Notes under the pieces: generated by a model
Told to the model about the DNA's origin: nothing
Database searches by the model: none
The model's input: only the letters and a program-made list of their open reading frames with translations
Part shown: in pieces, positions 1-64,000 of the stretch
Position numbering within the stretch: the first letter of the stretch is position 1
Layout: each line of letters opens with the position of its first letter
Translations under genes and position numbers: made by a program
Origin: an uncultured Bacteroidales bacterium
GTDB lineage: Bacteria > Bacteroidota > Bacteroidia > Bacteroidales > UBA4417
Length of the DNA stretch: 64,000 nt
Direction of reading: 5' to 3'
Assembly (NCBI GenBank): GCA_903879715.1
Contig: CAIRMR010000024.1
Span: 1 to 64,000, forward strand

Positions 1-1596
1 AGGCTCGGTATCATCAATGCTATGGCCGCCAATAATACTGATTCCGGCTTCTGTTGCTTTGTCTGCAGCGCCAAGAAGTATTTGTTCCAGGACTTCAAGC
101 GGAAGCCGCTGAGCCGGGAACGCGACGATATTGAGCGCAAACAAAGGTTTCGCGCCCATGGCATAAACGTCACTCAATGCGTTTGCAGCCGCAATGGCAC
201 CAAAATCATACGGATCATCTACAATCGGAGTAAAGAAGTCGAGTGTCTGAACGATGGCTTGCTCCTTGTTAATGAGATAAACTGCTGCATCATCGCCAGA
301 GGCATTTCCAACCAAAACATTGGGATCAGCTGTTACTGGAAGATTCTTTAGGATTTTTTCTAGGTCAGCTGGTTGCATCTTGCAGGCGCAGCCTAAACCA
401 TGAGTGAACTGAGTAAGTTTTATAGTGTCAGCCGAAACTGTTTGTTTTGTTTCAAGTGTAGGAGCAGCTATCGCATGATATGCTTTGGAAATCATAGTTG
501 CTGCCGATTTTATTTCATCCGGAGTGGTATATTTGCCGGTTGAGAGCCGTATCGTTCCCATGGCATATTCTGTTGTTACACCCATAGCCAGCAATACATG
601 CGAACTGGTAACACCAGCCGGGTGACAAGCTGCGCCTGCCGAAGCTGCCAGTTCAGGTAAAGTTGAAAGTAACGTGTCTGCCGGAATTCCTCTGAAGGCT
701 ACACTGAGTGTATTGGGTAAACTCATTTCAAGCTCAGTGTGGATGTGCATTCCTGGAATTTGTGTCAGCAATTCCTCCTGAAGCAGATCACGCATTTCTT
801 TCATGTGACTGTTGTTTTTTTGAAGGTCGCGGGCAGCAATTTCAGCTGCTTTTCCGAAACCAACAATTTCAAGCAGGTTTTCAGTCCCAGCGCGGAGGTT
901 ATGTTCCTGCCCAGCGCCATGGATCAGATTATCGAGCACAACTCCTTTACGGATATAAAGAGCACCGATACCTTTTGGTGCATATAATTTATGCCCGGCA
1001 AGGGTGAGCAAATCTACGCCAAGTTCATTCACATCCAGGTTTACTTTCCCTGCCGACTGGGCAGCATCTGTATGAAACAGAATTCCATGCCGGTGAGCGA
1101 TGGCCGCAAGTTCAGCGATGGGCTGAATGGTGCCGATTTCATTATTGGCGTGCATGACTGAGATCAGGATGGTTTGAGGAGTGATCAGTTCTTCAAGTTT
1201 TTCCACTTCTACCCGGCAATTTCTATCAACAGGAAGATAGGATATCTGGAAACCTTGTTTCTGTAACCATGTGCAGACTTCGAGAATAGCCGGGTGTTCA
1301 ATAGTTGAAACTATAATGTGATTTCCTTTGTGCCGTAATCCAAATGCTGCGCCTTTCAGGGCATGATTATCGGATTCGGAACCGCCGCTGGTAAAAATGA
1401 TTTCTTCGGGTGAAGCTCCGATCAAAGCAGCAACTTGTTGACGGGCAAGTTCTACTGCTTTGCGCGAATCAATTCCATAGCTGTACCGGCTCGAAGGATT
1501 GCCAAAATAGGTGTTCAGATAAGGGCGCATGGCTGCCTCAACTTCTGAATCGATAGGAGTGGTGGCGTTATAATCGAGGTAGATAAGGGATTTCAT
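1..1596 (-). CDS. selD: Cysteine desulfurase-selenide,water dikinase fusion (NifS/IscS-SelD), 3' end outside window
   Basis: This reading frame is absent from the ORF track because it runs off the left edge. I translated it by hand and it stays open for 532 codons from the ATG at 1596. Residues 1 to about 385 are a class V aminotransferase of the NifS/IscS kind: SLIYLDYNATTP start, PLP lysine in LAGHKLYAPKG, and active cysteine in SAGAACHPAG. From about residue 390 it continues without a break into SelD: HGLGCACKMQP carries the catalytic cysteine (Cys, not selenocysteine), followed by GNASGDDAAVY, DFFTPIVDDPYDFG and GGHSIDDTEP. Known roles are release of selenium (or sulfur) from selenocysteine/cysteine and ATP-driven synthesis of selenophosphate. 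Channelling of selenium between the two halves is inference. The gene follows mnmH, which uses selenophosphate. Only about the first 140 residues of the SelD half are visible. Confidence 0.93.
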   Translation of the reverse strand, partial: MKSLIYLDYNATTPIDSEVEAAMRPYLNTYFGNPSSRYSYGIDSRKAVELARQQVAALIGASPEEIIFTSGGSESDNHALKGAAFGLRHKGNHIIVSTIEHPAILEVCTWLQKQGFQISYLPVDRNCRVEVEKLEELITPQTILISVMHANNEIGTIQPIAELAAIAHRHGILFHTDAAQSAGKVNLDVNELGVDLLTLAGHKLYAPKGIGALYIRKGVVLDNLIHGAGQEHNLRAGTENLLEIVGFGKAAEIAARDLQKNNSHMKEMRDLLQEELLTQIPGMHIHTELEMSLPNTLSVAFRGIPADTLLSTLPELAASAGAACHPAGVTSSHVLLAMGVTTEYAMGTIRLSTGKYTTPDEIKSAATMISKAYHAIAAPTLETKQTVSADTIKLTQFTHGLGCACKMQPADLEKILKNLPVTADPNVLVGNASGDDAAVYLINKEQAIVQTLDFFTPIVDDPYDFGAIAAANALSDVYAMGAKPLFALNIVAFPAQRLPLEVLEQILLGAADKATEAGISIIGGHSIDDTEP

Positions 1597-1634
1597 TTGT
1601 TGATTTTTTGTTGATATAAATGGTCATACAATGG

Positions 1635-1760
1635 TTGATGATTTGGCTTTTTGAGTAGTAGAGAAGGTTTAGTTGTCATTCGGTTGTCATTCAATAGTTG
1701 ATGGTTTGGTTTTTTGAGTCGTTTGGATGGTTTAGACGTCATTCAATTGTCACTCATTTA
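1635..1760. repeat. Imperfect 63-bp direct duplication between mnmH and the desulfurase-SelD gene
   Basis: The blocks starting at 1635 (TTGATGATTTGGCTTTTTGA) and 1698 (TTGATGGTTTGGTTTTTTGA) align over about 63 bp and both end in variants of GTCATTCAATTGTCACTCA. The gap between the two genes (1597-1849) holds no convincing ORF. It also carries two ATTAACCAT copies near 1827-1852. Confidence 0.6.
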
Positions 1761-1849
1761 CCAATACAAGCTATTCAAACTATTTATTATTTTCTGTTAT
1801 TACACTGAGCCTAGTTGAAGTGAACCATTAACCATTTTTCTATTAACCA

Positions 1850-2884
1850 TTAACTCCTTCCCCCCAAGGCATGATTCAGAATAATTTCAGCATGTTCCTT
1901 TACACTTCCGGCAGCCAAAGGTAAACTAACTATCTTCTGAACCGGGCGGCGGACAAGGGAATTAGCATATAGCTTATCATAATAAGTCAGGGTAATGTCG
2001 GCAACTTTTTCGAAATCGTCATTTTGCAAGGCAACGAGTACTTCCCTCGCCTGAAACGATCCCATGTATTGTCCGAGATGCTCTAGCACTGCCTGAAGGA
2101 CCGGCTTTTCGAAACATGCATATTCATCAACAAGCCTTTTGATACGGTAATCTTTGGGTAATTCAATAAAGAATAAAGTTCCGTTAAGCATCGCAGCATG
2201 AAATGTATCAGGCAGAGTTACAGTCCCGATGCTCATGCTTTCGTGTTCGAGCCAGAGCGGTTTCAAAGGATCAAGTTCAGACCAGAGTTTATATAGATTA
2301 TTCTCAAATTGCTCCGTTGTTGGTTGCGCATTTTGTCCAAGGTGCCCAAAATTAGAGCCTTTGTGGCAGGCAAGTGCCTCCAGGTCAATGATCTGATGGC
2401 CGAGTTTGCCAATTTCTTTAAGGATTCCTGTTTTTCCTGAGCCGGTATATCCTCCGATCAGAAATATTTGTCTACCTGATGAAAACTGTTTCCGGATATA
2501 ACCGCGATATGCTTTGTAACCGCCTTCAAGTATAAAAACCTCGTATCCGGATTCAGCAAAAAAAGCAGCTATTTTTGCAGAGCGCATCCCGCCACGCCAG
2601 CAATGCAACAGCATTTTCTTACCCGGCGCTACATCACTGATGGCATTCAGATAGTAATCTGTCTTTTCTCCAGCTATAACTTTTCCCAACTCAATGGCAG
2701 GTTCTTTTCCGATTTTAACATAAGTAGTTCCAACTCTTGCCCGCTCATCGTTGTCGAACAAAGGGATATTATAAGCGCCAGGAATATGTCCCTGCAGGAA
2801 TTCGCCAGGAGAGCGTACATCAATAACAGGCAGGCGGAGAGCCATTAAAAGGAATTGTTCGGGGGAAAGGGTTTCTGGGGTCAA
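1850..2884 (-). CDS. mnmH: tRNA 2-selenouridine(34) synthase MnmH (SelU)
   Basis: MnmH replaces the sulfur of 2-thiouridine at tRNA position 34 with selenium from selenophosphate, through a geranylated intermediate. The 344-residue length fits the family. An N-terminal rhodanese domain (about 1-125) has the catalytic cysteine in LLHCWRGGMRSAK. A P-loop ATPase-like part follows, with IGGYTGSGKTGIL near residue 143. The start is a TTG at 2884. It gives an N-terminus that aligns with the E. coli protein (…LPVIDVRSPGEF), whereas the first internal ATG (residue 14) would trim the leading helix. It lies 253 bp upstream of the desulfurase-SelD gene on the same strand, so the two plausibly form one selenium unit. 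No selA, selB or tRNA-Sec is visible here. Confidence 0.95.
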   Translation of the reverse strand: MTPETLSPEQFLLMALRLPVIDVRSPGEFLQGHIPGAYNIPLFDNDERARVGTTYVKIGKEPAIELGKVIAGEKTDYYLNAISDVAPGKKMLLHCWRGGMRSAKIAAFFAESGYEVFILEGGYKAYRGYIRKQFSSGRQIFLIGGYTGSGKTGILKEIGKLGHQIIDLEALACHKGSNFGHLGQNAQPTTEQFENNLYKLWSELDPLKPLWLEHESMSIGTVTLPDTFHAAMLNGTLFFIELPKDYRIKRLVDEYACFEKPVLQAVLEHLGQYMGSFQAREVLVALQNDDFEKVADITLTYYDKLYANSLVRRPVQKIVSLPLAAGSVKEHAEIILNHALGGRS

Positions 2885-3493
2885 AATAATGTTGGATGTT
2901 GGATGTTGGATGTTGGATGTTGGATGTTGGGTTTTGAGCTGACGGGTTACCCCAAACCCCTGAAGGGGCTTAATGTAGACGAGGACTATTTTTGATTTTT
3001 GATTTTTGATTTTTGATTTTGGATTTTGGAATTTGGGGCTTGGGATTTGGGACTTGGGTTGACGAGTAACCCCAAACCCCGTGGGGGCTTAATGTAGACG
3101 AGGATTATTTTTGATTTTTGATTTTTGATTTTTGAATTTGGGGCTTGGGATTTGAGTTGACGGGTTACCCCAAACCCCTGAAGGGGCTTAAGGTAGACGA
3201 GAGTTGTTTGAACTTTTTGATTTTTGATTTTTGATTTTTGATTTTGGAATTTGGGGCTTGGGATTTGGGACTTGGGTTGACGAGTAACCCCAAACCCCGT
3301 GGGGGCTTAATGTAGACGAGAGTTGTTTTTGCAATTTGATTTTTGATTTTTGATTTTTTTTTGAGATTTGGGTCTTGGAATTTGGGACTTGGAATTTAGA
3401 TTTTAGGATTTGAGTTGACGGGTTACCCCAGACCCCGTGGGGGCTTAACGTAGACGAGGATTATTTTAGCTTTTTGCTTTTTGAATTATTTCT
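2885..3493. repeat. Higher-order intergenic repeat: five hairpin units in an A-B-A-B-A' pattern, preceded by (TTGGATG)n
   Basis: No coding region is supported in this 609-bp gap. It opens with five tandem copies of GGATGTT (2893-2930). Five related units then start at 2941, 3061, 3159, 3279 and 3417, each with a GAC(G/A)(G/A)GT(T/A)ACCCCA block, a GC-rich hairpin and GGCTTAA(T)GTAGACGAG. Units 1 and 3 carry the stem CCCCTGAAGGGG; units 2, 4 and 5 carry CCCCGTGGGGG. Units are joined by (TTTTTGA)n and TTGGGACTTGGG-like words. Starts of like units are 218 bp apart (2941/3159 and 3061/3279). Confidence 0.85.
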
Positions 3494-6400
3494 TCAGAAC
3501 AACTCTCCCGGATTTAAGTTCTTTACTGTAATGGTCTCATCCAGATAAACCAGTAATTTCCTGATGCCTGGATAGCCCATCTGCAGAAGGATTTCGCCAT
3601 AATTGTTTAATTGGATTTCGTGTCCGGGTTTTGGTAAACCGGTCTTGAATTCCAGAATTATGGTTTCATCTTTATTGAAAATTACACGGTCGGGACGGAA
3701 AACATCGCCTTTGGGTGTCAGAATTCCGGCTTCGGGCCTGAGCTGTACATTCTCTTTAAAATAATCTTTCAGAAGATCATGATTTACAGTTGAGGTTACC
3801 CTGTTTAACAATAATTCTATTTGTTCGTCATCAAGCATATTAACTGAAGCTTGTTGTGCAACAATTCCCGGAATATCATCTTTTGTCCGGATAGCAGCTA
3901 AAGTATCGTGAATCAGTGTTCCCCATGCCTGTTTGTTTTTGGATTGATCGGTACTCCAGTAAACCGGGGCGCGGCGGGCAATTTTTATCCTGCCTTGCCA
4001 TGGCGATGAAATCATGGAGGAGAGCAAACTGGCTTCGGGCATTGGCTTCGCCGGCTTCTGAACATGTTCGTCTATGCCTTTGAGGTAGATATTCCCGTTT
4101 TGTGTCCATTCCCCTGAAGTGCTTTCAATATATTGGGTCAGCAGGTTGGGCAGGTTATTGGCATCGCCTTTTCCGGGTTCGCGGGAAATAATGTACAGGC
4201 GATCAGCAGGTCGTGTAAAAGCGACATAAATCAGGTTGATCATATCTAACATAGAACTGTTGCGCTCTTTCTGGTATTGGTCTGAATAGCCGACATCTTC
4301 CATACTTAAACTTGTTTGTATAAGGGCAACAGGTAATCCAGGCACAACCTCCTCAGCCAGGTCAACCCAAAGTTGGTCGAACGTAGTCTTAAGTTTTTCG
4401 GTTGCCATGGGCCAGATTACGACCGGGAATTCCAATCCTTTGGACTTATGAATCGTCATGATGCGGATGGCGTCAATTCCTTCGGGGACAACAACCGAAA
4501 GCTTGCCTTTCTTTTCATCCCAGGCATCAAGCAGATCAGAAAGATGTGTGCCTTGACGCGCAGAAACTTTATTCGCAAAATCAAGAAAAAACTGGAGGTA
4601 AATATTATAATCTCCGGTATTTAATTTAAAAAGACGGATAATCTCTTCGCAAAGATCATATAAAGGCAATCCACGTAAGAACTTGATATTAAATTCTATA
4701 TTGCCTTCCAGTAATACTTGTTCGAGTGAAAACCGTTCAGTTTTCGAAACCGGGAAATTCTGTATCAGCGAAGTGTTTAGTTTTCCTTTACGGATGAGTT
4801 CGTTCAGAATACCGGCTATAGCCACAAGATTTTGCGGGTTGGCAATGTGCTGAAGAATTGTTACTACAAAATTAACTTCGGGAGATGCCGATAAAAGCAG
4901 TGCTTCAGCCGATACCACGCTGATTTCTTGCGACATCAGGTGGCGGGCAATAATGCTGCCTTCACGGTTTGAGCGGGTAAGAATGGCAATATCAGCATTT
5001 GCAAAACCTTTGTGATTAAGATCAAGAACCAGTTCATGAACCCGTTTGATATTGAGTTCATCAAATTCGGCACGTGAATCATAAGGGAGGAATTCAACCG
5101 AAACCAAGCCTCCGGTTTTATCTGGAGAAGTTTCTTGTGTGTGATCCGTATAAATGGACTGGAAACCTGAATTTAACTGGCTTGAAAGAAATCCGAAAAA
5201 GTCGTTGTTGAAGTTTATGATTTCAGGCAGGGACCGGAAGTTGCTTTTCAGCACTTTGGGATTGTAGTTAGTGCCAAGTGCCTGCTCAGCATCACCGAAA
5301 ATTTCCTTTTCGTAATTTTCGGGCAGTGCAGGAAGCATCATAAACTGTTCGACCTGGCCGTTGCGGAAACGGTAAATGGCTTGTTTGCCGTCACCAACCA
5401 CAAGGTTATACCTTCCGTAAGCAAGGGAATCACCAATTAAGGGAAGCAGGTTTTTCCATTGCAGTTCCGATGTATCCTGGAATTCGTCGATCAGGTAATT
5501 AAAGTATTTTTCACCTATGCGTTCGTAAATAAACGGAACAGGTTCTTTGAGAATAATATCAGTAATCCGCTTATTGAATTCCGAAATATGAAGAATTTTC
5601 TTTTCGCGGCGTATGGTGTCAATTTCAGTTTCCATGGCACTCAGCACGCCCATCTGGAAAATGTTTTTTTCGATCATTCCTAACAATGCATATCGTGTTG
5701 AACCTTTTTCCATCAAACCATCGCATTGATGGTAAATTGTTGTTAGCTGATCTTTGATAGAGTTAATGGCTGAAACCTGCATGGCATCGGCTTTAGCAGC
5801 AATCCATTTATTGTCATTAATTGTTGATAAAACATAACTATTCGGAGATGCAATAATGCCTTCGGCAAGTTTAAAGAAATAACCTCCAATGCCACTGGTT
5901 CCACGGGCAAAGGAAGAGTTGTCGATACCATTAGCAACAATCAGGTTTTTAGCGGTTTGAGCCAGAGTAGTAATACTGTCTTCGAAACTTTTACGGATCT
6001 GCCTGATTTCGCGGGCGATTTCATTTAAGCGTGCCGGTGGAATTTCGTGTAATTTATTAATAAAATGCTGACTGCCTTCCGAAAAAAGGAATCCGGCAGT
6101 TTTCTTGATATCGGTTTCTATCTGCCAGCTTTTTTCGTCGTCGGCTTTGGCTTCGGTAAAATCAACTAGAATGCTGGTAAGGTCTTTATCAACACCTGCT
6201 TTGCTGATAAGTTGCTCAACTGCCTCGTCGAGCATCAGGTCACGATCCATTTCAATTTCGAAATCAACCGGCAGGTGTAGATCGTGGGCAAAGGTGCGGA
6301 TGATGCGAGATACAAAACTATCGATGGTGCGTACTGAAAAGTCGTCATATTCATGAAGAATCCTGGTAAGAACAGCCTGGGCACGTTTGGTGACTTCAAT

Positions 6401-6673
6401 ATCTGAATACCCGGTTGCTTTTACCAGGTCGGGTTGCATAAACTTTACTACGGCGCCACTAGCATACGTAACCGGATCCGAAAGCTGCACTAGTCCCTGA
6501 ACGATACGCTGTTTCATTTCGTTCGCAGCCTTGTTGGTGAAGGTAATTGCCAGGATATGCCTGAAATAAGAAGGCGATTGTAAGGCCAAAGCAATGTATT
6601 CACGCACCAGGGTGTAGGTTTTCCCTGATCCGGCGGAGGATTTATATACCGAAAAATTATGAGTTGTATTCAC
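3494..6673 (-). CDS. UvrD/Rep-family ATP-dependent helicase-nuclease, AddA/RecB-like
   Basis: This is a 1059-residue superfamily 1A helicase that probably acts in double-strand-break end resection. Walker A SSAGSGKT lies at residues 12-19, Walker B as LIDEFQDTS, motif III/IV as VGDGKQAIYRFRNG, and a late helicase motif as RIMTIHKSKGLEFPVVIW. The last 70 residues hold a PD-(D/E)xK nuclease signature, RPDRVIF followed by ILEFKTG, which separates AddA/RecB proteins from plain UvrD. I see no four-cysteine iron-sulfur motif; in AddAB that belongs to AddB. No AddB-type partner is in the window, so the partner must be elsewhere or absent. The ORF starts with GTG at 6673. No internal ATG would keep the P-loop, so GTG is accepted. 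The gap to tamB (6674-6802) is empty. Confidence 0.88.
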   Translation of the reverse strand: MNTTHNFSVYKSSAGSGKTYTLVREYIALALQSPSYFRHILAITFTNKAANEMKQRIVQGLVQLSDPVTYASGAVVKFMQPDLVKATGYSDIEVTKRAQAVLTRILHEYDDFSVRTIDSFVSRIIRTFAHDLHLPVDFEIEMDRDLMLDEAVEQLISKAGVDKDLTSILVDFTEAKADDEKSWQIETDIKKTAGFLFSEGSQHFINKLHEIPPARLNEIAREIRQIRKSFEDSITTLAQTAKNLIVANGIDNSSFARGTSGIGGYFFKLAEGIIASPNSYVLSTINDNKWIAAKADAMQVSAINSIKDQLTTIYHQCDGLMEKGSTRYALLGMIEKNIFQMGVLSAMETEIDTIRREKKILHISEFNKRITDIILKEPVPFIYERIGEKYFNYLIDEFQDTSELQWKNLLPLIGDSLAYGRYNLVVGDGKQAIYRFRNGQVEQFMMLPALPENYEKEIFGDAEQALGTNYNPKVLKSNFRSLPEIINFNNDFFGFLSSQLNSGFQSIYTDHTQETSPDKTGGLVSVEFLPYDSRAEFDELNIKRVHELVLDLNHKGFANADIAILTRSNREGSIIARHLMSQEISVVSAEALLLSASPEVNFVVTILQHIANPQNLVAIAGILNELIRKGKLNTSLIQNFPVSKTERFSLEQVLLEGNIEFNIKFLRGLPLYDLCEEIIRLFKLNTGDYNIYLQFFLDFANKVSARQGTHLSDLLDAWDEKKGKLSVVVPEGIDAIRIMTIHKSKGLEFPVVIWPMATEKLKTTFDQLWVDLAEEVVPGLPVALIQTSLSMEDVGYSDQYQKERNSSMLDMINLIYVAFTRPADRLYIISREPGKGDANNLPNLLTQYIESTSGEWTQNGNIYLKGIDEHVQKPAKPMPEASLLSSMISSPWQGRIKIARRAPVYWSTDQSKNKQAWGTLIHDTLAAIRTKDDIPGIVAQQASVNMLDDEQIELLLNRVTSTVNHDLLKDYFKENVQLRPEAGILTPKGDVFRPDRVIFNKDETIILEFKTGLPKPGHEIQLNNYGEILLQMGYPGIRKLLVYLDETITVKNLNPGELF

Positions 6674-6802
6674 CTTGCTAAGGTAGGTAATTTAACCAAA
6701 CTGTTTTGAGATTGAAAAGTATAATGCTTGAATAGAAAGAGGTAAAAATATGAGCACCATCCTAATTTTAATTTTTCGCGATACCATGAATTTAGGACTG
6801 AA

Positions 6803-9800
6803 TTAGTCCTTCCTGGCAGCCTTTTTATCCGGAACTTTGGCCTTCTTGCTACGTTTGAATAAATCCTTCAATCCATTGAACTCCTTTCGGAAAACAATTC
6901 CTACACCCTGTGTATAAGGTGAGTATGTTGAAAACAATACATCGCTGCCAATATTGGTCCGGTTAAAGGCTTTGAACCGGAATCGCCCGTCTTCCGTTAT
7001 TTTTACCTCTACCAACACATCTCCGATTACTTGTTGAGTCGTATTGCTGTATGTGTTCATGCCAACGGCACCATCAATAGTAACCCTGTTGTCGAATAAT
7101 TGGGTAGATAGAGCCAGTTCCAGTTCCTGTGGCGAAATCTGGTCGCCCGGGCGGTAGTTTACCCCGATATCAAAATCTTTCGAAATTTGTGAAAGCATCC
7201 TGCTTAACTGCGCGCTGACAATTTCATACGACGAAAAACCCAGTGAAGCTCCTGCCGAAGTGATTCCTGATGAGGAGCTGAAAGTATTCAGAACCAGCAG
7301 CGAAATCATTTGCTGATTCATGGCAAGTGTATTTGTAGTATCGATAATGCTGAAAATGGTTCGCTTTATTTCTTCGGTTGCATCGGGCAAATCTATACTG
7401 AATTTGATATCAGGATTGTAAAGATCATTCGACAAGGATATTATACAATTTACATTGATACGCTTGCTTTTATCTTCGGTTGATAATTCAGGCAAGCCGG
7501 CCAGGGAAGTTTTTATTTTGTAAACAGCTTTAAGCTGAATAGTTGCATCGTAAGGGCTTCCATTAAAAGTTATTGAGCCTCCTTTTTGAATCTGGAAATT
7601 TTTCTTCAGTATATTTTCGAAATTAAACAGGAAGGTCCCGTTATCCATAATATAATTCCCGTACATCGAATACTCACCACGGGTATCAATTCCCAGGTTT
7701 ATAAGTCCATCGCCACGCACATCGATAGATCCCATATTATACGGTAAAATAATACTCAGGTCGGCATTCCGCTTTACATCCAGGCCCAGTTGAAGCGAAA
7801 GCACCGAAGGTTCATATTGAACTACTTTGGCATCTTTTTCCGCATCTCCGTGTTTTCGGTACCGTATAAAATTATTTTCTGAAATGCTTCGCGAAAAGCT
7901 GATAGGAATTACAACGCTGGTTCCTTTCTCGGAGTTTACATCAGCTTTCAATACCAGATCATCCACTGAGCCTTTTAGTGTCATTATTCCGGAAGCTTTA
8001 GCCCTTCCATAATAAATTTCATTTGGGCTGTAGGTAGTATTAAGCGCCGCAAGATTGTCAGCTTTCACCTCAATATCAAGCGCGATATCTGAAAATGCCT
8101 TATGATATATGGTTCCTGTGGCTATCCCTTTGCCAAAAGTGGAATCACGCAATTCGATATTCTTAAACCACATTTTGTCTTTATCAAAATTATAATCGCC
8201 GGTGAAAGAGTATGAGGTTCTGAGATAATCGACCAGTAATTCGGTACGCATCAGTTTTACGGAACCTTTGATAACAGGATCCGAAAAATCGCCTGTAAGT
8301 GTCAGCGCGCCGGAAGTATACCCTCTCATACGCGAGAAAATGCCTTTCAGGAATGGCTCTATGGTTTTAACTTTCAGGTTATCGACATCCGCTCTCAGAT
8401 CGAAATTTTCATGCTCACGTTCAGGATATATATTTCCAATAACCTTAATCGGGTAATGAGTTCCCGCATTTCCAACATAAACAACTTTCATGTTTATCGC
8501 CAGCGCCTTGTTTTCATTATCCCAGGACGTTTTAATGGCGGCATCACCAAGTTCTTCGTGGTTAAACCCAAGATCTTTAATTGTAATATCGGCAGACACC
8601 TGCGGCACCGAGTACATTTCTGCCAGATTTATCCTGCCGTCAATATATCCATCCAGATCAATTCCCGCTGACTGCCATATCATATCGAGGTGGGAAATAT
8701 TAAAATCTTTAATATCAAGCACCATCTGGCTGAGCGGATCGGTCGAAATTGTACCGTTTAAAATGATGTGCCTGTCGTTATTTGTAAATCCCAGGTTTCT
8801 GGCTTCGATAAAAGAATTGTCGAACGTTAACAGGTTGTTGGGTATTGATTTCCAAACAGTATCGTTAATCATCAGAACTGCTTTATCTAATCGTACCAAA
8901 AGCCGTGGATTTTGTTTAAACGAAATTGCGCCGGTAATATCCCCTTTATTATGATCAGGTACTTTGCGGTCATCCCACGAAATACCGAATTTTACACTAT
9001 CATCGGATGCCACAGCCTTTAGTTTGAACTGTTCAATCCTTTTAAAAGTGGAGTCGCTTGCCGATGATTCCGACATGTCGATCTGGCTGCAATCCATTCT
9101 CACGGCCAGGCTTTTATTCTCCGTCGAACCTGTCAGAGTCCAGTTGCGCAGCGAAATTCCGCTCAAAACTATCAAAGGGGATCGTCCATTTACATTTACC
9201 AGGCCAAGGCCAGGGTCAAAAGTTCCCGAAATAACGGTTTGAGTATTAATTTTTATCCATGGTAAAAACATTTCGGTCAGCGAATCGGTATGATGTAACT
9301 GAATAGTGTAATCAAAGCTGCCCCTGTTTAACCTTACAGGAAGCTTTTGACTTTGCGAAAGAGATGGAAGAAATTCAGTAAAAACCATCGTTAAATAGTC
9401 AGCCATATCGTCAAACGTGTACTGGCCTGAAAATACCGCATTCACGAAATCACTGTTAACCTGCATTCGTTTACCTCCATTTTTCAAAGCAGTGGTGCTA
9501 ACTGACAAATCATTCATTTTAAGGGTTTTGTGCCCCATTGTAAAACTGGTATTGCTGAAATGCAATGCTCCCATCAGGTTATCGATTGTGTTGCCTTGAA
9601 ACCTGAAATCCGTACTTGTGGATAGAATTACGGTAGAATCATTTGTCATCAGGTTGAGTTTTGCCAGGTTGGCATGAGCGATATCGGCCTTAAAATCAAA
9701 AGCCGGCAATTCTGAGGAAAAATCAGCAGATCCCAGGAAATTTAAAGCTAAAAGTTCGTCGTTCACATAAACACCGCCGGTAAAACGTTTCTGCCTGAAT

Positions 9801-11275
9801 TCCCCGTCAATATTTATGAGTCCTATTGTATTGCCTTCATATTGCAGATCAGTAATTTCGCCTTTCATTGTTAGATCGGCTCTGTCGAGTGAAAAATTTT
9901 TGCCTTTGATATTTGCATACAGATTTACTGTACCTAATTGTATGACATTTAGTATTTTGCCTGCATTAAAATCTTTAACAAGTATTTCTCCGTTGTACTC
10001 ATAGCTTTTTTTTGCTTTGTTGTTAGTTAGCAGGATATCCGTGGTAATCTGCCCAACATCAGTAACAAATGTTGCTTTCGAAACAAAATCATTGTAAAAA
10101 CCGGTAAACCGCCCGTTTACACTTACATTTCCTAGTTTTGTTAATGCATCAGGCAATACAATTTTATTGCTCCCTTGCGAGTAGGGAAGAGTAAAAGATT
10201 GTACATCTGCTACATTTGTATAAAACTCATCCGTTTTCAGATTAACAAAAGTTTCCGCAATATCCGGAAGACCGTTCATGGTAATATTTCCTTTGAACGA
10301 AGTATGTTTTCCGAATGCCAAATGAAAATCCTTTGCTGTGAAAGATGAAATTGTGCCTTTTATATTTCCTGAGAAATCGAAAATATCAGCCATTCCATCA
10401 ATGTCGGGAATAAAGTATACAATATCGCGCATGTCTAGCTGCGAAGGCTTAATAGCGGCTTTAATCCGGATACTGTCGAGAAAGTAATTGTATGCATTCC
10501 AGTGGTCATACTCAAACTTCAGATCCATTGAAAGCCTGCTGTTTTCGGTAGTTACCTGGAGATTTTTTGCTGTTAATCCCCTCGGGCATACTATGGCCCG
10601 GGTAGTAAAGTCATCCAGTCTGAATCCGCTTTTCTCCTTGCAGGTAAATTGTGTGATATTGCCCAGTATGCTATCCCCCCGGAATGAGATATTTTCAACT
10701 TCGAGGTTGAGTTGCGAGAAATCCATATCTGAAAAGTCGATACCTTTTCCCGGTTTCATATAGCGTTCATCGCGCAAAGCAAAATGCGATCCGATCAGTT
10801 TTGCATTATCCACCTGAAGCAGCCATGGTTCCGAATAAGTAGTATCAACTACCGGTGATGTGAAATAATCAATAATAAACTGAAGGTTCAGACTGCTATC
10901 CGTTTTGTACTGAATCAGGTTCACATCAGCATTTGTGAGTGCTATTGCATTCAATGTCAGGTGACGTTTTTTTAAATCTATAAATTTAACATCTGCCCTG
11001 ATTTTTTTTGCCTGTAATAGAATGTGATTGTGTTTGTCCAATATTTTAATATCAGTAATAACGGCTTCCAGAAACCAATTCAGCCTGAAACCTCCGATTG
11101 TTACTTCAGTATTTAGTTCATCTGAAAGATAAGTGGCGGCACGGTGAGCCAGTAATGTTTGAACCGGGGCGGTACGCAACATTACAAAAGCAGCCAGCGG
11201 CGTGAGCAGCAGCGTCAGGAGCAGGATTAATAATATGCTAACCGGTTTTTTGATACTTTTGCAGCTTAATAACAA
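6803..11275 (-). CDS. TamB-like translocation and assembly module protein (DUF490)
   Basis: A very large (1490 residues) envelope protein. An N-terminal transmembrane anchor (about residues 10-33, PVSILLILLLTLLLTPLAA) is followed by long beta-rich repeats with many NADVNL, GNITMNG and GSVKLM type strands. The C-terminal 300 residues read as the TamB domain (IDVRGDGLINLGI, YNPDIKFSIDLPDATEE, FDIGVNYRPGDQISPQELE). TamB/AsmA-like proteins bridge inner and outer membrane and help outer-membrane protein insertion or lipid transport. The start is TTG at 11275; an in-frame TAA lies just upstream and the next ATG is inside the membrane helix. It ends in a basic tail. It is transcribed away from tsaD, with only 69 bp between the starts. 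No tamA/BamA homologue is in the window. Confidence 0.9.
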   Translation of the reverse strand: MLLSCKSIKKPVSILLILLLTLLLTPLAAFVMLRTAPVQTLLAHRAATYLSDELNTEVTIGGFRLNWFLEAVITDIKILDKHNHILLQAKKIRADVKFIDLKKRHLTLNAIALTNADVNLIQYKTDSSLNLQFIIDYFTSPVVDTTYSEPWLLQVDNAKLIGSHFALRDERYMKPGKGIDFSDMDFSQLNLEVENISFRGDSILGNITQFTCKEKSGFRLDDFTTRAIVCPRGLTAKNLQVTTENSRLSMDLKFEYDHWNAYNYFLDSIRIKAAIKPSQLDMRDIVYFIPDIDGMADIFDFSGNIKGTISSFTAKDFHLAFGKHTSFKGNITMNGLPDIAETFVNLKTDEFYTNVADVQSFTLPYSQGSNKIVLPDALTKLGNVSVNGRFTGFYNDFVSKATFVTDVGQITTDILLTNNKAKKSYEYNGEILVKDFNAGKILNVIQLGTVNLYANIKGKNFSLDRADLTMKGEITDLQYEGNTIGLINIDGEFRQKRFTGGVYVNDELLALNFLGSADFSSELPAFDFKADIAHANLAKLNLMTNDSTVILSTSTDFRFQGNTIDNLMGALHFSNTSFTMGHKTLKMNDLSVSTTALKNGGKRMQVNSDFVNAVFSGQYTFDDMADYLTMVFTEFLPSLSQSQKLPVRLNRGSFDYTIQLHHTDSLTEMFLPWIKINTQTVISGTFDPGLGLVNVNGRSPLIVLSGISLRNWTLTGSTENKSLAVRMDCSQIDMSESSASDSTFKRIEQFKLKAVASDDSVKFGISWDDRKVPDHNKGDITGAISFKQNPRLLVRLDKAVLMINDTVWKSIPNNLLTFDNSFIEARNLGFTNNDRHIILNGTISTDPLSQMVLDIKDFNISHLDMIWQSAGIDLDGYIDGRINLAEMYSVPQVSADITIKDLGFNHEELGDAAIKTSWDNENKALAINMKVVYVGNAGTHYPIKVIGNIYPEREHENFDLRADVDNLKVKTIEPFLKGIFSRMRGYTSGALTLTGDFSDPVIKGSVKLMRTELLVDYLRTSYSFTGDYNFDKDKMWFKNIELRDSTFGKGIATGTIYHKAFSDIALDIEVKADNLAALNTTYSPNEIYYGRAKASGIMTLKGSVDDLVLKADVNSEKGTSVVIPISFSRSISENNFIRYRKHGDAEKDAKVVQYEPSVLSLQLGLDVKRNADLSIILPYNMGSIDVRGDGLINLGIDTRGEYSMYGNYIMDNGTFLFNFENILKKNFQIQKGGSITFNGSPYDATIQLKAVYKIKTSLAGLPELSTEDKSKRINVNCIISLSNDLYNPDIKFSIDLPDATEEIKRTIFSIIDTTNTLAMNQQMISLLVLNTFSSSSGITSAGASLGFSSYEIVSAQLSRMLSQISKDFDIGVNYRPGDQISPQELELALSTQLFDNRVTIDGAVGMNTYSNTTQQVIGDVLVEVKITEDGRFRFKAFNRTNIGSDVLFSTYSPYTQGVGIVFRKEFNGLKDLFKRSKKAKVPDKKAARKD
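11254..11261 (+). promoter_or_regulatory. Candidate Bacteroidota -7 box (TACTTTTG) for tsaD
   Basis: TACTTTTG followed by C matches the TAnnTTTG(C) element of the Bacteroidota primary sigma factor. It lies inside the first codons of the divergent tamB and predicts a start near 11268 and a leader of about 77 nt before tsaD. No good TTTG -33 box is seen, so this is a suggestion only. Confidence 0.4.
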
Positions 11276-11344
11276 ATAACTAATTCCGGGTTAAATTAAG
11301 TATTTTATTAAACTTAAATGAACCGGTTAATTTCATTTACACTT

Positions 11345-12364
11345 ATGCCTGTTTATATTCTTGGTATTGAATCATCCTGCGACGACACATCTGCTTCTGT
11401 ATTGATGGATAACGTTGTGCTTTCTAATGTTATTGCTAACCAACAGGTGCACAAGGATTTCGGAGGCGTTGTTCCGGAACTTGCTTCTCGGGCACATCAA
11501 CAGAATATAATACCAGTAATTGACAAGGCGCTTAAGAATGCAAATATAAGTAAAAGCGAACTAAGTGCGATAGCTTTTACACGTGGTCCGGGATTGCTTG
11601 GCTCTTTATTGGTTGGAACTTCTTTTGCCAAATCGTTTTCGCTGGGATTAAATATTCCGCTTATTGAGGTAAATCATCTTAAGGCCCATATTTTAGCTCA
11701 CTTCGTAGTTCAATCCGGGAAAGAAAAAGTGTTACCGCAATTTCCATTTTTATGTCTTACCGTTTCGGGCGGTCATACACAGATAGTGATCGTGAAAAGC
11801 TATAGTGAGATGCAAATCATAGGTCAGACTATTGATGACGCTGCCGGAGAGGCTTTCGACAAATCGGCAAAAATACTGGGACTCGAATATCCCGGCGGCC
11901 CGCTGATTGATAAATTTGCAAAAGAGGGGAATCCGGATGCTTTTACTTTTGCCAAGACCAATGTTCCTGGCCTTGATTTCAGTTTCAGCGGCTTGAAAAC
12001 TTCTATACTTTATTTCCTTAGGGATAAACTGAAAGAAGATCCAATGTTTATGCAAGATAACCTGCCTGATCTTTGTGCTTCCATTCAGTCTGCCATCGTA
12101 AATACACTGATGATTAAACTGAAAGCAGCCAGTAAACAAACCGGGATTACCGAAGTCGCCATTGCCGGTGGTGTTTCAGCCAACTCGGGATTGCGCAAAG
12201 CTATTTCGGATATGCAGGAATCAGCAGGGTGGAAGGTGCATATTCCTGAATTTCAGTTTACTACCGATAATGCTGCTATGATTGCCGTAGCAGGATACTA
12301 TAAATTTCTGGACGGAACTTTTGCCGAACAAACTGTGACGCCTTATTCCAGGGGCGGAATCTGA
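11345..12364 (+). CDS. tsaD: tRNA N6-adenosine threonylcarbamoyltransferase TsaD
   Basis: TsaD transfers the threonylcarbamoyl group to A37 of ANN-decoding tRNAs, working with TsaB, TsaC and TsaE in the cytoplasm. The N-terminal VYILGIESSCDDTSA and the metal-binding HxxxH (NHLKAHILAH) are typical, as are VSGGHTQIV, DDAAGEAFDK and the C-terminal AGGVSANSGLR and TDNAAMIA. The ORF track starts nine codons earlier (11318). I prefer ATG 11345 (339 residues) because family members start with a short residue stretch right before ILGIE. It is divergent from tamB. TsaB and TsaE are not in the window. Confidence 0.96.
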   Translation: MPVYILGIESSCDDTSASVLMDNVVLSNVIANQQVHKDFGGVVPELASRAHQQNIIPVIDKALKNANISKSELSAIAFTRGPGLLGSLLVGTSFAKSFSLGLNIPLIEVNHLKAHILAHFVVQSGKEKVLPQFPFLCLTVSGGHTQIVIVKSYSEMQIIGQTIDDAAGEAFDKSAKILGLEYPGGPLIDKFAKEGNPDAFTFAKTNVPGLDFSFSGLKTSILYFLRDKLKEDPMFMQDNLPDLCASIQSAIVNTLMIKLKAASKQTGITEVAIAGGVSANSGLRKAISDMQESAGWKVHIPEFQFTTDNAAMIAVAGYYKFLDGTFAEQTVTPYSRGGI

Positions 12365-12378
12365 TAATTTAAAGTTTT

Positions 12379-12486
12379 TGATTTAAGAACAAGGATCAAC
12401 GATTTCTGATTTTAGAAGTGTGCTAATTGCAGTAGATTTTCCTTGACTTCACAAATCGTAAATCAACATTCCTTGTTCTTAAATCA
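12379..12486. repeat. 108-nt inverted repeat between convergent tsaD and ppnP
   Basis: TGATTTAAGAACAAGGA (12379-12395) is perfectly complementary to TCCTTGTTCTTAAATCA (12470-12486), giving 17-bp arms. The inner sequences (CAACGATTTCTGATTT against AAATCGTAAATCAAC) continue an imperfect stem. It could act as a bidirectional terminator for the two converging genes or be the remnant of a foldback element. No flanking target duplication beyond T-runs is seen. Confidence 0.75.
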
Positions 12487-12522
12487 TTTTCTTTTAAAAG
12501 GAATGATTGAATAAAGTTGGAT

Positions 12523-12804
12523 TTAGCGGTAGAGGCAGAGATAAGTAGTATCGGTTTCTGCTTTCACTCTAAATGTAACCCCTTTGGCAACCACAAACGT
12601 ATCGAAAGGTTTATATGATTTCCATTCAATTTCGCCTGGCTGCATTACAAGCAATTCACCCGAGGTTACCGTCATATATTCAACTGAGGAAGTTCCGAAA
12701 TTGTATTCACCGGCAGCCATAACTCCTATAGTAGCAGGGCCTTCCGGCATTTCTAATGCGATGGATTTAACGTTTCCGTCAAAGTATTCGTTGGTTTTAA
12801 ACAT
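12523..12804 (-). CDS. ppnP: Pyrimidine/purine nucleoside phosphorylase PpnP (DUF1255)
   Basis: A 93-residue single-domain cupin protein, the normal size for PpnP (formerly YaiE). The family phosphorolyses purine and pyrimidine ribonucleosides to free bases and ribose-1-phosphate. Family hallmarks seen here are NEYFDGNVKS near the start, PEGPATIGVMAAGEY, TSGELLVMQPGE and KPFDTFVVAKGVTF. It is monocistronic, convergent with tsaD and separated from it by a large inverted repeat. It probably has a nucleoside-salvage role; nothing in the sequence indicates its regulation. Confidence 0.93.
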   Translation of the reverse strand: MFKTNEYFDGNVKSIALEMPEGPATIGVMAAGEYNFGTSSVEYMTVTSGELLVMQPGEIEWKSYKPFDTFVVAKGVTFRVKAETDTTYLCLYR

Positions 12805-12921
12805 AGTGTATTGTTTTGTGTATGATTATTTAAAAATCGAATTTTAATTTTTCTGCTGCAATTTTAATCATTTGTAGATTTGATATCACAATTCCTCCGC
12901 CTCAAATTATGCTACGTGTGC

Positions 12922-13752
12922 CTAATCTGCCAATTCATACCATTCGTTCAATCCTGGTCTTAATGATTGCGATATTCGGTTATAATAGAAATACTTCTTT
13001 GGAATAATACCTGGAGGCAGATTGTTCCTGACATATTCATTCATAAAATGATTGAAAAGTATTCCTGCATGTTTTCTGCCTGATTCATCAGCCAATGTAT
13101 AAATATCTTCTATCTCGAGGGAATCACGATTTTGCTGTAATCCTTCATTCCCCATATCAAGTATCAGTTTAGACCCACTAGTCAGGCCATCCATTATTGA
13201 TTCATGGTAAAATAAACCCTGCGGGTTCCCTTTACTTGCCTGGCTTGCTTCGAACCAACTTAGCAGACTTATCATATTCGTTCTTAAACCTGCAAGTGAA
13301 TATTCATAGTTTTCCTGGTTTTCAGAAGATACTCCATATATACTTATGCAATGGTTTTCGTTAAGCTGTAATAGCGGAATCTTAACTAACCATTTAGGTT
13401 CAGGCAACTCCTGAAAAGCATTTGAGTTATCGCTCACATAAACTTCAAATTCCTCTTTTTTGAGTTCCTTAATCAGGCTTCTTGTAAACGTGGTTAGAAA
13501 AATTGAATCTGATACATGCTTGATATAGCAGGATTGTTCCCATGCTATGGAATCAAATTGAACAGGAGAATAAATAACATTTGTGTCGTAACGGATTGTC
13601 AGATTATCTTTATAAAGTTGGTATGAAGGCATAATCATTACCGTATTACCTACCTGGTTCCTCACATATTGACGGGCAAGTCGGTACTCTGGGCTGCAAG
13701 CTGCAATTGCGAAGATTACAAACAGAATTATTAGCCTTGAATATCTATACAT
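12922..13752 (-). CDS. Predicted lipoprotein of unknown function, paralogue A
   Basis: Family not recognised. ATG 13752 gives a 276-residue protein with a clear lipoprotein signal (short charged start, hydrophobic IILFVIFAIAAC, cysteine at the end of FAIAAC). The ORF-track start six codons upstream is less likely because it delays the signal peptide. The mature part is soluble-looking with no transmembrane segment. It shares about half its residues with the next gene (for instance YKDNLTI, FDSIAW.QSCYI, HVSDS, LTTFT, PKW, NLPPGI), so the two are tandem duplicates. Probably anchored in the envelope; function unknown. Confidence 0.8.
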   Translation of the reverse strand: MYRYSRLIILFVIFAIAACSPEYRLARQYVRNQVGNTVMIMPSYQLYKDNLTIRYDTNVIYSPVQFDSIAWEQSCYIKHVSDSIFLTTFTRSLIKELKKEEFEVYVSDNSNAFQELPEPKWLVKIPLLQLNENHCISIYGVSSENQENYEYSLAGLRTNMISLLSWFEASQASKGNPQGLFYHESIMDGLTSGSKLILDMGNEGLQQNRDSLEIEDIYTLADESGRKHAGILFNHFMNEYVRNNLPPGIIPKKYFYYNRISQSLRPGLNEWYELAD

Positions 13753-13898
13753 CAGAATGGGATTTAACATTCAATAACCATTATAATCAAGCCCGAATTG
13801 ACAAATAAATAAACAAGAAATGTCTTGGACAAGAACATCTGAGATCTTAAAATGGAAGCTCAGAGGCCACGCCGGTAAATCTTAATTCGCGCACACTA

Positions 13899-14723
13899 TT
13901 ATTTGACTACTTCAAAGCGTTCTTTTAGCCCGGATTTCAGTGAATTTGATTTCCTGTCGAAACGGAAATACTGCCTCTTTACTATTCCGGCCGGAAGATT
14001 TTCACGTAAATAGTCGTTCATAAAATAATCGAAAAGCAATTCTCCATGTTTTTGACCCATATCCAAAGCCATCCTGTAAACATCATTCACAGTCATCGAA
14101 TCACGGATTTGTGCCAGGCCAACACTTCCTTCCAACAGGCTTAAGTTAATTCCGCGCTTAATATCATCCTGTATATATCCGGTGAGGTACAAAACCTGCT
14201 TGTTGTTTGAATTAGCACGACTCACTTCAAGCCAACTGTTTAAACTTACCTGGTTTATCCTTAATCCTTCAGTGAATGGTTCCCCTGTTTCGACAGAATA
14301 CATCTCATAATAATTCTGATTGTGCTCCTCATTGAGTTGCAGTTGTGCTACCTGCACCATCCATTTAGGATCAGGTAAGGCAAGAAAAACATCTGAACTT
14401 CCATCCACATAAACATCGTATCCATCAGCAGTAAGTTTGTTAATCATGCTGTTGGTGAATGTGGTAAGATACAGGGAATCGGAAACATGTTGAATATAGC
14501 ATGACTGTACCCAGGCGATTGAATCGAATTGTTCAGGGCTGTATTTAACGGCTGTATCGAAACTGATCGAAAGGTTGTCTTTGTAAAGTTCATAAAGAGG
14601 CACAATCATTACACCATTTCCTTTGTGATTCTTTACATAGTTACGGGCAAGCTTACGTTCAGGACTGCAACCAACAAGCAGCAGTATTAAGAGCACAGAC
14701 GATAACGCGAAATATCTGAACAT
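13899..14723 (-). CDS. Predicted lipoprotein of unknown function, paralogue B
   Basis: A 274-residue protein with a lipoprotein signal ending LLLVGC. It is closely similar along its whole length to the gene immediately downstream (paralogue A), including the segments KLARNYVKN, YKDNLSI, FDSIAWVQSCYI, HVSDSLYLTTFT and ENLPAGI. The two copies are 146 bp apart on the same strand. I do not recognise the family and see no enzyme motif. Both end with a similar arginine/serine-rich segment (R.SNSLKSGL / RISQSLRPGL). The 128-170 bp gap between them has no other gene. Confidence 0.8.
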   Translation of the reverse strand: MFRYFALSSVLLILLLVGCSPERKLARNYVKNHKGNGVMIVPLYELYKDNLSISFDTAVKYSPEQFDSIAWVQSCYIQHVSDSLYLTTFTNSMINKLTADGYDVYVDGSSDVFLALPDPKWMVQVAQLQLNEEHNQNYYEMYSVETGEPFTEGLRINQVSLNSWLEVSRANSNNKQVLYLTGYIQDDIKRGINLSLLEGSVGLAQIRDSMTVNDVYRMALDMGQKHGELLFDYFMNDYLRENLPAGIVKRQYFRFDRKSNSLKSGLKERFEVVK

Positions 14724-14755
14724 AAACTAACTTTAAGCCAAAGATAGATGCAAAA

Positions 14756-15973
14756 CTATTTTTCGGAATTCAAATTGACCAGCATTTGTTCGGCAAATTC
14801 CTTGCCAAATGCTATTCCTTTGTTGATTCCTTCTTCGTGTGGAGTGAATTTTATATACAAACCTTCCCTGAAATATTTCAATTTGAGATTAGCCATATTG
14901 GATTCGAGCATTTTGGCGGCTTCTCCGCTCCAGCCATACGAACCAAAAGAGGATGCAAGCTTGCCTTTGTCACGAATAGGATTAATAGCTGCAAAGAGTT
15001 GGTAAACAGGCATCAGTATGTTCTGGTTGATTGTAGGTGAACCAACCATAACGCCGGTGCAATTTGCCATATAATACTCAAGATGTTCCAGCGACATATT
15101 TTCAATATCATGAACTTCAACATGTACTCCCGGAACCTGACTGATACCCTTGGCAATCGCTTCAGCCAAAGTTGAAGTATTGTGGTATGCTGATACATAG
15201 GGGATAAAAACCATAGGTTTCTCTCCTAATGAGAGAGCTTCCTTAGCATACTTTTCGCTCAGATCAACATATTTCTTCCAGTTGGAACGCAGGATCGGTC
15301 CGTGGCCAGGGCAAACTATGCTGATAGGCAACGGACGAATTCTCTCAATAGCCTTAATCATGAACTTACTGAAAGGCTTCAGGATAACATCAAAATAGTA
15401 CCGGAAAGCTTCATCCCAGTTACCAACTTTATCATCGAACATTCGCGAATCGCAGTAATGTGCTCCGAATGAATCGCAGGTAAACAAGATGTTTTCTCCC
15501 TCAAGGAAAGTATAAATACTATCAGGCCAGTGGAGATTTGCGGCTCCGATTACTTTAATCTTTTTATTTCCAAGATCGAGCACATCGCCGTCGCGCACTT
15601 GCAGGTGCTTGAAATCACGGCCAAGCATATCTTTCAAATACCGGATTGCATTCCCGCTGCCGACAACGGTAGCATTCGGTGCCACTTCGAGCAGTTTATG
15701 CAAACTACCTGAATGATCGGGTTCAGTGTGATTAACAATAATATATTCCAGTTCAGCCGGATCAGTAAGCTGTTTCAGTTTTTCGAGGAAAGTTGGAAAA
15801 TATTTATCTTTAACAGTTTCGACCAGCGTTTTTTTATCCGCGTTTATGAAATATGAATTGTAAGTAGTTCCATAAGGTGTATGCATAACAACATCAAACG
15901 TAACCAGTTCGCGGTCGAGCACACCAACCCAGTGTACATCTTTGGTAATTTCAAGGATTTTGTCGTCAATCAT
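14756..15973 (-). CDS. FprA-family A-type flavoprotein (flavodiiron protein)
   Basis: A 405-residue flavodiiron protein, which reduces O2 to water and/or NO to N2O in the cytoplasm and protects anaerobes from oxygen or nitrosative stress. The N-terminal metallo-beta-lactamase-like diiron domain has [10 protein letters not shown] (HxExDH) and later CPGHGP. The C-terminal flavodoxin domain (about 250-400) has an FMN loop, [13 protein letters not shown], and [12 protein letters not shown]. The ORF track starts 14 codons upstream at 16015, within a palindromic intergenic repeat. I choose ATG 15973, giving [18 protein letters not shown], which fits the family start. There is no fused rubredoxin or flavin reductase domain, so an external electron donor is needed. 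Flanked by lipoproteins and parC. Confidence 0.93.
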
Positions 15974-15997
15974 AATTTGTTGTTTTTCATTTGTACC

Positions 15998-16110
15998 CGT
16001 AGTGACGCGATGCATCGCGTCTCTACGGTGATTTTTGTTTTATTTATTTGAAACGCGAACATTGCGTCCTTATGGATGCTAATTGTTTTTAATATCAGAG
16101 ACGCGAACAT
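15998..16110. repeat. Palindromic GACGCGATG|CATCGCGTC repeat with two degenerate neighbours
   Basis: 16004-16021 is a perfect 18-bp palindrome, GACGCGATGCATCGCGTC, extended to a 30-bp inverted repeat (15998-16027, CGTAG…CTACG) with one mismatch. Two decayed relatives follow within 90 bp: AAACGCGAACATTGCGTCC near 16051 and GAGACGCGAACATCGCGTT near 16097. The cluster fills the parC-flavodiiron intergenic gap. Confidence 0.85.
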
Positions 16111-16114
16111 CGCG

Positions 16115-19100
16115 TTAGAACAATGACATCTGAATTCCTGTGCCTGAATCGTCGTCCTCAGGAAAATCGGGTGGATTTACCGGTGGTATAGGGGCCTTTG
16201 GTTCCTTTATTTCTTTATCTGCTTTGGTGGCTTTTGGTTCTTTAACTGCTTTTGGTTCTTTTGGTTCTTTTATTGCTTTAGATTCTTTAGGGTCTTTTAT
16301 TACTTTAGGCTCTTTTGGTTGCGGTGTCTCTTTTAACTTCTTAGGTTTAGGTTCCTTTATCTCTTCCTCAATCCAATCAACTTCATCTGTTTTAGTGTCA
16401 CCAATCTCTTCATTTATGACATCATCCTCTACGATGCTTTCCGCAACGATATTTTCACCAGTATCTTCAGTATTATTATCTTCGCTCTCATCATCATCTT
16501 CAATTTCATCTTCAATTTTTTCAGTTTCATCTTCAATTTCTTCTTCCTCAACAGGAATTGGATCTAGCCAGGTAACTGCACTAACCGGATGATTACTGAG
16601 TTTTTTGCCCTTAGCTTTAACACCCATCACTTCAACAAACTCATCAAGGATAATTACTTCAGGTTCAACAGGTTTTTTCGCACCTTCGTTGTTATACTCA
16701 ACCCTTATCTGTGATCTTTTATCGGTAACTACCTTTACAAATTTATTGCCATCCTCCTCAGGGAACATGCAGACCTTTTTATCTGAAAATTCAGGTATGA
16801 AACGCTTAATGAAACTAGCCTTCTTAAGTTCATTATAATACAGAACCGTGAGCGCTTTCGAAGGATTAAATTTTTCGATATGCGACATGTCCTCTTCGAA
16901 ATGGTTTGACAAATCGAAGCTCATCAATTTGTAAAATCCTGATAGTGTGAGGGTAAGTATTTTGTCGTCTTCCTTGAACGCGCCAATATATTGCCCGCGC
17001 TGATCCGTATTGAGTCGCATCACCGTGTCGTCGTACCAGATATGACGTGCTCCGAGTGTGGAAAATCCTTTTTCGGCCTGTACAATCTTTTTCACAGGGT
17101 TTTTGCTCAGCACATTGCCTTGCGAACTGCGGCCTTTTATGGCCAGTTCCGAAAAATCAAAGTCGAAATTAAGTTTTTTTAATCGTGGTTTCGGTTTCAG
17201 GCTAACCTTAATTATTTCGGATTCGCCATTTGGATTTACAGTAAAATAGAGCACTTTTGATCCGGTGGTTCCTTTTGTCAATACATAATCCTTATCGCGT
17301 ACCACACCTGTAACAGCAAACCGTTTCACATATACCGATCCCATCCGGCCATCCTGGTAAACAACATGATACACATTTCGATCGTCGTTCTTTTTGAAAA
17401 CGTCGATGTGGATCACGTTTTTACCGACAAAAGCCTTTTCCGCAACACGCGTAACAGCAAATGTTCCGTCTTCGCGGAAAACAATGATATCATCAATATC
17501 TGAGCAATCACAGACAAACTCATCCTTTTTAAGCCCGAAACCGGCGAAACCTTCGACGCGGTTAACATATAATTTCTGCGTGGCAGCAGCAACGGCAGCT
17601 GCTTCAATGCTTTCGAAATTACGGAGCTCAGTTTTGCGTTCGCGGCCGGCAGCATATTTCCTGCGAATGGTTTCGTAAAAGGCTATTACAAACTCGGTCA
17701 GATTTTCGAGGTTATGTTTTACCTGGAGTAATTCTTCATTCAGGTTCTTAATATGCTCATCCGCTTTGAAAGCATTGAATTTGGAGATGCGCTTGATCCG
17801 GATTTCAGTAAGCCGAACTAAGTCTTCTTCAGTAATTTCACGGTAGAAATCAGGTTTATAGGGTTCCAGACCTTTATCGATTGCGGAGAGAACTTCTTCC
17901 CAGGTTGTACATTCTTCAATATCGCGGTAAATCCGGTTTTCGATGAAAATCCGTTCAAGTGACGCAAAAAGCAAGGATTCCATCAGTTCCTGCTCACGGA
18001 TCATCTGCTCCATTCGGATCATTTCAACGGTACGCTGAACTGAAATCCTCAGTATATCCTTCACCCCCATAAAGAATGGTTTCCCTTGATGGATCACACA
18101 TGAATTGGGCGATTCGGAGCGTTCACAATCCGTAAATGCATAGAGAGCGTCTATAGATTGGTCAGGCGAGACACCCGGTTGCAGGTGTATCAGGATTTCA
18201 ACATTCTGGGCAGTATTATCATCAATCTTGCGGATTTTGATCTTCCCTTTTTCGCTGGCAGCAATAATGGTATCAATAAGGTCGCCGGTTGTGGTACCCC
18301 ATGGAATCTCAGTAATAACTAAAGTTTTTTTATCGAACTGGCTGATTCGGGCACGAATGCGGATTTTACCACCCCGGAGTCCATCGTTGTATCTAACCAC
18401 ATCAGCAAGTCCGCCTGTTGGGAAATCAGGAACCAATATAAAATCCTGGCCCCGAAGCACAGCAATTGAAGCATCAATAAGCTCAACAAAATTATGAGGC
18501 AATGTTTTTGATGCCAGTCCAACGGCAATTCCTTCAACACCCATCTGCAGAAGCACAGGGAACTTCATCGGAAGATTGACAGGCTCTTTATTACGTCCGT
18601 CGTAGGATAACTTCCATTTGGTGGTTTTCGGGTTGAATGCTACTTCAAGCGCGAATTTCGAAAGCCGGGCTTCAATGTAACGGGGAGCAGCAGCCCTGTC
18701 GCCGGTAAGTATATTTCCCCAGTTTCCCTGGGTATCAATCAGTAAATCTTTCTGGCCAATCTGCACCATGGCGTCTCCGATGGAAGCATCGCCATGCGGA
18801 TGGTACTTCATCGTATTGCCGATAACATTGGCAACTTTATTGTAACGGCCATCTTCCAGTTCCCACATACTGTGCAGGATACGCCTCTGAACAGGTTTCA
18901 GCCCATCGAGCACTTCGGGAACGGCACGGTCAAGGATTACATAGGAAGCATAATCGAGAAACCAGTTCTGGTACATTCCGGGTAGAAATGTAGTTTGATG
19001 CATATCCCCAGCATCAAATGGCTCGTCAATTTCGGGCAAAATGATTCCAGTACCTTCAGTGGGTAAACTTTCACCGGAGATATCATCCTCAAAGGTTCCT

Positions 19101-19126
19101 TCTTCCAATTCGTCGTTCTCGTCCAT
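16115..19126 (-). CDS. parC: DNA topoisomerase IV subunit A (ParC), with long charged C-terminal tail
   Basis: A type IIA topoisomerase A subunit that decatenates daughter chromosomes with ParE. The breakage-reunion domain starts near residue 50 ([26 protein letters not shown]), with the active tyrosine in [11 protein letters not shown] and KYHPHGDAS before it. A beta-pinwheel-like C-terminal domain follows. Residues from about 860 to 1003 are unusual: a stretch of nearly only Glu/Asp, then KEPK-type repeats, then a short acidic end finishing GTGIQMSLF. The last five residues match the sliding-clamp (DnaN) binding pentapeptide consensus. With 1003 residues it is longer than I expect for the family. 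Its parE partner is not adjacent. GyrA is the alternative, but the N-terminal motif spacing and Bacteroidota style favour ParC. Confidence 0.85.
   Translation of the reverse strand: [1003 protein letters not shown]
16190..16345. repeat. KEPK-coding tandem repeat inside parC
   Basis: The plus strand shows repeated (G/T)GGTTCTTTTxxTxCTTT words, which encode the [17 protein letters not shown] repeats of the ParC tail. Such low-complexity coding repeats are prone to length variation. Confidence 0.7.
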
Positions 19127-19212
19127 TGCCTGTATTAATTTTACTGAATTCCTGACTGCTTAAAATTTGGTGCAAATTTACTCTTAGTAAGTAATTTATA
19201 AAATCTGTAAGC

Positions 19213-21279
19213 CTATTTTTTAAAGAATCTTATCAACAATATTTCAGCCAGCAACAGTAATAATGTAAGCCAGATAAAATAATGCCAAAGTTGTGTTCCA
19301 CTATTGATTTGAGCTATCACTTCGTTTAATGGTTTCTGCCCGGTTTTTATAATGCTAAACGAAGTAAGATGCGATTTGTCCAAAATCGATTCCATTTCGC
19401 TTATGCTGTTGCACGACAGGTCACTCTCACCACGGTTATAGTTGAACGCGAGTGATGTGATTACATTTTTATCATTTACCAGTTCGAAATTTCCTGCCAT
19501 TGGAACCTGGTTTCCGACAAAAATATTCACCATATTTCCCGATGCGCTGATTTGTGGGATCATTTCAAAATCACCTGCCAGAGATTTGATTGTGTAAATC
19601 TTATCACCAACGGGGAAAGTGGTTCCAATGCGAATACCTTTGTTGTCGCCAATAAAATTGTACAGGTCATGCGAAGGATGACTAATTAATGCAATATTAT
19701 ATAAAACAGGTACAAACAAAGCCTGCTGCGGGAAATTACTGAAAGCAGGATCGAGTGGAACCGTAAACTGCAAAACCTGTCCCATCCCGCTGTTGGTAAG
19801 GGTAAGAAATTCTTGTCCGTTAAGCATTCCCATCAGGGGAACCGTAAGCATAGAGGATGTATAAACAATGGGGAAATGCTTGTGCACCTTAGGCAGGTCA
19901 GTATTTGAGGCAACTGTTTGCTTGCCCTGCTGTTTTTCGAATACATCGCGAAACAGGTAGCTCTCTTCACTAAGTCGGACTACTTTGGTACCTGTTGTGT
20001 CAACCTGCGAATACGATGGAGCTTTTAACGCAGATAAGAAACTGTTGTAGGTAGCCAAATCAGCATTCGGAGCTGGAAGTAAAAGGATAGTACCACCATT
20101 CGATACATACCGTTTTATTTCTTCAGCCAAACCCGTAGATATGACTGGAATCTCGTTGAGAATAATCAGGTCAGATTGTGATAGCTGGCTATAATCGAGT
20201 GATTTGTAATTCTTATTGGTTAGTCTCACGGATGAATCCTGAGCAAATAATGCATTCAGGAAACGGTTTTCACTTCCGCCATTTATAGCGAGTACATTTA
20301 TTGAAGCAAGTACATCGAACGAAAAATAGAATCTGTCGTCGTAAGTTACCGGGTAATCAGTAACCTGGAGTAATCCATGCTGCGAACCAGCCTGGTGAAT
20401 GGTAAATGGCAATTGAACTAAAGTTGACATTCCGGCTTCGATATCGATACTGGCAACTGATTTTTGCTGGTTATTGATAAGCAGTTTCAAAGGAATTTTT
20501 TCGAGATCATTTTCCGATTTGTTCCAAACCCTGGCAGAAAGTAAAGATGTTTTGCCAGGCTGCTGTGTAGGTTGTTCAAACCAGCAGGAATCGATATACA
20601 AATTGGCGAGAGCTACGGATTTAAGTGGAACCAGGTACGTGTTAACAGAAGAATCCTCCAGGAAATCAATGCTATTAAACGAAGATTTCTGAAAATCGGA
20701 AATAATATAGGAATTCCGGCGCGCCAAAGCTTCATTGGCAAGCATATCGTATTGACGGCGTATAATTTCAGAAAAAGAATGCACGGATGGCGATATTTTT
20801 ACGTCATCGAGCATAGTGATAAATTCATCGCGGGTTACCAGCCGCTGATGCCTGCCTTCGAAATCACAGGTAAGCAATTGGAATAAATCGGTTGATTTAT
20901 AAGCGGATACAATTTCGCGGGCTTTCAGTTTCGTTTCATCAAGCAGAGTGCCATTGGTTCCGGTGGCTTCCATACTGAACGAATTATCGACGAAAATACT
21001 GACCGCATTTCGCGAAGCTATCTTTGACTTGTTATCTGAAAAGGGAATATACGGTTGAGCGAAAGCCATTACCAACGCAGCAATAGCTAAGATTCGCATA
21101 GCCAATATAAGCAGGTGGCGGAGTTGTGACTGTTTCTTTGTTTGCTGCTTAAGTGCCTGCAAAAAGCGGACATTGGTGAAGTAAACCTTGCGGAACCGCC
21201 TGAAATTGAATAAGTGGATTATTACGGGTATAGCAATAGCCAGTAAACCAAAAAGATATAAAGGGTTGACAAATTGCAT
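19213..21279 (-). CDS. BatA/VWA-domain membrane protein
   Basis: A 688-residue membrane protein. It begins with the BatA N-terminal module (MQFVNPLYLFGLLAIAIPVIIHLFNFRRF, then a second membrane helix near 60-80). Next comes a von Willebrand A-like domain with a MIDAS start (AVSIFVDNSFSM) around residues 93-230. A large extracytoplasmic beta-rich portion follows, and a C-terminal transmembrane helix (HYFIWLTLLLLLAEILLI) precedes a short basic tail. In Bacteroidota such proteins are annotated as aerotolerance-type or hypothetical; the precise function is not known. The other bat genes and a MoxR ATPase are not adjacent, so this is an orphan. It starts 87 bp upstream of parC's... own upstream side, in the same direction, and may be co-transcribed with parC. 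Confidence 0.85.
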   Translation of the reverse strand: MQFVNPLYLFGLLAIAIPVIIHLFNFRRFRKVYFTNVRFLQALKQQTKKQSQLRHLLILAMRILAIAALVMAFAQPYIPFSDNKSKIASRNAVSIFVDNSFSMEATGTNGTLLDETKLKAREIVSAYKSTDLFQLLTCDFEGRHQRLVTRDEFITMLDDVKISPSVHSFSEIIRRQYDMLANEALARRNSYIISDFQKSSFNSIDFLEDSSVNTYLVPLKSVALANLYIDSCWFEQPTQQPGKTSLLSARVWNKSENDLEKIPLKLLINNQQKSVASIDIEAGMSTLVQLPFTIHQAGSQHGLLQVTDYPVTYDDRFYFSFDVLASINVLAINGGSENRFLNALFAQDSSVRLTNKNYKSLDYSQLSQSDLIILNEIPVISTGLAEEIKRYVSNGGTILLLPAPNADLATYNSFLSALKAPSYSQVDTTGTKVVRLSEESYLFRDVFEKQQGKQTVASNTDLPKVHKHFPIVYTSSMLTVPLMGMLNGQEFLTLTNSGMGQVLQFTVPLDPAFSNFPQQALFVPVLYNIALISHPSHDLYNFIGDNKGIRIGTTFPVGDKIYTIKSLAGDFEMIPQISASGNMVNIFVGNQVPMAGNFELVNDKNVITSLAFNYNRGESDLSCNSISEMESILDKSHLTSFSIIKTGQKPLNEVIAQINSGTQLWHYFIWLTLLLLLAEILLIRFFKK

Positions 21280-21618
21280 AGGAAAAGTAATACGCGCTTA
21301 TTTGCTTATATATTGTGCAAAAGTAAGGATTTTGGGGGAGAGAGCGTTTAATTCTAATCACATTAATAAACTGAAAGTCGGATAAACAGTTAAGCTGATT
21401 GCCTTGCTAATAAAATATTTAATCAATAATACAGTGGCATTAAGGGATTGTTTGCCTAAAAATAATATATAATATCAAGTAAATATGAATAGTAATGAAA
21501 TGGTTCTGTTTTAGGTAACAGCTTAGATTCTAAGTTCATGGAAAGACGAACAGTTCTGAACTATCGTATAACTTTATTCGAAGTAACGATAATCTTATCA
21601 AAATTCCTCATGATCAAT
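21280..21618. other. AT-rich intergenic stretch, no gene seen
   Basis: 339 bp between the BatA-like gene and the small-protein array. No ORF with family features, no clear terminator and no large repeat was found. Confidence 0.6.
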
Positions 21619-21849
21619 TTAGTAATATTGGTCATAATACGGTGTTTGGGAATCACCTGAAATAGGTTCTGCAGAATTTCCAATCTTTTTAGATTTTGGT
21701 TTTTCATTAAAGAATTTTTCTGTGGTCCAATCTGTAAAATAATCTGTAGATGGATCAACCCTATTTTTGTGGTTATCCTTTGCTTCAAATGGGTTGATAG
21801 AAGTTTGGTTAACGCCCTTTGCGCGTATGAATTTATTTTTTGTTTTCAT
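21619..21849 (-). CDS. Small hypothetical protein, third and most divergent member of the CBM48-derived array
   Basis: A 76-residue polar protein (from ATG 21849; the track starts six codons earlier). No family is recognised on its own. Aligned to the 99-residue neighbour, the start MKTKNKFIRAKG matches MRTRKTFIHEDG in spacing and partly in identity, and Y-F-T-DW-TTEK falls within one residue of the neighbour's S-Y-DW-YPEK. The rest is weak. The C-terminus is rich in Tyr, Pro and Gln (PYYDQYY). It may be a decayed or repurposed copy. The 115-bp gap to the next member and the shared strand suggest a common transcript. Confidence 0.5.
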   Translation of the reverse strand: MKTKNKFIRAKGVNQTSINPFEAKDNHKNRVDPSTDYFTDWTTEKFFNEKPKSKKIGNSAEPISGDSQTPYYDQYY

Positions 21850-21964
21850 TTGAATCTGATTTAACATTATTCAGGATATACTTGCTTAAGTTACAGTCAA
21901 ACTGGTGCTTAAAACTCTCGAAATATCAATGATAAATGGATTCTTGCGATCAGGAGAAACTAAA

Positions 21965-22264
21965 TTACACCGCAATATTGTTTAATTCCTCATAGAGTGT
22001 AGCCATAGAATTAGCATCCTGGTTATTGGTTTTGCTGAAATTGTCAATCTGCGATTGTAGTTTATATTCTTCACCCAAAGGGGAATCGGCAATTCCCTCA
22101 AACTTTTCGGTTTCCCCTTTTATTGAAGGTTGTTTTTCGGGATACCAGTCATAAGAATCGTTTATTGGAACAATTTCTTTGATTTGTTTTTCGCTTGGTT
22201 CCGGAAGGCGGGAAGCCCCCTCATAAATACCATCTTCATGTATAAATGTTTTACGAGTTCTCAT
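21965..22264 (-). CDS. Small protein, divergent paralogue of the adjacent CBM48-like protein
   Basis: 99 residues. It aligns gaplessly with about 80 residues of the upstream CBM48-like protein: G-(I/V)-Y, LPE, IK, D-x-x-DW-x-P-x-K-x-P, F, P-x-G-x-x-Y and DA occupy equal positions, roughly 23 identities by eye. The core hydrophobic strand that is VAIVGDFNDW in the neighbour has become polar (VPINDSYDW), and the FKFTLEL strand is lost. I infer descent from a carbohydrate-binding domain that probably no longer folds as one. Reading frame, length and start are intact, so it is not an obvious pseudogene. Confidence 0.6.
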   Translation of the reverse strand: MRTRKTFIHEDGIYEGASRLPEPSEKQIKEIVPINDSYDWYPEKQPSIKGETEKFEGIADSPLGEEYKLQSQIDNFSKTNNQDANSMATLYEELNNIAV

Positions 22265-22354
22265 ATTTTATTGATTTTTTAGATGATTTTTTATGTGCTT
22301 TTTGTGATGTTTTTATACGTATCTTTTATCTTTCAAGCTATCCTGGTATAAAGA

Positions 22355-22672
22355 TTAAGGCAGTTTGCACCGAATTACCGAATTGTAAACATCAGGAAAT
22401 AGAGTTGGTGCCAATTCATCAGCGTCCATATCGCTTTCCCATTTGTAGCTGTTAAGCAAATACCTGAACTGATAATCCTTGCCAACAGGCAGTTCAAGTG
22501 TAAATTTGAAATTCCCGCTTTTTGTCTTTTTCATGGGATGTTTATCGGGATGCCAGTCATTAAAATCGCCGACTATTGCAACTTTTTTAATGTGATCCTG
22601 CAAGGATTCCGGCAATGTGAAAAATACCCGGTATACTCCTTTTTGGGGGTATAAAGTTTTTTTTATACTCAT
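22355..22672 (-). CDS. Small stand-alone CBM48/isoamylase early-set-like domain protein
   Basis: 105 residues consisting of little but one glycogen-binding-type beta-sandwich: GVYRVFFTLPE, VAIVGDFNDWHPDKHPMKK, GNFKFTLELPVGKDYQFRYLL, then a carboxy strand ending in NSVI. This resembles the AMPK-beta/CBM48 fold that binds alpha-glucans. No catalytic domain is attached and no signal peptide is seen, so the protein should be cytoplasmic. The start is decided by an unusually good Shine-Dalgarno: GAGGAGG lies five bases before ATG 22672, whereas the track start (22726) has none. It heads an array of three small related genes, downstream of a two-component system. Confidence 0.75.
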   Translation of the reverse strand: MSIKKTLYPQKGVYRVFFTLPESLQDHIKKVAIVGDFNDWHPDKHPMKKTKSGNFKFTLELPVGKDYQFRYLLNSYKWESDMDADELAPTLFPDVYNSVIRCKLP

Positions 22673-23001
22673 GTCAACCTCCTCTTTTCTAATAAAACAA
22701 TAAATTACTTGTTCTCCTGAAAACAACTGTGAAAATGAACTTCAGTTTATTGGATTCAATGGGAATGGATTTATTCACCCTCATTGATACTGTCATTAAA
22801 AAAGGAACGATACGAAAATTCACTCAATTGTTACTTCGTTCTGAGAGTGCAACTCCATCGACACCACTTTTTTATAGGGTGTCAAACATCAGATCAAAGG
22901 TGTGGGGATTCTCCCTGTCGAAAACTAATCGCTCTTGCCAGGCTATTTGCACCTGGTTCTTCTGAGTTTGAGCGCGTCAATTTTACAACCTTTTAATTTA
23001 G

Positions 23002-23022
23002 TTGTATTGTAATACAAAATTA
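23002..23022 (-). promoter_or_regulatory. Candidate promoter of the CBM48 array with overlapping palindrome
   Basis: On the minus strand TAATTTTG (23022-23015) matches the TAnnTTTG -7 element. The palindrome TTGTATT-GT-AATACAA (23002-23017) overlaps it and the expected start site, a suitable place for an operator. No proper -33 box is seen. Confidence 0.35.
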
Positions 23023-23087
23023 GAATAATAGAAACTGATTTGCTTGAAAATCAGGATAATAAACATGTAGGAAATATTCTAATTATC

Positions 23088-23107
23088 TTGTAGGAAAATT
23101 CCTACAA
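23088..23107. promoter_or_regulatory. 20-bp inverted repeat TTGTAGGAA-AA-TTCCTACAA
   Basis: Two perfect 9-bp arms around AA, 21 bp past the stop of the LuxR-type regulator gene. A further half-site TGTAGGAA is at 23066-23073. No U-run follows on the minus strand, so an operator is likelier than a terminator. Confidence 0.5.
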
Positions 23108-23128
23108 AAGCAATTTTTGGGATATTTT

Positions 23129-23758
23129 TTATGAAAGATTATGGTCTTTAACAAACTGCACAAGTTGCGCCATATTTTTAAGATTAAGTTTCTTCATACA
23201 ACGGGTGCGATACGTGTAAATAGTTTTCACACTAAGGGTTAGCGATTTGGATATCTCCGTAAGCGTTTCGCCGGCAGCAAGCCTCATAAGAACAAAGTAT
23301 TCGCGGTCTGACAGCGCTTTCATCACATCGCCGGTTTCTTTCTTTTGTACTTCATTAACTAAAAGTTCCGCAACATTTTCGGTAATATATTGTTTGCCCG
23401 AAAGCATGCGGTTTATGGCACCAATCAGATCATCAGCTGCCCGCGACTTGGTGAGGTAACCCTTGGCACCTGCTTTTAATGCCCGCAAAGCCATTTGGTC
23501 TTCAGCATACATGCTTAATACCAGAATTGGTATTCCTGAATTATTCGACAATACATCGACTATAAAATCGAGACCTGATCGTCCGGGCATGTTGATATCA
23601 AGAATCACCATATCCCATTTCTCCGTATTCAGTTTTACCAGAGCTTCAGCACTGTTGCTTGCCTCACTGCATTCCGATTTATCAAAAGCGTTTGTGATAA
23701 TCATTTTAACTCCCTGGCGAAAAATGCTGTGGTCGTCGACAATAAGAAATTTATACAT
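23129..23758 (-). CDS. LuxR/NarL-family response regulator
   Basis: 209 residues. The receiver domain (1-120) has DD at 8-9, the phospho-acceptor Asp54 in VILDINMPGRSG, and the conserved lysine in AKGYLTKS. A LuxR-type helix-turn-helix follows at about 145-207 (ALSDREYFVLMRLAAGETLTEISKSL…VKTIYTYRTRCMKKL). It should bind DNA when phosphorylated by the kinase encoded 36 bp upstream on the same strand. Likely targets include nearby palindromes (inference). The HTH has FVLMRLA where many NarL proteins have EVLxLIA, a minor difference. Confidence 0.93.
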   Translation of the reverse strand: MYKFLIVDDHSIFRQGVKMIITNAFDKSECSEASNSAEALVKLNTEKWDMVILDINMPGRSGLDFIVDVLSNNSGIPILVLSMYAEDQMALRALKAGAKGYLTKSRAADDLIGAINRMLSGKQYITENVAELLVNEVQKKETGDVMKALSDREYFVLMRLAAGETLTEISKSLTLSVKTIYTYRTRCMKKLNLKNMAQLVQFVKDHNLS

Positions 23759-23794
23759 AATAATACCTGTTAATCAAGAACTTGTGTAGCTGAA

Positions 23795-25138
23795 TTAGTT
23801 TGAAATCGGGACTTTAAAATGTACTGTTGTCCCTTTTCCCTGGATTCCTTTAAATGTGATGCTCCCTTTCATTCCTGCTATCCTTTCCCTCATCCCTATT
23901 ATTCCAAATGATCTGTGATCGTTTATTTTTTCGTTGCTCACACCAATGCCATTATCTTTCAGGGTAATTGAAAATGAAGAAGGCGTTCCCGAAATTTTGA
24001 CAGTAACATAGGTTGCCTGGGAGTGATTGCGGATATTAGTTAAAGCTTCCTGTATTACACGATAAATGGCATAAGCAGATTCATTGTCTATTGAGAAATT
24101 ATCTTCTTGTATCCTGATATCACAGGTTATACCGGTTCGTTTCTGGAATTCGGAGAACAAGTGTTTAACTGCCGGAATCAGGCCCATATTGCCGGGTAAT
24201 ACCGGCCTGAGTTCCACAATGATCGAAGTTACAGCATTCATGCATTGTTCTACCAGACGCAAAAGAGAATCAACAGGATCATGTAATTTGGATTTCTGCG
24301 TTTCGGGTTTTTCTTTCCACGAAATCAGTTCGATTTTCATGGTCGAAAGCAATTGCGCAAGGTCATCATGAATAATCCTCGCTATGCTGAGCCGTTCATC
24401 TTCCCTGACTTTCTGAAGGTAAGCGTATAGTAGTTTATAATCATGCAATGACTTTTTTAACAGCTTTTGCGAAGATTTACGCTTGATTAATTCAGATAGT
24501 ATTGAAAGGTTTAAATTTTCAAGTTCCTGTGTACGGTCTTTAACTTCTTTTTGAAGTCTTTTTTCAGACTGAAACAATATTTCCTCAGCCTGCTTTTGTT
24601 CCGAGATATCAACAGCAGATAAAAGGCATTCACCATCATCCTCACTGGCTATGGCACTTAAGTGAACATAGGTTGTTTCTCTGCCTTTAACTGATAATTC
24701 AACTTCACAGGTTTCTTTTAAATTGCTTTCAAAAGCTTTAGACAGAAAGGATTTAAATTTTGGTCTTGTCTCCTCCGAAATATAATATCCGAATACTGTA
24801 TTTAACAATATTGAACGTTCATGACCGAGAAGATTAGCTCCACTGATGTTAAGCATAATAATTTCACCATTCCGGTCCAGCGTAAAGTATCCTGATGGTG
24901 CAAAATCATAAAGCTGAGTATATTTAGATGCGGCGCTTTCAGCAATTTGCTTTTTTGCATGTTCCAGTTCATCGTTCTGCATTTTAAGTTCTTCCTGGTA
25001 TACCTGCAGCTCGTGGATAAGTTTCAATGCATCAGCCTTTGAGAGGTGCGGGCCTGCTTCAAAAGACTTGTTTTTCAGCGAATCTTCAGCCTTTTGCCTT
25101 AGTGTTGGCTCATCATATCGCTTACTGTTTTTCTTCAT
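23795..25138 (-). CDS. PAS-domain sensor histidine kinase (HisKA_3/NarX-DegS type)
   Basis: 447 residues, no transmembrane segment, so a soluble cytoplasmic sensor. An N-terminal coiled coil (about 35-70) leads into one PAS domain (about 70-185, FAPSGYFTLDRNGEIIMLN). A second coiled coil follows, then the dimerisation box with the phospho-acceptor His257 in ARIIHDDLAQLL. The HATPase domain (about 350-447) has the N-box VIQEALTNIRNH, the G1 box DNGIGVS and GKGTTVHFKV. The HDDL box is the signature of kinases that pair with LuxR-type regulators, matching the next gene. The input is unknown; PAS with no visible cofactor ligand could sense redox or a small molecule. Confidence 0.92.
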   Translation of the reverse strand: MKKNSKRYDEPTLRQKAEDSLKNKSFEAGPHLSKADALKLIHELQVYQEELKMQNDELEHAKKQIAESAASKYTQLYDFAPSGYFTLDRNGEIIMLNISGANLLGHERSILLNTVFGYYISEETRPKFKSFLSKAFESNLKETCEVELSVKGRETTYVHLSAIASEDDGECLLSAVDISEQKQAEEILFQSEKRLQKEVKDRTQELENLNLSILSELIKRKSSQKLLKKSLHDYKLLYAYLQKVREDERLSIARIIHDDLAQLLSTMKIELISWKEKPETQKSKLHDPVDSLLRLVEQCMNAVTSIIVELRPVLPGNMGLIPAVKHLFSEFQKRTGITCDIRIQEDNFSIDNESAYAIYRVIQEALTNIRNHSQATYVTVKISGTPSSFSITLKDNGIGVSNEKINDHRSFGIIGMRERIAGMKGSITFKGIQGKGTTVHFKVPISN

Positions 25139-25380
25139 AAATTACATATTTACCCGATTTGGCACTTTCCCGATTCTACACTGATAAATTTCAAGTAATA
25201 GGTACTTCTTTAAAGCATATAAATAGTGTTTTGGAAATCGACTCCTTATATCTTTAAATTGTAAGCTTGATAAAACAAGGTTAGTTCAATGCTATAGTTT
25301 TTGTTTCCGGGCATATTGTTTTGTTTTTTAACAGCCGGTTCTGCTTTTTGTTATTTGCAAATTGAAAAGTAATATCAATA

Positions 25381-25671
25381 TCAAAGTGGTGCTTTTAACC
25401 TTCCAACCCTTTGCATCAAAGAAAGCTTATGCTCTTCGTCCGTGCTGTTAGGGTCCTTCATTTCGCGAAACATTTTACATGGCAACTCTTCGCATTTGCC
25501 ACAACTCATAAATCCTTTTTCGTTCACCGAACAAGTAAACAAGGGGCATGTTTTATCAGGCATCATTTCTTTTGCCCAGAAAGTCTGCCCTTTAACGGCA
25601 ATACAACCATTACATTCCTTGCCGTAAAATTCGCATTCGTCGCAGATTAATCCACAAGTTGAGAGTATCAT
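25381..25671 (-). CDS. DUF3795 cysteine-rich protein
   Basis: 96 residues from ATG 25671; the track start seven codons upstream adds nothing conserved. Cysteine pattern CGLICDECEFYGKECNGC, CPLFTC, CGKCEELPC fits DUF3795, a small family common in anaerobes, probably metal- or iron-sulfur-binding. Function unknown. A TAAATTTG box (minus strand, 25697-25690) lies 19 bp before the start and may be its promoter. It is divergent from the thr operon. Confidence 0.75.
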   Translation of the reverse strand: MILSTCGLICDECEFYGKECNGCIAVKGQTFWAKEMMPDKTCPLFTCSVNEKGFMSCGKCEELPCKMFREMKDPNSTDEEHKLSLMQRVGRLKAPL

Positions 25672-25848
25672 GGTTAACGTATTTATATACAAATTTAGTT
25701 TCTTTCTTTACTTTATCATGAGTTGTTTGAATAAAATTATATAGTTTTCTGGATTTAAAAATAAAGCGGAGTAATGAATACAGCCATTTTGCCGCCTGAA
25801 AATTACAGATGCATCGCTGATACCATACTTCATGTTAAAGAATATCTG

Positions 25849-25856
25849 TATATTTG
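25849..25856 (+). promoter_or_regulatory. Candidate thr operon promoter, -7 box TATATTTG
   Basis: TATATTTG is an exact TAnnTTTG match. A start about 7 bp further on (near 25863) would place the leader-peptide ATG 16 nt into the transcript. No strong TTTG is seen at -33. Confidence 0.5.
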
Positions 25857-25878
25857 CAGATAGGAACTTTAAAATAAG

Positions 25879-25926
25879 ATGAATTACTCAGAAACCGAAT
25901 TTACTTTTAATACAACCCAACCCTGA
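25879..25926 (+). CDS. thrL: Threonine operon leader peptide (15 residues)
   Basis: ATG at 25879, TGA at 25924: MNYSETEFTFNTTQP. Four of 15 codons are threonine (ACC, ACT, ACA, ACC), with the last two adjacent and immediately before the first hairpin. Too short for the ORF track. The position between a promoter box and a hairpin switch directly upstream of thrA is that of an attenuator leader peptide. Its sequence is unrelated to the gammaproteobacterial ThrL (which also reads Ile codons), so the symbol is by function only. Confidence rests on the match between codon content and the downstream biosynthetic genes. Confidence 0.75.
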   Translation: MNYSETEFTFNTTQP

Positions 25927-25992
25927 CTGGGTTGAGACGGAATGCTTTTAAAATGCGCGCCTTTCTCAACATCAGGGAAAGGCATTTTTTTT
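25918..25992 (+). promoter_or_regulatory. Transcription attenuator of thrABC (pause hairpin, antiterminator, terminator)
   Basis: Pause hairpin: CAACCC (25918-25923) with GGGTTG (25929-25934), overlapping the leader stop codon. Terminator: GCCTTTC (25959-25965) with GAAAGGC (25977-25983), then A and eight Ts (25985-25992). Antiterminator: GTTGAGA (25931-25937) is a perfect complement of TCTCAAC (25964-25970), and CCCTGA (25921-25926) of TCAGGG (25972-25977). This pairing excludes both other hairpins. A ribosome stalled at the Thr codons would cover the 5' arm of the first hairpin and free GTTGAGA for antitermination. Confidence 0.8.
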
Positions 25993-26018
25993 GTCTGAAT
26001 CGAAAAACCTGAATTATT

Positions 26019-28475
26019 ATGCGAATATTAAAATTTGGCGGCTCATCCATTTCTACTCCGGAACGGATTAAAAATGTGATTGATATAGTAAAGCAGTATC
26101 ATTCTTCATATAATGATATTGCGCTGGTTGTATCAGCACAGGGAGGCGTAACTGATCAATTGGTGAAATTATGTGAGTCGATTCCCACAGATAAGGTAAG
26201 TTGCGAGTCAAACATACTTGAGATAGAGCAAAGACATCTTAATTCGATTAAGGAACTGCTGCCAATGGCTCAGCAACCTTCAGCAATGGCTGAAGTAATG
26301 GCAATTTGTAACGAATTAGCCGGAATCACCAAAGGCGCTTCGCTGGTAGGTGAATTAACTTTACGAACCCGCGACCTGATTTTAAGTTTTGGTGAACGAC
26401 TTTCGGCATTTGTAATAACCCACGCATTAAAATCTGAAATTAGTACAGCTAATTATACAGATGCCCGTAACCTGATCAAAACCGATGCGAATTTTGGATA
26501 CGCCAAAGTTGATTTTGAACATAGCAACCGGTTAATTCAGGAATACTTTGCGACAAATAAGGGATTGAATGTAGTAACCGGTTTTATCGGTAGCACATCC
26601 CAGGGACAAACTACAACTCTCGGACGCAGTGGATCGGATTATACAGCTTCTATTTTAGGCGCAGCTTTAAAAGCCGATGCAATCGAAATATGGACGGATG
26701 TTGACGGAGTAATGACTGCCGATCCTCGTTTTGTGAAGGAAGCGCAAAGCATCGAACAGTTATCCTATAATGAAGCGATGGAGATAACTCATTTCGGAGC
26801 TAAAGTTATCTTCCCCGCTACTATGCAGCCAGCCATGGCAAAAAAAATACCAATCCTGGTAAAAAACACCTTTAATCCATCGCATAAAGGCACCCTGATT
26901 TGCAGTGAATCAGGAAAGGGTACCGGTTTTATCAAAGGAATCTCATCCCTCCGTGATATTTGCCTTATTAATATCGAAGGTAGCGGAATGGTAGGAGTTG
27001 CCGGGGTTTCGGCACGTATGTTCAGGGTTTTGGCACAGCACCAGATCAGTGTTATCCTGATCAGCCAGGCTTCATCGGAACACTCTATATGTATTGGTTT
27101 GCTCCAGGAAGAGGCTGAACAGGCATGTCATTTATTGCGAAAAACTTTTTCCGAAGAACTGCATGTTGGTTTAATTTCCGATATTTATTATGAAGGAGAA
27201 CTGGCTGTTGTAGCAGTGGTCGGAGAAAATATGCGGAAAATGCCGGGTGTTTCGGCCCGCGTTTTTGGCCCCTTAGGCCGGAACGGGATTAATGTAAAAG
27301 CAATTTGCCAGGGAAGTTCTGAACTGAATATTTCAATCGTGATTGAGCAGAAAAATTTAAAAAAGACTTTGCGGGTTTTGCACCAATCCTTGTTTAACTA
27401 TGAACTGCTGCAGTTGAACCTTTATGTCATCGGTACCGGTGTAATTGGCAGTAAATTGCTCGAAATGATTGAAAATCAGAAGCAATCACTTGAAGAACAG
27501 AAAATACTTCTTAAAATCTGTGGCATCTGCAACAGCCGCAAAATGATTGTTGGTGAAGAAGATATAAAAAGTTCAGACTGGAAAGATTCACTGGAAAAAG
27601 ACGCTCAAAAATCAGATCTCCGTCAACTTACCGATAGTATCATATCTCAGAACCTGGAAAACAGTGTATTTATTGACGTTACAGCATCCGATGAGCCGGT
27701 AAAGCATTACAACGAACTGCTCTCGAACAACATTGCGATAGTAACTGCCAACAAGCGTGCTAATACGCAGAATATGATTCAGTATAACCTGTTACACGCT
27801 TCCGCAAAAAAACGAAATACTCCGTTTCATTACGAAACTAACGTAGGTGCCGGATTACCGGTAATCAACGTTCTCCAAAGCCTGATTAACAGTGGCGACC
27901 AGGTAAATAAAATAGAAGCCGTGCTTTCGGGAACAATGAACTACCTTTTATCAGAATACGATGGACAGAAACCTTTCAGCGAGCTCGTACAATTTGCAAA
28001 AGACAATAGTTATAGCGAACCCGATCCCCGCGACGATCTGAGCGGTATGGACGTGGCCCGTAAATGTCTGATCCTTGCCAGGGAATGCGGCTGGGCAATT
28101 GAAGAGTCGGATATTGAGGTTGAACCTTTGATGTCACCTGAGAGTGCAAAAGCGAAAGACATTCCTTCCTTTTTTGCTGAATTGAAAAATTATGACCAGC
28201 CTTTCCATCAGCGGTTTGAAGCAGCAAAAGCAAAAGGTAAACGCTTGCGCTACGTGGCAAAAATTGAAGGTGGCAAAGCCAAAGTTTCAGTGATGGAGGT
28301 TGACGATACGCACGCTTTTTACAGCTTACGCGGAACCGAAAACTGCATCAGCCTTACTACCAAATATTACCAGCAGTATCCTATGGTTATCAAAGGCCCG
28401 GGTGCAGGAGTTAATGTGACTTCGGCCGGAGTTTTGGCGGATATTGTACGAATTGCGGAAGGACTGAAACGTTAA
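26019..28475 (+). CDS. thrA: Bifunctional aspartokinase/homoserine dehydrogenase
   Basis: 818 residues, the standard length. The N-terminal aspartokinase (about 1-300, MRILKFGGSSIS, SGSDYTASILGA) is followed by tandem ACT regulatory domains (about 310-455, VGVAGVSARMFRVL and MPGVSARVFGPL). The C-terminal homoserine dehydrogenase has NAD(P)-binding VIGTGVIGSKLLEMI and the catalytic part GTMNYLLSEYDGQ … YSEPDPRDDLSGMDVARK. It catalyses the first and third steps from aspartate towards threonine. It is the first gene of thrABC and lies 26 bp after the attenuator U-tract. Feedback inhibition by threonine through the ACT domains is expected from the family. Confidence 0.97.
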   Translation: MRILKFGGSSISTPERIKNVIDIVKQYHSSYNDIALVVSAQGGVTDQLVKLCESIPTDKVSCESNILEIEQRHLNSIKELLPMAQQPSAMAEVMAICNELAGITKGASLVGELTLRTRDLILSFGERLSAFVITHALKSEISTANYTDARNLIKTDANFGYAKVDFEHSNRLIQEYFATNKGLNVVTGFIGSTSQGQTTTLGRSGSDYTASILGAALKADAIEIWTDVDGVMTADPRFVKEAQSIEQLSYNEAMEITHFGAKVIFPATMQPAMAKKIPILVKNTFNPSHKGTLICSESGKGTGFIKGISSLRDICLINIEGSGMVGVAGVSARMFRVLAQHQISVILISQASSEHSICIGLLQEEAEQACHLLRKTFSEELHVGLISDIYYEGELAVVAVVGENMRKMPGVSARVFGPLGRNGINVKAICQGSSELNISIVIEQKNLKKTLRVLHQSLFNYELLQLNLYVIGTGVIGSKLLEMIENQKQSLEEQKILLKICGICNSRKMIVGEEDIKSSDWKDSLEKDAQKSDLRQLTDSIISQNLENSVFIDVTASDEPVKHYNELLSNNIAIVTANKRANTQNMIQYNLLHASAKKRNTPFHYETNVGAGLPVINVLQSLINSGDQVNKIEAVLSGTMNYLLSEYDGQKPFSELVQFAKDNSYSEPDPRDDLSGMDVARKCLILARECGWAIEESDIEVEPLMSPESAKAKDIPSFFAELKNYDQPFHQRFEAAKAKGKRLRYVAKIEGGKAKVSVMEVDDTHAFYSLRGTENCISLTTKYYQQYPMVIKGPGAGVNVTSAGVLADIVRIAEGLKR

Positions 28476-28586
28476 ATGTCGGATGTCGGATGTTGGATGG
28501 CGGATGTTGGATATCGGATACTTACTCTATAGTCCTTATACCCACTCTAACCCTTCCCAAAAATCATTAAAACACTACTTTTTGTT
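28476..28586. repeat. (GGATGT)-type microsatellite and C-rich tract between thrA and thrB
   Basis: Variants of TCGGATG/TTGGATG run from 28476 to about 28520, the same word family as at 2893-2930 and, in reverse orientation, 54477-54500. A C-rich segment (ACCCACTCTAACCCTTCCC) then precedes thrB. Confidence 0.7.
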
Positions 28587-29540
28587 ATGACCAAATACAA
28601 ATCAGTAACAGCTTTTGCCCCTGCAAGTGTAGCCAATGTGGGTTGCGGTTTCGATATAATGGGCTTTGCCGTGCAGGGCATTGGAGATATTGTTACCGTC
28701 TCTTTGCAACCCGGTTCCGATAATTCAAAAATAACTTTAACCGGTACATACGGTCATCTTACTCCAACCGAAAGAAGTAAAAATACGGCTGGTGTGGCCA
28801 TCAATGCTTATCTGCAGGCAATCGGTGAAACTGATATAGGCTTAAGTATAACTCTTCAGAAAAACATGCCATTAGGAAGCGGTATGGGAAGCAGCGCGGC
28901 GAGTTCAGCTGCGGCGGTATTTGCGGTTAATCATTTATTAGGCAATCCCCTAAGCACTCATGAATTAATTCCTTTCACCATGGAGGGCGAACGCATTGCC
29001 TGCGGATCGGCTCATGCCGATAATGTGGCTCCTGCCTTGCTGGGTGGTTTTGTACTCATACGCAGTTATGATCCACTGGATATCATATCGGTGAAAGGGC
29101 CGGATGATTTGTTTGCGGCCGTTGTTCATCCTCATATCGAACTAAATACTTCAGATTCAAGACGGGTATTAAATAAAGAAGTTTCTGTTGCTGATGCAAT
29201 TATACAAAGCGCAAATACTGCCGGATTTATGGTTGCGTTGATCAAGAGCGATTATGAATTGATGAAACGTTCAATGTCCGATCTCTTAGCCGAACCCAGG
29301 CGAACACAACTTATTCCCGGCTATGACGCGATAAAAAATGCCGCTATGGAAGCAGGTGCAATTGGTTGCGGAATTGCAGGTTCGGGGCCTTCGATATTTG
29401 CACTCTGTAAAGGAGAAACTACAGCAAAGCAGGTTGCAAAAATCATCCGGGATGGTTTCACAAACATTGGGCTTATCAACGAAGGCTATGTTTCACAATT
29501 AAATGCACCGGGAACTGTAATAATTGATTCGGTAGAATAG
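28587..29540 (+). CDS. thrB: Homoserine kinase
   Basis: 317-residue GHMP kinase that phosphorylates homoserine, the fourth step of threonine synthesis. The N-terminus reads VTAFAPASVANVGCGFDIMGFA. The ATP-binding GHMP motif is MPLGSGMGSSAASSAAA, and the C-terminal motif is GCGIAGSGPSIFALC. It lies between thrA and thrC on the same strand. The 111-bp gap from thrA is filled by a microsatellite and contains no clear terminator. Confidence 0.97.
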   Translation: MTKYKSVTAFAPASVANVGCGFDIMGFAVQGIGDIVTVSLQPGSDNSKITLTGTYGHLTPTERSKNTAGVAINAYLQAIGETDIGLSITLQKNMPLGSGMGSSAASSAAAVFAVNHLLGNPLSTHELIPFTMEGERIACGSAHADNVAPALLGGFVLIRSYDPLDIISVKGPDDLFAAVVHPHIELNTSDSRRVLNKEVSVADAIIQSANTAGFMVALIKSDYELMKRSMSDLLAEPRRTQLIPGYDAIKNAAMEAGAIGCGIAGSGPSIFALCKGETTAKQVAKIIRDGFTNIGLINEGYVSQLNAPGTVIIDSVE

Positions 29541-29701
29541 AAAATGGTATTCGGAATCAGGATTTAGGTTTTAGCGGAAAGCCAATACGCATTCCTCTTC
29601 TATAATGACGATCCAATTACTCTAAGTAGTTTAGACACTTTAGACATTTCAGGCACATAAATTCAGAAGCATAAATCTCTTAACACGGTTTACATCACAA
29701 T

Positions 29702-31000
29702 ATGAATTACTACGACATAAAAAATCCAAACCAAAAAGTTTCGCTGAAGGAAGCAGTGCTTAAAAGTATTTCGGCTGAATCAGGTTTGTATATGCCTGAC
29801 TATATTCCGGCTTTACCTGGTTCGTTTTTTGCCAATCTTTCAAATCTGAACCTGCAGGAAATTGCCTTTGAAGTTTCAAATGCCATGTTAGGCGAGGATA
29901 TTCCGAAAGAAGCATTAAAACAAATTGTAAACGAGGCCATTTCCTTTCCAATTCCATTAAACAGACTGGATGAAAACCTGTTCGTGCTCGAATTGTTTCA
30001 TGGACCAACTCTTGCTTTTAAAGATGTTGGGGCTAGGTTTATGGCCGGGCTGTTCCAGTATTTTTTGCGAAACGAAAACCGTGAAGTTGTAATTCTGGTA
30101 GCCACTTCGGGGGATACAGGCAGTGCTGTTGCCAACGCTTTTTATAATAGTAAAGGAGTTAAAGTAGTAATTCTTTATCCTTCGGGCAAAGTAAGCGAAT
30201 TGCAGGAGAAGCAACTCACTACCATGGGTGGCAATATTACAGCTCTGGAAGTGGAAGGTAATTTTGATGATTGCCAGCGGATGGTGAAACAGGCTTTTGC
30301 CGATGCGGAACTTAATCAGAAGTTGAACCTTACTTCTGCCAATTCTATCAATTTTGCTCGCTTATTCCCACAATCTTTCTTTTATTTCAATGCAATAGCG
30401 CAACTGGGTAAGGTTGATAAGCCTGTAGTGATAAGCGTTCCCAGCGGGAATTTTGGCAATCTTACATCCGGTCTTATAGCTAAGAAAATGGGCTTGCCGG
30501 TTCACCGGTTTATCGCTGCCACCAATCGCAACCATGTTGTTCCCGATTATTTAAAAAGCGGTGAATACCAGCCACAGCAAACGCATCATACTATTACCAA
30601 TGCTATGGATGTTGGCAATCCAAGCAATTTTCCAAGGATGCAGGAAATTTATCAGAAACAACAACTTGCTATGGCAGCCGATATTAAAGGATATTGGTAC
30701 ACTGACGACCAAACAAGGTCAGCGATGGTTGATTTGCAAACCACATATTCCTATCAATCCGATCCTCATGGGGCTGTGGCGTATGCAGGACTTAAAGAAT
30801 CTGGATTACTGAATGACAGTATTGGTATTTTCCTGGAAACAGCGCATCCGGCTAAATTTCCGGAAGAAGTGGAAAAGTCAACTGCTGTTGAAGTGCAAAT
30901 ACCTGATACTTTAAAAGAAATAATGAAGTTGGAAAAGAATGCAATCAAAATTCCAAATGAGTACAACTTCCTGCTTCAATATTTGAATAAAATGGTCTAA
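29702..31000 (+). CDS. thrC: Threonine synthase
   Basis: 432-residue PLP enzyme converting O-phosphohomoserine to threonine. The PLP lysine is in TLAFKDVGARFMAG, the substrate region is VATSGDTGSAVANAF, and the phosphate-binding segment is VPSGNFGNLTSGL. It is the last gene of the thr operon, 161 bp after thrB. Its stop codon overlaps the converging DUF6483-like gene by four bases, so no separate intergenic terminator exists between them. Length and motifs are complete. Confidence 0.97.
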   Translation: MNYYDIKNPNQKVSLKEAVLKSISAESGLYMPDYIPALPGSFFANLSNLNLQEIAFEVSNAMLGEDIPKEALKQIVNEAISFPIPLNRLDENLFVLELFHGPTLAFKDVGARFMAGLFQYFLRNENREVVILVATSGDTGSAVANAFYNSKGVKVVILYPSGKVSELQEKQLTTMGGNITALEVEGNFDDCQRMVKQAFADAELNQKLNLTSANSINFARLFPQSFFYFNAIAQLGKVDKPVVISVPSGNFGNLTSGLIAKKMGLPVHRFIAATNRNHVVPDYLKSGEYQPQQTHHTITNAMDVGNPSNFPRMQEIYQKQQLAMAADIKGYWYTDDQTRSAMVDLQTTYSYQSDPHGAVAYAGLKESGLLNDSIGIFLETAHPAKFPEEVEKSTAVEVQIPDTLKEIMKLEKNAIKIPNEYNFLLQYLNKMV

Positions 31001-31419
31001 AGCAGCAGGCTTTGAATCCGTGCAATTTTCGATTCCCGTACAAATGAATAAGTTAAGTCTCTTTCATTGAGGTGATTATAAATTTCAAGGCATTTGCTAT
31101 ATAAATTGATGCTTTCATCACTTTTCAGATTATCATTACAAGTTTCGTCTGCTACCTGCAAAAGTATATCAGCCAGTAGTTCCAGGTTAGTATGGTTTAA
31201 TTTCTTGTCCTTCTGAAGCGTAATTATAAAGTCCCCGTTTGGGATTGAAGCTATTTCATTCAGATCAAGATCGAGTTCAGTCTTTAATGATCGACTTGTC
31301 ATTTCAATGGCTTCAGGCACTTTCCCTTGTTTGCTAAGTCCAAACAGTTTCGAAAAGATCTGAGCAAGGGACTGTCCAAGCTGCTCAATCTGATCCATTA
31401 AATAATCACGCTTTTCCAT
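30997..31419 (-). CDS. Small helical protein, DUF6483-like
   Basis: 140 residues, predicted all-helical. The start KRDYLMDQIEQLGQSLAQI and the later helix pair (NLELLADILLQVADE, INLYSKCLEIYNHL) resemble what I recall of DUF6483, a small family of unknown function. The second half looks TPR-like. It converges on thrC with a 4-bp overlap of the stop codons. No operon partner. Function unknown. Confidence 0.65.
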   Translation of the reverse strand: MEKRDYLMDQIEQLGQSLAQIFSKLFGLSKQGKVPEAIEMTSRSLKTELDLDLNEIASIPNGDFIITLQKDKKLNHTNLELLADILLQVADETCNDNLKSDESINLYSKCLEIYNHLNERDLTYSFVRESKIARIQSLLL

Positions 31420-31565
31420 TTAATGTCTTACTTTGATGTGCGTTTTTCAAAAAAAACTTGATCGGACTAATTTTTGGAAATGAATAGCCCCGCTTATTGA
31501 GCAGGGTAAGTTTAGTGGAATTGTTTGAAAAATAAGTATAGGAAAGAAAAAAATATGTTCAGACT

Positions 31566-32303
31566 TTATTTAGATGTTTCGGGCTTTGCGTTTTTAGTTG
31601 AGCCAGTTGTATCCGCAATTTTATAAAGATTGATTGTGAATTTCTGGTCTTTTACTGCTTCTATTATTTTCTTTTCCAGCAGAAGATTTATATAATCTTC
31701 TTTAAGTTTTGCATTCTCGTTTTGCGTGTTTGAGTTTAACATTTTATATGTAAATGCCCCGCCTAAACCTATGGAAATTGCCAGAGCAGCAATTGCAAGA
31801 GTTCGGGTGAAGAGATCGCGCCCTGGACGCTGCAATTGTTTTGTAGTGACAGCTGAATCTGCAAAATTAGCTATTTCCTTATCGTTAGCCTGAACGCTGA
31901 TATTTACAGGAATATGTCTTTCGAGTATTTCTTCAAAATAGTCGACAATAGTATCTTTTACAAGGTAATCCAAGGCTTGTCTGGTAGGCGCAAAATTGAT
32001 GTTATCAGTAATTACAAGCAAGGTGAATACAATCCGCAGCGAACCTTCTTTTTCCCTGTAGTTTATAAAGTAAATCTGGGTACTATCTCCTTTAATAATA
32101 CTTCTTTCAATGTTTGAACGCAGGAAATCCTGTATGGGATTACTTGCTTCGTGCCTGATCCGGCCATTGTTTGCGCTGAATTTTGTTAACTCACTCCTCA
32201 ACAGATCGCGCAACTCCGTAAATGAAGTTTCCTTATCCCTGATACGGATGGAATATTCAATTTCACGGATTGTTAATGCTTTATTACTATTGGCCCTAAG
32301 CAT
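31566..32303 (-). CDS. Hypothetical protein with one transmembrane segment
   Basis: No family recognised. 245 residues from ATG 32303; the ORF track uses a TTG 21 codons upstream, which I cannot exclude. The N-terminal 170 residues look soluble (REIEYSIRIRDKETSFTELRD…), followed by one transmembrane helix (about 172-190 in this numbering, LAIAALAISIGLGGAFTY) and a charged tail with a possible coiled coil (NAKLKEDYINLLLEKKII). The topology suggests an inner-membrane protein with a large N-terminal cytoplasmic part. Neighbours give no clue. Confidence 0.6.
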   Translation of the reverse strand: MLRANSNKALTIREIEYSIRIRDKETSFTELRDLLRSELTKFSANNGRIRHEASNPIQDFLRSNIERSIIKGDSTQIYFINYREKEGSLRIVFTLLVITDNINFAPTRQALDYLVKDTIVDYFEEILERHIPVNISVQANDKEIANFADSAVTTKQLQRPGRDLFTRTLAIAALAISIGLGGAFTYKMLNSNTQNENAKLKEDYINLLLEKKIIEAVKDQKFTINLYKIADTTGSTKNAKPETSK

Positions 32304-32514
32304 TTGTCTGTTATTGATATGTTTGGCAATTGGTATGAGTGTTTGAATTAATTGACAATATGGCAAAAAGTAATATTTTGCAGTTATAGATTTGACTTGA
32401 AAATAATTTTTTGGTTAACAGAATAGTTGAATAAACAGAAGTGCATACAGGCTGTAGTGTTAATCCAAATGCCTGGACAGCTTAATAAAATCCTGATAAC
32501 TCACTTTCCCTCCG

Positions 32515-32522
32515 TATCTTTG
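32515..32522 (+). promoter_or_regulatory. Candidate -7 box TATCTTTG for the DEAD-box helicase
   Basis: An exact TAnnTTTG followed by C, 20 bp before the helicase ATG (32543), giving a leader of about 14 nt. No -33 box of quality is seen. Confidence 0.4.
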
Positions 32523-32542
32523 CAGCTTTTTAAGCCTGGATT

Positions 32543-33778
32543 ATGAAATTTGAACAGTACAATCTTGCCCCTGAAATAAAACGAAGTATAGAGGAATCCG
32601 GCTTCCGCCGCCCGACCGATATTCAATACAAGAGCATTGGCCCGATCATGCATGGCGACGATGTGCTTGCCATTGCGCAAACAGGAACCGGTAAAACGGC
32701 TGCCTTTGCCATCCCGGTTATCAATATGCTTCACGAAAACAAATTTTCGAGTCGAAGCACAGGCATTAAATGTATTGTAATGGTTCCTACCCGCGAACTG
32801 GCTTTACAGATTACAGAAGTATTCCAGGCTATTTCGCAACACACACGGGTGAAAGTTTTCTGCCTGATGGGTGGGGTTGAACAAGAGCCGCAGATTGAAC
32901 GTCTGGAGCAAGGTGTTGATATTATTGTATCTACACCTGGCCGAATGTTCGACCTTGTAAGTCAGGGACATCTTAACCTGGATCAAATTGAAATCCTCAT
33001 CCTCGACGAAGCCGACCATATGCTTGACCTTGGATTTATAAATGATATTCAACATCTTGTAAAGAAGCTTCCGCGAAAAAGGCAAACGCTTTTCTTCTCG
33101 GCAACTATAAATCCGTATATTAAAAAAGTTGCTTATTCGCTTGTCACCAACCCTATTCGTATCCAGATTTCGCCTAAAGATCCGGTTGCCCGTAACATCG
33201 ACCATTGTGTTGCTTTTATCGAAATGGACGACAAACGGTTTTTTCTTGAGCGCCTGGTGAACGAAAATCCGGAGAGTAAAATTGTGGTATTTGTCCGCAC
33301 AAAAGTTCGTGCCGAACGGGTAAGCCTTGCCATGGAGAAACTCAACATCAAATGCGAAACCATTCATGGTGATAAAGAACAGACCGACAGGCTACTTGTA
33401 ATGAAGAGATTTAAATCCGGCGAGTTTAAAATATTGATTGCTACTGATGTAAGTGCCCGCGGTATCGATATTCCGAATGTGGATTTTGTTGTAAATTATG
33501 ATCTTCCCGAAAAACCCGAAAACTATGTACACCGCGTTGGCCGTACCGGCAGGGCTGATAAAAAAGGAATTGCCATTTCATTCTGCAGTATGGATGAAAA
33601 ACCGCTGCTCGAGGAAATTGAAGAATATATCGGGAAACCTGTAGAGGTAATGGAAATCAAAAACCAGGATTATAATGAAACGCTTGCTTTTACCGCTGAA
33701 ACCAAATCGGACTGGAAAACTTTGCTGCGTGATGCCGAAGAGGAGGAGAAGAACAGGAAAAAGAGGAAGAAGAAATAG
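32543..33778 (+). CDS. DEAD-box RNA helicase
   Basis: 411 residues with a complete motif set: Q motif (GFRRPTDIQYKSI), I (AQTGTGKTAA), Ia (PTRELALQ), GG, TPGR, II (ILDEADHML), III (FSAT), V (ATDVSARGIDI) and VI (HRVGRTGRADK). The C-terminal tail is short and ends in a lysine/arginine run (RKKRKKK), typical of RNA-binding extensions. It probably acts in ribosome assembly or cold-related RNA remodelling, like RhlE/CshA-type proteins. The stop TAG is directly followed by a 15-bp minisatellite that stays open in the same frame for 42 codons. Confidence 0.93.
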   Translation: MKFEQYNLAPEIKRSIEESGFRRPTDIQYKSIGPIMHGDDVLAIAQTGTGKTAAFAIPVINMLHENKFSSRSTGIKCIVMVPTRELALQITEVFQAISQHTRVKVFCLMGGVEQEPQIERLEQGVDIIVSTPGRMFDLVSQGHLNLDQIEILILDEADHMLDLGFINDIQHLVKKLPRKRQTLFFSATINPYIKKVAYSLVTNPIRIQISPKDPVARNIDHCVAFIEMDDKRFFLERLVNENPESKIVVFVRTKVRAERVSLAMEKLNIKCETIHGDKEQTDRLLVMKRFKSGEFKILIATDVSARGIDIPNVDFVVNYDLPEKPENYVHRVGRTGRADKKGIAISFCSMDEKPLLEEIEEYIGKPVEVMEIKNQDYNETLAFTAETKSDWKTLLRDAEEEEKNRKKRKKK

Positions 33779-33876
33779 AGTGGGCGAGGGGCGATTGGGC
33801 GAGGGGCGATTGGGCGAGTGGCGACAAGGAGAAGGGCGATTGGTAGAGTGGTGACAAGGAGAAGGGCGACAAGGAG
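33779..33876. repeat. 15-bp minisatellite after the DEAD-box helicase stop
   Basis: Six to seven variants of GGGCGAGGGGCGATT / AAGGAGAAGGGCGAC. The unit length is a multiple of three. Read in the helicase frame beyond its TAG it would encode an Arg/Gly-rich sequence (GRGAIGRGAIGRVATRRR) until TAA at about 33905. Confidence 0.8.
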
Positions 33877-34124
33877 AAACTTATTCCTTAGTTGTTTGCT
33901 TGATTAACCATTAACGATTTTCGATTAACTATTTTTTATTCAATATCCCTGAAACCCTCATTGTGAACAAGCTTTTAACCTGCCTGATTGATTGCGAAAA
34001 AAATAAGGTGTTGTATCCTTCGGGCATTCGAGAAACACTTAGTCAGCGGCAAGCCTAAAATACAAAACAATAAAACGATTGACAGACAACATTTTGGAAT
34101 TTTAAATATAAAATTCAGTAGAAA
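33877..34124. other. Intergenic remainder before the small membrane protein
   Basis: Contains TTAACCATTAACGATTTTCGATTAACTA, a variant of the ATTAACCAT words also seen near 1830, and an AT-rich tail. Nothing coding is supported. Together with the minisatellite it makes a 346-bp gene-free stretch. Confidence 0.5.
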
Positions 34125-34505
34125 ATGAAGGCTTTTGCGATTTTCCCTTCAATATGCTTTTTCATATTAGCTTTAGCAATATTTAAAGCATTTAACTTCC
34201 CGACTAGAAAAATTTACAGACAACTTTTAGCAACTGTTCTGACTCTTGTGTTTTCTATTACAATGTTTATTTATTCCATTGAAATGTTTACATTTCTTTA
34301 TTTTGGCGGTTTTATATCGGTAATAATAGTAATTCTTTCCATGACCTATCTTTTAGAAAGCAAGATTCCAAAGAAACGAACTAAAAGATATTGGATTCTA
34401 CTATCTATACTGTTTCTGACAATAACTATAATTACAACTTTGGCATTTATACTGGCATTCTTATACTCAATGTTAAATAACCCAACGGACTCAGGATTGA
34501 GATAA
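34125..34505 (+). CDS. Small integral membrane protein, unknown function
   Basis: 126 residues with about four predicted transmembrane helices (FAIFPSICFFILALAIF; LLATVLTLVFSITMFIYSI; FLYFGGFISVIIVILSMTYL; ILLSILFLTITIITTLAFIL). Codon use is visibly more AT-rich than in the neighbours, and repeats and an intergenic-type sequence flank it. It may be a recently acquired or fast-evolving gene. No family recognised. Confidence 0.6.
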   Translation: MKAFAIFPSICFFILALAIFKAFNFPTRKIYRQLLATVLTLVFSITMFIYSIEMFTFLYFGGFISVIIVILSMTYLLESKIPKKRTKRYWILLSILFLTITIITTLAFILAFLYSMLNNPTDSGLR

Positions 34506-34668
34506 TTCCAATGACTAATTTAAACCCAATCTCCAGGATTATTACAAATGGCAGCCATTCACAAATAACAGCCGTTTTGTTCAGTCAATTCCTTTTTATT
34601 TTTACATCCCATTGTATGCTTCATAACCTGATTTTAATTAATTTCATCCCATAATTTGTATTACATAA

Positions 34669-35349
34669 ATGGAAAAGACTGAACCGAAAATTGAAGCAGA
34701 ATGGCTAACTATATTACGGCCGGAATTTGAGAAGCCCTATTTTACCGAACTAAAATCATTTTTAATTGAAGAGAAGAAGCTTTACCGCATTTATCCTCCC
34801 GGCAACCGGATATTTGCTGCTTTCGACTATACTCCATTCAGTAAAGTGAAAGTTGTAGTACTGGGCCAGGATCCATATCACAGTGACGGACAGGCACATG
34901 GACTTTGCTTCTCGGTTCCTGATGGAATTTCATTGCCGCCTTCACTCATTAATATTTATAAAGAACTCAATACTGATCTGAATGTTCCGGTTCCCAAATC
35001 GGGAAACCTGGAAAAATGGGCTAAGCAAGGAGTTCTGTTATTGAACGCAACACTTACTGTCCGGGCCAACCAGGCTGGATCGCATCAAAGGCATGGCTGG
35101 GAAAATTTTACGGATGAAGTAATTCGTCAACTTTCGGCCAGGCATACCGGATTGGTTTTTATACTTTGGGGAAGTTATGCCCAGGCCAAAGAAGCATTGA
35201 TTGATACATCAAAACATTTCGTTCTGAAAGCGGTGCATCCTTCGCCCTTATCTGTTTACCGTGGTTTTTTCGGATGCCGGCACTTCTCTAAAACCAATGA
35301 ATTGCTGGTGCAGGCAGGCAAAGAACCGGTTGATTGGAGTCTTTTGTGA
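34669..35349 (+). CDS. ung: Uracil-DNA glycosylase
   Basis: 226-residue family 1 UDG that removes uracil from DNA to start base-excision repair. The water-activating aspartate is in VVLGQDPYHSDGQAHGLCFSV and the catalytic histidine motif is HPSPLSVYRGFFGC. VLLLNATLTVRANQAGSH is also typical. Complete and of normal length. Stands alone. Followed by a G-rich/C-rich low-complexity region before amrS. Confidence 0.97.
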   Translation: MEKTEPKIEAEWLTILRPEFEKPYFTELKSFLIEEKKLYRIYPPGNRIFAAFDYTPFSKVKVVVLGQDPYHSDGQAHGLCFSVPDGISLPPSLINIYKELNTDLNVPVPKSGNLEKWAKQGVLLLNATLTVRANQAGSHQRHGWENFTDEVIRQLSARHTGLVFILWGSYAQAKEALIDTSKHFVLKAVHPSPLSVYRGFFGCRHFSKTNELLVQAGKEPVDWSLL

Positions 35350-35526
35350 AAAAGGATTTAGGATTTGGGGGTTAGGATTTAGGGTTGTGGATGAAGAATT
35401 TGTAAATTTGTGAATTGTGATATTAGATTTGTGATTTTAGATTTGTGATTTTAGATTTGTGATTTTAGATTTGTGATTTTGAACCCCTAACCCCTAACCC
35501 CCAACCCCTAACCACTAATCCCTCAA
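35350..35526. repeat. 14-bp tandem repeat and (CCCCTAA)n tract before amrS
   Basis: About five copies of ATTTGTGATTTTAG (35414-35480) sit between a G-rich block (GGATTTGGGGGTTAGGATTT, near 35352) and a C-rich block (ACCCCTAACCCCTAACCCCC, near 35481-35515). The outer blocks are roughly complementary, so a long stem is possible. The C-rich block abuts the amrS start codon. Confidence 0.8.
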
Positions 35527-36534
35527 ATGAACAACGAAGCCCAATGCTATCTTCCGCTTAGCGACAAAACCGTACAATGTACGCTCTGCCCGCATAATTG
35601 TATTCTCAAAGAAGGAAAATCCGGAATTTGCAGGGTACGCGTCAATCAGCGCGGAAAGTTGGTGACCGAAGTTAATGGCTTTGTTTCTGCAATAAATTTC
35701 GATCCGATCGAAAAGAAACCCTTGTTTCATTTTTACCCCGGATCAACCATTTTGTCTATCGGGACTTACGGTTGCAACCTGAGGTGTTTTTTTTGCCAGA
35801 ATTGCACCATTTCGCAAACCGCCGCCAGGCCTGAATTGCCTCATTCATTTTATTCACCTGAACAAATTATTCAGATTGCGCTTAACAGACCGGATAATAT
35901 CGGTATTGCTTTTACGTATAACGAACCAATAGTCTGGTATGAATATATGTACGATATTGCCCGCCTGGCGAAAAAAGCTGGACTTAAAACTGTAATGGTT
36001 ACAAATGGCTATATAAACAAAAAACCACTTGATAAACTGCTTGAGTTTATGGACGCTTTCAGCGTTGACCTGAAAGCATTTAGTGAAGAATTTTACACCA
36101 AAGTGACATCCTCAAAACTTGAACCGGTAAAAGAAACGCTTAAACGGATCAGCCTTGCAGGCAAACATCTCGAAGTTGTAAACCTGGTAATTCCTGAACT
36201 GAATGATGACGAGGTATCCTTTGCTGCTATGGCAAAGTGGATTTCAAGTGAACTTGGGAGGGATACTGTTTTTCATATTTTACGGTATTATCCCAATTAT
36301 AAACTAAGCACTGAGGCAACTCCTATTTCATTAATCTGCAGGCTTAAAAGCCTGGCTGAGAAAGAATTAAATTATGTGTATTCCGGAAATATCAATTCCG
36401 AAAGCAATGATACACTTTGTTCGCATTGCGGTAATATTCTGATCTCCAGGCATTCGTATGTTGTTTCACTTACAGGTATTGATACTGAAGGCAAGTGTAA
36501 CAAATGCGGGAATTATTTTCTTAAAAAAACATAA
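35527..36534 (+). CDS. amrS: AmmeMemoRadiSam-system radical SAM enzyme AmrS
   Basis: 335 residues. The radical-SAM cluster motif is GTYGCNLRCFFCQN (CxxxCxxC), near residue 80. An N-terminal CTLCPHNC…GICRVR and a C-terminal CSHC…CNKCGNYF pair of cysteine clusters probably bind metal. The overall layout (FDPIEKKPLFHFYPGS, TYNEPIVWYEY, DLKAFSEEFY) is that of the PFL-activase-like AmrS found with AmrA (AMMECR1) and AmrB (Memo). The substrate is unknown. AmrA and AmrB are not adjacent here, so the system is split in this genome or the gene is solitary. Confidence 0.88.
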   Translation: MNNEAQCYLPLSDKTVQCTLCPHNCILKEGKSGICRVRVNQRGKLVTEVNGFVSAINFDPIEKKPLFHFYPGSTILSIGTYGCNLRCFFCQNCTISQTAARPELPHSFYSPEQIIQIALNRPDNIGIAFTYNEPIVWYEYMYDIARLAKKAGLKTVMVTNGYINKKPLDKLLEFMDAFSVDLKAFSEEFYTKVTSSKLEPVKETLKRISLAGKHLEVVNLVIPELNDDEVSFAAMAKWISSELGRDTVFHILRYYPNYKLSTEATPISLICRLKSLAEKELNYVYSGNINSESNDTLCSHCGNILISRHSYVVSLTGIDTEGKCNKCGNYFLKKT

Positions 36535-36630
36535 TTTTGCTTTCATATTAAAATAGATTAGTCTACTTTTGAAATCTCAGTAGCAAATAATTTTCATAAA
36601 TCAGATCTTTATCTGTATTAAATAATTTTC

Positions 36631-37605
36631 ATGGGTTTACAAAAAACAGCAATTTCTTTATTTATTTCATTGGTATTCAGTGTAAGCGGAAGCATGGCTT
36701 TTGCCCAGCAACTCATTAGTGAACCTGCAGGAGGGATGGATGAAAATGAACTGGAAGCATCAGAAATCATGCTGCCAGCTTCAAATTCAGTAATTCCTTC
36801 TATCCTTGATATTCCATCCGTAAATAAATATTATACAAGCTGGGATACTTTATGTGTTCGTCGTTACTCCGAAAATATACCTGTCACAAGCGATTCAATA
36901 GCACTGCCTCTTTTTAATGATTATTCTACTGGTTTTGTTATGCCTGTTGAAGGCACTTTTTTATCTCCTTTCGGTTACCGTGGCCGTCGCGTACATGCGG
37001 GAGTTGACATTAAACTGGAACAGGGTGTGCCCGTAAGTGTTGCATTTGATGGTGTGGTGCGTATGGCACGCAGATATTCAGGATATGGAAATTGTGTGGT
37101 GGTAAGGCATTACAATGGACTCGAAACACTTTACGGACATCTTTCGAAAATAAAAGTAAAAGTAAACCAGCAGGTTAGCGCAGGGGATATTATCGGACTG
37201 GGTGGGCATACCGGACGTGCAACATGCAATCATCTTCATTTCGAAACACGATTCCAGGGGAAGGCTTTCAATCCAAAACAACTGATAAATTTTGATGCCT
37301 ACAGCCTGCTTGCTGATACGTTCACAGTTACAAAGTCAACTTATGGTCTTTCACGGGATTACCTCCCATCTATTGCTGCCAATGATGACCTGGTAAGAGA
37401 TAAAGGTACCGTTGATTCTAAAAGCGATTCAAAAATAAAATCAGGAAAATCATCAAAATCAAAAAAATATCATACCATCAAAAGTGGTGACACGCTTAGT
37501 GCTTTATCAAGGAAATATGGAACATCTGTAAAACAAATATGTTCTATCAACGGAATCAAACCAACCAAGACACTTCAACTCGGGACCAAAATAAGAGTTA
37601 AATAG
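36631..37605 (+). CDS. Secreted M23-family peptidase with C-terminal LysM domain
   Basis: 324 residues. A signal peptide (LFISLVFSVSGSMAFAQQ) is followed by a linker, then an M23 domain (about 105-225) with the zinc ligands in HAGVDIKL and HLHFETRF and the strand motif LYGHLSKI. A Ser/Lys-rich linker leads to one LysM domain at the end (YHTIKSGDTLSALSRKYG). Expected to cleave peptidoglycan cross-links, or to act as a LytM-type activator, while bound to the wall in the periplasm. A strong terminator follows. All catalytic residues are present, so an active enzyme is likely. Confidence 0.93.
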   Translation: MGLQKTAISLFISLVFSVSGSMAFAQQLISEPAGGMDENELEASEIMLPASNSVIPSILDIPSVNKYYTSWDTLCVRRYSENIPVTSDSIALPLFNDYSTGFVMPVEGTFLSPFGYRGRRVHAGVDIKLEQGVPVSVAFDGVVRMARRYSGYGNCVVVRHYNGLETLYGHLSKIKVKVNQQVSAGDIIGLGGHTGRATCNHLHFETRFQGKAFNPKQLINFDAYSLLADTFTVTKSTYGLSRDYLPSIAANDDLVRDKGTVDSKSDSKIKSGKSSKSKKYHTIKSGDTLSALSRKYGTSVKQICSINGIKPTKTLQLGTKIRVK

Positions 37606-37636
37606 TAATACAAATTGCTGCCATAATGTATTTCGG

Positions 37637-37665
37637 GGCCGGGAATTTCCGGCCTTATTTTTTTT
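37637..37665 (+). terminator. Rho-independent terminator of the M23 peptidase gene
   Basis: GGCCGG-GAATTT-CCGGCC followed by TTATTTTTTTT, 32 bp after the stop codon. Confidence 0.85.
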
Positions 37666-37698
37666 GTAATTTTATCGCAACCATAACCCGGATAAATT

Positions 37699-38955
37699 TT
37701 GTCGCCTTTTACCCAAAAATCATTTCGTGTTTTACTTTTAATTTCCCCTTTGATAATCTTGTTTAGTGGCTGTAATCCCGCTCTCAATGTCACAGGAATG
37801 GATATAAGCAGTATTTATACCGGGCAGAAAGAGGATGCTCTGCGTATAAATCAATTCTACAGCATTAACGACAGCATCTCAACCATTAGTATTGTTTTGC
37901 CGGCTGGTCTTATTAAACCTGATCCCCGCACTAAGAAACATTCCAAAAAAGGAACATTGAAATATGAGGTATTAGGAGAAGGTAAATATATTGCACTTAC
38001 CGACAGCGCAACTTTCGCCATTGCGGATACTTCCGAAAACATAAATTTTTTAAGTCACACCTGGGCTTTTAAAGCTCCCACAGGTCAGAACTATTTTGTT
38101 AAAGCCACTTATTCCGTGCCTGGACGACTTGATGATTTTTTGCTGCTTGAATACTTTAATAAAAAAAACCACCTTAGCCAATCCTGGTATCGTTTTCAAA
38201 CAGAGTCGGGTGAACATCTTACAGGTAACATCACATCATATCCCCAGCCTTTGCGCATTATCAGCGAAGATACTTCAAACAGGGAATTTCTTGTGAAACT
38301 ATACTCACGCAATTTCCCGGTTCCAATTCCTCCTTTTGTGGAACAATCCCGGGCTCCTTTTAATTATTTGCCTGACAGCACTTTCATCCTGGAACTTAAA
38401 AATGGGGCAACGCCTTATTTCTTGCCCGCACAAACCGGGTTTTACTTCTTCCAATCAGATTCGTCTCTAAAACAGGGCCCATCGCTTTTTCGGATGAATG
38501 CTGGTTTTCCGAAAGTTACACAACACTATCTGATGCGCGAAGCGTTGAGGTATATTACATCCGCAAAGGAATTCCAGCAGTTAAATGCATTTGCGTTACC
38601 TAAAATGGCGGTTGACAGTTTCTGGATTGCAAATGCCGGGAGTTCCGATATCGCTACTGAGCTAATTCGCAAATATTATATACGTGTCGAAACCGCTAAT
38701 AAGCTCTATACCTCGTACACGGATGGCTGGAAAACCGACAGGGGAATGATTTTTATTGTTATGGGAAAGCCGTCAAAGGTTTATAGAAGTTTCAAACAGG
38801 AAGTATGGATTTATGGGGAATACGATGATCCACGGGCACTGAGGTTTTATTTTGATAAGGCGATAAATCCGTTCACTGATACCGATTATGTCCTGATACG
38901 AAATGAATACTATAAAACTGCCTGGTATCAGAGTGTTCACTTGTGGAGACGGTAG
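37699..38955 (+). CDS. GWxTD-domain lipoprotein
   Basis: 418 residues with a lipoprotein signal (FRVLLLISPLIILFSGC). The C-terminal GWxTD domain shows TDGWKTDRGMIFIVMGKPSKV followed by VWIYGE, the signature of a Bacteroidota/Acidobacteria family of unknown function. The start is TTG (37699): TAA is two codons upstream and the first ATG (residue 35) would remove the lipobox. It lies upstream of rlmB on the same strand, separated by 225 bp of repeats. Probably located at the outer membrane, periplasmic side. Confidence 0.85.
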   Translation: MSPFTQKSFRVLLLISPLIILFSGCNPALNVTGMDISSIYTGQKEDALRINQFYSINDSISTISIVLPAGLIKPDPRTKKHSKKGTLKYEVLGEGKYIALTDSATFAIADTSENINFLSHTWAFKAPTGQNYFVKATYSVPGRLDDFLLLEYFNKKNHLSQSWYRFQTESGEHLTGNITSYPQPLRIISEDTSNREFLVKLYSRNFPVPIPPFVEQSRAPFNYLPDSTFILELKNGATPYFLPAQTGFYFFQSDSSLKQGPSLFRMNAGFPKVTQHYLMREALRYITSAKEFQQLNAFALPKMAVDSFWIANAGSSDIATELIRKYYIRVETANKLYTSYTDGWKTDRGMIFIVMGKPSKVYRSFKQEVWIYGEYDDPRALRFYFDKAINPFTDTDYVLIRNEYYKTAWYQSVHLWRR

Positions 38956-39180
38956 GAGAGTGAATAATGAATAATGAATAATGAATAATGAAAAGTGAAT
39001 AGTGAATAGTGAATAGAAAATAGTGTAATGAGTATAGGGGGAAAGGTCTTGGTCTGAAAATAAGAAGCAAACTTCCCAACCCCAGGTCTCAAAACCCAAA
39101 TCCCAAACAACAGCTGAATAACCATCGAATTCTTCAAACCCTAACCCCCAAATCCTAACCCCCCAACCCTCCAAAAATAT
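38956..39180. repeat. (AATGAAT) and (GTGAATA) tandem repeats plus C-rich tract before rlmB
   Basis: Four tandem 9-bp AATAATGAA-type units and three AGTGAATAG units (38962-39020), then CCAAATCCC, CCCTAACCCCC and AATCCTAACCCCCC words (39093-39175) up to the rlmB ATG. No gene seen on either strand. Confidence 0.75.
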
Positions 39181-39948
39181 ATGTACGAAAAACACTTTAA
39201 AGGCCCGCGTAAGCAACCCGAAAACCTGATCTACGGAATTCATCCTATCCTCGAAGCACTTAATGCAGGAAAAGATATTGAGAAAATATTGCTGTCGCGT
39301 GAACTCCGGAATCCCCAGGTTCGTGAAATCACTGCCGCAGCTGAAAAACTTGAAATCCCTGTACAGAAAGTGCCGAACGAAAAGCTCGATTCATTTACCA
39401 AAGCCAACCACCAGGGAATAGTAGCTTTTGTTTCGATGATCGAATACCAGCCTATCGAATCCATCATTTTGGATACATTTGAATCAGGCAGACAGCCAAT
39501 GTTTATTATTCTGGATCGCATTACGGATGTCCGCAATTTTGGCGCAATAGCCCGCAGTGCCGAATGTGCAAGGGTGGATGCATTAATAATTCCTTCGAGG
39601 GGAAGCGCTCAGGTAAATGCCGATGCTCTTAAAACATCTGCAGGAGCATTAAACCTTGTCCCTGTTCATCGCAGTCCGAATCTCAAAGACACGCTTCGCT
39701 ATCTGAAAGATTCCGGCATAAGGCTTATTGCGGTTACCGAACACGGCAGCACCGATTATGGCACCACCGACCTGACCGGGCCAGTTGCTTTTATCCTGGG
39801 TTCTGAAGAGGACGGAATATCACCCGAATACCTGAAACTTTGCGACGAAAGAATTAAAATTCCTTTATTGGGAACAATTGGCTCATTAAACGTTTCGGTG
39901 GCTGCAGGGATCATTGTTTTTGAAGCGCTTCGACAAAGAAATAATTAA
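39181..39948 (+). CDS. rlmB: 23S rRNA (guanosine-2'-O-)-methyltransferase RlmB
   Basis: 255-residue SpoU/TrmH-class SPOUT methyltransferase. The N-terminal substrate-binding domain has LIYGIHPILEAL. The knotted catalytic domain has LDRITDVRNFGAIARSAEC, GPVAFILGSEEDGIS and IPLLGTIGSLNVSVAAGI, the three family motifs, with the catalytic arginine in NFGAIAR. It methylates the 2'-O of G2251 (E. coli numbering) in the peptidyl-transferase P-loop. Other TrmH-family targets are possible, but the YGIHP start favours RlmB. Confidence 0.92.
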   Translation: MYEKHFKGPRKQPENLIYGIHPILEALNAGKDIEKILLSRELRNPQVREITAAAEKLEIPVQKVPNEKLDSFTKANHQGIVAFVSMIEYQPIESIILDTFESGRQPMFIILDRITDVRNFGAIARSAECARVDALIIPSRGSAQVNADALKTSAGALNLVPVHRSPNLKDTLRYLKDSGIRLIAVTEHGSTDYGTTDLTGPVAFILGSEEDGISPEYLKLCDERIKIPLLGTIGSLNVSVAAGIIVFEALRQRNN

Positions 39949-40052
39949 GTCCATAAAACTAGCTGCTTTGCCTACATCATTCTGTTACAGTTAACAGGAA
40001 ATCAACTGTTTTAACATTATCGAATCATGCGATTGTTGTACTTTCTCGGTTT

Positions 40053-40070
40053 CATGCAAACGTTTGCATG
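40053..40070. promoter_or_regulatory. LacI-family operator-like palindrome
   Basis: CATGCAAACGTTTGCATG is a perfect 18-bp palindrome. The central GCAAACGTTTGC matches the LacI/PurR/CcpA-type operator layout (half-site GCAAAC, central CG). It lies 300 bp before gdhA. No LacI-family regulator is encoded in the window. Confidence 0.6.
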
Positions 40071-40298
40071 TTTTATCTTCAAATGCATACATCAAAATCA
40101 GCATAATTAAATTCAGTTTCAGTCGAAAAAAGTGTAAAATACTGAGTGGAAAAGATTAATAATAATTCACTAACGTATTTCATACACATTCCGTAATCTC
40201 TAAACATGAGCATTAACAAGCGTTCCAATAGCTTTTACATCCCTTGTTTGGAATGAAAAAAAATATGAATAAAACACTCAGTGATATACTTAAAATTA

Positions 40299-40326
40299 TA
40301 CTTTTGCACTGTAATTCAGAGTGCAA
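40299..40326 (+). promoter_or_regulatory. gdhA promoter box with overlapping inverted repeat
   Basis: TACTTTTG (40299-40306) fits TAnnTTTG and predicts a start near 40313. The inverted repeat TTGCACT-N9-AGTGCAA (40304-40326) covers that start, as a repressor site would. The leader to the ATG would be about 57 nt. Confidence 0.45.
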
Positions 40327-40369
40327 TTTTACACCAAGAATATAAATATTTAACCTAAATTCCTTTGTG

Positions 40370-41707
40370 ATGGAAGTTGAAAAAATCATGACTGACCTGG
40401 AGAAAAAACATCCGGGTGAAGTAGAGTACTTACAAGCCGTTCGTGAAGTTTTGGAATCGATCGAACAGGTTTACAATGAAAATCCTCAGTTTGAGGCAGC
40501 AGGCATCATCAGCCGCCTGGTTGAGCCTGATCGTATACTTACAATTAAAGTTCCCTGGGTCGACGACCATGGCAAGGTTCATGTAAACCTCGCTTACAGG
40601 ATTCAATTCAACAACGCTATTGGACCTTACAAAGGCGGACTTCGTTTCCACCCTTCAGTAAACCTTAGCATCCTGAAATTCTTAGGCTTCGAGCAGATTT
40701 TCAAAAACAGCCTTACTTCACTTCCTATGGGCGGTGCCAAAGGCGGATCCGATTTCGATCCCAAAGGAAAATCCAATACTGAAGTTATGCGTTTCTGCCA
40801 GTCGTTTATGCTCGAACTTTGGAGAATCATTGGTCCTGAAACCGATGTTCCTGCAGGTGACATAGGTGTTGGTGGTCGTGAAATAGGTTTCCTTTACGGT
40901 ATGTACAAAAAACTGGCACGCGAGCATTCAGGCGTTCTTACAGGTAAAGGCCTCAACTGGGGCGGTAGCCTTGTTCGTCCGGAGGCAACCGGCTACGGCA
41001 ACGTATATTTCGCTCAGGAAATGCTCAGAACCAAAGGAACTGATTTCAAGGGTAAAACTGTTGCTATTTCCGGTTTCGGAAACGTTGCATGGGGTGCTGC
41101 TATGAAAGTAACTGAACTTGGAGGTAAAGTAGTTACCATTTCAGGTCCTGACGGATATGTTTACGATTCAGAAGGAATCAGCGGCGAAAAAATCAATTAC
41201 ATGCTCGAGCTTCGTGCTTCGAACCAGGATATCGTTAAACCTTATACTTACGAATTCCCGAATGCACAGTTTGTACAGGGAAAACGTCCATGGGAAGTTA
41301 AATGCGACATCGCCCTGCCTTGCGCAACACAAAATGAACTTGGTAAGGAAGATGCATTAACACTCGTTAAAAACGGTTGTATGTGCGTTTGCGAAGGTGC
41401 TAATATGCCTACAACTCCTGAAGCTGTTGAAATTTTCCAGGAAAATAAAATCATGTTTGCTCCTGGTAAGGCAGCAAACGCCGGTGGCGTTGCTACTTCA
41501 GGTCTCGAAATGAGCCAGAACTCAATGAAACTGAACTGGCCTGCAGCCGAAGTTGATCAGAAACTGCACCAGATCATGATAAATATCCACACAGCCTGCC
41601 TGAAATACGGTAAAGACCCTGATGGGTATGTAAACTATGTAAAAGGCGCCAATATAGCCGGTTTCCTCAAAGTTGCCAACGCTATGCTCGATCAGGGCGT
41701 TCTGTAA
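40370..41707 (+). CDS. gdhA: NADP-specific glutamate dehydrogenase
   Basis: 445-residue hexameric glutamate dehydrogenase of the GdhA (NADP) class. It assimilates ammonia: 2-oxoglutarate + NH4+ + NADPH to glutamate. Substrate-binding GPYKGGLRFHPSVN, catalytic lysine in PMGGAKGGSDFDPKGK, and dinucleotide fold ISGFGNVAWGAA. ATG 40370 is preferred over the GTG one codon earlier chosen by the track. Codon use looks more biased (many CTT/GGT/AAA, AACTGG) than in neighbours, suggesting high expression. A strong terminator follows. The long upstream region holds operator-like palindromes. Confidence 0.96.
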   Translation: MEVEKIMTDLEKKHPGEVEYLQAVREVLESIEQVYNENPQFEAAGIISRLVEPDRILTIKVPWVDDHGKVHVNLAYRIQFNNAIGPYKGGLRFHPSVNLSILKFLGFEQIFKNSLTSLPMGGAKGGSDFDPKGKSNTEVMRFCQSFMLELWRIIGPETDVPAGDIGVGGREIGFLYGMYKKLAREHSGVLTGKGLNWGGSLVRPEATGYGNVYFAQEMLRTKGTDFKGKTVAISGFGNVAWGAAMKVTELGGKVVTISGPDGYVYDSEGISGEKINYMLELRASNQDIVKPYTYEFPNAQFVQGKRPWEVKCDIALPCATQNELGKEDALTLVKNGCMCVCEGANMPTTPEAVEIFQENKIMFAPGKAANAGGVATSGLEMSQNSMKLNWPAAEVDQKLHQIMINIHTACLKYGKDPDGYVNYVKGANIAGFLKVANAMLDQGVL

Positions 41708-41742
41708 TAGCCTTTCTTTTAGAGAGATTTAATTTTAAAAAT

Positions 41743-41774
41743 AAAAAAACCACCTGTAAAAAGGTGGTTTTTTT
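41743..41774. terminator. Bidirectional terminator between gdhA and the MBL-fold gene
   Basis: AAACCACCT-GTAAAA-AGGTGGTTT with A-run before and T-run after, so it can serve both converging genes. It starts 36 bp after the gdhA stop. Confidence 0.9.
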
Positions 41775-41828
41775 ATTTATATCTGTTAAGCCTTATCCTG
41801 CCAGGGTTGAAGTTTTAAACATCAGAAT

Positions 41829-42665
41829 CTAGAATAATGACATTTGTATTGATTTCTGTACCGGATCAACAGAGAATTTCACCCTGTTTCCGGCTTTTTC
41901 GCCGTTTATAAAATAAACCGCTGATTCCTGGTGCCTTGATGCAATTGCAATATGAGTATCCCCTGCATGTTTTGTAAATAAATCACGGACCAGCCTTGGG
42001 TCATTATTATCCTGCGAAAGATGCGAAAGCAGTAAATGACTCATGAAATCGGGCTTGTATTTTGTGAAGAGACCCAACGACTGATCATTTGATAAATGCC
42101 CGTGATCGCTTTGGATACGCTTTTTCAGATATATGGGATATGTGCCTTTTTCGAGCATTTCTTCATCATAATTAGCCTCCAGGAATGCTGCATGGCACAG
42201 GCTGAAATTCGAGGCTACATTCTCACAAACCGAACCAATGTCAGTAAGAACTCCGATTGTGATTCCGTTTCCGGTAACGGTAAAGCTATGAGGTTCAGAT
42301 GCATCATGCAATTTAGGGAATGCGTTAATTGAAAGTTCACCAATATTTACCGGAATATTGGAGTTGAAGTAACGGATGAAATTTTTATCCAGGTGTAGCC
42401 TGCTGTTCTCATGTGTAAGGGGCGAAAAGTATACAGGAATCTTATACTTACGCGTAATCACACCAACACCTCGCGTATGGTCGGAATGCTCATGCGAAAC
42501 AAAAATAGCTTTGACCCTGTGCATCGATAATCCCAGTCGCATGATCCTCGTTTCGGTTTCGCGGCATGATAAACCAGCATCGATCAATACAGCTTCATGC
42601 TGATTGCCAATATAATAGCAGTTCCCGTTGCTTCCTGAATTTAAAGATGTTATATAAAGAGACAT
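41829..42665 (-). CDS. YycJ/WalJ-like metallo-beta-lactamase-fold hydrolase with C-terminal clamp-binding-like motif
   Basis: 278 residues from ATG 42665 (MSLYITSLNSGSNGNCYYIG); the track adds ten non-conserved codons. Metal motif VSHEHSDHTRGVG plus LLSHLSQDNNDPRL and later ligands fit the YycJ subfamily, whose Bacillus member has been linked to 5'-3' DNA exonuclease activity and mutation avoidance. The protein ends KSIQMSLF. This C-terminal pentapeptide matches the sliding-clamp binding consensus QL(S/D)LF and is identical to the last five residues of ParC in this window. A DNA-repair nuclease role recruited by DnaN is therefore a reasonable inference. Convergent with gdhA. Confidence 0.85.
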   Translation of the reverse strand: MSLYITSLNSGSNGNCYYIGNQHEAVLIDAGLSCRETETRIMRLGLSMHRVKAIFVSHEHSDHTRGVGVITRKYKIPVYFSPLTHENSRLHLDKNFIRYFNSNIPVNIGELSINAFPKLHDASEPHSFTVTGNGITIGVLTDIGSVCENVASNFSLCHAAFLEANYDEEMLEKGTYPIYLKKRIQSDHGHLSNDQSLGLFTKYKPDFMSHLLLSHLSQDNNDPRLVRDLFTKHAGDTHIAIASRHQESAVYFINGEKAGNRVKFSVDPVQKSIQMSLF

Positions 42666-43172
42666 TGTTATACAAAGAAACTGAAAATTTGCCAAGCATC
42701 AGCATTTTTTAAATCAAAATAAAATCTTACAGCTTATAACTTTTATACTTTGAGCATTTATCTGCTATTCGGGAGTGACGCGAGATTGTTTTGATGAACA
42801 GTAATATAATAAATAAGAAAGAGTAAAATTATTTAACTGCCACCGTTATTATTTGGCTAACAGGCTGGTTGCTAACATTACAATGTTGATATTTAGTAAA
42901 TATTTGAACGATTTAGGTTGTTATTTTGCATTAAATGGTTGTATATTAGTTTCAGATAAAAAGCAACATTCCTGGCAGAGATTCATCCTGTTCCATTAAG
43001 AGCATTCCTTAGCATCAATTGTATTTATTCACATCAGGTCAGTTTTTTAAATGAAATTTAATAAATAAACGTGAACCACATGTAAAAAAGATGTATCACC
43101 AGTGGAGACCAGATCCCACTTTAAAAAACGGGACTAAATATTTATTCACATGAGTGCTAAAAATTCATTAAA
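42666..43172. other. AT-rich intergenic region upstream of the T9SS cargo gene
   Basis: 507 bp with no supported gene. Two adjacent palindromes, AACATT-AC-AATGTT (42874-42887) and ATATTTA-G-TAAATAT (42889-42903), may be regulatory. No clear TAnnTTTG box for the plus-strand gene was found. Confidence 0.5.
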
Positions 43173-44621
43173 ATGAAAAAACTACTACTCTTGCTTCCTC
43201 TTGCTTACATGGCTATTACCGCCTATGGGCAAACTTCCATTCCCAATGGGAATTTCGAATCCTGGAATTCGGTGACTTATGATTATCCTCTGAATTATCC
43301 GTACAACTCAAATTATGATGCATTTTACCGCTACGAAACACCATTGCCGTTTAATGTGATTAAAACGGTTGACGCTTACCATGGTACTTATGCTATCGAA
43401 GTTTCTACTGTTACTTCGGGTACTAATACTGCTTTTGGTTATTTTTTAAATTCAAATCCAAAGAGTGGCAATCCTATAGAATGGACAGGTGGAGCGCCAT
43501 ATACTGAAATCCCAACGGGTATACAGGGATATTATAAATACAATGTGGCAACAGGTGATTCAGCAATTATTTTTGCTGTTTTTAGTAAAGGTGGAATTAA
43601 TATAGGTACGTACCTTTATCCTATCGGCGATCTGCATACCGATTGGACTCATTTTAATTTCACTTTTGACCCACCGCTTTCCAAAGCACCCGACTCCGTA
43701 ATATTTGCTGCCACTTCAAGCAATATTATGGTTAGTGACAATGGCGTAGCCGGAAGTGTTCTTGTACTTGATTCTGTGTCTTTCACCGGTGTGATCATTC
43801 AGCCCGAAGGGATGAATGGTGATTTTGAATTGTGGGAAACTGAAACATTATTGACTCCTGAAGATTGGATCATGCAAACAAATTATGATCAAAGAGGGCT
43901 TGAAAACAGGACTCTTGATGCATATAAAGGAAAATATGCAATTAAACTAAAAACATACCTTGGGGATAATAGTGGAGTACCTGTGGCACGTGGTGAGCAG
44001 GTTTCCACCGGATACTATTCTGAAAATTGCAATAATAATTGTATTGAACTCGGTGGTCAACGTTTTACAAACAAAAAAGATACCCTCACATTCTGGTATA
44101 AATACACCCCATCATCAAATGTAAAAGCACAGGTAAGCATGAAATTTAAGAAAAATGGAACCTCATTCCAATGGGAAGGCAGGGATCTTTTAGCTTCAAC
44201 GGAATATCAGTATTTCGAAATTCCTTTTGATTTATGGCAGGCGCCTGATACGGTAATTGTAAATATCCAGGCGTTACGATGGGAAGATAATGTGTTATCT
44301 GCCCTTGGATCAGTATTAACGATTGATGAAATCCAATTTAAATCGCAGCCTATCCTATATGCCAGGATTCCTAAGTTTGTAGCAGATAATGCATTGACCA
44401 TTTTCCCGAATCCGTCATCGGGAAAATTCAGGATTAAAAATTCTGCAGACGTTACTCAGGTAATCGTATACAATCAACTAGGACGGCAGGTTTATTCCCG
44501 GATATTAACAGAAGGTGAAAAGTTGAATGAAATAGACCTTACCAGGCTAAAAAAAGGAGTTTATTTTATCGAAATTTACGATCCGGAAAACAGGCATACT
44601 CAAAAAATTGTAATTCAATAG
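43173..44621 (+). CDS. Secreted protein with duplicated jelly-roll-like domain and T9SS type A sorting domain
   Basis: 482 residues. Signal peptide KKLLLLLPLAYMAITAYGQ. Two related extracellular domains follow, each starting with a NG(N/D)FE(S/L)W motif (PNGNFESWNS near 25; MNGDFELWETE near 214) and carrying a conserved 'DAY.G.YAI' segment (VDAYHGTYAIEV; LDAYKGKYAIKL). This looks like a tandem duplication of a beta-sandwich, possibly carbohydrate-binding. The last 80 residues are a type A C-terminal domain (LTIFPNPSSGKFRI … VYNQLGRQVY … LKKGVYFIEI). The T9SS should export it to the surface or medium. A terminator follows. Confidence 0.88.
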   Translation: MKKLLLLLPLAYMAITAYGQTSIPNGNFESWNSVTYDYPLNYPYNSNYDAFYRYETPLPFNVIKTVDAYHGTYAIEVSTVTSGTNTAFGYFLNSNPKSGNPIEWTGGAPYTEIPTGIQGYYKYNVATGDSAIIFAVFSKGGINIGTYLYPIGDLHTDWTHFNFTFDPPLSKAPDSVIFAATSSNIMVSDNGVAGSVLVLDSVSFTGVIIQPEGMNGDFELWETETLLTPEDWIMQTNYDQRGLENRTLDAYKGKYAIKLKTYLGDNSGVPVARGEQVSTGYYSENCNNNCIELGGQRFTNKKDTLTFWYKYTPSSNVKAQVSMKFKKNGTSFQWEGRDLLASTEYQYFEIPFDLWQAPDTVIVNIQALRWEDNVLSALGSVLTIDEIQFKSQPILYARIPKFVADNALTIFPNPSSGKFRIKNSADVTQVIVYNQLGRQVYSRILTEGEKLNEIDLTRLKKGVYFIEIYDPENRHTQKIVIQ

Positions 44622-44672
44622 CTTCGTCTAATATCATAGGCAACAGAATATCGCATTGTTTGCTTGTAAAAA

Positions 44673-44706
44673 AAAGCCCTGTTAGAATTAACTGACGGGG
44701 CTTTCT
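44673..44706 (+). terminator. Terminator of the T9SS cargo gene
   Basis: AAAGCCCTGTTAG-AATTAA-CTGACGGGGCTTT, a 13-bp stem with two G-T pairs, ending in a short T-run. It is 52 bp after the stop. Confidence 0.8.
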
Positions 44707-44816
44707 GTTAATCTGCCTTCTTATCATGAAGCGTGTAGCCGCAAAATCAAATTCACTTACAATCTGTTTTCCTGTACCTTTACCACGAAAAATTATCCAA
44801 TTACAAAACCAATACT

Positions 44817-45959
44817 ATGCCTTTCACTTCTTTAGGATTATCACCATCGTTGTTAAACGCTCTGGCAGTCCAAAATTACTCCCAGCCATATCCTATCCAG
44901 CTCGAGGTTATACCGGCAATATTAAAAAGAAAAGATGTGTTAGGTATTGCTCCAACCGGTTCCGGAAAAACTGCCGGTTATGTATTGCCGCTTTTAATGA
45001 ATATGCAGAGGGTTGAGACCTCCCGAAGCAGAAATGTAAATGTTTTGGTATTGGTGCCCACACGCGAGCTTGCAGTGCAGGTACGCGAAGTATTCCGGTT
45101 GTTCAGCGTGGGACTTCCTCAGAAAGTGAAAACACTGGCAGTTTTTGGCGGTGTTTCCATAAATCCGCAAATGATGGCATTATCCGGAGTCAATGTATTA
45201 ATTGCCACACCAGGCAGATTATTGGAACTGGTTGAATCCAATGCAGTGCATTTATCGGAAATTGAAACTCTTGTACTCGATGAAGCGGATAAAATGCTTA
45301 ATCTTGGTTTTAAGGATGAAGTGACGAGAGTTTTAGCATTATTGCCGGAGAAACGTCAGAATCTGTTGTTTTCGGCGACACTGAGTGAGGATGTGAACAA
45401 CATTACCCAAATGCTTTTGCATGAGCCTTTGGTTATAAAAATAGAATCAGAAGCTGAAAATATTGACCTCATTACACAGATGGCGTATTTTGTCACCAGT
45501 GAGAAAAAAGGCCCTTTGTTACGTTATTTGATCAAACACAATGATCTGAAACAGGTCTTGGTTTTCACATCTTCAATTTACTCGGCTGACAATGTGGTTG
45601 ATAAGCTTCGCAAAAACGGAATAGATGCCATGGCCATTCACAGCAAAAAGAGTATGGGGTCCAGAACGGATGCTTTGGATGAATTTAAAACAGGCCGACT
45701 GCGCGTGTTGGTTGCAACTGACCTGATATCTCGCGGTATCGACATCCAGTTTTTGCCTCACGTAATTAATTACGAATTGCCACGGTCCCCCAAAGAATAC
45801 ATTCACCGGATTGGCAGAACTGGCCGGGCAGAATCTCCGGGTGAAGCTATTTCCTTTATTACACCCGCCGACAAGGATCATTTTAAAGTTATTCAAAAAA
45901 AGATGGGTAAATGGATAACTATGATCGATAGCGAAAGCATTAATTTACAAGGATTTTGA
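44817..45959 (+). CDS. DEAD-box RNA helicase (second copy in window)
   Basis: 380 residues with all core motifs: I (APTGSGKTAGY), Ia (PTRELAVQ), II (VLDEADKML), III (FSAT), V (ATDLISRGIDI), VI (HRIGRTGRAE). There is almost no C-terminal extension, unlike the other helicase in this window, so this is a core-only enzyme. SRGIDI and LVFTSSIYSAD are slightly unusual. It probably works in RNA remodelling. ATG 44817 sits directly before the Q-motif region (PYPIQLEVIP). Stands alone between two unrelated genes. Confidence 0.92.
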   Translation: MPFTSLGLSPSLLNALAVQNYSQPYPIQLEVIPAILKRKDVLGIAPTGSGKTAGYVLPLLMNMQRVETSRSRNVNVLVLVPTRELAVQVREVFRLFSVGLPQKVKTLAVFGGVSINPQMMALSGVNVLIATPGRLLELVESNAVHLSEIETLVLDEADKMLNLGFKDEVTRVLALLPEKRQNLLFSATLSEDVNNITQMLLHEPLVIKIESEAENIDLITQMAYFVTSEKKGPLLRYLIKHNDLKQVLVFTSSIYSADNVVDKLRKNGIDAMAIHSKKSMGSRTDALDEFKTGRLRVLVATDLISRGIDIQFLPHVINYELPRSPKEYIHRIGRTGRAESPGEAISFITPADKDHFKVIQKKMGKWITMIDSESINLQGF

Positions 45960-46117
45960 GTTGGAAATGCGGTATTTGGGAAATGAAAGTCAGAAAACTG
46001 GAAAAGCAGGAAACTGTGTAGCTAAACCAGAAACTCTTCAGCCCAGAAACTCTTGAGCCAGAAATTTTGAATGCCATTGGTAATCGAACATTTAAACCTA
46101 TGAATTGAAAATTCATT

Positions 46118-47089
46118 ATGTTTCCTCCAAAGCGAGAACATCCGAAAGAGAAAACTCAGTTGCATCCACGAAATAAGCATCGTGAGCGGTATGATTTTAA
46201 GTTGCTTATACGAAGTTGCCCTGAGTTGGCCCAGTTTGTTTCGTTGAATAAGTTTGACGACGAATCGATTGATTTTTTCAACCCGGAAGCTGTAAAAATG
46301 CTCAACAGAGCTTTACTGAAACAATACTACAACATAGATTACTGGGATATCCCCCAGGGTTATTTATGCCCGCCTATTCCCGGAAGAGCCGACTATATTC
46401 ATTATATCGCTGATTTATTGGGTACTACAAACAAGGATGTAATTCCAAAAGGTGAAGCAATAAAGTGCTTCGACATAGGAGCCGGAGCTAATTGTGTTTA
46501 TCCAATCATTGGAACCGCTGAATATGGCTGGTCATTTGTTGGTTCCGATATTGATCCTGTTGCAATTAAATCCGCTGGTAAAATAGTTGAATTAAATCCC
46601 TCCCTGAAAGGAAAAGTTGATTTGCGGCTGCAAAATAGACCTAAAGATATTTTTCGCGGGATTATTAAAGAGGATGAAATGTTTGATCTCACCATCTGTA
46701 ATCCTCCGTTTCACGCATCGCTGGCCGAAGCACGATCAGGATCAGTCCGTAAACTGACAAATCTTACAAAAAAAAATATTGCCAAACCAATACTGAATTT
46801 TGGAGGTCAAAACAGTGAATTGTGGTGCGAAGGAGGTGAAGAGCGGTTTGTTCAAAATATGATTATCCAAAGCAGGCAATTCGCGACTTCCTGTTTTCTG
46901 TTTTCCACACTGATTTCTAAGGAAGCCAATCTCCGAAGTGTTTACGAATCCCTTCGAAAAGCTGAAGCCCGGGAAGTGAAAACCATTCCCATGGGCCAGG
47001 GAAATAAAATAAGCCGTATCGTGGCCTGGACATTTCTTAGCCGGGAACAACAGGAAGAATGGATTGGCGCAAGGTGGAACCGGATTTGA
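46118..47089 (+). CDS. rlmF: 23S rRNA (adenine(1618)-N6)-methyltransferase RlmF
   Basis: 323 residues. The N-terminal HPRNKHRERYDFKLL and the SAM-binding CFDIGAGANCVYPIIG are typical. The catalytic N6-adenine motif is NPPF (ICNPPFHASLAEA), characteristic of the YbiN/RlmF family, and MGQGNKISRIVAW near the end is also conserved. It methylates A1618 of 23S rRNA. The basic N-terminal tail probably binds RNA. Monocistronic. Confidence 0.93.
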   Translation: MFPPKREHPKEKTQLHPRNKHRERYDFKLLIRSCPELAQFVSLNKFDDESIDFFNPEAVKMLNRALLKQYYNIDYWDIPQGYLCPPIPGRADYIHYIADLLGTTNKDVIPKGEAIKCFDIGAGANCVYPIIGTAEYGWSFVGSDIDPVAIKSAGKIVELNPSLKGKVDLRLQNRPKDIFRGIIKEDEMFDLTICNPPFHASLAEARSGSVRKLTNLTKKNIAKPILNFGGQNSELWCEGGEERFVQNMIIQSRQFATSCFLFSTLISKEANLRSVYESLRKAEAREVKTIPMGQGNKISRIVAWTFLSREQQEEWIGARWNRI

Positions 47090-47283
47090 TATGCCGGCAA
47101 AGCACTATTTTTGGCTTTCCCAATTATGGCAGATTCGTAAAAAAATTTACGATCCATTTTTTTAAAATTATTCGTTGAATCTCAAAAATATATCAGAGAT
47201 TGAATTGTTTTTTTTTGGAACAGAGTGTATCTTCTGATGCTATTCAATTGTTAAAATATTTTATGATAAGCTAGTAGGACCAA

Positions 47284-47451
47284 TTGATCAGTATTATTTT
47301 AGTGGTTTCTATTCTGATTTATCCGGCAGTAATGATAATAGCATTGGTTTACCACAAAATTTCCTGCTTATCCTTGTTAAATATTGTATCCGCGCTTTCA
47401 ATTATTGTCTTATGGACTCAAAAACAATTCCGGATTAGCAGCATTTTATAG
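47284..47451 (+). CDS. Possible tiny membrane protein (55 residues, TTG start)
   Basis: Too short for the ORF track. From TTG 47284: hydrophobic ISIILVVSILIYPAVMIIALV, then LLNIVSALSIIVLW, ending QFRISSIL. Two membrane helices are plausible. It ends five bases before the ATG of a second small hydrophobic ORF, as in a translationally coupled pair. No family recognised; AT-rich DNA favours hydrophobic ORFs by chance, so evidence is weak. Confidence 0.3.
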   Translation: MISIILVVSILIYPAVMIIALVYHKISCLSLLNIVSALSIIVLWTQKQFRISSIL

Positions 47452-47456
47452 ATCCA

Positions 47457-47639
47457 ATGGAAATAGCAGTATTGTGTTTTAACGCTTCCCTGATTGTGCC
47501 GACGATTTATTCAATTTTTAATAGGCATAACTATAGGTGGATCTTTATTGTACAGAAGATCCTTTTTGGAATTCATTTATCAGCACGGATACTGTTCCTC
47601 CTATTCATGCTGACATTCAAAATCAACAGGCTTATCTGA
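47457..47639 (+). CDS. Possible tiny membrane protein (60 residues)
   Basis: MEIAVLCFNASLIVPTIYSI…, with hydrophobic segments at both ends and a basic middle (NRHNYRW). It starts five bases after the preceding tiny ORF. No homologue recognised. The two ORFs lie in the otherwise empty 746-bp gap between rlmF and the NYN gene. Confidence 0.35.
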   Translation: MEIAVLCFNASLIVPTIYSIFNRHNYRWIFIVQKILFGIHLSARILFLLFMLTFKINRLI

Positions 47640-47835
47640 ATAGCTGAATAAAATCAGTTTATGGAGCTGTTTTTGCTGATGAGACAATTCAGTTAATCCG
47701 AGTTTATACCTTATGTCAAGTCAAATCACTATATTTGATGGACGGTAGCTAAGAACTTTTTAGTTCACTCAACCTATTTCTTCAGAAGCTGCCGGATAAA
47801 TTCACGACAGTTTGAAAAATCCTAATAATAATACA

Positions 47836-48597
47836 ATGGAAACCTCCAAAGACCTGAAGCTTGCGGTATTAATAGATGCCGACAATGTTCCATATGCCAA
47901 TGTGAAAGAAATGTTTGAGGAAATCGCTAAATACGGGATTCCAACATTTAAAAGAATATATGCCGACTGGACGAAGCCAACCGTTTCGGGCTGGAAAAAT
48001 GTTCTCCTGGAAAATGCGATTACACCTGTGCAGCAGTACAGTTATTCAACCGGGAAGAATTCGTCGGACAGCGCCCTGATAATTGATGCTATGGATATTT
48101 TATACACCGGCAAGGTTGATGGATTTTGTATAGTTTCGAGCGACAGTGATTTTACCCGGTTGGCTACCAGGCTTCGCGAAGCTGGCATGATGGTTATCGG
48201 GATCGGAGAAAAGAAAACGCTTAATCCGTTTATAAAAGCCTGTGACAAATTTATTTATATCGAAATCCTGAAAGCCGAGGCAGCAAGCCCGGTTGAAAGC
48301 AGCAACCGGAAAGAATCCAAGAAATCAGCTAAGCCTAAAAATGAGCCTTTAAGCAAGATTGATCCTGAAATTATTAAATTGTTTTCGGTAAGTATTACGG
48401 ATCTGGCCGACGAAAATGGCTGGACTTTCTTGGGGGAGTTAGGCAACCTGATGCTAAAGAAAAAACCGGATTTTGATCCGCGTAATTATGGCTTTCCCAA
48501 ATTGTTGCCTCTTATCCGGAGTATTAACAAATTCGAAATTGACGAACGCGACTCCGGGAAAAACAATATTAAGCATATTTATATCCGGAAAAAATAA
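47836..48597 (+). CDS. NYN-domain nuclease-like protein with C-terminal OST-HTH/LOTUS domain
   Basis: 253 residues from ATG 47836; the track begins at a TTG eight codons earlier. The N-terminal NYN (PIN-like) domain (about 8-150) has the acidic residues expected at the active site: VLIDADNVPY, SSDSALIIDAMD and SSDSDFTRLATRLRE. A low-complexity Ser/Lys linker leads to a LOTUS/OST-HTH domain (about 180-250, ITDLADENGWTFLGELGNLM … PRNYGFPKLLPLI). This LabA/DUF88-like architecture is thought to act on RNA. The target is unknown. Confidence 0.9.
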   Translation: METSKDLKLAVLIDADNVPYANVKEMFEEIAKYGIPTFKRIYADWTKPTVSGWKNVLLENAITPVQQYSYSTGKNSSDSALIIDAMDILYTGKVDGFCIVSSDSDFTRLATRLREAGMMVIGIGEKKTLNPFIKACDKFIYIEILKAEAASPVESSNRKESKKSAKPKNEPLSKIDPEIIKLFSVSITDLADENGWTFLGELGNLMLKKKPDFDPRNYGFPKLLPLIRSINKFEIDERDSGKNNIKHIYIRKK

Positions 48598-48764
48598 ATT
48601 ATTTTTTTTAGGAGTTCATAGTGCGGGCATGAGAATCTCTGAGTGTTTTACATCGGACTGATATACAATAGCATAATCAATATTCGGGTCAGTCACCCAA
48701 ATCTTGTTAATTTGTTTTCAGAGAAATATACGACACATATTGTGTTTTTCTCTAAGTTTGTCCC

Positions 48765-49373
48765 ATGACTTTCGAGCATATACAGCAAATTTTAAAAACC
48801 AAAACAGTTGGGATTGCCGGCTGTGGCGGACTTGGGTCCAATTGTGCGGTGGCCTTGGCCAGGGTAGGAGTAGGGCGGTTGGTAATTGCCGATTTCGACC
48901 TGGTGCAGGAAGGTAATCTGAACCGCCAGTTTTATTTTTATGATCAGATTGGTATGTTGAAAGTTGCTGCGCTTAAACAAAACCTGTTTCGAATCAACCC
49001 TGACGTGAGAGTTAACACCTTCGATATCCGTTTGTGCCAGAGCGATATTATTGAAATATACGGTAAGTGCGATGTAATTATTGAAGCGTTCGATAAACCG
49101 GAAATGAAATATCTGATCCTGGATGCCGTTCATAATTATATGCCTGATAAATACCTGGTGATGGGCGTTGGCATGGCCGGATGGGGTGATAATAACCTGA
49201 TCAGGAGCAGGCAGTCGGATAAGCTGATCATCTGTGGTGACGAAAAAAACGCTATTGCTGACGAATGCCCGCCCCTGGCTCCGCGTGTAGGAATAGTTGC
49301 AAATATGCAGGCCAATGCTGTTCTCGAAATTCTGCTGGGCTCTAACGAACACCAGATTCATACTGAAAATTAA
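48765..49373 (+). CDS. thiF: Sulfur carrier ThiS adenylyltransferase ThiF (short form)
   Basis: 202 residues, an E1-like adenylyltransferase. The nucleotide-binding glycine loop is GIAGCGGLGSN, then VIADFDLVQEGNLNRQFY with the catalytic arginine/asparagine, and GKCDVIIEAFDKPEMK. It is shorter than E. coli ThiF and lacks the usual two CxxC zinc pairs, like the 'family 2' ThiF of clostridia. It activates the C-terminal glycine of ThiS for sulfur transfer. The thiS gene starts three bases after its stop. Confidence 0.92.
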   Translation: MTFEHIQQILKTKTVGIAGCGGLGSNCAVALARVGVGRLVIADFDLVQEGNLNRQFYFYDQIGMLKVAALKQNLFRINPDVRVNTFDIRLCQSDIIEIYGKCDVIIEAFDKPEMKYLILDAVHNYMPDKYLVMGVGMAGWGDNNLIRSRQSDKLIICGDEKNAIADECPPLAPRVGIVANMQANAVLEILLGSNEHQIHTEN

Positions 49374-49376
49374 ATA

Positions 49377-49580
49377 ATGAAGATTATACTCAACAATAAA
49401 GTAGAAGAATTTGCCGGTGATCAATTCACTGTCGGTGAATTATTGCAAGCGAAGAATTTTACTTTTAAGATGTTAGTTATAAAAGTGAATGGTCATCTTG
49501 TAAAAAAGAGCGAACATAATACAGCTGTAGTTAAGGATGGCGATGATGTGATGGTACTACATCTGATATCGGGCGGCTGA
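49377..49580 (+). CDS. thiS: Sulfur carrier protein ThiS
   Basis: 67 residues of ubiquitin-like fold with the essential C-terminal Gly-Gly (VLHLISGG). Normal length. Directly follows thiF and is surely co-transcribed. It delivers sulfur for the thiazole ring of thiamine, or possibly another sulfur compound. No thiG, thiH or thiC is adjacent, so the rest of the pathway lies elsewhere. Confidence 0.93.
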   Translation: MKIILNNKVEEFAGDQFTVGELLQAKNFTFKMLVIKVNGHLVKKSEHNTAVVKDGDDVMVLHLISGG

Positions 49581-49637
49581 TCGTTCTACCGATGCCGCTT
49601 TACTTTTATGCCTGTTAATAAGGGGGATTTCAACTTC

Positions 49638-50018
49638 CTATCTGAAAATCACCAGCATAAGCCCTGTGATAAATGCTATAACCCACCATGCATAAGCATA
49701 GCGTGAATAGAGATGTAATCCTTTTGGCACAATGGCGCCGGCTTTAGTGGTTAAATGAAACCTCCAGATTAATATCGTATCTATAAACATTGCAGCCAGC
49801 GATGAATACCCCAGTATACCATGCAGAGAAAAAGCTGAATTCGACGATCCGATAATCATAAATGTAGTTGCTGTAATATCCAGTATAATTCCTATTGTAA
49901 GATAACGGAGAACAAATGGAGTTACCAGTTTTTTACGCTGCTCGGTAATAATTGATAAACTATACGAAAGCAATGCAAATATTACTATGCCTGCGCCAAT
50001 CATGGAGTATGTGTTCAT
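49638..50018 (-). CDS. Small membrane protein, HsmA/TIGR03987-like
   Basis: 126 residues with four predicted transmembrane helices. FHLTTKAG… and the layout ITEQRKK … LTIGIILDITATTFMIIG … LHGILGYSSLAAMFIDTILIW … YAYAWWVIAFITGLML resemble what I recall of the HsmA/TIGR03987 family. Histidines inside helices would permit heme binding, but this is inference. It is monocistronic, and its start is preceded by a C-rich CCCTAA-type tract on the coding strand. Confidence 0.6.
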   Translation of the reverse strand: MNTYSMIGAGIVIFALLSYSLSIITEQRKKLVTPFVLRYLTIGIILDITATTFMIIGSSNSAFSLHGILGYSSLAAMFIDTILIWRFHLTTKAGAIVPKGLHLYSRYAYAWWVIAFITGLMLVIFR

Positions 50019-50126
50019 TAGTTGAGGGTTTTGGGATTAGGGTTTAGTGTGTACTATCGTTATTTATACCCACATCTAATTATGTGGACTGTTGTTTACT
50101 TTTCACATTTACGGGGTGTGCAGGTT

Positions 50127-50235
50127 ATTGCGAGGCGCGAATGCTTAGTTGTCTCTCCCCGAAATAACTAGCGCCGAAGCAATCTTTTGGAGGAAGGACT
50201 ATCTAAAAGTCACTCCACCGCCGAAGCAATCTGAT
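50127..50235. repeat. REP-like palindromic element ATTGC-GAGGCGC … GCGCC-GAAGCAAT
   Basis: Arms ATTGCGAGGCGC (50127-50138) and GCGCCGAAGCAAT (50171-50183) flank a 32-nt loop. A second partial copy, CGCCGAAGCAATCTGATGG, lies at about 50219-50237. The GCGAGG/GAAGCAATC words are of a kind seen dispersed in several bacterial genomes. Confidence 0.65.
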
Positions 50236-50272
50236 GGCACAAAGGCAATTTGAGTTTAGGTGCATTTTTTAC

Positions 50273-51175
50273 TTAGTACTTCTTTCCCGGGATATTACTC
50301 TCCACCTTTTCCATGCATTTCCGGTCCTGAAGGGTGATAAACATGGTTTTGCCGTCCTTACCTCCAAAAACAATATTGCTGCATTGTTTTCCTTTAAGAG
50401 GAATTTCGCGGATGAGTTTTCCTTGCGGTGATAAAACTATAATAGTTCCTTTTCCCCAGCGCGCTATGTAAAGGTTACCTTTTTTATCGCATTTCATGCC
50501 ATCGAGGCCAAAATCATCAAATTTGTAAAACAGCTTTTTATTCGAAACATTGCCTTTTTCATCCACATCATATTTCCATACACATAACTGAACGCTTTCA
50601 TTTACATACAATGATTTTTCGTCAGGGCTTAGCTCAATACCATTCGTAGTGCCCATATTTGTTTCCAGTAGAACTGGTTTTGCGTCAGGATCAACTCTCC
50701 ACAATTGCCCGACACTGGTTTTCCAGTCGGGATCGCTGGCAAAAATCTGCCCGTTGCGGTTCATGCATAAATCATTGGGAGAATACATACGTGGTTCGTG
50801 GCAGAACACAGTTACTTTTTGAGTCTGCATATCTACGTGAAGAATGTTGTGCCCGGTAAAATCAGGAAGAAACATATTGTCTTTTTTGTCAAACAAAATG
50901 CAGTTAGCAATGCTTCCGGCCGGTAGTCCGATAAACATTGAACATGTTCCGTCAGGAGCAACTTTGCCTATAGTGCCATCATGCAGGTAATTCACTACAT
51001 ACAACTGACCGTTTCTGTCAAAAGCCGGTCCTTCGATATTAGTAGAGAACAGGTTTTCGGCCGTAAGATCTTCGGCAACAAACATTTTCTTTGAACCGGT
51101 ACAATCGGAAAGGGCAAAAACTGCAAATACGGAAATTGTAATTAACAGTGCGGAATTTAATTTTGATCTTTTCAT
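50273..51175 (-). CDS. SMP-30/gluconolactonase-like beta-propeller, predicted lipoprotein
   Basis: 300 residues from ATG 51175; the track start 34 codons upstream would bury the signal peptide. Signal SALLITISVFAVFALSDC, with cysteine as a probable lipidation site although Asp at -1 is unusual. Six-bladed propeller repeats include NIEGPAFDRNGQLYVVN, SPNDLCMNRNGQIFASDP, TTNGIELSPDEKSLYVNES and GLDGMKCDKKGNLYIARWG, as in SMP-30/gluconolactonase proteins. Metal-binding Glu and Asn/Asp positions look present. Substrate unknown, perhaps a sugar lactone; could also be a binding protein only. Confidence 0.85.
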   Translation of the reverse strand: MKRSKLNSALLITISVFAVFALSDCTGSKKMFVAEDLTAENLFSTNIEGPAFDRNGQLYVVNYLHDGTIGKVAPDGTCSMFIGLPAGSIANCILFDKKDNMFLPDFTGHNILHVDMQTQKVTVFCHEPRMYSPNDLCMNRNGQIFASDPDWKTSVGQLWRVDPDAKPVLLETNMGTTNGIELSPDEKSLYVNESVQLCVWKYDVDEKGNVSNKKLFYKFDDFGLDGMKCDKKGNLYIARWGKGTIIVLSPQGKLIREIPLKGKQCSNIVFGGKDGKTMFITLQDRKCMEKVESNIPGKKY

Positions 51176-51302
51176 TGGATTGATTTTTTGTATTATTAAA
51201 GATAAGCCAGATTCTACAAAAAAGAAATGTTTATGTCTGGAAATTCTTTTTTCACAATCTGATTTATACCTATTCACTAATCACTATTCATTATTCACTC
51301 TT

Positions 51303-52598
51303 CTATAATATCTCCGCCACTACAAAAGCGCTTCCTCCAACCATGATCAGATCATTGGATGCAGCTGAGTTTGTAGCAGCTTTTAATGCTTCTTTTACAC
51401 TTGCATAAACCTTTCCTTTTAGAGAAAAATTTTCAGCAAGTTTCGCCAGTTCTCCTGCATCCAAACCTCTTGGTATATCAGCTTTACAGAAATAATATGT
51501 AGCGTTCTTCGGCAGTTTTGAAAGCATTGTTTTTACGTCTTTGTCGTTCACTACGCCAATAACGAAATGAAGGTTTTTGTGCGGTGTTAACGCAATCTGT
51601 TCAAGTACTTCATTAATTCCATCCGGATTGTGGCCAATATCGGCAATGGTAAGCGGATTCTTTGAAATGGTTTGCCAGCGGCCCATTAATCCTGTGTTTT
51701 TTACTACTTTTCGGATACCTGAATTAATATATTCTTCCTGGATGGTAAGACCTCTTTCTATCAGTTTTTCGATGGTGCCGATCACGGTTGCAAGATTTTT
51801 TAACTGGTATTTTCCCGAAAGGGGAGATACGAGTTTGTGTGTATCGCCGGTTATTGATGAATAAAATTCCGCAGCAAGCAAAGGTGGACGATGCTTAGTG
51901 AAATATGTTTGATTGAGCAAAATATGCTGGTCTGCAAAAGTGATCGTTGATTGAAGTCTTTTTGCGAATTCAGTGAAAACTGATGAAGTTTCAGGATGTG
52001 TCTCTCCAATTACAATAGGAATTCCTTGTTTGATAATTCCTGCTTTTTCGCCTGCAATTTCTTCCAAAGTATTCCCGAGAAATTGAGTGTGGTCCAGCCC
52101 GATATTAGTGATAACTGTAACAACCGGCTTAATAACATTCGTTGAATCCAGCCTTCCGCCCATGCCTGTTTCCAATACTGCAATATCAACATTTTCCTTT
52201 GCGAAATACCATGCAGCCAGTGCAAAGGTCCATTCGAAAAATGAAGGTTCAATTCTTTCGAAGTCAGCCAGGTGCTGTTCCACAAAAGCGGTTACATCAC
52301 GTTTACTGATCATCTTCCCGTTAATCCTGATGCGTTCGCGGAAATCTTTCAGATGGGGTGAAGTAAACAGACCTGTTTTATAGCCTGATTCCTGCATTAC
52401 AGATGCCAGAAAGTGAGACGTTGATCCTTTTCCGTTTGTACCTGCAATATGAATACTTTTAAATTCTTTTTCGGGATTGCCGAGGATTTTGCAAAGGGCA
52501 ATCGTATTGCTGAGATCAGCTTTATATGCCGCCGCACCTATACGATGAAACATCGGCAACTGATTGAAAAGATAGGCTAATGTTTGTTGGTACGTCAT
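51303..52598 (-). CDS. folC: Bifunctional folylpolyglutamate synthase/dihydrofolate synthase
   Basis: 431 residues of the Mur-ligase-like FolC family. The P-loop is HIAGTNGKGSTSHFLASV, followed by TSPHLKDFRERIRING (family-specific), GGRLDSTNVI, TNIGLDHTQFLGNT and DIGHNPDGI. It adds glutamate to dihydropteroate and to folates. The N-terminus (YLFNQLPMFHRIGAAAYKADL) is the Bacteroidota variant of the usual start. Complete. Between it and the SMP-30-like gene there is only a 127-bp gap. Confidence 0.95.
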   Translation of the reverse strand: MTYQQTLAYLFNQLPMFHRIGAAAYKADLSNTIALCKILGNPEKEFKSIHIAGTNGKGSTSHFLASVMQESGYKTGLFTSPHLKDFRERIRINGKMISKRDVTAFVEQHLADFERIEPSFFEWTFALAAWYFAKENVDIAVLETGMGGRLDSTNVIKPVVTVITNIGLDHTQFLGNTLEEIAGEKAGIIKQGIPIVIGETHPETSSVFTEFAKRLQSTITFADQHILLNQTYFTKHRPPLLAAEFYSSITGDTHKLVSPLSGKYQLKNLATVIGTIEKLIERGLTIQEEYINSGIRKVVKNTGLMGRWQTISKNPLTIADIGHNPDGINEVLEQIALTPHKNLHFVIGVVNDKDVKTMLSKLPKNATYYFCKADIPRGLDAGELAKLAENFSLKGKVYASVKEALKAATNSAASNDLIMVGGSAFVVAEIL

Positions 52599-52795
52599 TT
52601 TTAGAGTTCAATGTTCAATGCTTCGCGTTCAAGGGTTCAAATGCCTTCGGCGTTCCAAGGTTTCAAAAGTCTTGTATATTCTAAGGGCACTGAACGGTGG
52701 TTGTTGAGCGAAGCCGAAATAAGCCGAAGTTCAAATGCTTCGCGTTAAAAAAAGTTCAAAAACGGACTCAGGTCATCATTATTCTTGGAAATTTA
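52599..52795. repeat. Word-like degenerate repeats upstream of folC
   Basis: Variants of GTTCAA(A)TGCTTCGCGTT and CCTTCGGCGTTCCAAGG recur between 52610 and 52760. Nothing coding. Part of a 484-bp gene-free region whose other half is a MITE-like element. Confidence 0.5.
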
Positions 52796-52995
52796 AAATT
52801 CGGGTAACTAATCAGTCTGATTATAATGTTTTTTTGCCACAGATTACACGGATTACACAGATTTTAGACTGCTTTTAGCAGTTTCTCAATTAATTTCAAT
52901 TAAAAATGATGAATAATTGTCTGTGAAATCTGTGTTATCTGTGGCATATATTTGTTTTTCAATACTTTAGACAAACTGATTAGTTACAAATTCGG
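52796..52995. mobile_element. 184-bp MITE-like element with 13-bp terminal inverted repeats and 8-bp target duplication
   Basis: Termini GTAACTAATCAGT (52804-52816) and ACTGATTAGTTAC (52975-52987) are perfect inverted repeats. AAATTCGG flanks the element directly on both sides (52796-52803 and 52988-52995), an apparent 8-bp target-site duplication. Inside, GCCACAGATTACACGGATTACACAGATT and, in reverse, GCCACAGATAACACAGATTTCACAGA form a second, imperfect inverted repeat. There is no room for a transposase, so it is non-autonomous. Confidence 0.8.
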
Positions 52996-53082
52996 ATATC
53001 TCTTTTCCTTGATCCCAAACCCCAAACTCAAACAACATTGGAATGTCAGCTGAATGACTTAACGAGTCCAGTCCTCGACAAA

Positions 53083-54213
53083 CTAATCTCTCTTCCCTTT
53101 TGGTTTTCTCTCAAAAACCTTTTCATTCACGCTGATATTCAATCCATAGCTGAAATCATTCCAATCCCTTTGCAGATCATAATAGGATTCAAAACGGATA
53201 CTCAGGTTAACCCCTTTTGTAATCTCATTTCCGAAAATAAATTTTGAAGTAATCAGATCTCTTCCCTGGCTGGTGTAGTAGTCGTCAATCTGAGATACAG
53301 ACTGAAACAGACAATCGGCTTTGGGCGCAAAGTATCTATCGCCATGAAACCATCCTGTGCCTAGTTTAAACCATTTGTTTTTAAAAGTAACAGTATTTTG
53401 AGTTGCAAAGCCTGATTCAAATGGGATTGTGTTGGTGTTAGACAATTCCATTGCCTGAATGTAGAAAGAGGAGAGTGTTATATTGTCAAGTATTTTTAAC
53501 CCCGGCAAAAATGCGTATTCCAGTCCGGCTGCCATATTGGAGCGTGTTTCTATAGGACTTTCAGACACATCAACCTGTCCGCCGAAATGATGAATAATAC
53601 TTTGGAAATGAGCGCTCAGTCCGTGGTTTTCGGAACGGTCGTTTACCGAATAGGATGCCAGCAGCCCACCTGCTATTTCTTCCTGGTGCGCTTCACCCGG
53701 CATCAGAAATTTTTCCCAATCCATAAAAAAATCAACATGAACTTTTTTTCTATCTAATAAAAACTGAACTCCGTATTCCGGATTAGTGCTGTAATAATTA
53801 TCCGTATTGTAAATGGGTTCAATATATTCATGCTTAAGCTGCCCATCCAGTTGTCCTATTATGACCTGTGCTCCGGGACGAAAAGTATACCTGGCCCTGA
53901 TTACAGGAAGAGATTTCTCGAAATTGTCCTTTCCATAAAAATAGCGCAGATACCAACCTGCACTCAGGCTGAATTTATCGCTGATCGACCAGCTTACTTC
54001 CGGCTGAATTATTGTCCCTATATAAGTGATGCCTTCGGTATATGGACCGAAATATTCATTGTTTTTAACAAAATTGTTGTTGTAGAAATGGATGCTGACA
54101 GTGCCTGAATCAGCTGATTCAAAATTAGCTGGAAAGTAACTTTCATAAAAGTTTTGACTTTGCGCACAATACGTAGTAAGTGTCAGTATGATAAGGAAAA
54201 GGATTCTGGTCAT
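53083..54213 (-). CDS. Predicted outer-membrane beta-barrel protein
   Basis: 376 residues from ATG 54213 (track adds 46 codons that do not form a signal). Signal peptide ILFLIILTLTTYCAQS. The rest alternates aromatic/polar strands typical of a porin-like barrel (VSWSISDKFSLSAGWYLRYFYG, VQFLLDRKKVHVDFFMDWEK, LGTGWFHGDRYFAPK). The end is FSYGLNISVNEKVFERKPKGKRD, basic rather than the usual terminal aromatic. Family not recognised; substrate unknown. Lies just downstream of the TonB gene on the same strand, with a 294-bp gap. Confidence 0.65.
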   Translation of the reverse strand: MTRILFLIILTLTTYCAQSQNFYESYFPANFESADSGTVSIHFYNNNFVKNNEYFGPYTEGITYIGTIIQPEVSWSISDKFSLSAGWYLRYFYGKDNFEKSLPVIRARYTFRPGAQVIIGQLDGQLKHEYIEPIYNTDNYYSTNPEYGVQFLLDRKKVHVDFFMDWEKFLMPGEAHQEEIAGGLLASYSVNDRSENHGLSAHFQSIIHHFGGQVDVSESPIETRSNMAAGLEYAFLPGLKILDNITLSSFYIQAMELSNTNTIPFESGFATQNTVTFKNKWFKLGTGWFHGDRYFAPKADCLFQSVSQIDDYYTSQGRDLITSKFIFGNEITKGVNLSIRFESYYDLQRDWNDFSYGLNISVNEKVFERKPKGKRD

Positions 54214-54507
54214 TTTTTTTATTTCAGTTTGTGAGATTATGAACTTTGTCTTTCCCGCATATGCTGAAAAGCAGTTTCCGGAAAAGTGGAAGGGATTTAT
54301 GGAAAAGGATAATGGCTTTAACGGATTTCTTCTGTACAATGCTAAGCGCAAAAATACCGTTTTCTGTTGAGTAAATAAAATGTGAATTCCTACTAAGTAT
54401 AATTAGCGAAGATAGCAAAGGGTATAGGTTTTCAGAATGTGCCAGCCGATTATCAAATTATAAATATTCCTGTATCTACATCCGACATCCGACATCCGAC
54501 TTCTATC
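54214..54507. other. Intergenic region with (TCCGACA)n microsatellite
   Basis: ACATCCGACATCCGACATCCGAC (54477-54500) lies just past the tonB stop, the complement of the GGATGTCGGATG words after thrA. Otherwise no gene or clear terminator. Confidence 0.55.
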
Positions 54508-55278
54508 TTACTTCTGTTTCACAATAAAGTACGTAATTGTTCCGCGTTGTGCTTCAGGAGCATTGGAATCGCGGGCAAAGAGCGAAATCCGGGCAGCGTT
54601 TTCAGCCTGTTTGTACAAATTGGGTTCTGTAATTGTAGTGCCTTTATCACCGGCGGTTGCTGATATAACTTTCCCGTCGACATTAACTTTAATAGAAACT
54701 ACAATTTTCCCGTCTTCAGATGAATTGAATGAAGGTTTTGGTAAAATTCGGGCCTTTCGTCCGCCAAGATCAAATGAAATTCCATTTCCTTTTCCTGCTG
54801 GGTCATTTTGGTTTTGCGATCCTTTTAAAGTGCCGGGGTTATCCTGTTTGTCAGGTATTACAGGCTGTTTGCTGCTATTTGAATTAGAGGAGCCTGAATA
54901 AACTGTTTTGTGAACAACAGTTGATTCGTCAGGCGTTTCAACGATTGATTTTCTGATTTTACCCGAAATTGGTTTCGGTATATTTGTTTTCTTTTCCGAA
55001 AGAATAAGCGTTTCTGTATAGTCTTCCGTCTCTTCTTCAGGTTGCAACTTCGAATCTGATACACCGGGGGTTACTGGACGGTCTTCTGTATGAAGGCCGC
55101 CTTTATTAGTATTCTTATAATTGAAGTTTATTTCAACACCTGTTTCTTCCTGAAGTGGGAGGGATGTATGAAAAGCCAGAAACAACAACGCACCCGCTAC
55201 TAAAGCATGGAACAACAATGTGCCAGCAAAAGCTGCTATTCGGTATTTGCGTTCATTTTGCTCGTTGTTCGATAGCAT
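54508..55278 (-). CDS. TonB-like energy transducer
   Basis: 256 residues. One N-terminal transmembrane helix with an in-membrane histidine (AGTLLFHALVAGALLFLAF), as in TonB. A long Pro/Lys/Glu/Ser/Asn-rich periplasmic linker (about 45-160) follows, then a C-terminal domain (about 170-256) of TonB/TolA-like layout (GKIVVSIKVNVDGKVISATA … AENAARISLFARDSNAPEAQRGTITYFIV). It should couple the ExbBD motor encoded upstream to outer-membrane receptors. No TonB-dependent receptor is present in the window. A C-rich tract precedes the start. Confidence 0.85.
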   Translation of the reverse strand: MLSNNEQNERKYRIAAFAGTLLFHALVAGALLFLAFHTSLPLQEETGVEINFNYKNTNKGGLHTEDRPVTPGVSDSKLQPEEETEDYTETLILSEKKTNIPKPISGKIRKSIVETPDESTVVHKTVYSGSSNSNSSKQPVIPDKQDNPGTLKGSQNQNDPAGKGNGISFDLGGRKARILPKPSFNSSEDGKIVVSIKVNVDGKVISATAGDKGTTITEPNLYKQAENAARISLFARDSNAPEAQRGTITYFIVKQK

Positions 55279-55613
55279 TCGAAAGGATTGGGGATTGGGT
55301 ATAAGGGTTTAGTATCTAATCCGTTAAAATGATGTTGTTCTTGGCATAATATTTCTTCATAATAATGATTATCAGTTTATTGTGTTTGGTGTTTACTGAT
55401 TTCAAGCCATTTGAAATTGAATTAGTAACACTAAACTCAAAATTTATAATGTAAAAGTATCCTATGCTCCGTTTCTTAATTATTTTTAATTTATTGTTAT
55501 GTGTTTTTCATTACTTTTTGATTCTGACTTGTCCATGTTAGGGTTTTGGGAGTGCGGGAGAATGGGGGAATGAGAGAAAATGAGTAGGGAAGCATTGGAC
55601 AATGGGAAGGGAA
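55279..55613. other. Intergenic region between tonB and exbD
   Basis: 335 bp without a supported gene. Contains the C-rich (minus strand) tract next to tonB and G-rich low-complexity DNA near 55541-55585 (GGGTTTTGGGAGTGCGGGAG). No hairpin terminator seen, so read-through from exbD to tonB is possible. Confidence 0.5.
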
Positions 55614-56027
55614 TTACTCTTTGGGAGTGGTGGCAAGAATTACTTTGTGTTTGGTTTTTAATACAGTATTCATCTGGTTTACTGCTTCAATTACTGTTAC
55701 AAAGGATTGTACAGGAACGGTTCGGTCAAGTTGCAGAACGATTACTCCTTCGGTTTGCCCGATCAGCGATTGAGATAGCAGCTGTTGTAAATTCAAACCG
55801 GTTGCTGGTGTTTCGTTTACAAAAATCTGGTTTTTATTGTTGATGTAAACGAATGTAGATTGTTTTGAAAGGGTTTTACCGGAACCGGATGGCAATAGAA
55901 GTTTAATGGCATTGGGAGCTACCAGCGCAGAGGTAAGAATAAAGAATATCAGTAACAGGAATACCAGGTTCGACATGGACGCCATGCTAAATTCGGCACT
56001 TATTTTATTTTGCGACTTAATAGCCAT
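55614..56027 (-). CDS. ExbD/TolR biopolymer transport protein, membrane Asp replaced by Asn
   Basis: 137 residues. One transmembrane helix (LVFLLLIFFILTSALV, about 18-36) then a small periplasmic domain (IKLLLPSG, FVNETPATGLNLQQLL, VIVLQLDRTVPVQSFVTVIEAVN), as in ExbD. In ExbD/TolR an aspartate at the start of the helix (TDLVF/IDVVF) carries the proton. Here the DNA reads TCG-AAC, giving SNLVF, so that residue is asparagine. The rest of the helix is uncharged. It follows exbB by 42 bp. Either the proton path differs or this motor is modified. The call to ExbD is firm from context and topology. Confidence 0.9.
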   Translation of the reverse strand: MAIKSQNKISAEFSMASMSNLVFLLLIFFILTSALVAPNAIKLLLPSGSGKTLSKQSTFVYINNKNQIFVNETPATGLNLQQLLSQSLIGQTEGVIVLQLDRTVPVQSFVTVIEAVNQMNTVLKTKHKVILATTPKE

Positions 56028-56069
56028 AAATGAAATATTTAATGCGTTGTAGTTCGTAATACGGTATTC

Positions 56070-56819
56070 CTATTTAGACGGCTCATGCAGCAGGTCCATG
56101 AATTCGGATGCCCTGAACTGTAACATATATACAACCTTCTGAACCTTTGCTACCAGTATATTGTAACAGAAGTAAGCTATAATACCCACTATAAGACCGG
56201 CTACCGTAGTAACCATAGCCTGGTAAATACCACCCGAAAGTAATTGTATATCAATATTGTTGCTGGCCATCGACATATCGTAGAAAGCTTTCACCAGGCC
56301 GATAACCGTACCCAGAAATCCCAGCATCGGGGCTCCTCCGGCTACAGTGGCCAAAAGCGCAATATTCTTTTCGAGTTTAGCAACTTCAAGATTGCCAACA
56401 TTTTCGATGGCTGCGTTAATATCACTTAAAGGTCTTCCAAGCCGATGGATGCCTTTCTCTATCATTCGGGCGATTGGTGTATTGTTGCCCCGGCATAACG
56501 ACAACGCTGAATCCATACGGCCTTCGTGCATAAAGTCGCGGATGTTATCCATAAAATGCGAATCCTCTTTCGATGCCTGGCCTATAATAATATACCTTTC
56601 AATAAATATATAAATCCCTAAAATTGAGAGTAAAACAATAGGGATCATTACAGGTCCACCTTTTAAGGTCAGATCCCAGAGTGAAAGAGTTATTTCTGCG
56701 TGTTTTACCGCTTGTGGAACTGCTGCAATTACTTGTTTCACAGTATCGGCTGCGGCAATTGCAGTATCACTTGAAGCTCCTGTTGCCTGCACAATCTGAA
56801 GAATTACTCCGTTAATCAT
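56070..56819 (-). CDS. ExbB/TolQ/MotA-family proton channel protein
   Basis: 249 residues. N-terminal hydrophobic/periplasmic segment, first main helix (GGPVMIPIVLLSILGIYIFIERYIII) with family Glu-Arg at its end, cytoplasmic loop, then two helices (MLGFLGTVIGLVKAFYDM and YQAMVTTVAGLIVGIIAYFCYNIL) with the conserved threonines. It forms the pentameric stator of the TonB motor with the ExbD encoded 42 bp downstream. The first 35 residues (SSDTAIAAADTVKQV…) are longer than usual before the first helix. Gene order exbB-exbD-tonB on one strand. Confidence 0.92.
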   Translation of the reverse strand: MINGVILQIVQATGASSDTAIAAADTVKQVIAAVPQAVKHAEITLSLWDLTLKGGPVMIPIVLLSILGIYIFIERYIIIGQASKEDSHFMDNIRDFMHEGRMDSALSLCRGNNTPIARMIEKGIHRLGRPLSDINAAIENVGNLEVAKLEKNIALLATVAGGAPMLGFLGTVIGLVKAFYDMSMASNNIDIQLLSGGIYQAMVTTVAGLIVGIIAYFCYNILVAKVQKVVYMLQFRASEFMDLLHEPSK

Positions 56820-56943
56820 AAATATTGGTTTTCAGTATAAAGGTAATCCTGTTAGCGACAACTTCAGGATAAAGTTGTATGTACTTTTAAACAGCACTTT
56901 GTTAATAGGAACCGAAATTACTTGTTTTTATTTCAACTGAATT

Positions 56944-56976
56944 AAAAAAAAACGGCAATCATTTCGATAAGCCGTG
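56944..56976 (-). terminator. Terminator of the NhaD-like antiporter gene
   Basis: On the minus strand ACGGC … GCCGT with a 14-nt loop, followed by at least eight Ts. It lies 57 bp past the antiporter stop and before exbB. Confidence 0.7.
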
Positions 56977-57032
56977 TTTATGAAGTTGGGTCAATTTTAA
57001 GTCAGGCACTTATTTCAGCCAGGATTGTGCAA

Positions 57033-58370
57033 TTAATGTGATGCTGAATCCATAACTGAAGGAACAATAATCTGTTCCGTTTGAATTGCTTTTTTGTCTT
57101 TACGATGAGGTGCATGAGGATGCCATCCAACCAGGCCAAGCATGATAAAGAACCCGACAATATACGCAACAATTACAAACCACCCTTTTTTTACATATTC
57201 AGTTACAGAACGCATTTCGGGAAACATATTTGATAAAGCCACACCCGCTGATGATCCGAACCATATCATGGAACCTCCGAAACCAACGGTATAAGCCAGC
57301 ACACCCCAATCATATCCTCCTTGTTCGAGGCAAAGTTTGGTTAAGGGAATGTTATCAAACACCGCCGAAACAAAACCAAGTGAGAAAGCAGTCTGCCATG
57401 TGGCTGCGGGAAGTTGATCTACAGGCATCAGTGATGCACATGTTACCAGCGCAACAAGGAAGATTGTGCCCTGCAATGATTTGGGAATTTCATCCCAGGG
57501 TGTCTTGCGTAAAAGAGAACCGATCAGGATTGCAATCCAGACACCAACTGCCGGGAAATCCATCAAGTAATTGGTGAGTATTGCCCCGGTCAGGATTAAT
57601 GCAACTATCAGGATTTTAACTGAATCAATTTTTACAATCTTACTGGCGTCTTTTGTAATCCGGTTATACCTGTCTTGTATTATTGCGGCAGGAATACCAA
57701 AAAGAAATAATGCTGGGATAGCTGCGAAATACGCATGCGTTACATCTAAAGGATTCACTCCATCAATCCACATTAATGTAGTTGTAGTGTCGCCAACAAC
57801 TGATCCTGAACCACCTGCATTACTTGCCGCTACAATACCGGCCAGGTATCCCAGATGAACTCTTCCTTTGAAAACCACAACAGCAACGGCACCGCCAATC
57901 ATTGCTGCAGCAATATTATCCAGAAAACTTGATATTACGAAAACTAAAGCCAGTAAAAGAAACCCACCTTTCCAGTCATTAGGAAGGATTGCAGGCAGTT
58001 TATCGGGAATTCCTGATTCTTCAAAAATTTTAGCCAAAATTCCAAAACCAAACAACAAACCGGTCAGGTTAAGCAGCGTCCGCCATTCGCCTTCCTGGTC
58101 TGAGGTTCCTGAAATATGCTCAACAAAGGAATAGTCAGGTAGGAACAGATATTTCAAAATAAGCAATGCCAACAATCCACCCAGGGCTACAAACATGGTT
58201 TTGTTATGGAATACTGCAACTCCAATCAGCGTTAGCGCAAAAATGGCAAACTCAAGACGGATACCGAAAATCAAAGGAATAGCAGCCGGAACTGCTGCGA
58301 ATGTAAAAACAGGTAGCAATAGGAATGCTCCGGTTATCAGGCTAATCAATACTTTATTGCTCAGGTTCAT
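57033..58370 (-). CDS. NhaD-like Na+/H+ antiporter (ion-transporter superfamily)
   Basis: 445 residues with about 11-12 transmembrane helices. Family-type segments: SSFLDNIAAAMIGGAV, then IVAASNAGGSGSVVGDTTTTLMWIDG (NhaD has ANAGGAWSPIGDVTTTMLWI) and SAVFDNIPLTKLCLEQGG with VGFGGSMIWFGSSAGVA. Two Asp-Asn re-entrant motifs (LDNI, FDNIP) probably bind the ion. A short cytoplasmic His/Lys-rich tail follows. A more distant role (citrate/arsenite/anion transporter of the same superfamily) is possible. Single gene, terminator downstream. Confidence 0.82.
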   Translation of the reverse strand: MNLSNKVLISLITGAFLLLPVFTFAAVPAAIPLIFGIRLEFAIFALTLIGVAVFHNKTMFVALGGLLALLILKYLFLPDYSFVEHISGTSDQEGEWRTLLNLTGLLFGFGILAKIFEESGIPDKLPAILPNDWKGGFLLLALVFVISSFLDNIAAAMIGGAVAVVVFKGRVHLGYLAGIVAASNAGGSGSVVGDTTTTLMWIDGVNPLDVTHAYFAAIPALFLFGIPAAIIQDRYNRITKDASKIVKIDSVKILIVALILTGAILTNYLMDFPAVGVWIAILIGSLLRKTPWDEIPKSLQGTIFLVALVTCASLMPVDQLPAATWQTAFSLGFVSAVFDNIPLTKLCLEQGGYDWGVLAYTVGFGGSMIWFGSSAGVALSNMFPEMRSVTEYVKKGWFVIVAYIVGFFIMLGLVGWHPHAPHRKDKKAIQTEQIIVPSVMDSASH

Positions 58371-58527
58371 ATGAGGATTTTTGGCGTATACTAAGGATCT
58401 TGGAGTTTACTTTTGACTTATTCAATCAATAAAGTATTCTTTTTTTTTGAAGGCACAAAAGTAGATAAAATCAATATACGATTCATCTCTAATGGTAAAG
58501 GAATATCTGTATGGGTAGTAAATTACG

Positions 58528-59586
58528 CTATGGAAAATATACCCCCCCGCCCGAAACATTGCGGGATGCGCCGGTTACCGATGCGAGGCAATTGGGCTTC
58601 TCTTGCATGCGCAACAAACCCAGGAAAGCAAAAACTAATGCTTCTTTGTAATTAACTGTTTTTGGGTCAGGAATAACGAGTTTAACAGCCGTATTTGCAG
58701 CAATTCTCTTAACCAGGTAATTGTTAAAAGTGCCTCCGCCGGTTGCAAACATTTGCTTATGGGGATCATTATCCAGACAGGCTGCAACTTGAAATGCTAT
58801 ATGTTCGCAAAAAGTACATGCGGCATCTTCATGACTGATATTAAACAGGGCTAACATTGGAAGTATTTCCTTCTCAATCCATTCTCTGCCCAATGATTTG
58901 GGTGGCTGTAAATGATAGTACCCGAGGCTGTTGAGTGTTTGCAACAATTCCGGGTGAACCATTCCCGAAGCTGCCATCTCCCCGTCTTTATCGTAAGGCT
59001 TTCCTTTTTGAGCTGCAATATGGTTAAGAATAATATTTGCAGGTGAAACATCAAAGGCAACCCGCTTACCATTGAGCTGCATGGAGATGTTGGCAAACCC
59101 GCCGAGGTTAAGACAATAGTCGTATTGGGCAAAAAGCAACTGATCCCCAATTGGAACCAGGGGCGCGCCTTGTCCGCCCGCAGCTACATCTCCTGTCCGG
59201 AAATCACAAACAACAGGCAATCCGCAAATAGCTGCAATAGCAGCGCCTTCGCCAATCTGTGAAGTATATTGTTTCGTTGGATTATGGAAAATAGTATGCC
59301 CATGGCTGGAAACAAAATCAGCCGAAATCCTGTTCTGGTTGATAAAATCCAGGATTAACCGACCTATATATCTTCCATACGCGGTATGGGTTTCGGCATA
59401 TTCCAAAGCTGACCCAGTTGGAAGCGCTTTCAGCCTGTTCAGCCAGGATTCGGGATAAGGAATGGTTTCACATACTCCTAAATGATAACTAAAGCCGTTT
59501 TCTGTTTCCTCAACTATGCAATGCGCAAGATCAACCCCATCAAGTGAAGTACCCGACATCATTCCGATGATACTGATTGTTTTCAT
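58528..59586 (-). CDS. anmK: Anhydro-N-acetylmuramic acid kinase
   Basis: 352 residues, normal length. The N-terminal IGMMSGTSLDGVDLAH is the AnmK ATP-phosphate motif. Also seen are SSHGHTIFHNP, VVCDFRTGDVAAGGQGAPLVP (catalytic Asp) and NLGGFANIS, with MFATGGGTFNNYLVKRI near the end. It converts recycled 1,6-anhydro-MurNAc to MurNAc-6-phosphate, so it takes part in peptidoglycan recycling. murQ is not adjacent. Separated from higA by 61 bp. Confidence 0.95.
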   Translation of the reverse strand: MKTISIIGMMSGTSLDGVDLAHCIVEETENGFSYHLGVCETIPYPESWLNRLKALPTGSALEYAETHTAYGRYIGRLILDFINQNRISADFVSSHGHTIFHNPTKQYTSQIGEGAAIAAICGLPVVCDFRTGDVAAGGQGAPLVPIGDQLLFAQYDYCLNLGGFANISMQLNGKRVAFDVSPANIILNHIAAQKGKPYDKDGEMAASGMVHPELLQTLNSLGYYHLQPPKSLGREWIEKEILPMLALFNISHEDAACTFCEHIAFQVAACLDNDPHKQMFATGGGTFNNYLVKRIAANTAVKLVIPDPKTVNYKEALVFAFLGLLRMQEKPNCLASVTGASRNVSGGGVYFP

Positions 59587-59647
59587 CTATATTTTTAAAT
59601 ATGAGTAATTCCTCTTGCATCGAACTCTATTTGGTAACCCTTTTTAA

Positions 59648-59962
59648 TCAGACAACTTGTTCTGGTGATTCTTTTTTTCGAATCAGCCGGATTTTGTTAA
59701 ATATTTCAATTTGCAAACTACTTTCAGCTTCTATATCAAAATCATCCTGTAAACCAAGCCAAAACTTTGCCGAATTCCCGAAATAAGAACTAAGTCTTAA
59801 TGCTGTGTCAGCAGTAATCCTACGTTTGCCTTTTATAATTTGGGAAATCCTGGTCTGAGGAATTTCCAGATCTTTTGACAACCTGTATGCGGAAATATTC
59901 ATCGGTATCAGAAATTCTTCCAATAGGATTTCTCCAGGATGTACATTGGTTAAATTTTCCAT
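59648..59962 (-). CDS. higA: HigA-family antitoxin
   Basis: 104 residues from ATG 59962 (MENLTNVHPGEILLEEFLIPM); the track start nine codons earlier would overlap the toxin gene. Helix-turn-helix of the HigA type: NISAYRLSKDLEIPQTRISQIIKGKRRITADTALRLSSYFGN, then FWLGLQDDFDIE. It should bind and neutralise the toxin encoded 13 bp upstream and repress the shared promoter. The order is toxin first, as usual for higBA. Confidence 0.92.
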   Translation of the reverse strand: MENLTNVHPGEILLEEFLIPMNISAYRLSKDLEIPQTRISQIIKGKRRITADTALRLSSYFGNSAKFWLGLQDDFDIEAESSLQIEIFNKIRLIRKKESPEQVV

Positions 59963-59975
59963 TTTTGGCGGTTTT

Positions 59976-60257
59976 TTAATGGTAATCAATTATTTCTACC
60001 TCTGACGCTAAGCCGTTTTCCCATTTGAAGATTATTCTCCATTGGTCATTGATGCGGATACTGTAAAAGTATTGTGATTTGCCTGACAGTTTCTCAAGTC
60101 TGTTTGAAGGCGGAATTCTCAGATCATTAATGTTTTGAGAGTTATTTAACATTCTCAGCTTTCTTCTTCCAATTTGTTGAATTTCTGAAGGTAGCTGTTT
60201 TACGCTTTCACCATTCCAGATTCTTTCTGTCACTTTAGAACCAAATGAAATAATCAT
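59976..60257 (-). CDS. higB: HigB/RelE-family toxin
   Basis: 93 residues with the typical fold order: IISFGSKVTERIWNGESV, RKLRMLNNSQNINDLRIPPSNRLEKLSG, QYFYSIRINDQWRIIFKW and the end VEIIDYH. These toxins cleave mRNA on the ribosome. Residues usually needed (Arg in WRIIF, C-terminal His) are present, so it should be active. First gene of the higBA pair. Confidence 0.93.
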   Translation of the reverse strand: MIISFGSKVTERIWNGESVKQLPSEIQQIGRRKLRMLNNSQNINDLRIPPSNRLEKLSGKSQYFYSIRINDQWRIIFKWENGLASEVEIIDYH

Positions 60258-60270
60258 AACGCTCTTTCAG

Positions 60271-60295
60271 ATTAGTGACGTCAAAGGTAACTAAT
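60271..60295 (-). promoter_or_regulatory. higBA promoter/operator candidate
   Basis: On the minus strand TACCTTTG (60289-60282) fits the TAnnTTTG box. It is enclosed by ATTAGT (60271-60276) and ACTAAT (60290-60295), and TGACGTCA (60276-60283) is itself a palindrome. HigA binding here is plausible by analogy with other systems. Confidence 0.4.
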
Positions 60296-60351
60296 TTGTC
60301 TCCAAATTGTAGTGAATCTTTTAATATAGTTAACCAACGTGACTTAAAATA

Positions 60352-61641
60352 TTATAATGCATCAAGCACTTTTTCCGTTTTTATTCCTCTTGATCCTTTT
60401 ACCAGTATTGTGAAATCTTTAATTTGTTCTTTCTTAAGCCATTCCAGTGCCTCATCTGAATTACTAAAACATGGGAATCTTTCCGATGCAACCGACATAA
60501 AATCAGGACCTACAAGAAGTACACGATCGAAACCTGATTCAGTCACAAGATTTACTATAGTGAGGTGTTCCGCTAGGCTCTCATCGCCAAGTTCAAGCAT
60601 ATCTCCTAAGATCACCATTTTGTGTGTTGCTTTTACCTGCCTGAAATTCTCAATTGCAAGTTGCATACTGGTAGGATTGGCATTGTACGCGTCAAGAATA
60701 ATGGAATTTTTTGCTGTTTTCATCGCCTGCGACCGGCTGTTTGAAGGCTGGTAAGTATGGATAGCTGATTTGATTTTATCGGGTGAAACATTAAAAAATG
60801 TCCCAAGACAAATAGCTGCCATCACGTTTTCGAAATTATAACTCCCGACCAGGTTTGTTTGGATTGTAATAATCTCATTACCTGAAAGCCAATCCAATTC
60901 AAGTGTGGAAGTGTTATCCCTTGATTTTCCCCGGGTTTGTATGCCTTCTTCATGGCCATACAAAATCCTTTTCATCCCTGATGTAAGCTCCATCAATAAT
61001 GGATTGCCTGAATTTACAAAAACAGTGCCTGCCGAATTCCGAAGCCAGTAATAAAGCTCATTTTTAGCTTTAATAACACCTTCATAACCACCAAAACCTC
61101 CAAGGTGTGCCTTGCCTATATTTGTGATTAATCCATGTGTTGGTTCCGCAAGCTGACAAAGCCGGGCAATTTCCAGCTGATGGTTAGCGCCCATTTCAAT
61201 TATAGCAATTTGAGTTTCTTCTGTTATTCCCAACAAAGTCAAAGGAACACCAATATGGTTATTGAGATTACCTTTGGTAGCAGTAACAGAATATTGCTGG
61301 CTTAATACGGCATTTATCAGCTCTTTGGAGGTTGTTTTTCCATTGCTTCCTGTTATTGCTACAACAGGAATAGCTAATTTCCGCCTGTGCATAAGAGCCA
61401 GTTTCTGCAAAGCTTCGAGCACATCATTTACCAGCAGGGTTTTGCTGCCGGCATAAGTTTCATTATCAATCACAGCATAGGCGGCACCAGCCTCCAGGGC
61501 AATACCTGCGTATTTGTTACCATCAAAGTTGTCGCCTTTAAGAGCAAAAAAGAGGCTTCCGGGCAAAATATGCCGCGAATCAGTAGAAATAGCCCGATGA
61601 TTAAGATAAACGGAATATAATTCTTCTATGGAAATAGGCAT
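60352..61641 (-). CDS. murF: UDP-N-acetylmuramoyl-tripeptide-D-alanyl-D-alanine ligase MurF
   Basis: 429 residues from ATG 61641 (MPISIEELYSVY). The substrate domain has SRHILPGSLFFALKGDNFDG. The ATP domain has VVAITGSNGKTTSKELI, KGNLNNHIGVPLTLL, EMGANHQLEIARL and TNIGKAHLGGFGG. The C-terminal part has LDAYNANPTSMQLAIENF and ILGDMLELG. It adds D-Ala-D-Ala to the UDP-MurNAc-tripeptide in the cytoplasm. It lies right after gldJ, an arrangement I recall as conserved among gliding Bacteroidota. A terminator separates the two. Confidence 0.96.
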   Translation of the reverse strand: MPISIEELYSVYLNHRAISTDSRHILPGSLFFALKGDNFDGNKYAGIALEAGAAYAVIDNETYAGSKTLLVNDVLEALQKLALMHRRKLAIPVVAITGSNGKTTSKELINAVLSQQYSVTATKGNLNNHIGVPLTLLGITEETQIAIIEMGANHQLEIARLCQLAEPTHGLITNIGKAHLGGFGGYEGVIKAKNELYYWLRNSAGTVFVNSGNPLLMELTSGMKRILYGHEEGIQTRGKSRDNTSTLELDWLSGNEIITIQTNLVGSYNFENVMAAICLGTFFNVSPDKIKSAIHTYQPSNSRSQAMKTAKNSIILDAYNANPTSMQLAIENFRQVKATHKMVILGDMLELGDESLAEHLTIVNLVTESGFDRVLLVGPDFMSVASERFPCFSNSDEALEWLKKEQIKDFTILVKGSRGIKTEKVLDAL

Positions 61642-61680
61642 GTGAACAGTAAAGTTTAGAGTATGCAAATTACTTAAAAT

Positions 61681-61713
61681 AAAAAACCCATCCGTATAGG
61701 GGATGGGTTTTTT
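61681..61713. terminator. Terminator between gldJ and murF
   Basis: ACCCATCC-N7-GGATGGGT flanked by an A-run and a T-run, so it works in both directions. 17 bp past the gldJ stop on the minus strand. Confidence 0.9.
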
Positions 61714-61729
61714 ACAAACAAAATAAGTT

Positions 61730-63220
61730 TTATTTTCTGCCTGCCGATGATCCGCCTACACTGCCCATTGCACAACGAAAGCCGATGTAGTTAGTCGACA
61801 TTTTTTCGTCCAGCGAACGGCGTGCTGCCGGGCTCAGATAGTAAGCCGGGTCGCGCCAGGAACCACCTTTATATACACGGGTTTTATCACTGATCAGGGA
61901 TGAAACACCATATTCATACATTTTATCACTTGTGTTGTCTCCTTCGGTAGGAGCCATCCAATCAACGCCTGCCAGTGACTGATAGTCGCCGTCGAGGTAG
62001 TTGATGTTATCAGCCTTACGGTAATTGATCCTGCCCATGGCTTCTTCTTCTGTAACGGGGCGGTATTTTATACGACCCAGGCTATCTTTAGGAACCAGGT
62101 AACCTTGTCCGTCAGTTTGGCGAGTCTGGAAAGTATTTCCCCGGAATGGAGCCATATCGTTTACATCTTCGAAACTCAATGGACGATAAACATCCATAAC
62201 CCATTCGGCAACGTTGCCAGCCATGTTATATAATCCATAATCGTTAGGCCAGTATGAACCAACTTCGGCAGGAATTGCGGCACCGTCATTCAGGTTACCG
62301 GCAACACCCATATAATCTCCGCGACCCCGTTTAAAATTAGCAACATAGCTGCCATAAAACTTGCTGTCGTCCGAACGAAGTACAGTTCCGTTCCATGGAT
62401 AAATACGGCGTTCAACCACCCGTTCAAAATGTGTGTTACCAACAAGACCATAAGCTGCAAATTCCCATTCAGCTTCCGTTGGGAGCCTGTATTTGGGTAA
62501 AAGTATACCATCTTCGAGGCGTACAGCGCGTTCGCCGGTTCCATTCGGATTCAGGTCACGCTCCGGTTTATTTACCAGGCCTGTATATTGACCAGCCAGG
62601 TAAGCCTCGGTATTAAAGTTGTTTTCGTCTTTTTGTGCCGGGTCAAGATCCAATGTACCATGCTGAACCAGCAACATTTCATTTACCCGGTCGGTACGCC
62701 ACAAACAATAGTCGTTAGCCTGCAACCAGCTCACACCTACCACCGGATAATCCCTGTAGGCAGGATGACGGAGGTACGTTTCAACCAGTGGTTCGTTATA
62801 ACCGAGTTTTTCACGCCATACCAAAGTATCGGGTAATGCTTTCTTGTAGATCTGCGGATAACTTGTTCCGAATACGCGACTGATCCAGTACAGGTATTCT
62901 GTATAATCCAGGTTGGATACTTCGGTTTCGTCCATGTAAAAACTAGGAATTGTCACCCTGCGAGGGATGTTATTCCATTCATACATAGGATCATCGCTGA
63001 TTCGTCCCATGGTGAAAGTTCCACCTTCGATAAATACCAGACCGGGGCCTGTTGTTTGATCCTGGTAATCTTTCACCTGGAAACCACCGTTTTTGGGGTC
63101 ATTATAATTCCAACCGGTTGAGTGTGAAGGCTCTTTCCCTCCAAATTTCGAACAGGAAGCCAGAAGTGCAATTGTTGCTGCAAACAATACTTTTGCTGCT
63201 ATTTTGCGGTAGTTAGACAT
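61730..63220 (-). CDS. gldJ: Gliding motility/T9SS lipoprotein GldJ
   Basis: 496 residues. Lipoprotein signal VLFAATIALLASC, then a FGE-sulfatase (SUMF1-like) fold without the catalytic role of FGE. I choose GldJ over the related GldK because of the features STGWNYNDPKNGGFQ, TTGPGLVFIEGGTFTMG, DETEVSNLDYTEYLYW, RLGYNE-like KLGYNEPLVETYLRHPAY and YPVVGVSWLQA, which match my memory of Flavobacterium GldJ. The downstream murF is also a GldJ-type context, and there is no gldLMN after it. GldJ stabilises GldK and is needed for secretion and gliding. The C-terminus RVYKGGSWRDPAYYLSPAARR is typical of the domain. Confidence 0.88.
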   Translation of the reverse strand: MSNYRKIAAKVLFAATIALLASCSKFGGKEPSHSTGWNYNDPKNGGFQVKDYQDQTTGPGLVFIEGGTFTMGRISDDPMYEWNNIPRRVTIPSFYMDETEVSNLDYTEYLYWISRVFGTSYPQIYKKALPDTLVWREKLGYNEPLVETYLRHPAYRDYPVVGVSWLQANDYCLWRTDRVNEMLLVQHGTLDLDPAQKDENNFNTEAYLAGQYTGLVNKPERDLNPNGTGERAVRLEDGILLPKYRLPTEAEWEFAAYGLVGNTHFERVVERRIYPWNGTVLRSDDSKFYGSYVANFKRGRGDYMGVAGNLNDGAAIPAEVGSYWPNDYGLYNMAGNVAEWVMDVYRPLSFEDVNDMAPFRGNTFQTRQTDGQGYLVPKDSLGRIKYRPVTEEEAMGRINYRKADNINYLDGDYQSLAGVDWMAPTEGDNTSDKMYEYGVSSLISDKTRVYKGGSWRDPAYYLSPAARRSLDEKMSTNYIGFRCAMGSVGGSSAGRK

Positions 63221-63247
63221 CTTTTTAATGGTTTGTTTGAATATTAA

Positions 63248-64000
63248 CTAAAAACCAGGGCATTTTATTGCCTTGTATTGAAATTCTTTTTTCGGACATG
63301 GGAGATACCAAACGAATGATATCTCATGGGTACCGCCCGGTGGCATACCCAATTTGGACAAGGTAAAGTCGAAACTATAGCCAATCTTGTATGTTGGTTG
63401 CTGAAATCCTAACATAACGATTGCCGCGTCAGGATTTTCAAAATTGTGCCGGAACCAAAGGCCTGTAACAAAAGGATAAAAATTCAGATACATGCCGCCA
63501 TTCAACTGGTGGAACTTACCTTGCTGAATATAAACCAGGTTTGGCGACAATGAAAAATCGTCGTTTTCTCTGCCGGGTATAGCTTGTTTCAGATTAAAAA
63601 TTCCTCCCGCGTGAATGGTAAACCGTGTTGCCAGGCGGCTGATATTCCCCTGGTAAAAAGCCAGGTCGGGATTGGTTATATGGTGGGCGGCAGCTCCAAG
63701 AAAAAATCTTTCATCGTATCCTAAAACCAGCCCGGTTGAAAAATCAACATCGCCCACGTTGAGTTTGGCCGGTTGAGCTTCGGAACCTGAAATGACTTCG
63801 CCTGTGCTGGGAACAATCATATCTTCAAAAACAAGGTTATCCCAGTTCAGCCTTATTTGATAATACCCTGCCTCTAAAGCAGCATTCATCCTGAGTTTCT
63901 GCGTTATCCTTAAATGATAAGCGTATACTATATTTCCAGATATGGAAGCTAAAGGACCAGTCATGTCTGAAGTAGCAATCACAGCCATTCCACCTGAAAG
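63248..64000 (-). CDS. PorP/SprF-family T9SS membrane protein, 5' end outside window
   Basis: The frame is open to the window edge, so the ATG at 63988 given by the track is probably internal (…LSGGM precedes it). About 250 C-terminal residues are visible. Features: GGMAVIATSDMTGPL, FSTGLVLGYDERFFLGAAAHHITNPD, FHQLNGGMYLNFYPFVTGLWFRH, IGYSFDFTLSKLG, GGTHEISFVWYLPCP and the final KAIKCPGF, all typical of PorP/SprF. These outer-membrane barrels attach particular T9SS cargo such as adhesins. It is 27 bp upstream of gldJ and surely co-transcribed. Confidence 0.9.
   Translation of the reverse strand, partial: LSGGMAVIATSDMTGPLASISGNIVYAYHLRITQKLRMNAALEAGYYQIRLNWDNLVFEDMIVPSTGEVISGSEAQPAKLNVGDVDFSTGLVLGYDERFFLGAAAHHITNPDLAFYQGNISRLATRFTIHAGGIFNLKQAIPGRENDDFSLSPNLVYIQQGKFHQLNGGMYLNFYPFVTGLWFRHNFENPDAAIVMLGFQQPTYKIGYSFDFTLSKLGMPPGGTHEISFVWYLPCPKKEFQYKAIKCPGF

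Follow-up and report, generated by a model that had tools for sequence, protein, structure and literature searches.

The window, a stretch of 64,000 nucleotides from an uncultured Bacteroidales bacterium, carries thrA, thrB and thrC in this order on its plus strand, behind a leader region (positions 25849-26018) that had been read as a threonine-responsive transcription attenuator. All three genes passed the curated NCBIfam cut-offs (Table 1), and no plus-strand terminator was found in the thrA-thrB and thrB-thrC gaps. The gene upstream of the leader lies on the opposite strand, so the only possible targets of the terminator found in the leader are the thr transcript and something that begins a little before it.

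Table 1. Features of the leader region and the genes behind it, in window positions
Feature	Position	Strand	Remarks
Promoter box TATATTTG, TAnnTTTG-type -7	25849..25856	+	Read from sequence
Leader ORF encoding MNYSETEFTFNTTQP and a stop, 15 codons	25879..25926	+	ATG 25879, TGA 25924-25926
Pause hairpin (1:2) CAACCCA/TGGGTTG	25913-25919/25928-25934	+	Overlaps last Thr codons and stop
Antiterminator strand a, GTTGAGA	25931..25937	+	Pairs with strand b
TGCT, invariant	25943..25946	+	TGC ends 11 nt behind pause hairpin
Antiterminator strand b, TCTCAAC	25964..25970	+	Overlaps terminator 5' arm and loop
Intrinsic terminator GCCTTTCTC-AACATCA-GGGAAAGGC	25959-25983, then A, T8 25985-25992	+	Terminator scan
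thrA, bifunctional aspartate kinase/homoserine dehydrogenase I	26019..28475	+	NF006959, 1009.6 bits (cut-off 726)
thrB, homoserine kinase	28587..29540	+	NF002288, 361.6 bits (cut-off 194)
thrC, threonine synthase	29702..31000	+	TIGR00260, 307 bits (cut-off 167.1)

Parts of the thrABC leader

Every part that the original prediction had listed, namely a promoter box, a 15-codon open reading frame (ORF) with four Thr codons, a putative pause hairpin and a terminator with its T8, can be read directly in the sequence. The promoter box was assigned on the basis of TAnnTTTG, which we take to be the Bacteroidota -7 promoter consensus; a box of this type is kept in four relatives (L002, L031, L035, and L110), where its spacing to the leader ATG is similar. 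The Thr codons are codons 6, 9, 12, and 13 of the leader ORF (ACC at 25894, ACT at 25903, ACA at 25912, and ACC at 25915), and only two of them are adjacent. For the pause hairpin, an alternative register in which CAACCC at 25918-25923 pairs with 25929-25934 is equally possible. The terminator is a strong one, with a 9-bp stem and a 7-nt loop ahead of its T8, and the 7-bp GTTGAGA/TCTCAAC pairing is mutually exclusive both with the pause hairpin and with the terminator. Folding of the leader RNA, which had been proposed as a check, showed that the 138-nt RNA folds 2.5 standard deviations better than shuffled sequences.

We also considered how easily such a combination could occur by chance. There are nine terminators on the two strands of the window, and that of the thrABC leader alone has a 7-nt Watson-Crick alternative partner just upstream; it is also the only one of the nine that is preceded by a short ORF rich in one amino acid. 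This is a moderate signal from the window taken by itself, and it is the relatives that decide the question. Four Thr codons in 15 are unconvincing alone; the case for a predicted Thr attenuator is made by conservation.

Conservation of the leader in related Bacteroidales

Orthologous thrA genes were collected from whole genomes and GTDB contigs of uncultured Bacteroidales belonging to the genus of the window and its neighbors. We found a leader of the window type in eight relatives with a ThrA identity of 74-95% (L002, L031, L035, L032, L033, L040, L037, and L110), which gives nine leaders with the window; the organisms that have this leader type are known from metagenome assemblies only. A leader of this type was not found within the stretch read in L036 and L038, and L039 has a Thr leader with a different sequence. 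The Thr-rich ORF, the pause hairpin, the antiterminator, and the terminator are all kept in each of the nine leaders. The leader peptides themselves have diverged (MNYSETEFTFNTTQP, MNYSETGFTHNTTQP, MNYSKTHFTFTTTQPR, MNSADMKTTTTTTQPPRG, MHRADMKTTSTTTTQPPQG, MKHQLHTIITITTTRPQTS, MMQLLQTIITITTTRPSEG, and MNLSFTVSTFTTTGPPLG), but the Thr codons are kept despite this divergence, as are the spacing between them and the hairpin and the frame in which the RNA is read. The stop codon is a TGA inside GGGTTGAG in five leaders (GAGTTGAG in L040), while the window, L002, L031, and L035 have gained an earlier in-frame stop, behind which the older TGA inside GGGTTGAG still follows in frame. We read this retained TGA (within 25924-25936 in the window, and in its orthologues) as a trace of leader ORF shortening.

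The pause hairpin has 6 to 7 pairs in all nine leaders, with a variable 5' arm (CAACCC, CAACCT, or CGGCCC) and a nearly fixed 3' arm. The antiterminator, GTTGAG(A)/(T)CTCRAY, is likewise present in all nine, with one wobble in L032 and two in L033, and the terminator stem of these two leaders has changed along with the wobbles. Conservation of a Thr-rich ORF and of base pairing among relatives, which had been named as a check, was observed, but formal covariation is limited to these wobbles, the antiterminator columns being nearly invariant. Of the two alternative pairings originally proposed to break the hairpin and the terminator, GTTGAGA/TCTCAAC is the conserved one. The other, CCCTGA/TCAGGG, was rejected as a functional pairing; it is lost in L002 and L031 (CCTTAA) and in others, and a ribosome that stalls on the Thr codons would mask it.

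We also found TGC at 11 nt behind the hairpin, with identical spacing, in each of the nine leaders. The bases G25934, T25943, and G25944 fit the pause consensus G-10 Y-1 G+1 (PMC9291695), and the same bases also pair in a predicted extended antiterminator stem, so that the conservation of TGC may reflect either a pause site or a part of that stem. In a search of 60 genomes, the 16-base pattern GTTGAGN6TGCTN12-28CTCAAC matched at window-type thrA leaders only, and the reversed controls gave no match.

These data bear on two other readings of the locus. In one, the terminator is the constitutive stop of a short independent transcript (an sRNA or an upstream unit), the short ORF is accidental, and thrABC has its own promoter behind the terminator. 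A candidate for such a promoter exists as one weak sigma-70-like match (25991-26020) that is no better than those in shuffled sequences. Against this reading, only 26 nt separate the T8 from the thrA ATG, no other gene ends at the terminator, given the orientation of the upstream gene, and a constitutive stop is at odds with Thr codons that are kept in a changing peptide and with the conserved frame and alternative pairing; we regard this reading as very improbable. A riboswitch, a T-box, or a protein-bound leader that senses threonine or tRNA-Thr directly, with an ORF that has no role, is in our judgment less probable still. A terminator/antiterminator pair is compatible with such devices too, but no Rfam family reached its gathering score at the leader, nothing credible appeared at an E value of up to 5, and the T-box and riboswitch families of Rfam gave no match for it. 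In addition, the alignment has no conserved domain beyond the ORF, the hairpins, and TGCT, and the feature that is conserved is a coding frame.

Predicted folds and proposed mechanism

We folded the nascent RNA at the stage when the 3' arm of the terminator has yet to be transcribed, and masked the ribosome footprint (the A-site codon and 10 nt downstream were assumed to be covered). When the A site held one of the last two Thr codons, the antiterminator formed in all nine nascent folds, at -11 to -15 kcal/mol, in agreement with the folding expected for an attenuator; in L040, where the last Thr codon is too close to the stop, antitermination resulted from the stall at the penultimate codon only. 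With the ribosome at the stop codon, the antiterminator was abolished in all nine. Like the parts, their conservation, and the mutually exclusive pairings, this effect of ribosome position on the predicted folds is a direct observation on the nine sequences.

Equilibrium folding with the full terminator was discarded as a test of state, as it did not separate the two states that nascent folding separates. At equilibrium, a stalled ribosome does not keep the terminator from beating the antiterminator in most orthologues, so the switch would have to be kinetic and depend on what is transcribed first, as it does in the classical attenuators. Nascent RNA free of ribosomes often folds into the antiterminator instead of the pause hairpin, and a super-attenuated state, as in trp, is thus not clearly predicted.

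From this we conclude that the thrABC leader very probably acts as a ribosome-mediated (leader-peptide) transcription attenuator and controls thrABC according to the supply of charged tRNA-Thr. The start site, translation of the leader ORF, pausing, termination, and the response to threonine are points that we infer from the arrangement as follows. Transcription would start just behind TATATTTG, the hairpin at 25913-25934 would form, and the polymerase would pause near 25943-25945 until a ribosome arrives on the 15-codon leader. When threonine is ample, the ribosome would reach the stop codon and cover GGGTTGAGA, so that the terminator at 25959-25983 could form and transcription would end in the T8. 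A shortage of Thr-tRNA would make the ribosome stall on ACA ACC (codons 12-13), where it would cover the hairpin's 5' arm and free GTTGAGA, which would pair with TCTCAAC before the 3' arm of the terminator exists; the terminator would then be blocked and thrABC read.

Threonine leaders elsewhere and their relation to known systems

Our survey covered 103 distinct upstream regions, each no longer than 450 nt, of bifunctional thrA homologues that came from several phyla. In these we looked for an ATG ORF of 8 to 45 codons with at least 4 codons for one amino acid in eight codons and a terminator no more than 90 nt behind it. Such a combination was found for Thr in 20 regions, for Ile in 1, and in none for any of the remaining 18 amino acids. 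The 20 include the window clade, Parapedobacter (L060), Pontibacter (L077), Ancylomarina (L084-L086), Melioribacter (L053), and others, and the leaders outside the window clade have sequences unrelated to that of the window. Together with the nine leaders that keep all parts and the thr pathway genes downstream, this excess of Thr (20 against 1 for the next amino acid) supports the predicted Thr-responsive attenuator upstream of thrABC.

The signal could also be broader than threonine, namely Thr plus Ile or slow translation generally, with attenuation otherwise as proposed. The leader had been described as reading Thr only, without Ile codons, which is true of seven of the nine leaders, that of the window included; L040 and L037 read TIITITTT, and Ile codons also occur in several distant leaders, as in enterobacterial thrL. 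Since Thr alone is clearly enriched across the 103 regions, we consider a broader signal unlikely and retain charged tRNA-Thr as the probable signal.

Thr-rich leader ORFs upstream of thrA were also seen outside Bacteroidota, in L053 (Melioribacter), L078, L079, and L089 (Parashewanella), with a terminator in L053, L078 (labelled Patescibacteria), and L079 (labelled Chloroflexi). Some of these four records may be misassigned metagenome bins.

In two genomes of the window's genus, L032 and L033 (the same contigs as L005/L006), two complete Thr attenuators stand in series, between about 420 and 90 nt ahead of thrA. The first has the ORF MTKDNNITATTFTTTTLR or MKETNKITSTTVTTTTLG, the terminator GCCATCC/GGATGGC, and an alternative pairing of its own, the bases of which differ between the two genomes (GTAAGGGGT/ATCCCTTAC and ATTGGGGT/ATCCCAAT); the second is the window-type attenuator. 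Two attenuators in series for one amino acid could sharpen the response. The Salmonella mgtCBR leader also has tandem attenuators, for two different signals, ATP and proline (PMC3641672), whereas those of L032 and L033 would sense one amino acid twice and the window has a single one.

A second class of Thr leader is found in Bacteroidales, in which the Thr codons are followed directly by a ACCCCTTRGGGGGT hairpin, mostly without an intrinsic terminator. Members lie upstream of thrA at L010, L014, L015, L017, L027, L030, L118-L120, and L123-L129, and upstream of thrB at L121. A blind search of 198 Bacteroidales genomes for CNACCCCTTRGGGGGT gave 12 places, 11 of which are about 80-235 nt upstream of a thr gene, and the matches are always in frame T-T/A-P-W-G or T-T/A-P-stop. 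In three Flavobacterium regions (L063, L065, and L067), thrA is preceded at about 200-250 nt by a leader that is very rich in Thr (FTTTTTTTL, TTTSTITTTP). The leader ends in a TACCCYTTAGGGGTA hairpin, the loop of which contains the stop, and no intrinsic terminator was found at these three leaders. We tentatively suggest, as a possibility somewhat short of even, that Bacteroidota evolved Thr attenuation early and on their own, and that it diversified there into single attenuators with an intrinsic terminator, same-amino-acid tandems (L032, L033), and a terminator-less ACCC(CUURG)GGGU-hairpin class. This last class has its hairpin directly after the Thr codons and lacks an intrinsic terminator; it would need another mode of action.

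The leader resembles the enterobacterial thr attenuator (thrL) in its target genes, in the Thr codons of a short ORF, and in the order of putative pause hairpin, antiterminator, and terminator. The window leader has 15 codons with 4 Thr, compared to Escherichia coli thrL, where 8 of the 21 residues are Thr and 4 are Ile. All eight Thr codons of the latter are ACC (PMC1183508). Sequence similarity between the two is not detectable, as had been claimed: the Rfam model Thr_leader (RF00506) found nothing at its gathering score across the window and nothing at an E value of up to 5 in 25700-26100. In every respect that sequence can show, the leader is predicted to function like the thr, his, and trp attenuators.

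Vitreschak and colleagues reportedly predicted attenuators in 2004 also in some Bacteroidetes/Chlorobi. For Flavobacterium psychrophilum, of the same phylum, "strong clues" of leader-peptide attenuation upstream of amino acid operons have been described, with the operons unnamed in the main text (PMC9723704); the thrA leaders that we read in other Flavobacterium species have no detectable intrinsic terminator, unlike the window. Small ORFs reminiscent of leader peptides are reported for Bacteroides thetaiotaomicron (PMC7366714), and Bacteroid-trp (RF01692) is a candidate cis-regulatory RNA of Bacteroidetes (PMC2864571) that concerns Trp by name, differs in sequence, and has no Rfam match at the window leader. 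The authors of PMC2965389 were aware of no leader-peptide systems beyond Proteobacteria and Actinobacteria prior to their Firmicutes case, and a survey with Rfam models concluded that amino acid attenuators may originate in gamma-proteobacteria, with few transfers (PMC3766115). Our literature search found no detailed description of a Thr attenuator in Bacteroidetes. What is new here is that the known range of leader-peptide attenuators is widened, a result that is well supported and modestly surprising.

Shared logic with unshared sequence means that a large set of predicted Bacteroidota Thr attenuators goes unnoticed by sequence-based families, and the convergent evolution of attenuation becomes testable. 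The leaders also provide targets for Bacteroidota geneticists, as a two-codon change should shift regulation to another amino acid.
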